Of a DNA stretch of 42,506 bases, positions 1 to 42,506 are shown one piece after another. The notes beneath the pieces are model-generated. The model had not been told where the DNA came from. It made no database searches and worked only from the letters and a program-made list of their open reading frames with translations. The DNA comes from Aeromicrobium sp. (GTDB lineage Bacteria; Actinomycetota; Coriobacteriia; Anaerosomatales; Anaerosomataceae), in the NCBI GenBank assembly GCA_015351705.1, contig JADIIM010000008.1, positions 1 to 42,506 of the forward strand. The letters are read 5' to 3'. Each line of letters starts with the position of its first letter. Position 1 is the stretch's first letter. The position numbers and the translations under genes are program-made.

Positions 1-584
1 GCGGGCGGCCACTGGTAGCCGGGGTTGCCGCCCCACGCGTCGCGCAGCTCGGCGACGTACGGAAGCCCGAGCTCAGCAGCCACGCGCGCGCCCGCCACCA
101 GCGTCGAGTGCGGCGGACCGGTGGCGAGCACCACGTCGAACGGCACGGTCTGGGCCCACGCCACCGCGGCCGCAGGCACACTGCGGGACCACGGCTCGGC
201 GCTGTCGATGAACAGCGAGCGCGCGATGCGCGTGCTCAACGGCGCGCGCGGCTGTGTGCCATGCACGGGAGCGCCGGCGCCCTCCGGGGCGTGAGCACGC
301 GCGGGTGAGCGCCGCAGCACGCGCTTCAGCGGCGCTGTGAGCCGCGCCACGGTGCCGGCCACATCACGATCAGGCAAGCAGCGCCGCTCGGCATGAGCGA
401 CCTGCTCGAGCAGTCCGGGCTCCACCGGCGAGCCCCACACGGGGGTCGCGCACACCACGTACGGCTGCCAGCCGTGCTCGGGCAGATAGCGTGTCATCTT
501 CATCACGCGCGGCACACCGCCGCTCGCCGAGGGGGGGAATCCATGCGTTATGATGAGCACGTTGTGAGGTCTTGAGTCAGTCAC
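1..584 (-). CDS. Glycosyltransferase, GT4-like, N-terminal part (runs off left edge)
   Basis: About 194 codons are visible, reading leftward; the C-terminus is outside the window. After a few residues comes a beta-strand and glycine turn (VLIITHGFPPSASGGVPR) typical of the first Rossmann fold of GT-B glycosyltransferases. Further in are a DVVLATGPPHS stretch and an ELRDAWGGNPGYQ stretch, matching the acceptor-side domain of GT4 enzymes that use nucleotide sugars. I chose the GTG at 584; a second in-frame GTG at 560 is possible. Neither has a Shine-Dalgarno sequence, but a TAGTAT box lies 7 nt upstream of 584, which suits a leaderless mRNA. It is divergent from the next glycosyltransferase. 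The sugar and acceptor cannot be told. Confidence 0.85.
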   Translation of the reverse strand, partial: MTDSRPHNVLIITHGFPPSASGGVPRVMKMTRYLPEHGWQPYVVCATPVWGSPVEPGLLEQVAHAERRCLPDRDVAGTVARLTAPLKRVLRRSPARAHAPEGAGAPVHGTQPRAPLSTRIARSLFIDSAEPWSRSVPAAAVAWAQTVPFDVVLATGPPHSTLVAGARVAAELGLPYVAELRDAWGGNPGYQWPP

Positions 585-590
585 GACGCC

Positions 591-596
591 ATACTA
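591..596 (-). promoter_or_regulatory. -10 box of a possible leaderless promoter
   Basis: The minus strand reads TAGTAT, fitting the TANNNT form of actinobacterial -10 boxes. A start about 7 nt downstream falls on the GTG at 582-584. I see no good -35 element. Confidence 0.4.
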
Positions 597-651
597 CACG
601 CGCGTCCGGCGCACAGCCACCGTCGGCGCACGCGAAACAGGGGCCGTGACA

Positions 652-670
652 GGCCCTGCTCAAGAGGGCC
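652..670. other. Small GC hairpin in the divergent intergenic region
   Basis: GGCCCT (652-657) and AGGGCC (665-670) form a 6-bp stem around GCTCAAG. It lies in the 129-nt gap between the divergent glycosyltransferases, about 30 nt ahead of the ribosome binding site of the rightward gene. It has no T-run and its role is unknown. Confidence 0.25.
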
Positions 671-713
671 CGGGCGCCGTGTCCGGCCCCGGCAGATCCC
701 GAAGGAGTCACTC

Positions 714-1901
714 GTGCGCATCGGCATGGCACTGCCCAACCTGCCCTATCCGCCGGACATCCGGGTGGACAAAGAGGCCGAGGCGCTCATCGCGGCCGGA
801 CACGAGATCGTCCTGCTGTGCCGGGGTGACGGGACGCAGCCCGCCGAGGAGAACCGCAGCGGCTTCACCATCGTCCGTCACCGCGTGCACCCCGGCCGTC
901 CCTGGGCGCGCAGGCTTGACTCGGCGTTGTTCCACGCCACCATGAGCTCGCCCTCGTGGCGCGATGCGATGGTCTCGCTCGTTGCCGAGCACGGCGCCGA
1001 GGCGCTTCACCTTCACGACCTCCCCTACGCTCCGTCACTCCTGAGCGCCGCGCGCGCCACGGGCGTCCCGGCCGTACTCGACCTGCACGAGAACTACCCG
1101 GCCGCCATCGCCCAGTGGGGCCGCCGCAGGTCGTCGAAGCTGTTCTTCTCCCCCGCCCGCGCCGCGCGCCTCGAGCGGGACGTGGTCCGCCGGGTCGACC
1201 GCGTCGTCGTGGTCGTGGACGAGGCGCGCGACCGCATCGTGGCGCTCGGCGCTGATGCGGAGAAGGTGCGGGTCTTCGGCAACACCGAACCGCTGCGGCT
1301 CGTGCCCGACGAGCCACTCCCCCTCGATCACGCCGACGGGCCGAGGATCGTCTACGTCGGGGGGCTCGGCCCGCACCGGGGCCTCGACACGGTGCTGGAC
1401 GCCATGCCGGCGATACTCACCGCCGACGGACGCGCGCACCTCGTCGTGGTCGGCGATGGAGAGGTTCTCGCGGCACTCAAGGACCAGGCGGCCGCACTCG
1501 GCCTGAACGACCACGTCACATTCACGGGCCGTCTGCCGCTCACAGACGCCATGGACCGTATCAGGGACGCGAACGTGGCCCTCGTCCCCCATCACCGCTC
1601 GCCGCACACCGACTCGACGATCCCACACAAGCTGTTCCAGTACATGGCGCTCGGCCGGCCGGTGGTCGTGAGCGACTGCGCGCCCCTCGCGCGCATCGTG
1701 CGAGCAACCGGCGCCGGGACAGTGTTCACGGCAGGCGACCCGGACGATCTGGCGCGGCGCGTCATGGAAGCCGCTGAGCCACAGGCCGCACGGGCCATGG
1801 CCGAGGCCGGCCGGAGAGCTGTTCTCGAGCGTTGGAACCTGGAGGCGGAAGCACCGTCGCTGGTGGGGCTGTACGACTCGCTGGGGCGCGGCGACCGCTA
1901 G
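714..1901 (+). CDS. Glycosyltransferase family 4
   Basis: A 395-residue GT-B enzyme expected to move a sugar from a nucleotide donor to a lipid-linked glycan at the inner face of the membrane. It opens with RIGMALPNLPYPPDIRV. The C-terminal donor domain shows VYVGGLGPHRGLDTVLDAM, VVVGDGE, VTFTGRLP, and a HKLFQYMALGRPVVVSD segment where the GT4 E-x7-E region normally lies. GTG start at 714 has a good GAAGGAG at 701-707. The stop codon overlaps the stop of the convergent cell wall-binding gene. Donor and acceptor are unknown; the neighbourhood points to surface polysaccharide. Confidence 0.88.
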   Translation: MRIGMALPNLPYPPDIRVDKEAEALIAAGHEIVLLCRGDGTQPAEENRSGFTIVRHRVHPGRPWARRLDSALFHATMSSPSWRDAMVSLVAEHGAEALHLHDLPYAPSLLSAARATGVPAVLDLHENYPAAIAQWGRRRSSKLFFSPARAARLERDVVRRVDRVVVVVDEARDRIVALGADAEKVRVFGNTEPLRLVPDEPLPLDHADGPRIVYVGGLGPHRGLDTVLDAMPAILTADGRAHLVVVGDGEVLAALKDQAAALGLNDHVTFTGRLPLTDAMDRIRDANVALVPHHRSPHTDSTIPHKLFQYMALGRPVVVSDCAPLARIVRATGAGTVFTAGDPDDLARRVMEAAEPQAARAMAEAGRRAVLERWNLEAEAPSLVGLYDSLGRGDR

Positions 1902-1912
1902 CGCTCGGTCGC
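1891..1912. terminator. Bidirectional hairpin with both stop codons in its loop
   Basis: GCGACCG (1891-1897) and CGGTCGC (1906-1912) form a perfect 7-bp stem. The 8-nt loop starts with CTAG, which carries the stop of the rightward glycosyltransferase (1899-1901) and of the leftward cell wall-binding gene (1898-1900). Neither side has a T-run, so factor-independent termination is not certain. Confidence 0.45.
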
Positions 1913-4342
1913 GAGAACGTCGAGCTCGGTGACGACCGCCGCGAGGCTGTTCTCGACGTCCGGATGAAGCGCCACCGGGCCGCCGAGCACGTACACGTCC
2001 AGGACACCGGCGCCCGGAGCGAAGGCCCGCTCGCGCAGGAGGCGCTCCGCCTCGGCGTGCAGTGACGCGCTCGGCGTGGTGAGCAGCACGGTGTTGTAGC
2101 GCGCCGCAAGCGCGCCACCCGCCACCGCGTCTGCGTACGACTCGCCCGTGGCCACGACGAACCGCTCGAGCGTATGGCCCGCGTCGAGCGCATGCCGCGC
2201 CCCGACAGCCGCGGTGGCGTAACGGTTCGGGCCCGCCCACCTGGGGACCTCCTCGACGCCGGGCGCTTGGGCGTAGCCTGCGATGGCCGCGTCGGGGACG
2301 GCGGCCTCGCCGCCCGCCACGAGCAGCGCGCCCGGCTGTGCCGTGCGCAGGAACGTCGCGATCGAGCCGCGCGTGGCGTCGCGCGGCGTGAGCAGGATCG
2401 GATACCCCCGCCGCGCCGCGTACGGCGAGACGGCGAGCGCATCGGCGAACTCCTCGCCGGACGCCAGGATGGCACGCTCCGGGACACCGCGCAGGCCAGC
2501 CAGTCGCTCGGCGATCCTGATGGACGTCTCGTAGCGGTCCGTGCCGGATATCCGCTCGACTTTGAGAGCGACGCCCTTCGATGTCTTCATGGCCCGCAGT
2601 TGCGAGGCCACCGTGGAAGAGACGGCCCGCTCGCCGCCGAGGATGATGACCGACCCCGCGTTCAGCCGCGCGATCTCGGCAGCCACGTCCGCCGAGAGCG
2701 CTGCGGTGTCGACGAGCAGGATCGGCGCGCGCAACGCCTGGGCGAGCGGCACGCCACACAAGACGTCGGGGAAGTCGCTCGACGATGCGACGATGACGGT
2801 GCTCGCTCCGGCCGGGAAGCCCTGCTTCGATATCTCGATCGCCGTCCCCTTGCGGGTGGCGCCGGCAAGCCGGTGGAACTCGGGGGTGAACCGGCGCTGG
2901 ACGAACGAGCCCTGGCCCCAGAGGAACACCTTGTGGATGAAGCTCGAGCTGTCGTTGTTCCACTCACTGAACACGATGCGCGCCTCGGCGTGGTAGCCGC
3001 CGGCGATCTGCGGGTTGTTGTAGCGTGCGTGTGGCCCGGGCGACGCGATGACCGTCCCGTCGTCGTCCCAGTTGGCGCCATCGTCGGTCGAGCGCCAGCG
3101 GGTGATGTCGCCACCTCTCGTAGCGTACTGCCCCTCGTCGAGCGCTGTGGCCGGGTCATCGAACCACTGATCGTCCGGTTCACCGCCCGTGACGAGGAAC
3201 GCCTCGATCGTGCCGTCCGGCAGGAACTCGAACGTGCCCGCATCGAAGAAGTTGTCGGTGCCTGTGATCGCGGACTCGTCCCAGCTGCTGCCGTTCCAGC
3301 GGGAGAAGCGCCACTCGAAGGCGTACCCGGTCGCGGGCTCCCCTTCGTCGTCAGCGGACCCCTCTCCGTCGGGCTCCTCGATGTTCGTCCGGACGAGGTA
3401 CAGGACTCCCGGCACCCCGCTGTCGTCTCTGCGCAGGACCACCTGGTTGGTGAAGACGTCAGGCTCCTCGGTGACGACGGCTGCGGTGGTCTCGAGCGCG
3501 GCGAAGTCGCGAGCGGGGTCCACCCACGCCCCGCCGGCAGCCGTCCAGGTCTCCTCGGCCGACCACTCGAGATAGTAGACGCCGCGCCGCACATGCGGAT
3601 CGCTCAGGCTGGTCGTGAAATCACGGCGCACGGCGGCCATCGCAGGGCCGCGGCCGGGGTCGTGGTCCACGTTCACGTACCAGTAGCTGCCCGTGGTCGT
3701 GGGAAGCTGGCTGCTGAAGGTGGAGCCGTCGAGCAGCATCTCCGGAGCGCTCCATGCCAGTCCGCCGGTGGGCGCCGGTGTCGAGACCACGGATTCCCAG
3801 TCGCCCCGGGTGGGGCTCAAGAAGTTGTCGCGGCGGTAGTACAGCCTGATCGAACCGTCAGCCTCGATCACCGGCTGCGGGTACGTGGCCTGGATCGCGG
3901 TACGCCACTCGCCCGCGCGGACCGCGCCTAGGTCATCCCATCCCGTGACGCTCAGCGGGCGCTTGGACCGCGCGTGCATGAGGAAGCCGTTGTGACCGCC
4001 GTAGAACACGACCAGGTAGCCATCGGGGTCGATCACGAGAGCGGGCGCCCCGTGGGAGTCGAGACTGAGTGCGTTGGTACCCACCTCGTACACGCTCGAC
4101 CAGCGCTTCTGCGCATGGTCGTAGGACACCGCGTACGGGTTCATCCCCTGGCCCTGGTAGACGATGAACGTCTTCTGAGAGCCCGGATCGTGAACGGCCT
4201 GAGGATGGATGGCCATCTGCTCGTAGACCGCGGTTCCCGATGCGTCCTTTTCGAAGAAGTCTGCGTACCATCCCAGCGCCGGCGCAGGCACGCCACATGC
4301 GACCACGAGTGCAACGCCGATGATGATCCTTGAGAGGCGCAC
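1898..4342 (-). CDS. Exported beta-propeller protein with three C-terminal CWB2 cell wall-binding repeats
   Basis: An 814-residue secreted protein. Residues 1-25 form a signal peptide: RLSR, a hydrophobic stretch, then APALG before WYADFF. Up to about residue 500 it is rich in Trp, Tyr, Gly and Asp with repeated strands such as LVIDPDGYLVVFYGGHNG, resembling BNR_4-type propellers found in glycan-active proteins. The last 300 or so residues hold three CWB2 (PF04122) repeats, each with an R-x-(A/S)-G-x-x-R start (HRLAGATR, ERISGTDRYET, PRWAGPNRYAT), a (F/Y)-(A/P)-D block and a GG(E/P) block. CWB2 modules bind anionic wall polymers non-covalently. The GTG at 4342 is chosen because GCGAGGAG lies 9 nt upstream and the signal peptide follows. 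Catalytic activity cannot be judged. Confidence 0.85.
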   Translation of the reverse strand: MRLSRIIIGVALVVACGVPAPALGWYADFFEKDASGTAVYEQMAIHPQAVHDPGSQKTFIVYQGQGMNPYAVSYDHAQKRWSSVYEVGTNALSLDSHGAPALVIDPDGYLVVFYGGHNGFLMHARSKRPLSVTGWDDLGAVRAGEWRTAIQATYPQPVIEADGSIRLYYRRDNFLSPTRGDWESVVSTPAPTGGLAWSAPEMLLDGSTFSSQLPTTTGSYWYVNVDHDPGRGPAMAAVRRDFTTSLSDPHVRRGVYYLEWSAEETWTAAGGAWVDPARDFAALETTAAVVTEEPDVFTNQVVLRRDDSGVPGVLYLVRTNIEEPDGEGSADDEGEPATGYAFEWRFSRWNGSSWDESAITGTDNFFDAGTFEFLPDGTIEAFLVTGGEPDDQWFDDPATALDEGQYATRGGDITRWRSTDDGANWDDDGTVIASPGPHARYNNPQIAGGYHAEARIVFSEWNNDSSSFIHKVFLWGQGSFVQRRFTPEFHRLAGATRKGTAIEISKQGFPAGASTVIVASSSDFPDVLCGVPLAQALRAPILLVDTAALSADVAAEIARLNAGSVIILGGERAVSSTVASQLRAMKTSKGVALKVERISGTDRYETSIRIAERLAGLRGVPERAILASGEEFADALAVSPYAARRGYPILLTPRDATRGSIATFLRTAQPGALLVAGGEAAVPDAAIAGYAQAPGVEEVPRWAGPNRYATAAVGARHALDAGHTLERFVVATGESYADAVAGGALAARYNTVLLTTPSASLHAEAERLLRERAFAPGAGVLDVYVLGGPVALHPDVENSLAAVVTELDVLATER

Positions 4343-4496
4343 GTCCGGATACTCCTCGCACGTGACAGGATGGCTGCAGGGCACAGTCTACACTGCGCGC
4401 GCCCCAGAAGGATAACGTAGAATCGTTGCCGCATGCTTCCGCGCCCGGCTGCCACGGCCGCGGCAGTGGGACACGACCCTTCGAAACGGCGGTACA
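4343..4496. promoter_or_regulatory. Divergent promoter region, wall protein / flippase
   Basis: A 154-nt gap between divergent starts. The minus strand has TAGACT (4385-4390) and the plus strand TAGAAT (4418-4423), both of TANNNT form. I find no convincing -35 for either, so these are weak candidates. Confidence 0.3.
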
Positions 4497-5996
4497 GTGC
4501 TCAAGAACATCCTGAAAGGCGCGGGCGCCGACGCACTCACGTACTTCCCGGTCCGCCTCGTTCCCGCCCTGACGGCGCTCGTGACGGTGCCGGTCTTCAC
4601 CCGTTTGATCTCCACGGCCGATTACGGCGACTTCGCACTCATCAACTCCACGGTGTCCCTCATCGCACTGATAGCCACCGCTTGGATCAACGGCTCGATC
4701 GTCCGGTACTACTGGAGCTACGAGAAGCAGAGCCGCAAGGACGACTTCATCAGCACGACGGTGTGGTCGCTCTCCTCCACGCTCATGCTCGCCGCGGCGC
4801 TCGCGCTCGCGTTCGGCTATCTGTTCTCCGACGTCCTGCCGGGCGGCATCGTCCGCCTGCTGCCAATCGGCGCCGCCTCGCTCGCGCTCAACACGTTCAT
4901 GACGTCCTCGCTGCAGGTCTACCGGGCGGCCAACAAGGCACGCGCGTACGCTGTCCTCTCCATCGCGACCACCATCACCGCCACCGGCATGTCGATCTTC
5001 TTCGTCACCGTCCCGCGCCTGGGCGCCTTCGGCATCCTGCTCGGCGCCGTCCTCGGCAACCTGGTGCTGCTGCCGTTCAACCTGCGCGAACTGCGCAAGG
5101 AAGGCAGCATCGCGCCACGGCATGTGCGTCGTGACGTCGTCCGCGACTTCGCATCGTACGGACTGCCGCTCGTGCCTGCCGCGATCTCGGGGTGGCTGCT
5201 CATCCTTGCGGACCGCTACATCATCGGCTTCCTGCAGACCGCCGAGGAGGTGGGTCTGTACTCGGTGGCCTACGGACTGGGCGACAAGATCATGCAGCTG
5301 ATCGTCATGCCGCTCGCCATCACCATGGGTCCGGTGATGATCAAGACCTTCGAGCACCAGGGCCAGGAACTCGCCGAGAAGGTCCAGACCCAGTTCACCC
5401 GCTACTTCTCGATGGCTACCGTGCCGCTGCTCTTCGGCATCGGCGCGGTCGCACGCCACTTCATGGGCGTCTTCACCGGTGCCGAGTACCGGGAGTCCTA
5501 CCCCATCCTCGCCGCCGTGGCGACCGCCACCATGCTCAACGGCCTCGTGCAGATCGCCGGCACCGGCGTGGCGCTGCACAAGCGCACCACGATCACGATG
5601 AGCAACACGATGGCCGCCGCAGCGTTCAACATCGTGGGCAACATCGTGCTCATCCCCCGCTTCGGCTATATGGCGGCCGCGTACACCACGATCGCCTCCT
5701 ACTTCTTGCTGCTGCTGCTCACCTACACGAGAAGCCGTCCATACATGGCGTGGCGCATCCCCTGGGGAGACATCGCGCGCATCGTCGCCGCCTCGGGACT
5801 GATGGCCGCCGCCATCATCATCGTGTTCGGCGCGCGCCCCGCAACGGTCTCCGTCCTGCTCGCCGAGGTGGCGCTCGGCATCCTCGTGTACGCGCTCGCC
5901 CTCTTCGCCGTGGGCGGCGTGAAGCGCGACGAGCGCGAGTTCCTCGGCCAGGCCCTGCGCCGGGCCTGGTCCAAGCTCGGGAGGCGCGCGTCATGA
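4497..5996 (+). CDS. Wzx-like polysaccharide flippase (MOP superfamily)
   Basis: A 499-residue integral membrane protein with about 12-14 hydrophobic segments. It begins MLKNILKGAGADALTYFP and RLVPALTALVTVPVFTRL, the usual N-terminus of RfbX/Wzx-type exporters, followed by ADYGDFALI. This family moves undecaprenyl-linked repeat units from the inner to the outer face of the membrane. The GTG at 4497 has only a poor purine-rich site upstream, but no better in-frame start is visible. The stop overlaps the next glycosyltransferase start as ATGA. It fits with the Wzy-like protein near 41 kb and the initiating transferase near 27 kb as a Wzx/Wzy-type pathway. Confidence 0.88.
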   Translation: MLKNILKGAGADALTYFPVRLVPALTALVTVPVFTRLISTADYGDFALINSTVSLIALIATAWINGSIVRYYWSYEKQSRKDDFISTTVWSLSSTLMLAAALALAFGYLFSDVLPGGIVRLLPIGAASLALNTFMTSSLQVYRAANKARAYAVLSIATTITATGMSIFFVTVPRLGAFGILLGAVLGNLVLLPFNLRELRKEGSIAPRHVRRDVVRDFASYGLPLVPAAISGWLLILADRYIIGFLQTAEEVGLYSVAYGLGDKIMQLIVMPLAITMGPVMIKTFEHQGQELAEKVQTQFTRYFSMATVPLLFGIGAVARHFMGVFTGAEYRESYPILAAVATATMLNGLVQIAGTGVALHKRTTITMSNTMAAAAFNIVGNIVLIPRFGYMAAAYTTIASYFLLLLLTYTRSRPYMAWRIPWGDIARIVAASGLMAAAIIIVFGARPATVSVLLAEVALGILVYALALFAVGGVKRDEREFLGQALRRAWSKLGRRAS

Positions 5997-7168
5997 GGCC
6001 TGTCATCATCTGCGGGCCGATGCCGGGACCGGGTGCCGGCGCGGTGGGCGGGGTCGCCGTCCATACGCATCAACTCGCTGCGCACCTACGACACGACGGC
6101 AGACGCGTACGCGTCCTGGACGACACCCGTCCGTTCGAGGCCGAGGAGACCGGCGACGTGCTCGGCGTGCGGGGCGCGGCGCCGGCCGACACGCTCCGGA
6201 TCGCCCTCTCCCACCCCGTGCGCGCCGCGGGCATCCTCGTGCGCGCTCTCGCTGGCCGCCACGCCGTTCCCGGTGTGATACCACCGTCCACAGCGTTCAC
6301 GCGCTCGCTCCTGATCGCCGAGACAGCGCACTCCCTGCCCGATGCGGTGCTCCACATCCAGCAGGCCGACTACCGGCCGCTGTATGCGCGGTGGGCCGGG
6401 GCCGGCCAACCGCTGGTCATCGCGGTACACGGGCTATGGCTTCTGCAGGCGCCGGTGGGGCGACTGCCGGTAGCCGTTGCGCAGCGCAACCTCTCCCACG
6501 CCGCGGCGGTGGTGACACCGTCGCACGCGCTTGCCGCCGAGGTCGCGACGCTCGGCGTGCCCGCCGAGCGCGTCCGCGTGATCCCCAACGGCGTGGACCA
6601 CGCCATCTTCCGGCCCCGCGACCGCGAAGCATGCCGCGAAGCGCTCGGCCTGGAGGTAGACGGTGCCCTGGCCGTCTATGTCGGACGGCTCACCACGGCC
6701 AAGGGTGTGGGCGACCTGCTCGAGGCGTGGTCCGGCGTCAGCCGCGGACTGCGCGATGCCACGCTCGCCCTCGTCGGCCCGGACGAGGAGGCCCTTGCCG
6801 GGCGGCTTCCCGGCGTCATCGCGCCCGGACCCGTGCCGCCCGAAACGGCTGCGCTGTGGCTCGGCGCCGCCGATGTCGTCGTGGTGCCCAGCCACTACGA
6901 AGGGTTCGGGCTCTCGGCGCTCGAGGCGATGGCCTCGGCCCGGCCGGTCGTGGCCACGCGGGTGGGCGGCCTTGCCGAGGTCGTCTCCGACGACATCGGT
7001 TCGCTCGTCCCGCCGCACGAGCCCGACGCGCTCGCCCGCGCCGTTCTCGAGATGCTCTCGGATCCCGTCGCCGCACGTGAGGCGGGGTCGGCGGCGGCCG
7101 TGGCAGCGACCGCATACTCGTGGGAGGCGGCGGCCGACGCCTACGGGCGCCTGTACGATGACCTGTGA
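5993..7168 (+). CDS. Glycosyltransferase family 4
   Basis: A 391-residue GT-B enzyme. The N-terminus, PVIICGPMPGPGAGAVGGVAVH, is the glycine-rich acceptor-side loop. The C-terminal half has RVIPNGVDHAIFRP, YVGRLTTAKGVGDLLEAW, and VVVPSHYEGFGLSALEAMA, in which the two Glu residues of the GT4 E-x7-E motif are clear. The reading frame stays open far upstream, but the ATG at 5993 overlaps the flippase stop (ATGA) and has GGGAGG 8 nt before it. Translational coupling to the flippase suggests both act on the same repeat unit. Specificity is unknown. Confidence 0.9.
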   Translation: MRPVIICGPMPGPGAGAVGGVAVHTHQLAAHLRHDGRRVRVLDDTRPFEAEETGDVLGVRGAAPADTLRIALSHPVRAAGILVRALAGRHAVPGVIPPSTAFTRSLLIAETAHSLPDAVLHIQQADYRPLYARWAGAGQPLVIAVHGLWLLQAPVGRLPVAVAQRNLSHAAAVVTPSHALAAEVATLGVPAERVRVIPNGVDHAIFRPRDREACREALGLEVDGALAVYVGRLTTAKGVGDLLEAWSGVSRGLRDATLALVGPDEEALAGRLPGVIAPGPVPPETAALWLGAADVVVVPSHYEGFGLSALEAMASARPVVATRVGGLAEVVSDDIGSLVPPHEPDALARAVLEMLSDPVAAREAGSAAAVAATAYSWEAAADAYGRLYDDL

Positions 7169-7252
7169 CGGCGACGCTGCCCGGTTCCCTCAGTCCATGT
7201 GCTACCGTATCGTGCGCACCATCGTCCCACCGATAAGGAGCGGCCCCGCCCG

Positions 7253-8476
7253 ATGCGCGTCCTCTACCTCCATCAGTTCTTCGCGACCCGGGAATCATCG
7301 CTCGGCCTGATCCGCAGCTACGAGTTCTCGCGGCGCATGGTCCAGCGTGGTGACGAGGTCACGGTCGTCACCAGCAGCTCCCGGCTGCCGGAGGACTACG
7401 ACCGCGCGGTCTTCGCCGAGGGGGAGATCGACGGCATCCGCATCCGTTCGGTCAGGGTGCGCTACGCCAACCAGATGGGCTACGCGCGCCGCATGTGGTC
7501 GTTCATCCTGTTCACCGTGGGCGCCACATGGCTTGCGGCCACAGCGGGCAAGCACGACGTCGTCGTGGCCACCTCCACACCGCTCACGGTGGGCATCCCC
7601 GGTTGGATCGCAGCCGCGCTGACCCGCACGCCGTTCGTCTTCGAGGTGCGCGACCTGTGGCCGGAGGCCGCCATCCAGATGGGCGCCCTCTCGCGCACAG
7701 GCCCTATCGCCCGAATCGCAAAGTGGCTCGAGCGGTTCTTGTACCGGCGCGCACACTCGGTCATCGCCCTGTCACCCGGCATGGTGGCCGGAGTGATCGC
7801 CGAGGGCACCGAGCCCGAACGCGTGCACATGATCCCCAACTGCTCCGACCTCGACCTGTTCCACCCCGGCGGGAAGGACCCTGAGCTCGTGGAGCGCTAC
7901 GGCCTCGATGGGGCGTTCGTGGTGGGCTATGCAGGTGCCATCGGCCCGTCGAACGCGGTCGAGGCGCACGTGCCGGAAGCCGCCCGTATCCTGGAGGAGC
8001 GCGGGCGGACGGATATCGTCTTCCTCATCGCTGGCGACGGCAAGTGCCTTGACGAGGTGCGCCGTCTGACCGAGGGCCGCACGAACGTGCTGCTCGTGGG
8101 GTCGCTGCCCAAGCGCGAGGTCCCCCGGCTCACCCGCACGGCCGATGTGCTGATGACGCTCTTCGCCGACGTGCCGATCCTCGCCACGAACTCGCCCAAT
8201 AAGTTCTTCGACGCGCTCGCGTCGGGCCGTCCCGTGATCGTGAACCAGCCCGGCTGGACCCGCGAACTCGTTGAGACCCACGACGCCGGCATCCACATCC
8301 CGGTTGGTGACGGACGCGCGCTCGCCGATGCGGTCGAGCGGCTCGCGGACGACCGCGCGCTCACCGCGCGGATGGGAGCCAACGCACGTCGGCTCGCCGA
8401 GGACGAGTTCGACCGCGACGCCCAGGCGCTCAGGTTCATCGCGGCGCTCGAGGAGGCCGCAGCCGCGCGCGCGTGA
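7253..8476 (+). CDS. Glycosyltransferase family 4, WbuB/WcaI-like
   Basis: A 407-residue enzyme beginning MRVLYLHQFFATRESSLGLIR. It has hydrophobic patches near residues 80-125 (FILFTVGATWLAATAG, GIPGWIAAALTRTPFVF) and an EVRDLWPEAAIQMGAL segment, all typical of the WbuB-like GT4 branch that acts on membrane-bound acceptors. The donor domain shows MIPNCSDLDLF, GYAGAIGPSNAVE and NKFFDALASGRPVIVN. The ATG at 7253 follows AAGGAG at 7235-7240; an in-frame ATG at 7199 would add 18 unconserved residues. It is 84 nt downstream of the previous glycosyltransferase, probably in the same transcript, and convergent with the LCP gene. Confidence 0.88.
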   Translation: MRVLYLHQFFATRESSLGLIRSYEFSRRMVQRGDEVTVVTSSSRLPEDYDRAVFAEGEIDGIRIRSVRVRYANQMGYARRMWSFILFTVGATWLAATAGKHDVVVATSTPLTVGIPGWIAAALTRTPFVFEVRDLWPEAAIQMGALSRTGPIARIAKWLERFLYRRAHSVIALSPGMVAGVIAEGTEPERVHMIPNCSDLDLFHPGGKDPELVERYGLDGAFVVGYAGAIGPSNAVEAHVPEAARILEERGRTDIVFLIAGDGKCLDEVRRLTEGRTNVLLVGSLPKREVPRLTRTADVLMTLFADVPILATNSPNKFFDALASGRPVIVNQPGWTRELVETHDAGIHIPVGDGRALADAVERLADDRALTARMGANARRLAEDEFDRDAQALRFIAALEEAAAARA

Positions 8477-8492
8477 CGGCACGTCACCGCGC
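8469..8492. terminator. Bidirectional terminator hairpin 1 at a convergent junction
   Basis: GCGC-GTGAC (8469-8477) pairs with GTCAC-(C)-GCGC (8483-8492) around a 5-nt loop, with one bulged C. It overlaps the stop of the rightward glycosyltransferase and is followed on the plus strand by CTTCGTC rather than a T-run. Confidence 0.45.
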
Positions 8493-8496
8493 CTTC

Positions 8497-8516
8497 GTCA
8501 TCGGTCGCCCGATGAC
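8497..8516. terminator. Bidirectional terminator hairpin 2, TCGC tetraloop
   Basis: GTCATCGG (8497-8504) and CCGATGAC (8509-8516) form a perfect 8-bp stem closed by TCGC. It sits in the last codons and stop of the LCP gene, directly after hairpin 1. Confidence 0.45.
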
Positions 8517-9883
8517 ACCTCGTCCCAGGTCGCGTAGTCTTTGCCCACCACGACGAGGATGTCGCTGGTGAAGGCATACATGCCCCGGCTCTCGACCACG
8601 CGCGCCTTGGGCAGTGCGGCCGCGATCTGCTGCGCCGCCTCCCGGTCGGTCGCGTACACGACGAGCGTCTCCTCGTAGACGAACTGGTTCGCGTTGCCCA
8701 CCTCGCCCACGGCATACCCCGCCGACCGGAGTATCCCGGCGGCTGTGGCGGCACTCCCCTCGATGCCGGCGCCGTTACGCACCGTGACCGAGACCGTCGC
8801 GGGGTCGATCACACCCGCACCGACGGTCGATGTGTCCTCGAACGAACGGCCCTCCATCATCGCCGAGATCAAGAACTCCTTCTGCTCCTGGTCGGTCCAC
8901 ACGTACGGGCTGCGCCACTCGCCGATGAGCGTGGCGGTCTCGATGTTGGCGCTGCCGATGTCGCGAAGCGCATCGCCGACCTCGATCATGTCGCCCACCG
9001 ACATGTCGGTGGACATGTACTCGGCCATACCGCGTACGATCGAGGGCACCTTGACGACGTTTCCGGCCTTGGCGAACTGGTCGGCGAGCGCCTTGAAGAA
9101 CTGCTGCTGGTGCTTCATGCGGGTGAAGTCGGCGTCAGGGAAGTCGCGGCTGCGCACGAACGTGAGCGCGTGCTCCCCGTCGAGCAGCTGGTAGCCGGGT
9201 TCGATGCGCTTGGCGCGAAGGCCGGGGCTGTGGCTCGCGGCCTTCCAGTCATCGATCTCGACGTCGACGTCGATCCACACACCGCCCACAGCGTCCACCA
9301 CATGCTGGAAACCGGTGAAGTCGATGCTCATGTAGTGGTTGATCGGGATGCCGAGCAAGTCGCGCACGGTCTCCACCATGAGCGACGGGCCGCCGTAGAA
9401 GTTCGCCGCGTTGATCTTCTGCGTCCCGTGCCCCGGGATCTCTGCACGTGTGTCGCGCGGGATGGACAGCAGCCACACCTTGTTCGCCTCGACGTCGACA
9501 CGCGCCACGATGATCGTGTCCGCGCGGGCATCGGTCTCCCACGGCCGCTGATCGCTTCCGAGGAACAGGATCGTGAACGGCTGGCGCTTCTCACGCTTCT
9601 CAAGCACCTTGGACAGGCTCTCGTCGATGCCCGGCTGACGGTTCATCGTCTGGCCCGCGAGATGCAGCTGGTAGTACGCCCAGGCACCGCTACTGACGAC
9701 CGCCAGTAAGACGACGAGCACGGTGCCGAGAGCGATGCGCTTGACCAGCCGCCTGCGACGCTCCCGATGCACGCGCATGCGCGGCGAGCGCTCGACTATC
9801 CCGTTCGAGCGTCCCGCACGCCGGGAACGCGTCGGCGCGTCGGCGCTGCGCATCCCCCGTCGGTTTCCTGAGTGTCGTCCCAT
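8498..9883 (-). CDS. LytR-CpsA-Psr (LCP) family glycopolymer ligase with LytR_C domain
   Basis: A 461-residue single-pass membrane protein. Residues 1-48 are a basic cytoplasmic tail and 50-72 the membrane segment. The LCP domain (about 103-250) has TILFLGSDQRP, RADTIIVARVD, SIPRDTRAEI (140-149), KINAANFYGG and FVRSRDFPDADFTR, which carry the conserved Asp and Arg residues that bind the lipid pyrophosphate. Residues about 360-445 form a LytR_C domain. LCP enzymes transfer undecaprenyl-linked polymers onto peptidoglycan outside the cell. It starts 8 nt after the wbpI-like gene and is the last gene of that operon, which suggests it attaches the polymer containing that sugar. Confidence 0.93.
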   Translation of the reverse strand: MGRHSGNRRGMRSADAPTRSRRAGRSNGIVERSPRMRVHRERRRRLVKRIALGTVLVVLLAVVSSGAWAYYQLHLAGQTMNRQPGIDESLSKVLEKREKRQPFTILFLGSDQRPWETDARADTIIVARVDVEANKVWLLSIPRDTRAEIPGHGTQKINAANFYGGPSLMVETVRDLLGIPINHYMSIDFTGFQHVVDAVGGVWIDVDVEIDDWKAASHSPGLRAKRIEPGYQLLDGEHALTFVRSRDFPDADFTRMKHQQQFFKALADQFAKAGNVVKVPSIVRGMAEYMSTDMSVGDMIEVGDALRDIGSANIETATLIGEWRSPYVWTDQEQKEFLISAMMEGRSFEDTSTVGAGVIDPATVSVTVRNGAGIEGSAATAAGILRSAGYAVGEVGNANQFVYEETLVVYATDREAAQQIAAALPKARVVESRGMYAFTSDILVVVGKDYATWDEVSSGDR

Positions 9884-9891
9884 CCTGCGTC

Positions 9892-10979
9892 CTACCCTAC
9901 CCGCTTCGTCTCGTCCAGGTACTGCTCAAGAACACGCACGACCGCCTCCGCGGCATGGCCTTCGCCGTAGAGCACCGGACGCTCGTCGGGCGTGCTCATC
10001 TCGGCCACGGCCTCGGCGATCCGCTGCTCGTCCGTGCCCACAAGCACGTTCCAGCCGGCTTCGACCGTCTCGACCCACTCGGTACTGTCGCGCAGCGTCA
10101 CGCACGGCACGCCGAAGAAGTACGCCTCCTTCTGCATGCCGCCCGAGTCCGTGAGCAGCCCGGCCGAGGCCCGCAGTAGCGCCATCATCTCCGAATAACC
10201 CACCGGCTCGATGTCCACGATCCCGGGCGCCGCGGCAACGGTCGCATCCAGTCCGAACGCTGCGAGATTCCGGCGAGTCCGGGGGTGCACCGGCCAGAGC
10301 ACCGGGCGGTCGAGCGACCCGAACGCCCGCACCACAGAGCCGAGCGCCTCTTCGTCATCACTCGTCGCGGCACGGTGCACCGTAGCAAGGTAGAAGCCAC
10401 CCTCGGCCAGACCGGACCGGGCGGCGGCCTCAGCAGGGACGACGCGTTCGGAGAACAGCCGCGCCGCGTCGAGCATCACGTCGCCCACCAGGTGCACGCC
10501 GCGCGTCACACCTTCGGCGGAGAGGTTGTCGACCGCGCGCGGCGTGGGGCATAGCAGGAGGTCCGAGGCGTGATCGGTCAGGACACGGTTGATCTCCTCG
10601 GGCATGGTGCGGTCGAACGAGCGCAAACCCGCCTCGACGTGCGCCACCGGGATGCCGAGTTTGGCCGCCGCAAGCGCGCCGGCGAGCGTGCTGTTGGTGT
10701 CGCCGTAGACGAGCACCAGGTCACACGACTCGCCGAGCAGCACGTCTTCGAGCGCGGCGAGCATCGCACCGGTCTGGTGACCGTGCCGGCCGGAGCCCAC
10801 ACCGAGGTGATGGTCCGGCGTGGGCAGGCCGAGCTCGTCGAAGAACACATCGGACATGCTCGGATCGTAATGCTGCCCTGTGTGCACGAGGACCTCCTCG
10901 TGCTGTGCGCGAAGAGCACGGCACACAGGCGCCGCCTTCACGAACTGGGGACGGGCCCCGATGACCGAGACGACCCTCA

Positions 10980-10980
<1 letters not shown>
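9892..10980 (-). CDS. wbpI: UDP-GlcNAc(3NAc)A 2-epimerase, WbpI-like
   Basis: A 362-residue non-hydrolysing nucleotide-sugar 2-epimerase. Visible signatures are VIGARPQFVKAAPV, HTGQHYDPSMSD, LVYGDTNSTLAGA, HVEAGLRSFDRTMPEEINR and LLTDSGGMQKEA. The GARPQ start and the LRSF-x-R-x-MPEEINR block fit the WbpI branch better than plain WecB/MnaA, which usually has GTRPE. In the WbpA-B-E-D-I pathway it would turn UDP-GlcNAc(3NAc)A into UDP-ManNAc(3NAc)A. The ATG at 10980 shares one base with the stop of the aminotransferase (TGATG). UDP-GlcNAc 2-epimerase is the alternative, but the four partner genes make WbpI more likely. Confidence 0.85.
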
Positions 10981-12098
<1,118 letters not shown>

Positions 12099-12176
12099 AG
12101 GGTCCTCCTCACATGCCGTCGCCGCAGCGGGCCGTGCGTGGCCGCGGCGCACTGTTACGTCCAGAGCCTGTATTGT

Positions 12177-12207
12177 CGCACCGGGCCGCGTGCATGCGAC
12201 CGGTGCG
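12177..12207. other. Inverted repeat in the wbpD-wbpE gap
   Basis: CGCACCGG (12177-12184) and CCGGTGCG (12200-12207) form a perfect 8-bp stem with a 15-nt loop. It lies in the only long gap (12099-12241) of an otherwise tightly packed operon. There is no T-run. It could weaken transcription or protect an mRNA end. Confidence 0.35.
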
Positions 12208-12241
12208 CGACATCCGTCAAACTACCGTTGCCCTGCCCCCA

Positions 12242-12982
12242 TCAGTCCTGATCGAGGAGTTCCTCGGCGGGAACATCGCGGACCACACGGGCAGGAACGC
12301 CCATGACCACCGTCTTCGGCGGCACGTCACGGGTCACCACCGCGCCGGTCGCCACGAAGGCGTCCTCGCCGATCTCGATGCCCGGCAGAATGTGGGCGCC
12401 ACCGCCGACACGGGCGCCGCGGCGGACCGTGCACCCACGCATCTCGGTCAGACGCTTCTCGGTCCGGCCCATGTAGTTGTCGTTGGTTGTCACGACCATC
12501 GGCGCGATGAACACGTCCTCCTCGAGCGTGACGTAGGCGGTCACGTACGCGCCTGACTGGATGCGCGTCCTGCTGCCGATGGCGGTGTCGTTCTCCACCG
12601 TGACGTTGCGCCCGATGACCACGTTGTCGCCGACGGTGCACCGCTCCCTCACGCCTGCCCCGTCGCCGATGATGCACCGCTCGCCGAACGTGGAGCCGGC
12701 CATAATGACCGTGTGGCTGCCGATGACGCAGCCGGCGCCCACGACCACACCCGCAAGCGGTCCGCCCTTCGCGGTCGATGACGCGGCGAGCTTCGGCGCC
12801 CGGCCGACGACCGCGCCATCGGAGATGCTCACGCCGTCTCCGATGACCGCGCCCTCGCAGATGTGGACGAACGGCCCAACGATGACGTCGGAGCCGATGA
12901 CCGCCCCCGCGTCGACGACACACAGTGGTGAGAGGGTCGAGCCCTCCCCGACTGTCGCGGTGGGATGGACGTGAGCGCTCAT
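12242..12982 (-). CDS. wbpD: UDP-2-acetamido-3-amino-GlcA N-acetyltransferase, WbpD-like (left-handed beta-helix)
   Basis: A 246-residue acetyl-CoA transferase made almost entirely of hexapeptide repeats, for example VHPTATVGEG, VIGSDVIVG, VIGDGVSIS and VIGRNVTVEN, which form a trimeric left-handed beta-helix. It ends GAVVTRDVPPKTVVMGVPARVVRD, the usual C-terminus of WbpD/WlbB-type and related sugar acetyltransferases. It would acetylate the 3-amino group made by WbpE. The ATG at 12982 overlaps the oxidoreductase stop (ATGA). The product cannot be told from sequence alone, but its place between wbpB- and wbpE-like genes settles the likely substrate. Confidence 0.87.
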   Translation of the reverse strand: MSAHVHPTATVGEGSTLSPLCVVDAGAVIGSDVIVGPFVHICEGAVIGDGVSISDGAVVGRAPKLAASSTAKGGPLAGVVVGAGCVIGSHTVIMAGSTFGERCIIGDGAGVRERCTVGDNVVIGRNVTVENDTAIGSRTRIQSGAYVTAYVTLEEDVFIAPMVVTTNDNYMGRTEKRLTEMRGCTVRRGARVGGGAHILPGIEIGEDAFVATGAVVTRDVPPKTVVMGVPARVVRDVPAEELLDQD

Positions 12983-14010
12983 GCGTTCTCCAAACCTGTC
13001 GCGACTGGCGCCCCGCCGGCCCGGATGGACTCGTCGACCGCTTCGAGGACGCGCACGACTTCCAGGCCGCCGCGGCCGTCCGAACGCGGACGGTCGCCCG
13101 TTGCGCAGCAGTCGCAGAAGTGCTGGACCTCGAGCGCGAGCGGCTCGGACATCTTCAGATACGGCACGCTGATGTCGCCGAACCGCAGCGTGAGGTCCTC
13201 GCCGTAGCCGAGCGCCTCCTTTGGCGCCACGCCCTTGTCGTAGATCCACACCTTCTCGGTGGCCTGCATGTCATCGAAGACGAGCATCTTCTTGGAGCCC
13301 ACGATCGTGAACTTCCGTGTCTTGTGCGGGTCGAGCCAGCTCACGTGGATGTTCGCCATGCGCCCCGACGGGAAATGGAGGTTGGCGAAGACCGTGTCCT
13401 CCACGCCGTCGTTCAGGTACGCCGCCCCGGTCGCACTCACCGTGTCAGGCGCTTCGCCGAGCAGATAGTGGACGATCGACACGTCGTGTGGCGCGAGTGA
13501 CCAGAACGCGTTCTCCTCGGTGCGCACCTTGCCCAGGTTCAGTCGCTGCGCGTACAGGTACAGCACGTCGCCCAGGGCGCCCGAGTCGATGACCTCTTTG
13601 ATGTAGTTGACCGCCGAGTGGTAGACCATGAGGTGGCCGACCATGAGTACCAGATCGCGCTCCTCGGCGATGCGTACGAGTTCCTCCGCATCGGCACTCG
13701 TGAGCGTGAGCGGCTTCTCGACGAAGCAGTGCTTGCCCGCCTCGAGGGCCGCACGTGCCACCTCGAAATGGCTCGGGGCCGAGGTGGCGACCACCACCGC
13801 GTCCAGGTCGTGGTCAGCGAGCATCTCGTCCAACGAGCCAGTCGTGGCCGCGTACGGGTAGAGCGCCGCGAAACGCGCGAGGTTGGTCTCGGACGCATCG
13901 CACGCGACCACCAGCTCGGCGTCGGCGAGGCGGTCGAGATTGCGCACGATGTTGGGGCCCCAGTAACCGAAGCCGACAACGCCCACTCTGAGAGGTGCGC
14001 GCCCGCTCAC
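12979..14010 (-). CDS. wbpB: UDP-GlcNAcA 3-dehydrogenase, WbpB-like (Gfo/Idh/MocA family)
   Basis: A 343-residue oxidoreductase. The N-terminal Rossmann fold starts RVGVVGFGYWGPNIVRN; CFVEKPLT (around residue 94) holds the EKP motif with the family Lys, and WSLAPHDVSIVHYLL holds the His of the substrate site. It would oxidise C3 of UDP-GlcNAcA to the keto form. In Pseudomonas WbpB the NADH formed is reoxidised in situ by 2-oxoglutarate; whether this holds here is untested. The GTG at 14010 overlaps the stop of the wbpA-like gene (GTGA), and its own stop overlaps wbpD (ATGA). Confidence 0.88.
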   Translation of the reverse strand: MSGRAPLRVGVVGFGYWGPNIVRNLDRLADAELVVACDASETNLARFAALYPYAATTGSLDEMLADHDLDAVVVATSAPSHFEVARAALEAGKHCFVEKPLTLTSADAEELVRIAEERDLVLMVGHLMVYHSAVNYIKEVIDSGALGDVLYLYAQRLNLGKVRTEENAFWSLAPHDVSIVHYLLGEAPDTVSATGAAYLNDGVEDTVFANLHFPSGRMANIHVSWLDPHKTRKFTIVGSKKMLVFDDMQATEKVWIYDKGVAPKEALGYGEDLTLRFGDISVPYLKMSEPLALEVQHFCDCCATGDRPRSDGRGGLEVVRVLEAVDESIRAGGAPVATGLENA

Positions 14011-15302
14011 AGTCGCACCACGTTCTGCCCGTCGCGGCTGGCGAGCGCGTTGCGCGTATCGAACACCAGCCGTGCGTTGTCCGCGACAACGTCATAGTCG
14101 ATCGCCTTGTGCGCGGTGATGATGAGCACGACGTCGGCAGCCGCCACCTCGGCTGGGGTAAGGTCGACAGAGGAGACCTCGGCGCCGTTGATCTTGAACC
14201 GGTCGACGTACGGATCGTGGTACACGAGGTCCGCTTCCTTCTCAAGCAGCAGCTCGGCGATGCGGATCGCGGGCGACTCGCGCATGTCGTCGATGTCCGC
14301 CTTGTACGCGACACCGAGCATGAGCACCCGGGAATCGGCAAGCGGCTTGCGCTGCTCGTTCATCGCATCCATCAGGCGTGTGATCACGTAGTACGGCATG
14401 TTCTCGTTGATGCGGCCCGAGAGGTCGATGAACTCGGTGCGGAAGTCGAACTGCTTGGCCTTCCACGACAGGTAGAACGGGTCGATCGGGATACAGTGGC
14501 CGCCGAGACCAGGGCCCGGGTAGAACGGCATGAAGCCGAAGGGCTTGGTCTTGGCCGCCTCGATGACCTCCCACAGGTTGATGTCCATGCGCTCGCACAG
14601 CATAAGGAGCTCGTTCATCAGCGCGATGTTCACGCCACGGAAGGTGTTCTCGAGCAGCTTGGTCATCTCGGCCACGCGCGTTGAGGACACGGGCACCACC
14701 GTGTCGATGTAGCGGCCGTAGAGCGCCACAGCGTGCTCGGTGCACGCCGGGGTGACACCGCCGACGACCTTCGGCGTGTTGCGCGTCTGGTAGACAGGGT
14801 TGCCGGGGTCGACGCGCTCCGGCGAGAACGCCAGGAAGATGTCCCGGCCGACGGCGAGCCCGCCCGACTCGAGGATCGGCTTGATGATCTCCTCGGTGGT
14901 GCCTGGATAGGTGGTGGACTCGAGCGTGACAAGCACCCCGGGGTGGAGATAGGGCGTGATCGCACGCGCCGCGCTCTCCATGTATGAGGTGTCGGGCTCC
15001 TTCATCTCATCGAGCGGCGTGGGCACGCAGATCGCCACGGCGTCGACCTCGGCGACGACGGCGAAGTCCGTCGTGGAACGAATGAGGCCCTTTGCCACGA
15101 GCTCGGCGACCTCCTCGGTGGGCACGTCGGGGATGTAGCTCTCCCCCGCCGCGATCGCCGCGACCTTGGCCGGATCGACGTCGATCCCGAAGACCGTGTG
15201 ACCTGCCTTGGCCATCTCGACGGCCAGCGGCAGACCGACATACCCGAGCCCGACCACCGCAAGCACTGCGTCGCCGGACTCGATCCGCTTCTTGAGTTCC
15301 AT
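14007..15302 (-). CDS. wbpA: UDP-N-acetyl-D-glucosamine 6-dehydrogenase, WbpA-like
   Basis: A 431-residue NAD-dependent enzyme that oxidises C6 of UDP-GlcNAc to the uronic acid in two steps. GLGYVGLPLA (18-27) is the NAD-binding turn. PGPGLGGHCIPIDP carries the catalytic Cys270. KLLENTFRGVNIALMNE is the substrate and dimer helix, and GVAYKADIDDMRESPA begins the C-terminal domain. The ATG at 15302 has AGGAAAG upstream. It is first of the five-gene pathway (A-B-D-E-I), committing UDP-GlcNAc to a charged sugar. UDP-ManNAc dehydrogenase (WecC) is less likely because the four partner genes make the full diacetamido pathway. Confidence 0.9.
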   Translation of the reverse strand: MELKKRIESGDAVLAVVGLGYVGLPLAVEMAKAGHTVFGIDVDPAKVAAIAAGESYIPDVPTEEVAELVAKGLIRSTTDFAVVAEVDAVAICVPTPLDEMKEPDTSYMESAARAITPYLHPGVLVTLESTTYPGTTEEIIKPILESGGLAVGRDIFLAFSPERVDPGNPVYQTRNTPKVVGGVTPACTEHAVALYGRYIDTVVPVSSTRVAEMTKLLENTFRGVNIALMNELLMLCERMDINLWEVIEAAKTKPFGFMPFYPGPGLGGHCIPIDPFYLSWKAKQFDFRTEFIDLSGRINENMPYYVITRLMDAMNEQRKPLADSRVLMLGVAYKADIDDMRESPAIRIAELLLEKEADLVYHDPYVDRFKINGAEVSSVDLTPAEVAAADVVLIITAHKAIDYDVVADNARLVFDTRNALASRDGQNVVRL

Positions 15303-15328
15303 CTGGCTTCTTTCCTCGAATGTCGGTG

Positions 15329-15363
15329 ACCGCCCGCGCGGGACGGTGGTCGCGACCGCGACC
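15329..15363 (-). terminator. Two adjacent hairpins after a glycosyltransferase gene
   Basis: Directly after the stop at 15367, GGTCGC/GCGACC (15348-15363) forms a 6-bp stem with a 4-nt loop. Next, ACCG-CCCG and CGGG-(A)-CGGT (15329-15347) form a second stem. There is no T-run. They may separate the murA-fabZ-glycosyltransferase transcript from the wbp operon. Confidence 0.35.
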
Positions 15364-15366
15364 TAT

Positions 15367-16524
15367 CTAGTCTACAGAATCGCTCTTCGCGATGCCCAGC
15401 GCATCGTACGCTTCCGTGAGGCGCCGTGCGGCGCTGCCCCAGTTCAAGTCCCGCTCGATGATGGCGCGGCCACGCCGACCCATCTCCCGCGCCGCGTCTC
15501 GGTCTGATGCCAGGTGCACCAGAGCGCGTTCGATGTCGGCGACGTCACGATCGTCTACCGCCATCCCGAGACCATGCTCCTCGACGAATCCTGCCATCCA
15601 CGAACCACGCGAGACGATCACCGGAAGACCCGATGCCATGCCCTCCATCGCCTTGACCGGCAGCGCGGTCTTCCAGTTGAGCAGCGAGATGTCGTAGCAC
15701 GCGAACACCGCATCGCACCGTCGATACAGCTCCGGGATCTCATCGGGCTCGACACGCCCGGCGACCTCCACACGCTCCATCCCTGACGCCAACCGCGCGA
15801 TCTCCTCCTCGGCCGGACCACCGCCCACGAGCAGCGCGCGCAGCGCGGGGTGCGGCTGGACGGCCCGCATCAGGTTCTCGAGCGACGGGACCCAGCGCTT
15901 CTGGCCGATGAAACACACGACGAACTCCGGCGCGGTGCGCTCGACGACCGAGTACCGTTCGGGGTCCGGAGCGTTCTCGACCACCACGATGCGCCGGGCG
16001 CCCAGCGCCTCGTAGTAGTAGACCTGACCCTCCACGACCGTGATCACCAGGTCGGCCCGGGGTATCGAACGCTTCTCCAGGTAGCGCGCGGCGCTCCGTG
16101 CGAGCAGGCCCGCGACGCCACGCTGCGGCAAGGCACGGCTCTCTCGGTAGATCTCGTAGAAGTCCAGGACCCACTTCGGCCGCTTCCGGGCGCCGCGCAG
16201 CACGGCGAGAGCACACGGGACGGTGTCGAGGTTGTGGCAGTGGACGACGTCCGGTCCGAGTTCGAGCGCCCTGCGTGCGGCCGCGCGCCAGTACGCGCGG
16301 TAACCGCCGATGTTGCGCAGCCCGCCACCGTGACGGGCGGGCGGGCCGAGGTTCTCGATGCGCCACCCGTCCATCTCACGCACCGCCGGGTGGCGACCGG
16401 CCCGGTCCCACGCGAGCGCCACGATCGACCAGCCCTCGGCGGAAAGCGCGGCGACCTCCTTGGCGACACGCGGGTCGGCGGTGGCATCGGCGCTCATGAA
16501 CATCACGATCGTCCCGCGGCTCAC
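15367..16524 (-). CDS. Glycosyltransferase family 4
   Basis: A 385-residue GT-B enzyme. It starts GTIVMFMSADATADPRVAKE, followed by VVHCHNLDTV and WVLDFYEIYRES. The donor domain has VVVENAPDPERY, VCFIGQKRWVPSLENL and a FACYDISLLNWKTALPVKAMEGMASGLP-like region, where K-x-x-E replaces the usual first Glu of E-x7-E, as in several GT4 subgroups. The GTG at 16524 overlaps the stop of the upstream glycosyltransferase (GTGA), so the two are made together. Donor and acceptor are unknown. Confidence 0.87.
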   Translation of the reverse strand: MSRGTIVMFMSADATADPRVAKEVAALSAEGWSIVALAWDRAGRHPAVREMDGWRIENLGPPARHGGGLRNIGGYRAYWRAAARRALELGPDVVHCHNLDTVPCALAVLRGARKRPKWVLDFYEIYRESRALPQRGVAGLLARSAARYLEKRSIPRADLVITVVEGQVYYYEALGARRIVVVENAPDPERYSVVERTAPEFVVCFIGQKRWVPSLENLMRAVQPHPALRALLVGGGPAEEEIARLASGMERVEVAGRVEPDEIPELYRRCDAVFACYDISLLNWKTALPVKAMEGMASGLPVIVSRGSWMAGFVEEHGLGMAVDDRDVADIERALVHLASDRDAAREMGRRGRAIIERDLNWGSAARRLTEAYDALGIAKSDSVD

Positions 16525-17783
16525 GACGGCCCCCCGTCGGCAAGCGAGCCCGTGTACACGGCCACGTCGTCCAGGGCCTCGCGGTACAGGCGCACGAGCC
16601 GTGCCCCGACTGCCGCAGGAGCATAGCGCGCGGCAGCTCGCTCGGCGATCGCATGGCCGTCGATGACGCCGAGTGTGGCTACGAGCTCGAGGATGCCGTC
16701 GGCCAGGGCCACCTCGTCGTCGGCGTCGACCAGCACGCCGTCTCCCGGGCCCACGATGCCGTCCGGCCCTCCCGACCGCGTCGCCACCGCGGGAAGCCCG
16801 GTCGCCATCGCCTCGATGAGCGCCACGCCGAACCCCTCCTGGCGCGAGGGCAGCACGAACACGTCGGCCTCCGCGAAGCGCGCGGGGACGTCGTCGCCGA
16901 GAAGCGTGCCGGTGAACGTGATCCGGTCGCCGACGGCCGAGCCTGCGGACAGTGACTCGAGCGAGCCGCGCTCCGGCCCGTCGCCGATGACCGTGAGCTC
17001 CACGTCCACGCCTGATGCGACCACCCGCTCAAGCGCACGCACGAGCACGTCGTGGCCCTTCTCGTAAGAGAGGCGCCCGAGCGTGACGAGCCGGATGCGG
17101 CCGGTGGGCGCGTGACGGGGGACGTACGTGAACCGCGCTGTGTCGTAGGTATTGGGCAGCACGAGCACCCGGCGCGGGTCCGCACCGAGCAGGGTGACCA
17201 CGTCTTCAGCAAGACGCTCGCCCACGCAGGCGATCGCACGGGCTCCCTCGGCAGCGTACCTGATGGCCGATGCCCACCGGGGGTTCTTCAGGTTCGAGTA
17301 CAGGTCGAGGCCATGGACGGTCAGTACGTACGGCAGGCCCGCGCCCTCGCACAGCCGTCTCCCGGCGGCGCCGGTCGGATAGAGGTCGTGCACGTGGACG
17401 ATGCGTGCGTTCACCGACGCGCACGCGTCGCGGAACACACGGCGCGCGGTGCGGGCGATCAGCGGCGCGGCGGTCGCGTAGCCGATGCGGCGCGGCAGGA
17501 CCGGATAGCGCGGGTAGGCCACCGGATGCTCACGGTAGTGCGCGGTGCCCTTCGTCCAGGGCTTGCCGAGCGCGCGCGCGACGGCCCTCGGCACCCACGG
17601 GACCGGCGCCACGACCGACCAGTCGACCCGGTCGGCGGTAGCGCTCATCTGGTCGGCCACGAAGATGCCCCGATACGGCTCGTCGGGGTTAGGGAACAGC
17701 TTGGCGAGGATGACGCCGCCGATCCGCGCCGGGTCCGCGTCATCGCCGATGGGAGCCCCTGTGATGTCGTCCGACCGGTTCAC
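16521..17783 (-). CDS. Glycosyltransferase family 4
   Basis: A 420-residue GT-B enzyme. The acceptor-side domain includes VILAKLFPNPDEPYRGIFVADQ and VHVHDLYPTGAAGRRL. The donor domain has VLPNTYDTARF, LVTLGRLSYEKGHDVLVRA, VIGDGPERGSLE, ITFTGTLLGDD and PSRQEGFGVALIEAMA with both Glu residues of E-x7-E. The frame stays open into fabZ; I chose the GTG at 17783, 4 nt after the fabZ stop, although no Shine-Dalgarno is visible and coupling to fabZ is likely. About 25 residues before VILAKLFP are unconserved, so the true start is uncertain. Confidence 0.87.
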   Translation of the reverse strand: MNRSDDITGAPIGDDADPARIGGVILAKLFPNPDEPYRGIFVADQMSATADRVDWSVVAPVPWVPRAVARALGKPWTKGTAHYREHPVAYPRYPVLPRRIGYATAAPLIARTARRVFRDACASVNARIVHVHDLYPTGAAGRRLCEGAGLPYVLTVHGLDLYSNLKNPRWASAIRYAAEGARAIACVGERLAEDVVTLLGADPRRVLVLPNTYDTARFTYVPRHAPTGRIRLVTLGRLSYEKGHDVLVRALERVVASGVDVELTVIGDGPERGSLESLSAGSAVGDRITFTGTLLGDDVPARFAEADVFVLPSRQEGFGVALIEAMATGLPAVATRSGGPDGIVGPGDGVLVDADDEVALADGILELVATLGVIDGHAIAERAAARYAPAAVGARLVRLYREALDDVAVYTGSLADGGPS

Positions 17784-17787
17784 GCCG

Positions 17788-18210
17788 TCACGAGATGGCG
17801 AACATGAGCGTGCCCGAGCACGCAAGCTCGCCGTTGACCTCGGCACGTGCCTCGCCGAACCCGATCGATGCGCGCGCCTTGGTGATCGTGATCCGCATCG
17901 CAAGCGTATCGCCGGGAACGACCTGGCGCTTGAAGCGGACCTTGTCGATCCCCGCGAACAGGGCCAGGCGCCCCTGGTTCTCGGGAAGCGACAGCAGCGC
18001 GACGGCGCCGAGCTGCGCCATCGCTTCGACGATGAGCACGCCCGGCATGACCGGATGGCCCGGGAAGTGGCCCGGCACCCAGAACGCGTCGGGGCGCACG
18101 TCCAGCTCCCCGATGGCGCTCACGCCCGACTCGAGCTCGGTCACGCGGTCCAGCAGCAGGAACGGGTCGCGGTGCGGGATGATGGCCATGATCGCTTGAC
18201 GGTCGAGCAT
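17788..18210 (-). CDS. fabZ: 3-hydroxyacyl-[acyl-carrier-protein] dehydratase FabZ
   Basis: A 140-residue single hotdog-fold enzyme of type II fatty acid synthesis that removes water from 3-hydroxyacyl-ACP. IPHRDPFLLLDRV is the family start. GHFPGHPVMPGVL carries the catalytic His48 and VEAMAQ the Glu62. Length matches the family. ATG at 18210 has GAGAGGGG upstream, 11 nt from the murA stop. Its place between murA and glycosyltransferases is unusual; no other fatty acid gene is nearby. Confidence 0.94.
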   Translation of the reverse strand: MLDRQAIMAIIPHRDPFLLLDRVTELESGVSAIGELDVRPDAFWVPGHFPGHPVMPGVLIVEAMAQLGAVALLSLPENQGRLALFAGIDKVRFKRQVVPGDTLAMRITITKARASIGFGEARAEVNGELACSGTLMFAIS

Positions 18211-18221
18211 GGTGGCCCCTC

Positions 18222-19478
18222 TCAGTCCTCGGCGATACGGACATCGGCGCCCAGCGCGGCGAGCTTGCCGGTGAGCCCCTCGTAGCCGCGCAGGATGTGG
18301 TGGATGTCGGTCACGCGCGTCTCGCCCTCGGCGGCGAGACCAGCGAGCACGAGTGCGGCCCCGCCGCGCAGATCGGGCGAACGCACAGGCGCGCCCTCGA
18401 GGCGCTCGACGCCGCGGACTATCGCGCGATGGCCCTCGATATCGATGTCCGCGCCCATGCGCTTCAGCTCGTCGGCGAACATGAAGCGGTTCTCGAAGAC
18501 GTTCTCGGTGATCACACAGCTTCCATCGGCGATGGCCATCATCGCCATGAACTGCGCCTGCATGTCGGTGGGGAACCCGGGGAACGGCAGCGTGGCGACG
18601 TCAACAGCGCCGAGCGGACCGGTGCGCCGCACGGTGGCCCCGTCAGGCAGGATCTCGAAGGCGCACCCGGCCCGGACCATCTTCGCGAGGACCATCTCGA
18701 GGTGCATGGGCTCGAAGCCGGTGACGGTCACCTCACCGCCCGTGATCGCACCGGCGGCAAGCAGCGTCCCCGCCTCGATACGGTCGCCGATGGTCGCGTG
18801 CTCGGCGGGCGCAAGCGCCTCGACGCCCTCGACGGTGAGCGTGGCGGTCCCTCTTCCTTCGATCCGGGCACCCATCGCCACCAGCATGTCCACCAGGTCG
18901 CCGATCTCAGGCTCCCGGGCCGCGTTGTCGATCACCGTCGTCCCGCGTGCGAGCACGGCGGCCATGAGGAGGTTCTCAGTGGCGCCCACACTCGGGAAGT
19001 CGAGGATGACGTCGGCGCCGGTCAGGCCCGACGGCGCGGTCGCCTCGATGAAGCCGTGCTCGAAGGCGATCTCGGCGCCGAGGCGCTCAAGGCCGCTGAC
19101 GTGCATGTCGATCTTGCGCGAGCCGATGTTGCAGCCGCCGGGCATCGCGACGCGCGCGCGCCCGAAGCGAGCCACGAGCGGGCCGAGCACCACGATCGAT
19201 GCGCGCATCTGCGCGACCAGCTCGTACGGGGCTTCGACGTCGGCGACACCCGTCGCGTCGATGGTGAGCGTGTGCCCGTGGCGCGTGACGGTGGCGCCCA
19301 GATGCCGGAGGACATCGGCCATCACCGCGACGTCGGTGATGTCGGGAACGTTGCGGATGACCGAGGCACCGGGGGCGAGCAGCGCAGCCGCCATGAGCTT
19401 GAGTGCCGAGTTCTTGGCGCCGCTCACGCGCGCCGTGCCGGTGAGCACGCGGCCCCCGTTGACGAGGATCGTGGACAT
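18222..19478 (-). CDS. murA: UDP-N-acetylglucosamine 1-carboxyvinyltransferase MurA
   Basis: A 418-residue enzyme for the first committed step of peptidoglycan synthesis, adding enolpyruvate from PEP to UDP-GlcNAc. Lys22-Asn23 (SGAKNSALK) are the substrate-binding pair. AMPGGCNIGSR holds Cys116, the PEP- and fosfomycin-binding residue; mycobacteria have Asp here. FPGFPTDMQAQ carries the general-base Asp. It follows the atp operon, as in many Gram-positive genomes, separated by a hairpin terminator. A TTGCCG/TACCCT promoter candidate lies just upstream. It uses the same UDP-GlcNAc pool as the wbpA-like enzyme. Confidence 0.96.
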   Translation of the reverse strand: MSTILVNGGRVLTGTARVSGAKNSALKLMAAALLAPGASVIRNVPDITDVAVMADVLRHLGATVTRHGHTLTIDATGVADVEAPYELVAQMRASIVVLGPLVARFGRARVAMPGGCNIGSRKIDMHVSGLERLGAEIAFEHGFIEATAPSGLTGADVILDFPSVGATENLLMAAVLARGTTVIDNAAREPEIGDLVDMLVAMGARIEGRGTATLTVEGVEALAPAEHATIGDRIEAGTLLAAGAITGGEVTVTGFEPMHLEMVLAKMVRAGCAFEILPDGATVRRTGPLGAVDVATLPFPGFPTDMQAQFMAMMAIADGSCVITENVFENRFMFADELKRMGADIDIEGHRAIVRGVERLEGAPVRSPDLRGGAALVLAGLAAEGETRVTDIHHILRGYEGLTGKLAALGADVRIAED

Positions 19479-19514
19479 GAGGATCGGGTACCTTTCAGAT
19501 GCGCTGACCCGTCA

Positions 19515-19544
19515 AGGGTAGCCGAGGGGTCGCGCTCGCGGCAA
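19515..19544 (-). promoter_or_regulatory. Promoter candidate for murA-fabZ-glycosyltransferases
   Basis: On the minus strand TTGCCG (19539-19544) and TACCCT (19515-19520) are 18 nt apart, leaving a leader of about 30 nt before murA. Confidence 0.4.
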
Positions 19545-19593
19545 CGCGGCTCCCGTCCGTGGGCGAACCGTCATCCCGAAATGGGAGGAGACA

Positions 19594-19629
19594 CGTCGGG
19601 CGACCGGCCCTTCGGCCAGCCGCCCGACG
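19594..19629 (-). terminator. Terminator hairpin of the atp operon
   Basis: CGTCGGGCG (19594-19602) and CGCCCGACG (19621-19629) form a perfect 9-bp stem with an inner GGCC/GGCC stem around CTTC. It lies 22 nt after the atpC stop. On the minus strand it is followed by TGTCTCCTCCC, without a proper T-run. Confidence 0.6.
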
Positions 19630-19651
19630 GTGGATCACACAGGTCCGATGC

Positions 19652-20080
19652 TTACGAACGACGTTCTGCTACCTGCAGCTGGATCTCGCACCACTTCAGG
19701 TCTGCCTGGCACGCATCGGCGTCTTCGCGCGCCTCGGCCGGACGTTCCTTGAGCTCGGTCATCCGCTGCTCGGCCAGCTCCTTGGCGTGCCGCGCGCGGT
19801 CGACATCGATGCGCGAGGAGTGTTCAGCGGCGTCGGCGAGCACGATCACCTTGTCCTGGTGCACCTGCAGATAGCCGCCGGAGACCGCGAACCACTCGAC
19901 GTCTTTGTTGTCGTTGTAGCGCACGCGCAGCTCGCCCGGACGCAGCACCGTCACGAGCGGCGCGTGCAGCGGCAGGATGCCGACCTCGCCGTCGAGCGTG
20001 GGGGCGATGACCATCTCCACCTCGTTGGTGTAGACGATCTTCTCCGGAGTGACGATCTCGCACAGAAGGGTACGGGCCAT
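19652..20080 (-). CDS. atpC: ATP synthase F1 subunit epsilon
   Basis: A 142-residue subunit of the central stalk that links gamma to the c ring and can inhibit ATP hydrolysis. The N-terminal beta-sandwich has CEIVTPEKIVYTNEVEMV, GEVGILPLHAPLVTVL and VSGGYLQV. The C-terminal part is two helices rich in Glu, Arg and Ala. It ends in a Cys-containing tail (QADLKWCEIQLQ) longer than in most relatives. The start is 3 nt from the atpD stop; it is last in the operon. Confidence 0.95.
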   Translation of the reverse strand: MARTLLCEIVTPEKIVYTNEVEMVIAPTLDGEVGILPLHAPLVTVLRPGELRVRYNDNKDVEWFAVSGGYLQVHQDKVIVLADAAEHSSRIDVDRARHAKELAEQRMTELKERPAEAREDADACQADLKWCEIQLQVAERRS

Positions 20081-20083
20081 GGT

Positions 20084-22409
<2,326 letters not shown>

Positions 22410-22412
22410 GGC

Positions 22413-23984
<1,572 letters not shown>

Positions 23985-24542
23985 TTACGCCTCACCTCCC
24001 TGACGTGCGGTGGTAAGCGCCTGACGCACGTTCCCGAGCTGGGACAGGACCGTCCCATCGAGCACGCGGCCGGCGACGTTGATTCGGATGCCGCCAAGGA
24101 TCGACCCGTCCACCCGCTCACGCAGGCTGACAGGGCGACCCATGACCTCGGTAAGCCGGGCGACGAGCTTCTTGCGAAGCGCGTCATCGAGCTCGATAGC
24201 GGTGGTGACCTCGGCTACCACGATGCCGCGCTCGGCCTCGGCGGTCTCGCCGAAGACCCGCGCAAGGTCGCCGAGCGAGTCGGCGAGCCCGCGCTCGACC
24301 ATGAGCGTCACGATCGCGAGCGTCTCCGGTGCGACCGACTCGCCGAAGATATCGCGCAGGATGTCGCGCTTCTTCTCGACGGGAAGGCTGGTGTCCGTGA
24401 GCGCATGGTGCAGGTCGACGTGACCGCGCACCGCGGCGACGACGGATGCGAGGTCCGCATCCACCGCGTCGACGGCGTCGGCGAGCGTGGCGAGCTCGAA
24501 GAGGACCCGGGCGAGGGTCTCGATCGTCTCGCTAGTTCTCAT
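23985..24542 (-). CDS. atpH: ATP synthase F1 subunit delta
   Basis: A 185-residue peripheral-stalk subunit that ties the b dimer to the top of F1. It has the six-helix N-terminal bundle and the C-terminal signature LRERVDGSILGGIRINVAGRVLDGTVLSQL. The ATG at 24542 lies inside atpF (11-nt overlap), implying coupled translation. Confidence 0.95.
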   Translation of the reverse strand: MRTSETIETLARVLFELATLADAVDAVDADLASVVAAVRGHVDLHHALTDTSLPVEKKRDILRDIFGESVAPETLAIVTLMVERGLADSLGDLARVFGETAEAERGIVVAEVTTAIELDDALRKKLVARLTEVMGRPVSLRERVDGSILGGIRINVAGRVLDGTVLSQLGNVRQALTTARQGGEA

Positions 24543-25032
24543 TCAGGCTCCCCACTTCGGCGAGGAACGAGTCGATCAGCGCCTCGTGGTCGGACTTGGA
24601 GAGCGACGTGCCGATGATCTTACCGGCGACGGCGACGGACAGGTCTGCGACCTGCTGCTGGAGCTCGCCCATCGCGGCGACCTTCTCGGCCTTGATGGCC
24701 TCGATCGCTTTGACCTTCTCGGCCTCGGCCTCTTCCTTGGCCTTGGCGAGGATCTCGGCCTTCATCGACTCGGCCACCTTGCGGCCCTGCTCGATGATCT
24801 GCGTGGCCTCAGCGCGAGCCTCGGCCATCTGTACCTTGTACTCGTCGAGCAGTCGCTCCGCCTCGACACGCGTGTCCTCGGCCTTCTCGAGGGACTCACG
24901 GATCCTGTTGGCGCGCTCGTCGAGCATCTTGGTGATCGGCGGGAACGCGAACTTCGCGAGCAGCACGAACAGAACCAGGAACGCGACGACGTTGACGACG
25001 ACCTCGACAGTCTGGGGGATGATGATATCCAC
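24532..25032 (-). CDS. atpF: ATP synthase Fo subunit b
   Basis: A 166-residue subunit with one N-terminal membrane segment (VVVNVVAFLVLFVLLAKFAF) then a long charged helix rich in Glu, Ala and Lys that forms the stator coiled coil. PPITKMLDERANRI is the conserved start of the stalk. The GTG at 25032 has GAGGAGG upstream. It is shorter and has fewer insertions than the b-delta fusion of mycobacteria. Confidence 0.96.
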   Translation of the reverse strand: MDIIIPQTVEVVVNVVAFLVLFVLLAKFAFPPITKMLDERANRIRESLEKAEDTRVEAERLLDEYKVQMAEARAEATQIIEQGRKVAESMKAEILAKAKEEAEAEKVKAIEAIKAEKVAAMGELQQQVADLSVAVAGKIIGTSLSKSDHEALIDSFLAEVGSLNEN

Positions 25033-25063
25033 TCACTTACCTCCTCGGGTCTGTCGAGAAACC

Positions 25064-25291
25064 CTAGCTCACGCCGTACAGAACGAACGCGAGAACGAAG
25101 CCGAGGAGCGCGATGGCCTCGATCATGCCGAGTGCGATGAACATGGTGGTCTGAAGGCGGCCGGCCATCTCGGGCTGGCGAGCCATGGACTCGATGGTCT
25201 TGCTACCGACGATCGACAGACCGATCGCGGCGCCGATGCCACCAAGACCGAATGCGAGAGCAGCACCAAGGACTGACAGAGAACCGATCAC
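25064..25291 (-). CDS. atpE: ATP synthase Fo subunit c
   Basis: A 75-residue hairpin of two membrane helices. The first is Gly/Ala-rich; ARQPE (37-41) is the polar loop, and the second carries the ion-binding Glu58 (GMIEAIALLG). The extra ligands of sodium-binding rings (Gln in helix 1, Ser/Thr and Tyr after the Glu) are missing, so a proton ring is expected. GTG start at 25291 follows AAGGAGG by 5 nt, one of the strongest Shine-Dalgarno sites here, preceded by a hairpin. That suits the need for many c copies. Confidence 0.97.
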   Translation of the reverse strand: MIGSLSVLGAALAFGLGGIGAAIGLSIVGSKTIESMARQPEMAGRLQTTMFIALGMIEAIALLGFVLAFVLYGVS

Positions 25292-25316
25292 GACTTCCTC
25301 CTTTGAGACGTCCCAC

Positions 25317-25335
25317 CTGCCGGGCCCCCCGGCAG
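25317..25335 (-). promoter_or_regulatory. Intercistronic hairpin between atpB and atpE
   Basis: CTGCCGGG (25317-25324) and CCCGGCAG (25328-25335) form a perfect 8-bp stem with a CCC/GGG loop, about 10 nt before the strong atpE Shine-Dalgarno. It may stabilise or set apart the mRNA for the c subunit. Confidence 0.45.
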
Positions 25336-25381
25336 ATGACTGTTCCGTTACCTCACGCCGCGCGTGCGGCGATCGAACCCG

Positions 25382-26200
25382 TTAGTGGTCACCCGCATGC
25401 AACGCGCCGTTGATGTACACGGCGGTCAGGATGGAGAAGATGTACGCCTGGAGCACCGCGATGGCGAGCTCGAAGGCGCGGAGCGCGACCTGCGCGATGA
25501 ACGAGAGCGGGAGCACGACCACGCTCACGGCCGTGAACTCCTTGATGGCGATCGCCATGAAGACAGCGAACACGCCGAGCATGATGTGACCGGCGTACAT
25601 GTTGGCGAAAAGACGCATGCCCAGCGTCACCGGCCGCAGGAGGTGCGAGACGATCTCGAGCAAGAAGATCAGCGGCGAGAGCCACCCGGGCGTGCCGGAC
25701 GGCACGAAGCTCTTGATGTAGCGCACCGCTCCGTACTTCTTCACGCCGATCGCGTTGTAGACGATGAACACGATGATCGCCCACACGAACGTGGTGCCGA
25801 CGGTGCCGGTACCCGGCAGAGCGGGCGGGATGTTGCCGAGCAGGTTGTTGAAGAGCACGAAGAAGAAGATGGTCCCGATGAACGGGAAGTACTTCTTGCC
25901 CTCGGGCCCCATGATGTCGACGCAGATGCCGTTTCGCACGAAGTCGACGCCGGCCTCGGCAAGGTTCCCGATGCCCTCGGGCACGAGCCTGGCCTTGCGC
26001 GATGCAAGGAAGAAGAACACGAGCAGAAGGGCGCTCGCCACGATCAGCCAGAACGTGTAGTTCGTGAGGGTGAAGCCAGCGGCGGCTTCGCCGTGCCCTC
26101 CGGAAAGCGGGATCACCGAAAGCTCGTGCAGAAGGTGATCGATGCCCTCGGCCATCGGGCTTGCTGCGGCCTCGGCGCCGGTACTACCAGGTGCTGCCAC
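25382..26200 (-). CDS. atpB: ATP synthase Fo subunit a
   Basis: A 272-residue membrane protein that forms the half-channels against the c ring. It has about five or six hydrophobic helices; TLGMRLFANMYAGH carries the essential Arg196, and LRAFELAIAVLQAYIFSILTAVY is the conserved last helix. NNLLGNIPP is also typical. GTG start at 26200 follows GGGAGGGAGAG; an internal ATG at codon 16 is an alternative. It starts 16 nt after the atpI stop. Confidence 0.96.
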   Translation of the reverse strand: MAAPGSTGAEAAASPMAEGIDHLLHELSVIPLSGGHGEAAAGFTLTNYTFWLIVASALLLVFFFLASRKARLVPEGIGNLAEAGVDFVRNGICVDIMGPEGKKYFPFIGTIFFFVLFNNLLGNIPPALPGTGTVGTTFVWAIIVFIVYNAIGVKKYGAVRYIKSFVPSGTPGWLSPLIFLLEIVSHLLRPVTLGMRLFANMYAGHIMLGVFAVFMAIAIKEFTAVSVVVLPLSFIAQVALRAFELAIAVLQAYIFSILTAVYINGALHAGDH

Positions 26201-26216
26201 GGTCTGCTCTCCCTCC

Positions 26217-26555
26217 CTAGCTGGAGATACGCGGTGAATACGGTCGTGACATCTTGACGGTCTCGAAGATCAGACCGGCGAAGAACGTGACGATAAGAAC
26301 CAGCCAGAACATAAGGAAGCCCTCGGGCGCTACCACGTGGTAGATGCCGAGGGCGAGGATCACGAGCATCATGCGCGCCATGGTGAAGGCGGCGACGATG
26401 AGCACCCCGATCTCGGGATGCTCCGGGGTGACGGTCCGCACCGCGCGATACGCGATGAACGTCAGGGCGACGCCGAGCGCAAGCCCCGACGTTGCGGCGA
26501 CCAATGGATGGCCGAGCAGGGAGGATACAGCGGAAATGACGCGGTCCCTTCGCAC
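26217..26555 (-). CDS. atpI: AtpI-like small membrane protein (ATP synthase subunit I)
   Basis: A 112-residue protein with about four hydrophobic segments: PLVAATSGLALGVALTFIAY, IGVLIVAAFTMARMMLVILA, and two in GFLMFWLVLIVTFFAGLIF. Size and place at the head of the atp operon fit AtpI-type proteins, which help c-ring assembly; sequence identity in this family is low. The GTG at 26555 with GAGGG 5 nt upstream is preferred over an ATG at 26690, whose extra 45 residues are unconserved and would run into the promoter. Confidence 0.75.
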   Translation of the reverse strand: MRRDRVISAVSSLLGHPLVAATSGLALGVALTFIAYRAVRTVTPEHPEIGVLIVAAFTMARMMLVILALGIYHVVAPEGFLMFWLVLIVTFFAGLIFETVKMSRPYSPRISS

Positions 26556-26678
26556 GAATCCCTCATACCTGCGAGGCGACCGGCCCGGGTCGATAGCGCC
26601 ATCAGCGTGCACGAAAGCGCAGCGCAACGCGTCAGCGGAGACTCCTCGGCCCCGGGGGTGGCCTCGGAAAGCGTGCTC

Positions 26679-26707
26679 ACTATACACCAACGTCCGATGG
26701 GCAACAA
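26679..26707 (-). promoter_or_regulatory. Promoter of the atp operon
   Basis: The minus strand has TTGTTG (26702-26707) and TATAGT (26679-26684) exactly 17 nt apart. The start would be near 26672, giving a leader of about 117 nt before atpI. This is the best sigma-A-type promoter in the window and sits in a 243-nt gap (26556-26798), in which I see no gene and no clear terminator for the upstream operon. Confidence 0.6.
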
Positions 26708-26798
26708 CCGGGTTTCGGGACGGTTACGGCCGGTGTGACAGGCGCTTCCGGAGGCAGCCGCCACGCGGGTCGATGCGCCCTGGTCAGAGCAGCCGGGA

Positions 26799-27872
26799 TC
26801 ACTCGTCGTCGTGGTGGGCGGCCTCCAGGAGACCAAGCCAGTACGCCATCAGCCCTGACAGCCCGGCAAGCACGAGGAATGTCACGATCTTGTACGTCAC
26901 CGGCACCCAACGCATCGCGTAACCGCCCACCGCGAGCGCGATGGACCAGACGTAGATGATCAGCACCGTCTGACGCTGGTTGAACCCGCGACCGAGCAGC
27001 CGGTGATGGATGTGCCCCCGGTCGGCCTCCTGGATCGGTCGCCCGTGCCGGCGCCTGCGCACGATGGCCGAGAGCGTGTCGAAGACGGGCACGCCGATGA
27101 TCAGGAGCGGCACGACGAGCGTGATGGCCGCGACCGACTTCATGACACCGAGGAGCGCGATGCACGACAGCGTGAACCCTAAGAAGAGCGCGCCGGAGTC
27201 TCCCATGAACACCGATGCCGGGTGGAAGTTGTAGCGCAAGAAGCCGAGACACGCGCCCACAAGCGCGGCGGCAAAGAGCGCCGCGAGCGCCTGGTTGGAC
27301 TGCTCGGCCAGAAGCATCAGGCTCACCGCGGCTATCGCGCTCACGCCCGCAGCGAGCCCGTCGAGCCCGTCGATCAGGTTGATGACGTTGGCGAAGCCGG
27401 TCATCCACAGCAGCGTGACCGGGATGGAGAGCAGCCCGAGCATGATGATCCCGCCGCCGAGCGGGTCGCCCACGAAGTCGATGCGCGCGCCGGCCCAGTA
27501 CGCGACGAGCGCGGCGGCGAGCTGCCCGAGGAACTTGTGCCCGGGCCGCAGCTCCAGGACGTCGTCGAGCAGGCCGACCGCGAACATGATCGCCAGTGCC
27601 CCGAACACCCCGAGCACGAGCATCCCGCCCTCGCTGAGGACAGGGCGCCATCCCCACAGGCGCTCGCCGGCGAGGCGCACGATCATCGCGGCGGCGAAAC
27701 CGACGAACATGGCCACGCCGCCTACGCGCGGGATGGAGCCGGTGTGGACATGCCTGCCGCCGGCGTGCGCGACAACGCCGAGACGGCCTCCGACGAGGCG
27801 CACGAGCGGGGTCACCGCCCACGTGACGATCAGCGCCGCCCCGATGACGGCGCCATGCTCGAGCAGGTTCAC
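26799..27872 (-). CDS. Undecaprenyl-phosphate N-acetylglucosaminyl 1-phosphate transferase (TagO/WecA type)
   Basis: A 357-residue membrane protein with about 10-11 helices, MraY/WecA family. It moves GlcNAc-1-P (or a similar sugar phosphate) from the UDP sugar to undecaprenyl phosphate, starting glycan assembly. Asp motifs are [26 protein letters not shown] and [23 protein letters not shown] is the His motif of the TagO/WecA branch, which MraY lacks. The GTG at 27872 overlaps the deaminase stop (GTGA). It probably primes the polymer whose later genes lie at 1-16.5 kb and 41 kb. Confidence 0.9.
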
Positions 27873-28327
27873 GCGGGCGCACCACCCGTGAAGCGGAGGC
27901 ACTCGATGCCGGCCTCGGCCAGCATCTCCTCGGACAACGGGTCCGGATACGCTTCGCGGAAGACGATCGTGGTCACACCGGCGTTGATGAGGATCTTCGC
28001 GCACAGCACGCACGGTTGGTGGGTGCAGTACGCGGTCGAGCCCTCGATCGGGATACCGTGACGCGCGGCCTGGATGACCGCGTTCTGCTCGGCATGGATG
28101 CCGCGACACAGTTCATGCTGCGTCCCCGACGGGATGTTCCGCTGCTCGCGGATGCAGCCGACCTCATCGCAGTGGGCCAGCCCGGCCGGCACGCCGTTGT
28201 AGCCGGTCGCCAGTATCCGCTTGTCTTTGACGAGCACCGCGCCGATGCTGCGGCGCATGCACGTCGCGCGATCCGCGACGTGGTCGGCGATCGCCATGAA
28301 GTACTCGTCCCACGATGGACGCGGCAT
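27869..28327 (-). CDS. dCMP deaminase / ComEB-like zinc deaminase
   Basis: A 152-residue deoxycytidylate deaminase family protein. The zinc site is HAEQN (His78, catalytic Glu80) and PCVLC (Cys106, Cys109). CHRx-type upstream motifs ([21 protein letters not shown]) fit the family. It would make dUMP from dCMP, the substrate of ThyX encoded at 34.4 kb. The ATG at 28327 has GGAGG 5 nt upstream; it follows upp closely. Confidence 0.92.
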
Positions 28328-28338
28328 GTGGGCCTCCG

Positions 28339-28986
28339 CTACCTCGTGCCGAACAGACGGTCGCCCGCGTCCCCGAGTCCGGGAACGATGTAGGCGTGGT
28401 CGTTGAGATGGCTGTCGATGGCGCAGGTGTAGATGCGCACGTCCCTGCACGCGCGGTTGATCTCCTCGATGCCCTCGGGCGCCGCGATCAGCACGAGCAG
28501 GTCGATCGCCCGGGCGCCGCGCTCGCGCAGGAACTGCACGGCTGCGGCCGCCGAGCCGCCGGTGGCGAGCATCGGGTCGACGATCAGCACGTCACGCTCG
28601 CCGATGTCCTCGGGCAGTTTGCAGTAGTACTCGACAGGCTGCAGCGTCTCCGGGTCACGGTAGAGACCGACGTGGCCGACCTTGGCCGCCGGGATCAGCT
28701 CGAGGATGCCGTCGACCATGCCGAGGCCGGCCCTCAGGATCGGGATGACCGCGACCTTCTTGCCGGCGAGCACGTGCGTGGTGGTCTGCGTGATGGGCGT
28801 GGTGACGACCGTCTCGGCGAGCTGGAACGAACGCGTGGCCTCGTAGGCCATGAGCATCGCGAGCTCCTTGACGAGCTCGCGGAACTCCTTGGCGCCGGTG
28901 CCGATGTCTCGCAGGATCGACAGCTTGTGCTGCACGAGGGGATGGTCCACGACGACCACGTTGTCCCAGCGGGGGTCCTTGCCCAC
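28339..28986 (-). CDS. upp: Uracil phosphoribosyltransferase
   Basis: A 215-residue pyrimidine salvage enzyme: uracil + PRPP to [19 protein letters not shown] is the family start, [14 protein letters not shown] binds uracil or [15 protein letters not shown] is the PRPP loop, and [14 protein letters not shown] is the uracil-binding C-terminus. The GTG at 28986 with GAGGAGG 6 nt upstream is chosen; an ATG 16 codons earlier adds an unconserved leader. Confidence 0.96.
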
Positions 28987-29005
28987 GATCGGCCTCCTCG
29001 GTGTC

Positions 29006-30250
<1,245 letters not shown>

Positions 30251-30263
30251 CAGTTCCCCTCTC

Positions 30264-30710
30264 CTACTCGTCGTCGTCCGCAAGCGCCTCGATCTTGTCC
30301 ACCCGGCGCTGGTGACGTCCCCCTTCGAACGTTGTGCCGAGGAACGCGTCGATGACCGGCGCGGCCTGCTCGGCCGAGATGTGCCGGCCGGGCAGCGTGA
30401 GCACGTTCGCGTCGTTGTGGAGCCGGGCCATGCGCGCCATCTCCGGGTCGTACGCCTGGACGGCGCGCACGCCGCGGACCTTGTTCGCCGCGATTGCCAT
30501 CCCGAGCCCGGTGCCGCACACAAGCACGCCTACGTCCGCCGTGCCCTCGGCCACCGCGTGACCCACGATGCCCGCGTAGTCGGGGTAGTCCACCGACTCC
30601 TCGCCGTCCGTGCCCACATCGGTGACGTCGTGGCCGCGCTCCTCGAGCAGTGTCTTCACCTGCTCTTTGAGGGCGAAACCTGCATGGTCCGAGCCGAGAT
30701 GGATGCGCAT
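30264..30710 (-). CDS. rpiB: Ribose-5-phosphate isomerase B
   Basis: A 148-residue RpiB/LacAB family enzyme: ribose-5-P to ribulose-5-[12 protein letters not shown] (Asp8, His9), [15 protein letters not shown] with the catalytic Cys65, and [15 protein letters not shown] are all present. Start 13 nt before glyA's upstream region; the ATG at 30710 follows GAGGGG. It supplies pentose phosphates together with the transaldolase at 37.1 kb. Confidence 0.95.
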
Positions 30711-30741
30711 GCGCTGCCCCTCGTGTGTCCGGGAACGGTGA

Positions 30742-30769
30742 CGGGAGGCGACCGGCCGGCCGCCTCCCG
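30742..30769 (-). promoter_or_regulatory. Leader or terminator hairpin ahead of rpiB
   Basis: CGGGAGGCG (30742-30750) and CGCCTCCCG (30761-30769) form a perfect 9-bp stem; the 10-nt loop contains the palindrome CCGGCCGG. It lies 31 nt before the rpiB start and just downstream of a TACAAT box. There is no T-run. Confidence 0.45.
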
Positions 30770-30772
30770 CAG

Positions 30773-30778
30773 ATTGTA
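30773..30778 (-). promoter_or_regulatory. -10 box candidate for rpiB-glyA-upp
   Basis: TACAAT on the minus strand between two hairpins. No good -35 lies upstream, so this is only a candidate for a new transcript starting at rpiB. Confidence 0.35.
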
Positions 30779-30786
30779 GCGTATCG

Positions 30787-30812
30787 GCCCGCGTCGGAAC
30801 GCCTACGCGGGC
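30787..30812 (-). terminator. Hairpin over the tsaC stop codon
   Basis: GCCCGCGT (30787-30794) and ACGCGGGC (30805-30812) form a perfect 8-bp stem with a 10-nt loop that overlaps the tsaC stop (30803-30805). It probably ends the rpmE-tsaC transcript. Confidence 0.5.
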
Positions 30813-31447
30813 AGGCCCTTCGCAACGGCCATGATGTCCTCCTCGGCGATCGGGCCGACGCGGGTCACCACAGGCTCGGGCCCGGTGCAGTCCACGACCG
30901 TCGACGCCTTGCGGTGCGGTGTCTCCCCGCCATCGAGCGTGAGGTCCGCGGCGGCGATGATCCGCTCCTCGAGCTCGTCGAACGTTCCCGCCGGCGGCAG
31001 GCCGGAGGTGTTGGCCGAGGTGGTGATGATCGCCGCGCCACTGGCGCGGATGAGGTCCTGCACCAGGTCGTGCGCCGGCGAGCGCAGCGCAACGGTGCCG
31101 CGATCGTCGCGGAACTCGGGGGCCACCACGTCGGCGGCCTTCACGACGATGGTGAGCGCGCCGGGCCAGAACGCCCGGGCGATGCGGTGGGCGTACTCGG
31201 GCACGTCCACGCCATAGGTGTCGAGGGCCGCCTCGTCCTCGACCAGCCACGGCAGCGGCTTGTTCTTCGGGCGCATCTTGATGTCGATGATCTCCTGAGG
31301 CCCGAAGCACGACGTAGCGGAAGCGCCTATCCCATAGACGGTCTCGGTCGGGAACACGATGATGCCCCCGTCTCTGAGTACCGTGGCGGCGAGATTGACG
31401 ACTTCCGCCGAGGGGTTTTCCGGGTCGATGTGGATCACCTTGCTCAT
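30803..31447 (-). CDS. tsaC: L-threonylcarbamoyladenylate synthase (YrdC/Sua5 family)
   Basis: A 214-residue enzyme that makes threonylcarbamoyl-AMP for the t6A37 modification of ANN-decoding tRNAs. FPTETVYGIGA, KMRPKNKPLPWLV, FWPGALTIVV, VALRSPAH and TTSANTSG are the YrdC signatures. It lacks the extra C-terminal Sua5 domain. The ATG overlaps the prmC stop (ATGA). Confidence 0.94.
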   Translation of the reverse strand: MSKVIHIDPENPSAEVVNLAATVLRDGGIIVFPTETVYGIGASATSCFGPQEIIDIKMRPKNKPLPWLVEDEAALDTYGVDVPEYAHRIARAFWPGALTIVVKAADVVAPEFRDDRGTVALRSPAHDLVQDLIRASGAAIITTSANTSGLPPAGTFDELEERIIAAADLTLDGGETPHRKASTVVDCTGPEPVVTRVGPIAEEDIMAVAKGLPA

Positions 31448-32325
31448 GGCTGCATCGCCCTACCTTTCCGTCCGAAGACGATCCGGTCCCTGCCGGTCAG
31501 GTCCTTGCGGACCGCTACACACTCATACGACTCCCCGAGGATCTCCGCGGCGTCGGCCACCCGGCCGGTGTCGAGCTCGACGGCGAGCGCACCGCCCGGG
31601 GCGAGCCACCCGGCGGCCTGCTCGGCGATGCGACGGAAGACGTCGAGGCCATCGGGCCCACCGTCAAGCGCGAGATGGGGCTCGAAGCCGAGGACCTCGG
31701 CGGGAAGATCGGGGATGTCCGCCGCCGGGATGTACGGAGGGTTCGACACGACGAGGTCGACCGTTCCGAGAAGTTCGCGAGGCAGCGGATCGAAGAGGTC
31801 TCCATACAGTACTTGTACCCCGTCTGTGACCCCCGCGTGAAGCATATTCCGACAAGCGGTCTCGACCGCCCGCTCGTTCATGTCGACCGCCCACACCCGG
31901 GTGCCGGGACGCTCGCTCGCGAGCGCTGCGGCGATGCACCCCGATCCCGTGCACAGGTCCACGACCACCGGGCCGCTCACGTCTGCGATTGCCTCGAGCG
32001 CGACGTCGACGAGCACCTCGGTCTCGGGCCGCGGGATGAACACGCCCGGCTCCACATGCACGACCAGGTGGCGAAAGGGCATCTCGCCGGTGACGTACTG
32101 AAGCGGCATGCCCTCGGCACGCTTGGCCACCAGCGTCCGGTACCGCTCGCGCTCCTCGGGAGACAGCGGCCGGTCGTGGTACGCGTAGAGCTCGACGCGG
32201 GATAGACCGGTGGCCGAGGACAGCAGCCACTCGGCGGAGCGGCGTGGATGCTCGTCGCCCTTGCGGCCGAGGAACTCACCGGTCCACGTGAGCGCGTCTT
32301 TCACTGTCCAGACGCGCTCGGCCAC
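31444..32325 (-). CDS. prmC: Peptide chain release factor N5-glutamine methyltransferase
   Basis: A 293-residue SAM enzyme that methylates the Gln of the GGQ motif in release factors. The N-terminal helical domain recognises the factor; VVDLCTGSGC (121-130) is the SAM loop and NPPY (195-198) the catalytic motif. GTG start directly follows the prfA stop, pairing enzyme and substrate. Confidence 0.95.
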   Translation of the reverse strand: MAERVWTVKDALTWTGEFLGRKGDEHPRRSAEWLLSSATGLSRVELYAYHDRPLSPEERERYRTLVAKRAEGMPLQYVTGEMPFRHLVVHVEPGVFIPRPETEVLVDVALEAIADVSGPVVVDLCTGSGCIAAALASERPGTRVWAVDMNERAVETACRNMLHAGVTDGVQVLYGDLFDPLPRELLGTVDLVVSNPPYIPAADIPDLPAEVLGFEPHLALDGGPDGLDVFRRIAEQAAGWLAPGGALAVELDTGRVADAAEILGESYECVAVRKDLTGRDRIVFGRKGRAMQP

Positions 32326-33393
32326 CTACACCACCGCCGCCAGACGCTCGGCCCGGTCGGCGGCGGCCAGGCCCTCGAGCAAGTCGTCGAGGTCCCCCAT
32401 GAGCACCCCCGGCAGGTTGTGCACCGTCAGCCCGATCCGGTGGTCGGTGATGCGGTCCTGCGGGACGTTGTAGGTGCGGATCTTCTCCGAGCGGTCGCCC
32501 GAGCCGATCTGGCTCTTGCGCGTGGCGCCGAGCTCGGCGTTGCGGCGCTCGATCTCGGCCTCGTACAGACGCGCCCGGAGCACGCGCATCGCCGCTTCCT
32601 TGTTCTGGAGCTGCGACTTCTGGTTCTGCGACTGCACCACCACGCCGGTGGGCACGTGGGTGATACGCACCGCCGAGTCGGTCGTGTTCACGCTCTGGCC
32701 GCCCGGCCCGCTCGACCGGTAGACGTCGATGCGCAGGTCGGCCTGGTTGATCTCGATCTCGACGTCCTCGGCCTCGGGAAGCACGGCCACCGTGGCCGTG
32801 GAGGTGTGGATCCGGCCCTGGCTTTCGGTGGCGGGCACGCGCTGGACGCGGTGCACGCCGCTCTCGTACTTCATCTTGGAGTAGACGCCCTTGCCCTTGA
32901 TCATGAACGAGACGTCCTTGTAGCCGCCGACCTCGTTCTCGGCGACGTCGATCTCCTCGACCTTCCACTTCTGGCGCTCGGCATAGCGCGTGTACATCCG
33001 GTAGAGGTCGCCCGCAAAGAGTCCCGCCTCGTCGCCGCCCGCGCCCGCGCGGATCTCCACGATGACGTTCTTCTCATCGTTGGGGTCGGCCGGGAGCATC
33101 ATGACCTTGAGCTCGTCTTCCAGCGGCGCGACACGCGCCTCGAGCTCGTCGAGCTCGTCTTTCGCGAGCTCCTTCATGTCCGGGTCGGTCTCGGTCTTGA
33201 GCATCTCGCGCGCCCCGGCTATGCCGTCAAGAACGCCGAGGTACTCGCGCACCTTGCCCGCGAGCGGCGTCATGTCCGAGTGCTCCTTGGCCAGCCGCGC
33301 GTACTCCTTCTGGTCGGAGAGCACGGCCGGGTCGGAGAGCTTCCCGGTGAGGCTCTCGTAGCTGGCGAGTATGGATTCGAGCTTCTCGCGCAT
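32326..33393 (-). CDS. prfA: Peptide chain release factor 1
   Basis: A 355-residue factor that reads UAA and UAG. PAT (187-189) is the codon-recognition tripeptide of RF1 and GGQ (231-233) the peptidyl-tRNA hydrolysis motif. [23 protein letters not shown] is conserved. ATG at 33393, 14 nt after the DUF1385 stop, with GAGGACGG upstream; an upstream in-frame start is not supported. Confidence 0.97.
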
Positions 33394-33407
33394 CGGATGT
33401 CCGTCCT

Positions 33408-34409
33408 CTACAGGTCGATCGGTTCCAGGACGCACGCGGGCGCCTCGCCGCGCGACGCGGCCTCGGCTTCCTCACGGGCGACCACCAGGCTCATGGCGGC
33501 GACCGCCACCTCGACCATGCCGTCATCGGGAGGCGCCGTGGTGAGCTTCTGCATCTGCAGGCCCGGCCACAGCAGTACCTTGACGAGCGGGTTGTCGGGG
33601 TTCTGCCCCGCCCATTTCACGGTGATCTCGTAGGCGATGCCCGCGATGAGCGGCAGGAGCACGATACGGATGCCGATGTTGAACAACAGCACCCAGATGC
33701 GCCCGTCAACGCCCCATGCCGCAAGGATCGCCTTGCCGGGCACGAGTGAGAACACCGCGATGGCAACGACCATGACCATCAGCAGGAACGAGGTCCCGCA
33801 CCTCACGTGCAGGGTCGTGTAGCGCTGGATGACGTCGGGTTCGAGCGGCAGACCGCGCTCGTAGGCGTGGATCGTCTTGTGCTCGGCACCGTGATACGCG
33901 AACACGCGCTGGATCTCCTTGATGCGGCTCACCAGCCAGATGTAGGCGAAGAACGCCACGAGTCGCAGCACGCCGTCCACAACGTTCCAGGTGAACGGCC
34001 GCTCGATCGAGCTCCCCACCAGGAGGTTGGTGACGACCGCGGGCAGCACGATGAAGATGCCGACGGCAAGCGCCACGCCGGCCACCATCGTGTACCCGAC
34101 CTCCTTGGGGGTGAGCTTCTCCTCCTCGGTCTCGCCGGCATGCTCGGCCGAGATGCCGAACGCCTTGATCGCGAGCACCATGGTCTCGTAGAAGCCCCAC
34201 ATGCCACGGATGATCGGCCACTTGAGCCATGCGTGGCGGTCCTTGGCCGAGACGAGATCGTGCTCCTCGGTGTAGATTGAGCCGGATGGCTCGCGAACGG
34301 CCACGGCCCAGTTGTACTTGCCGCGCATCATGATGCCTTCGAGCAGCGCCTGGCCACCGATGTGCGTGGGCCGGACGGTGCACTCTTCTGTTCGGGTCTC
34401 GTCAGACAT
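33408..34409 (-). CDS. DUF1385 family membrane protein (YqhQ-like)
   Basis: A 333-residue protein with four or more hydrophobic helices (for example [21 protein letters not shown] and [18 protein letters not shown]). [15 protein letters not shown] and [14 protein letters not shown] are the family marks; the latter has a His/Glu cluster that might bind metal. It usually lies beside rpmE and prfA in Gram-positive genomes, as here. Its function is not known. ATG at 34409, 2 nt after the thyX stop. Confidence 0.88.
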
Positions 34410-34411
34410 CG

Positions 34412-35095
34412 CTACTCCCGCTTCGGGGCTTTGGGGTACGGGTCGCCGCAGGTCATCTTTCCCTCGCGGCACGGTCCGCGACGGCACGACGCGCCCGCGT
34501 CCATGAAGACGTACGGCGCGGTGGGCTCGGCCAGTGCGAGCATGGCAAGTGCCAGGTCGCGGATCTCCCACTGCGCGCGCTTGCAGCAGCGGAGCTCGAA
34601 GAAGTGCAGCAGCTCCCGCACGTTCATCGTGATGACGATCTTGGTCTCCATCGCATTGGGGAGCAGGTAGCGCGCGTCTTCAGCAGGAATCCCCGCATCC
34701 ACGAGCGTCCGGTACGCGGCGAAGGCCGCCTGTGTGGCCGCTCCGAACGCCTCGACGGACGCCGGGTCGGCAGCCACCGACGGCGGCACGATGAAGCACG
34801 GCTCCTCGGCGTAGGTGACGTACCGCTGCGACTGCTGGTTGTAGCTTGCGAGGCGATGGCGCACGAGCTGGTGCGTCATCGCCCGGCTGACGCCGTCGAC
34901 CGCGAACGTGTAGACCGCGTGCTCGAGCGCCGAGGTGTGGCCCGAGGTGATGATCGTCTTAAGGACGCGGCGCACCGCCTCGTCGGACATCTCCTCGAGC
35001 AGCTCCGCGGCGCCGACCGGCGCGTAGCACAGCCGCGCGGCGGCGGCTATCGCGCGCTCGGGTTCAGGCGTGTGGAAGAGCAGCTTGACGTCCAC
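34412..35095 (-). CDS. thyX: Flavin-dependent thymidylate synthase ThyX
   Basis: A 227-residue FAD enzyme that turns dUMP into dTMP using methylene-THF and NADPH. The signature RHR-x5-N-x2-S-x-R (RHRLASYNQQSQR, 79-91) is complete, and SGHTSALEHAVYTF is the conserved flavin region. A Cys-rich tail (CRRGPCREGKMTCGDPYP) follows the catalytic domain; four Cys could bind a metal, but this is untested. The GTG at 35095 with GGAGG 7 nt upstream is chosen. It works with the dCMP deaminase and GlyA coded nearby. Confidence 0.95.
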   Translation of the reverse strand: MDVKLLFHTPEPERAIAAAARLCYAPVGAAELLEEMSDEAVRRVLKTIITSGHTSALEHAVYTFAVDGVSRAMTHQLVRHRLASYNQQSQRYVTYAEEPCFIVPPSVAADPASVEAFGAATQAAFAAYRTLVDAGIPAEDARYLLPNAMETKIVITMNVRELLHFFELRCCKRAQWEIRDLALAMLALAEPTAPYVFMDAGASCRRGPCREGKMTCGDPYPKAPKRE

Positions 35096-35113
35096 TCCGG
35101 GACCTCCATAACA

Positions 35114-35143
35114 CGAGAAGGCGGGACGGCGCCCGCCTTCTCG
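35114..35143 (-). terminator. 12-bp hairpin between rpmE and thyX
   Basis: CGAGAAGGCGGG (35114-35125) and CCCGCCTTCTCG (35132-35143) form a perfect 12-bp stem with a 6-nt loop, the longest in the window. It lies 28 nt after the rpmE stop and ends about 10 nt before the thyX Shine-Dalgarno. A TATCAT box (35145-35150) lies directly upstream. It could be a terminator with weak T-run (TGTTATGG) or a leader structure. Confidence 0.55.
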
Positions 35144-35170
35144 GATGATACCAGCGAAGCTGAATGCCAC

Positions 35171-35584
35171 CTACTCGGCGGCAGGCTCCCCGGACTCGTC
35201 GGCCTCGACCACGTCGGCAGCGGCCTCGCCGCTCTCGACAGCCTGGGCGACCTCGGCCTTGGCGGAGCGCTCAGCCTTGGTGGAGTCCTTCTTTGCCTTC
35301 TCCTCGCGAGCCGCGAGCGCGGCCTCCTCGGCGGCCTTGCGGCGTGCCTCGCGCTCAGCGGCCTCCTTCTCGGCGACGGCGGCGGCGGCGTTGCCGAACT
35401 TGTCGGCGAAGCGCTGCACACGACCACCGGAGTCGACGAGCTTCTGGGTGCCGGTGTAGAACGGGTGACACTTCGAGCAGAGCTCGACGTGCAGATCGGC
35501 CTTCGTGGACCGCGTCTGGAAGGTCTCACCGCACGAACAGGTGACCTTGGCCTCGACGTAGTCGGGGTGGATTCCACTGCGCAC
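35171..35584 (-). CDS. rpmE: Ribosomal protein bL31 with long Ala/Glu-rich C-terminal extension
   Basis: A 137-residue protein. Residues 1-66 are a standard zinc-type bL31: [20 protein letters not shown] and [11 protein letters not shown], with Cys at 16, 18, 36 and 39. Residues 67-137 are an added tail, mostly Ala, Glu, Lys and Arg, then acidic, ending [10 protein letters not shown]. It is probably helical then disordered. The GTG at 35584 has GGAGGTG 9 nt upstream; earlier in-frame GTG codons would remove that site. Confidence 0.92.
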
Positions 35585-35608
35585 TCTTACTTGCACCTCC
35601 GATAGTGT

Positions 35609-35627
35609 GCCTGGTTTCCGACCAGGC
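35609..35627 (-). promoter_or_regulatory. Hairpin in the rpmE leader
   Basis: GCCTGG (35609-35614) and CCAGGC (35622-35627) form a 6-bp stem with a 7-nt loop. It lies between the predicted start of transcription (near 35637) and the rpmE Shine-Dalgarno, 9 nt before the latter. L31 leaders that bind the protein are known in several phyla; this one is a candidate. Confidence 0.4.
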
Positions 35628-35644
35628 GTGAGGACAGCCCGCGA

Positions 35645-35674
35645 ATCATAGCACGCAGCCGAGCGGGGCGGCAA
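35645..35674 (-). promoter_or_regulatory. Promoter of rpmE and downstream genes
   Basis: Minus strand TTGCCG (35669-35674), an 18-nt spacer, and TATGAT (35645-35650) with a TGC extended -10 in front. It lies in the 205-nt rho-rpmE gap (35585-35789), in which I see no gene. Confidence 0.6.
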
Positions 35675-35702
35675 TCGGTCTGGTGCAAGTGCGATCGGCG
35701 TG

Positions 35703-35723
35703 GGAGACCCAAGCGAAGTCTCC
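35703..35723 (-). terminator. Weak hairpin after rho
   Basis: GGAGAC (35703-35708) and GTCTCC (35718-35723) form a 6-bp stem with a 9-nt loop, 67 nt after the rho stop and upstream of the rpmE promoter. There is no T-run. Confidence 0.3.
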
Positions 35724-35789
35724 GCAGGCGCGGGGTGCGTGCCGAGGACAGTGAGTGTGGTCTGTCCATGCCGACCGACGACAGCGACG

Positions 35790-37138
<1,349 letters not shown>

Positions 37139-37142
<4 letters not shown>

Positions 37143-37801
37143 GCGTTCTTCACCTTCTCCCAGTCCGCGAGGAACGCCTCGAGGCCGCGGTCGGTGAGCG
37201 GGTGCTTCACCAGCTTCTCGAGAACGCCGAATGGCACGGTGGCGATGTCGGCGCCCATCAGGGCAGCGGCCACGACGTGCTGGTTATGCCGCACCGAAGC
37301 GGCGATCACCTCGACCTGATGGCCGAAGTCATAGTTGCTGAGGGCGGCGACCATGTTGCCGAGGTGCTCGAGGCCGTCTTCGGAGATGTCGTCGAACCGG
37401 CCGATGAACGGGCTCACGTACCGTGCACCCGCACGGGCGGCCATGAGGGCCTGCGGCACGGTGAAGCACAACGTCATGTTCACATCGATGCCCCGCTCGG
37501 CGAGCGACTTGGTGGCGGCGAGTCCCTCGGGCATGACCGGGACCTTCACGACCACGTTGGGTGCGAGCGCAGCGAGTTCCTCGCCCTCGGCGACGATCTC
37601 GTCACGGACGAGGCCGACGGTCTCGGCCGAGACGGGCCCGTCACAGATCTCGCAGATACGCTGGATGTGGGCGTGGAAGTCGGCTAGGCGGCCGCCTTCG
37701 CGTGCGTACAGTGACGGATTGGTGGTCACGCCGGCGAGCACGCCCCACGACGCGGCCTCCTCGATCTCCCGCAGGTTCGCGGTGTCCAGGAAGAACTTCA
37801 T
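37139..37801 (-). CDS. Small transaldolase (TalC/MipB family)
   Basis: A 220-residue TIM-barrel aldolase. KFFLDTANLREI, GVTTNPSLYA, VVVKVPVMPEG (Schiff-base Lys86), NMTLCFTVPQALMAARAGARYVSPFIGRFDD and TVPFGVLEKLVKHPLTDRG match the short transaldolase / fructose-6-P aldolase family; YVSPFIGR-x-DD favours transaldolase. It would exchange three-carbon units in the pentose phosphate pathway. ATG directly follows the stop of the 2-phosphoglycerate kinase gene and its stop overlaps rho. Confidence 0.93.
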
Positions 37802-38755
37802 CTACACCTCGTCCTCTCCTTCGGCTGGCGAATGCCAGATCCGTGCGACCTCCTCGTCTTGACGGATCACCGTCTCGACGATCAACTCCAACACCTCGGC
37901 CACCGTCTGGTCGAGATGGTGGCTGTAGACGACCGGGATGCCGTGCTCGGCGGCCAGGTCCTCGATATAACGTCCGAGCAGCCGGATGTTCTCGAAGTTC
38001 GCCCGGTAACGCTCGAACGGTCGCGTCCCTTCGGTCTGCACCTCGCGGATGTAGAAGTGGCTGCGGTGCGCCTCTTCGTTGTCCACCCCGATGAGGATCT
38101 GCACGACCGACGCGTTTGTGAACTGGGAAGGCTCGATATACCCCGGCGCCACATGAACGCCCTCGAGGACCATGCTCACGCCTTCGAGCACCGCACGTTC
38201 GATGATGGCCTTCATGCCGGTGGCCACGGCAGCCGCCTGCTCGCGGAATCCGACGATGACGGGGCTGGCTCCATGGGGAACGGGGACCCTCAGTCCGCGC
38301 CACGCGTTGAACGAGCTCTCGTAGATCGCGGGCATGAGGTCACGAGAGAAGATACCACGCATGACCTCACGGATGCTATCCGTCGAGACGATTCGGGTGA
38401 TGCCGAGCCGGTGAGCCACTTCCGTGGCGATGGTGGACTTGCCCACACCGGTGGTGCCGCCCACGAGCACGATGAGCGGCCGGTCGGACTTCGAGATCTC
38501 GTTCAGTCGCACGTACCGGGCAGCCGTCTCGGGCCCGGCGGACTCGGCGAGCACGCTCGCGGCGGTCTGCTGCAGCTCGGCGAGCGTGACCTCGAAGCGG
38601 CCGGCGGTCCGCAACTCGTCTTGCACGCGCTGCGCCGCGGCGTACGCGCGGCCGGGGCCGAGGCCGGTCGCGGTGAAGGACTGCGCGAGCAGCCCCTTGC
38701 TCATGGGCAGACCGTGCTTCTGGTCCTTGATGATGATGGGCGGGTTGGTCGGCAT
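37802..38755 (-). CDS. 2-phosphoglycerate kinase homologue with ATP-cone-like N-terminus
   Basis: A 317-residue P-loop kinase. Residues 7-80 (IIIKDQKHGLPMSKGLLAQSF, then GLGPGRAYAAAQRVQDEL) resemble an ATP-cone, a nucleotide-sensing module. The kinase core begins IVLVGGTTGVGKST (P-loop 99-108), followed by RIVSTDSIREVMR and VLEGVHVAPGYI. Domain order and length match archaeal 2-phosphoglycerate kinases, which make 2,3-diphosphoglycerate. The next upstream gene codes the enzyme that closes the ring of that product. ATG at 38755 is chosen: it shares a base with the upstream stop (TGATG) and has GGGAGGGG 6 nt before it; a GTG one codon earlier is possible. Activity is inferred from family and neighbour. 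Confidence 0.85.
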   Translation of the reverse strand: MPTNPPIIIKDQKHGLPMSKGLLAQSFTATGLGPGRAYAAAQRVQDELRTAGRFEVTLAELQQTAASVLAESAGPETAARYVRLNEISKSDRPLIVLVGGTTGVGKSTIATEVAHRLGITRIVSTDSIREVMRGIFSRDLMPAIYESSFNAWRGLRVPVPHGASPVIVGFREQAAAVATGMKAIIERAVLEGVSMVLEGVHVAPGYIEPSQFTNASVVQILIGVDNEEAHRSHFYIREVQTEGTRPFERYRANFENIRLLGRYIEDLAAEHGIPVVYSHHLDQTVAEVLELIVETVIRQDEEVARIWHSPAEGEDEV

Positions 38756-40098
38756 CACGCACCCCTCCCGGCACGACGCTCAAGCGCACGGGCCACCGAA
38801 CGGTCGATGAGCGCGTCCAGGTCTCCCTGGCCGGTCACCACCGGCTCGTTATCACACAGCACCGTGGGCACACCGGCCTCAGCGCCTGCCGCCGCGACCA
38901 CATCGATCGCGGCGGCTTTGAGCTCGGTGAGCAGCAGGTCATAACGGCCGGCCCACGTGCGCATGTCCTCGCGCAGCCGTGTCCGGTCCGACAGGTGCGG
39001 GCTTGCGGCCACGACCTCGCATCCGTGCTCCCGCTCGAGGAACGCCGACAGCTTCGGCAGCACGCCGGCCGGCGCAGTGGTGGCGAAGAACACCCGCTTA
39101 CCACGCACGTCTCCGATGGGACGAGGCCGGAAGGTGGTGAGGGCGATCGGCACGTCCTCGCGGTGCGCCCTGATCGCCGAGACAAGATCGGCGATCTCCT
39201 CCGCGGTCGCGGTGGGCTCCTCGGCGCCGGCCACGATCACGGCGTCGGCGATGGCCAGGCGATACGGCCCGAAGTGGTCGCGGACGTACGGTACGCCCTG
39301 ACCCGCGCCGACGATGAGCACCGTCGCGTCGGCGTGGACCGGCGGGATGGCCGCCCCGGAGCCCTCGAGCACGAGCAGCTCCTTGCCGAGCGTGTCCGCG
39401 AGCCGGGCGCCTTCCGGCACGTTCGAGAAGAACGTCTCTCCCGCCAGACCACCTCCACAGCGGCGGCAGCCGACCGTCGTCACGCGGCTCATCACGGCAT
39501 CCTCGTAGTTGTCCGAGGACGCGTGCTTGCCCTGCATCGCGAGCGCGAGCAGGTCCTCGGTCGTGAGCGAGACCTCGTCGCCGCGGATGAGCTCCGGCTC
39601 GGCCGGTCCTCCCCTGCCCATGGCGAGCACGACGATGTCTCGCCCGCTGGCCTTCAGGTGACGCGCCACATACGCCGAGATGCCGGTCTTGCCGACGCGC
39701 TTGCCCGTGCCGATGATCGCGAGCGTGGGCGTATCCGTCACGAGCGACGTACGCGGCGGCTCGAACGAGAAGTCCGCGCCACGGTAGGCCACGCCGGCGG
39801 CGAGCGCCGCGCTCGCGAGCTCGAAGCGCGCCTCGGGCGTCACGACCGGCTCGTCAGAGAGGTCGACCGCCACGTCCGGCGCGAAGCGTCCGATCGCCTC
39901 GGCCAGCGCCGCCACGCGGTCAGCGCCCCGCACGACGGGCACCCCGTACACGTCCTGGCTCGCCTCGGCGTCCACCTTCTCGGTGCCACCGATGAACACC
40001 GCGCCCACCACATCGTGCTCCGAGGCGAGGCGCTCGAGGGCGAAGCGCACCACGGGCGGATAGTGCTCGCCGTCGATGAGCGCGATCGCCCGGCTCAC
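38755..40098 (-). CDS. cpgS: Cyclic 2,3-diphosphoglycerate synthetase homologue
   Basis: A 447-residue protein close in size to the methanogen enzyme that joins the two phosphates of 2,3-diphosphoglycerate into an intramolecular pyrophosphate using ATP. The N-terminal part (IALIDGEHYPPVVRFALERL, VFIGGTEKVD, VYGVPVV) is followed by LAIIGTGKRVGKTGISAYVARHL, a P-loop (GTGKRVGKT, 130-138), then a Cys pair (VGCRRCGGG) and LLVLEGSGAAIPPVHADAT. GTG at 40098 overlaps the stop of the phosphoesterase (GTGA). I recognise the family from memory of its pattern; a profile search would settle it. Confidence 0.83.
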   Translation of the reverse strand: MSRAIALIDGEHYPPVVRFALERLASEHDVVGAVFIGGTEKVDAEASQDVYGVPVVRGADRVAALAEAIGRFAPDVAVDLSDEPVVTPEARFELASAALAAGVAYRGADFSFEPPRTSLVTDTPTLAIIGTGKRVGKTGISAYVARHLKASGRDIVVLAMGRGGPAEPELIRGDEVSLTTEDLLALAMQGKHASSDNYEDAVMSRVTTVGCRRCGGGLAGETFFSNVPEGARLADTLGKELLVLEGSGAAIPPVHADATVLIVGAGQGVPYVRDHFGPYRLAIADAVIVAGAEEPTATAEEIADLVSAIRAHREDVPIALTTFRPRPIGDVRGKRVFFATTAPAGVLPKLSAFLEREHGCEVVAASPHLSDRTRLREDMRTWAGRYDLLLTELKAAAIDVVAAAGAEAGVPTVLCDNEPVVTGQGDLDALIDRSVARALERRAGRGA

Positions 40099-40898
40099 GA
40101 CGTCGGCTCCGCCGGGGCGACCTCGTCGTGCGGCTGCCATACGCACTCACGCTTGAGCTCGCGCTCGAAGTCCGCGACGACCTCAGGCTCGTCGAACGGG
40201 TGCTTGAGGACCACCCGGATGCGGTCCGGGTAGAGCTCGATGATGTTGTAGCTGGCGCGGGTCAGTCCGCGGAGCCGGTGCGTGCACGCCGTGCCCGCGT
40301 TGACGATCACCATGTCCTCGAGCCGCCACACGTGGGGCACGTGCTTGTGACCGCAGAGCACCATGTTGCAGCCGCTCCCGCCCAGGACCCGCAGCAGGTC
40401 GCCCGCGTCGTAGACGATGTTGCGCTCCCGGCCCGTGCCCGGCACCGGCAGAAGATGGTGGTGGAGCGCGACGATCTTGAACTCCTCCGGCTCCGAGAAG
40501 CGCTCCTCGATCCACCGGTAGCGCTGACGGCCGACCCGACCGTTGTCCAGGTCCGGCTCCGAAGAGTCGAGGCCGAGGACACGCACGCCGTCGAAGATGA
40601 TCTCAGTGGAGCGCGAGCCGAAGAACTCCTCGAAGTGCAGGTCGCCGACGTTGCGGGAGTCGTGGTTTCCCGGAAGCACCATCACGCGCTCCACCTGCAT
40701 GCGCGAGATGAGGCGCTGCGCGACCTTGAACTCCTGCCGGAAGCCCATGTCAGTGAGGTCACCGGTGACGATGAGCGCATCCGGTCCGAGTTCGTTGATC
40801 TCATCGATGACGCGGGTGGCCAGACTCGGGATGTGGTATTGCGAGCCACAGTGGAGGTCCGATATCTGGGCGATGATGACGGGACGGTCGCCGGTCAT
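40095..40898 (-). CDS. Calcineurin-like metallophosphoesterase, CpdA family
   Basis: A 267-residue cytoplasmic dimetal phosphoesterase. All motifs are there: ISDLH (Asp14, His16), GDLTD (46-50), GNHD (77-80), HHH (146-148) and GHKH (183-186). CpdA-type enzymes open cyclic 3',5'-nucleotides or other phosphodiesters. GGAG precedes the ATG at 40898; the stop overlaps the cpgS start. That coupling suggests a substrate linked to cyclic diphosphoglycerate or to carbon control, but this is inference. No signal peptide is seen. Confidence 0.9.
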   Translation of the reverse strand: MTGDRPVIIAQISDLHCGSQYHIPSLATRVIDEINELGPDALIVTGDLTDMGFRQEFKVAQRLISRMQVERVMVLPGNHDSRNVGDLHFEEFFGSRSTEIIFDGVRVLGLDSSEPDLDNGRVGRQRYRWIEERFSEPEEFKIVALHHHLLPVPGTGRERNIVYDAGDLLRVLGGSGCNMVLCGHKHVPHVWRLEDMVIVNAGTACTHRLRGLTRASYNIIELYPDRIRVVLKHPFDEPEVVADFERELKRECVWQPHDEVAPAEPTS

Positions 40899-40959
40899 GG
40901 TGACTCCGATGTCGGTGGACGCCCCCGCGCGGTCGCGCGCCGGGAGACGTGGGGATGCT

Positions 40960-42327
40960 CTATTCTTTCCCCAGACCAGGACGGGTCGTCAAGCCCCGTT
41001 CTGCCCGCACGACCGCCGCGAGCAGGCCCGCCATGAGCCACGCAAGCTCGAAGTACAGGAAGTACTGGAAGAACGAGCCCACCCCGACCGCCACCAGCCC
41101 TGCCGTGGCGACGCGTCCCGACACCGAGCCGAGGCGGCGGACCCGGAGCATACTCGCCACCCCTGCGGTGAACACCGCGCCGAGCGCGACGACTCCCATG
41201 AACCCCGTCTCGGCAACCAGCGCGAGCGGTACCTGGTGCGGGTGGGTGACTCCGGGCTCGGACCCCGGCAATGCGTAGTCAGGATAGGCGTCTTCGTACG
41301 CCTTGAGCCCGGTCCCGAAGACCGGCCGGTCGGCGATCATCGCGATCGATGAGCGCATCATGAGGACGCGAGTGGCGTTCGAAGAGTCCGTGTCGGCGTC
41401 GAGGATCGATGAGATCCGGCCCGCAACCTCCCCGGGTCCGAGCAGGGCGGCTCCGACGATCACCCCCGCGATGCCGATGCCGATCACCGCGACCCGCAGG
41501 CGCGTGCCGCCCGTGACGAGCAGCGCCGCCATGCCGGCGACCACCGCCACCCACGCCGAGCGCGAGTACGTGATCACCACCGCACCGAGCGTGGCGAGCG
41601 CAGCAAGCAGCCAGGGCCACCACGGGCGGCGGGAACCCGCGATGGACAGGGCGGCCAGCGCCGCCAACGCCAGATGTGCGCCCAGGAAGTTGGGGTCCAG
41701 GTAGAAGCCCGCGGGCCTGATCCCCTCGGCCACGCCCCTGCCCGAGCGGTGGATCGAGCCGATGGCAACGTCAGGCGCGAGCCACTGGAAGAACGCGAGC
41801 GCGGCGAGAAGGCCGCCGGTGACCGCAAGTGCGGTCACTGCCCTGTCCTGGGCTTCCCGGTCGGACAGCAGCCGCGAGACGAGGAGTGCCGCCAGCCAGA
41901 GCATCGCAAGCCTGGCGATGTGCAGGGCCGTCTGGCCCGGATCGAGCGAGGTGGGCAGCGACCAGAGCCCGGCAAGGGGCAGCAGACCGAGCGCCCACTC
42001 GAGCCCGATGGGCGCCGAGGGCGTGCGGGCGCCGCCACGCACCGCTCGCAGCACGACAGCGAGCGCGGCACCGGCAAGCACCACGTGGAAGAGGCCCACG
42101 TGCGCGCCCGGGACCACACGAACGCCGTCTTTGAACGCGAGTGCCGCGAACAGGGCGGCCGCGACCCACGCGGGGCCGTCGCGGTGCGACAGCGTGGCCG
42201 CGGCCACAAGCACTGCGGCGACCACGAACCGCAACCAGGCGAGGGGGCCGCTCATCGGAACGAGGCACGCGAGCAGCGCGAGGACGGCGAGCATGGCGGT
42301 ACGGCGATGGTCCCCCGGGGCGCTCAT
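40960..42327 (-). CDS. Wzy/WaaL-like O-antigen polymerase or ligase family protein
   Basis: A 455-residue protein with about 11-12 hydrophobic helices. A large outer loop near residues 300-370 holds NATRVLMMRSSIAMIADRPVFGTGLKAYE and GVTHPHQVPLALVAETG, the Wzy_C pattern with the conserved His. RPAGFYLDPNFLGAHLALAAL is also typical. The family joins lipid-linked repeat units or transfers glycans outside the membrane. The ATG at 42327 overlaps the upstream gene's stop (ATGA). Polymerase and ligase cannot be told apart; the Wzx and TagO-like genes in the window favour a polymerase. Confidence 0.85.
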   Translation of the reverse strand: MSAPGDHRRTAMLAVLALLACLVPMSGPLAWLRFVVAAVLVAAATLSHRDGPAWVAAALFAALAFKDGVRVVPGAHVGLFHVVLAGAALAVVLRAVRGGARTPSAPIGLEWALGLLPLAGLWSLPTSLDPGQTALHIARLAMLWLAALLVSRLLSDREAQDRAVTALAVTGGLLAALAFFQWLAPDVAIGSIHRSGRGVAEGIRPAGFYLDPNFLGAHLALAALAALSIAGSRRPWWPWLLAALATLGAVVITYSRSAWVAVVAGMAALLVTGGTRLRVAVIGIGIAGVIVGAALLGPGEVAGRISSILDADTDSSNATRVLMMRSSIAMIADRPVFGTGLKAYEDAYPDYALPGSEPGVTHPHQVPLALVAETGFMGVVALGAVFTAGVASMLRVRRLGSVSGRVATAGLVAVGVGSFFQYFLYFELAWLMAGLLAAVVRAERGLTTRPGLGKE

Positions 42328-42506
42328 GCCAGGACAGCGCCTGAGCGATCGATACCGAGCGCGAGCACGCGGCTGCGCCCGATCGCGTCGAGCAGCGGCC
42401 GGACGTCCTCGGCGTGCCGCCGCGCCCTCTCCAGCGCTGTGGCGTCATCGGCCCCGTGGACGCGCGTCACCAGCGACGGCCCAGCCCCGGCCCGCCCGCC
42501 CGGCCC
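42324..42506 (-). CDS. Unrecognised gene, C-terminal 60 codons (runs off right edge)
   Basis: The frame is open from the right edge to a TGA that overlaps the start of the Wzy-like gene. The visible tail is rich in Ala, Arg, Leu and Gly (LVTRVHGADDATALERARRHAEDVRPLL-like helices, ending RVLALGIDRSGAVLA). I do not recognise it. The coupling suggests a role with the Wzy-like protein. Confidence 0.5.
   Translation of the reverse strand, partial: GPGGRAGAGPSLVTRVHGADDATALERARRHAEDVRPLLDAIGRSRVLALGIDRSGAVLA

Follow-up and report, generated by a model that had tools for sequence, protein, structure and literature searches.

On the minus strand of the window (the whole stretch of 42,506 nucleotides analysed here), three adjoining genes encode a calcineurin-like metallophosphoesterase (MPE), a cyclic 2,3-diphosphoglycerate (cDPG) synthetase homologue (cDPGS) and a 2-phosphoglycerate kinase homologue (2PGK), and on balance we consider it likely that they form a module that makes and breaks cDPG. 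The proposal draws on homology, active-site conservation, gene order and co-occurrence, from which we infer the substrates, products and role, above all that of the MPE. The sequence-only reading had described a complete two-step pathway encoded by a two-gene unit. Its gene assignments and the route from 2-phosphoglycerate through 2,3-diphosphoglycerate (2,3-DPG) to cDPG are well supported by profiles, residues and context, although the chemistry itself is a prediction; the pair is real, but the coupled run is longer and includes a third conserved gene, the MPE, that had been missed.

The source genome (2.07 Mb, 60 contigs, about 97% completeness; the window is contig 1) has Coriobacteriia metagenome-assembled genomes as its closest relatives by cDPGS. 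The gene order on the minus strand is MPE, cDPGS, 2PGK, a transaldolase-like gene and Rho, and the features are as follows.

40960-42327, minus strand: O-antigen ligase/Wzy_C-type membrane protein (PF04932), directly upstream of the MPE gene
40898-40095, minus strand: metallophosphoesterase (MPE), calcineurin-like, 267 aa (PF00149, 65 bits, over cut-off)
40098-38755, minus strand: cDPGS, 447 aa, GTG start (421 bits to PDB 8ork/8oru)
38755-37802, minus strand: 2PGK homologue, 317 aa from ATG (NF008994, 326 bits; NF003259, 306 bits)
37139-37801, minus strand: transaldolase / fructose-6-phosphate aldolase-like protein, 220 aa (TIGR00875, 258 bits, over cut-off)
35790-37142, minus strand: transcription termination factor Rho, 450 aa (PF07497, 108 bits)

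The MPE stop overlaps the cDPGS start (GTGA), the cDPGS stop and the 2PGK ATG overlap as TGATG, the 2PGK stop (TAG) is followed at once by the ATG of the transaldolase-like gene, and the latter shares 4 bases with Rho. With the GTG at 38758 as its start, 2PGK would be 318 aa long. The adjacent, overlapping cDPGS and 2PGK reading frames had been recognized earlier, and their coordinates, minus strand and TGATG junction were borne out, as were the intact P-loops in both proteins (GTGKRVGKT in cDPGS, GGTTGVGKST in 2PGK). From MPE to Rho, the overlapping or abutting run looks like a translationally coupled operon, and the arrangement is not a product of chance, since it is kept in dozens of other genomes. 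The transaldolase-like gene frequently adjoins 2PGK in relatives and is probably part of the neighbourhood, outside the cDPG module; Rho is a conserved neighbour downstream of the cluster and also lies outside the module. In Rubrobacter and related loci such as L059 and L066, a GlpX-like fructose-1,6-bisphosphatase, recognized by eye, apparently sits between the cluster and Rho, in the position taken by the transaldolase-like gene in Coriobacteriia. Genes resembling the PF04932 protein were also seen upstream in several related loci.

In 396 genomes sampled evenly across the Actinomycetota, we found cDPGS in 200, MPE in 198, 2PGK in 197 and all three in 187. cDPGS and MPE occurred together in 193 genomes, cDPGS without MPE in 7, MPE without cDPGS in 5 and neither in 191; 2PGK accompanied cDPGS in 194 genomes and was found without it in 3. 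Co-occurrence was judged by this pattern and not by a significance test, because shared ancestry inflates any p-value. Since about half of the genomes surveyed carry the genes, the rarity implied by the sequence-only reading did not hold up, and the pair is not peculiar to a single genome. The genomes with the MPE subfamily and no detected cDPGS (G067, G233, G280, G311 and G357) could be explained by paralogues or incomplete assemblies. Within the window's class, cDPGS was absent from the listed genomes outside the window's own family.

A scan of genome contigs recovered 80 cDPGS loci from Coriobacteriia, Aquicultor, Gaiellales, Rubrobacter, other Actinomycetota and one Theionarchaeon. In bacterial loci where position could be tested, the gene immediately upstream of cDPGS, on the same strand, is MPE in 110 of 118 (74/78 in the first set of loci; 36/40 in a second set drawn from many family codes to reduce bias, with some families repeated and a few places in both sets), and 2PGK lies directly downstream in 103 of 115 (66/76 and 37/39, respectively). 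In Rubrobacter loci, MPE stays with cDPGS where 2PGK is not adjacent; in the one Rubrobacter genome checked, that of R. taiwanensis, 2PGK homologues are encoded elsewhere in the genome.

The window cDPGS probably makes cDPG. It matches the Methanothermus fervidus enzyme (PDB 8ork/8oru) over residues 3-435 of 447 (E = 3.7e-125, 421 bits), a full-length, two-domain homology that includes the N-terminal domain and upholds the assignment made from the DNA, and it scores 357 bits against a second solved archaeal cDPGS (PDB 9sxb); Pfam and NCBIfam held no good model for it. We took the 2,3-DPG, Mg and nucleotide ligands from the published structure, in which E45 (from the partner subunit), K145 and R146 hold 2,3-DPG (PMC10690619), and followed them through an alignment of 150 sequences. 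The published P335, which is F335 in the numbering used here, could not be placed and was left out. All 11 placeable residues are identical in the window protein: E45, K46, K145, R146, K149, T150, D208, E404 and K406 are the same in 112/112 bacterial and 35/35 archaeal rows, while nearly all bacterial rows retain E305 and T353.

The neighbouring kinase homologue probably makes 2,3-DPG, judging by its profile matches, conserved residues and gene context. NF008994 (326 bits) and NF003259 (306 bits) are the best of all NCBIfam models for this protein but fall below their curated equivalog cut-offs (603 and 343 bits); we therefore call it a 2PGK homologue, as had been done before, and not a curated member of the family. 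An N-terminus resembling an ATP-cone (23.3 bits, under the cut-off of 25.8) precedes the P-loop kinase domain. Among 27 bacterial and archaeal 2PGK sequences, 29 columns are invariant, with the P-loop, TD..R and EG.H motifs among them and T125, D126, R129, R133, R187, E198, H201 and R237 among the residues. The predicted structure is a confident P-loop kinase model (pLDDT 91.7) that matches P-loop nucleotide and small-molecule kinases with modest TM-scores, and the protein is 34-39% identical to the kinases from the corresponding archaeal gene pairs. R. taiwanensis has two unlinked 2PGK homologues (L083/L179 and L090/L180): one passes the NF003259 cut-off at 348 bits and has the sequence GGATGVGTST, in which T replaces the usual P-loop lysine, and the weaker one reads GGTTGSGKTT.

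The kinase might instead supply 2,3-bisphosphoglycerate (2,3-BPG), the known cofactor of phosphoglycerate mutase (dPGM), with cDPGS and MPE serving only to drain or regulate it, and Thermus and Deinobacterium control genomes do match the 2PGK family. We regard this as highly improbable. Cofactor supply is unlikely in the source genome because a strong cofactor-independent mutase (iPGM; TIGR01307, 699 bits, over cut-off) is encoded there and nothing scores above the dPGM cut-off; the occurrence of 2PGK almost always with cDPGS in the survey also speaks against it.

It is unlikely, too, that the bacterial enzymes act on a different, related bisphosphorylated acid and yield a product other than cDPG. 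The 2PGK scores below the curated cut-offs would fit such a shift, kinases related to 2PGK act on other substrates (for example, mevalonate-3-phosphate 5-kinase), and cDPG has never been detected in Thermococcales despite their synthetase (PMC7511516). However, the residues of cDPGS that hold 2,3-DPG, together with the Mg/ATP residues, are invariant from methanogen to bacterium, and cDPGS is coupled to the kinase of the preceding step.

The MPE carries the metal motifs DxH, GD, GNHD, H and GHxH. Across 24 sequences, D14, H16, D47, N78, H79, H146-H148, H184 and H186 are invariant, as are three arginines outside the metal motifs (R82, R159 and R210), and the subfamily has conserved motifs of its own, GNHD[SA]RNVG and HHHLxPxP. 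In its predicted model (pLDDT 83), the MPE looks like a soluble single-domain protein, with the phosphodiesterase Rv0805 and the glycerophosphodiesterase GpdQ as nearest solved folds.

Archaea also link these genes. MPE homologues, tandem or fused, lie beside 2PGK-cDPGS in the Theionarchaeon and in many genomes of the same phylum, convergent with the pair in some loci and co-directional in others; one copy is a strong match and the other weak, and the weak copy in the Theionarchaea locus L071 reads GPRD for GNHD. In that locus, cDPGS-2PGK is followed by a small protein, assigned by eye as CBS-like, and a fused two-domain phosphoesterase (7188-7634 and 7654-9249), whose second domain is the one with GPRD. 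MPE was not found nearby in archaeal loci L161-L163, L174 and L176-L178.

We lean slightly towards cDPG or 2,3-DPG as the substrate of the MPE. Judged by genomic context, a ring-opening cDPG hydrolase would be its simplest reading, and a 2,3-DPG phosphatase is also possible. That cDPGS and 2PGK make cDPG while a merely co-inherited MPE acts on another substrate, such as a cyclic nucleotide, is a less probable but serious alternative, given that Rv0805, a class III cyclic-nucleotide phosphodiesterase, is the best match of the MPE in both sequence and fold. That match amounts to only 53 bits, however, and MPE occurs with cDPGS in nearly all carriers surveyed, in overlapping genes. The linkage recurs in archaea, where the gene order differs, and it persists in the Rubrobacter loci that have no adjacent 2PGK.

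In the proposed scheme, 2PGK would use ATP to phosphorylate 2-phosphoglycerate to 2,3-DPG, and cDPGS would consume another ATP in activating the 2-phosphate and forming the cyclic phosphoanhydride. Opening of the cDPG ring, or removal of phosphate from 2,3-DPG, would fall to the coupled dinuclear MPE, a step that would send carbon and phosphate back to gluconeogenesis.

cDPGS appears to be an old constituent of the phylum. In a quick, unrooted tree of 87 rows, whose deep branches are weak, one branch with 85% support separates bacteria from archaea, M. fervidus falls on the archaeal side, and many actinobacterial families form groups of their own. This topology suggests long residence in Actinomycetota, with losses, rather than recent transfer, and the quick tree, with its single split at only 85% support, gives no sign of recent acquisition from archaea. 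We also rejected a mobile element or virus as carrier, as cDPGS had no match in plasmids or viral contigs. In the archaeal phylum that contains L071, 91 of 115 genomes carry cDPGS.

In the paper that reported the structure, cDPG and its synthetase are confined to hyperthermophilic methanogens (PMC10690619). This was already too narrow, because the synthetase has been noted in Thermococcales genome papers (PMC4890121; PMC7511516) and in thermophilic ammonia-oxidising archaea (PMC5797428; PMC7554672). Our literature search, which took in few subscription journals, found no report of cDPGS in Actinomycetota or of cDPG being sought in these actinobacteria, and no paper treating both cDPG and Rubrobacter; database annotations of actinobacterial cDPGS-type proteins may well exist. 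In a study of the solutes of Rubrobacter, the compounds quantified were trehalose, mannosylglycerate and DIP, with no mention of diphosphoglycerate (PMC3505630).

The sequence-only reading had described cDPG as a solute, protein stabiliser and phosphate store. Such roles do not follow from the genes, because Thermococcales with the synthetase show no detected cDPG (PMC7511516). Bulk production for heat protection or as an osmolyte, on the model of hyperthermophilic methanogens, would be in keeping with enzymes shared with M. fervidus and with thermophilic carriers such as Rubrobacter taiwanensis strain Yellowstone, but we find it improbable. Carriers also include records titled as palsa, sediment and groundwater isolates and extend to about half of the sampled phylum; these sources and the Thermococcales result make heat protection unlikely as a general role. 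In addition, salt has little effect on the Methanothermobacter cDPG pool, whose turnover is fast (PMC1224877). Because synthesis and hydrolysis would be co-encoded and Methanothermobacter turnover is fast, a turned-over store or regulatory metabolite fits best: the product of the module is most likely a turned-over pool that stores phosphate and carbon or has a regulatory function, rather than a bulk thermoprotectant. More tentatively, cDPG may be an overlooked regulated metabolite, a phosphate/carbon store or signal, of many Actinomycetota and several archaeal groups, with the MPE as its dedicated hydrolase. If the actinobacterial enzymes work as predicted, cDPG is a compound of soil and sediment bacteria as well, heat protection is not its general role, and its function becomes testable in culturable organisms, for example Rubrobacter.

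Among known systems, the M. fervidus cDPGS (PDB 8ork/8oru; PMC10690619) is the closest counterpart, alike over its full length and in all tested ligand and metal residues, whereas window-type enzymes are bacterial, often come from cool habitats and are encoded by a gene that overlaps a phosphoesterase gene. The cDPGS of PDB 9sxb keeps the same residues except for E305, which is D, and falls on the archaeal side of the tree, grouped with sequences from the phylum of L071, with the bacteria on the other side. The 2PGK resembles NF003259 (PRK04220) and NF008994 (PRK12337) in its ATP-cone-like N-terminus and P-loop, and these are its best-scoring models, but it lies under both cut-offs. Rv0805 and GpdQ share the fold and metal motifs of the MPE but only about 20% identity, and the MPE has its own subfamily motifs and another gene context. 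The reaction proposed for the MPE has a precedent in the cDPG hydrolase activity of Methanothermobacter thermautotrophicus, which is membrane-bound (PMC1224877), whereas the window MPE looks soluble. We found no gene assigned to that activity in the available papers, and the linked MPE gene is a concrete candidate for the breakdown of cDPG.
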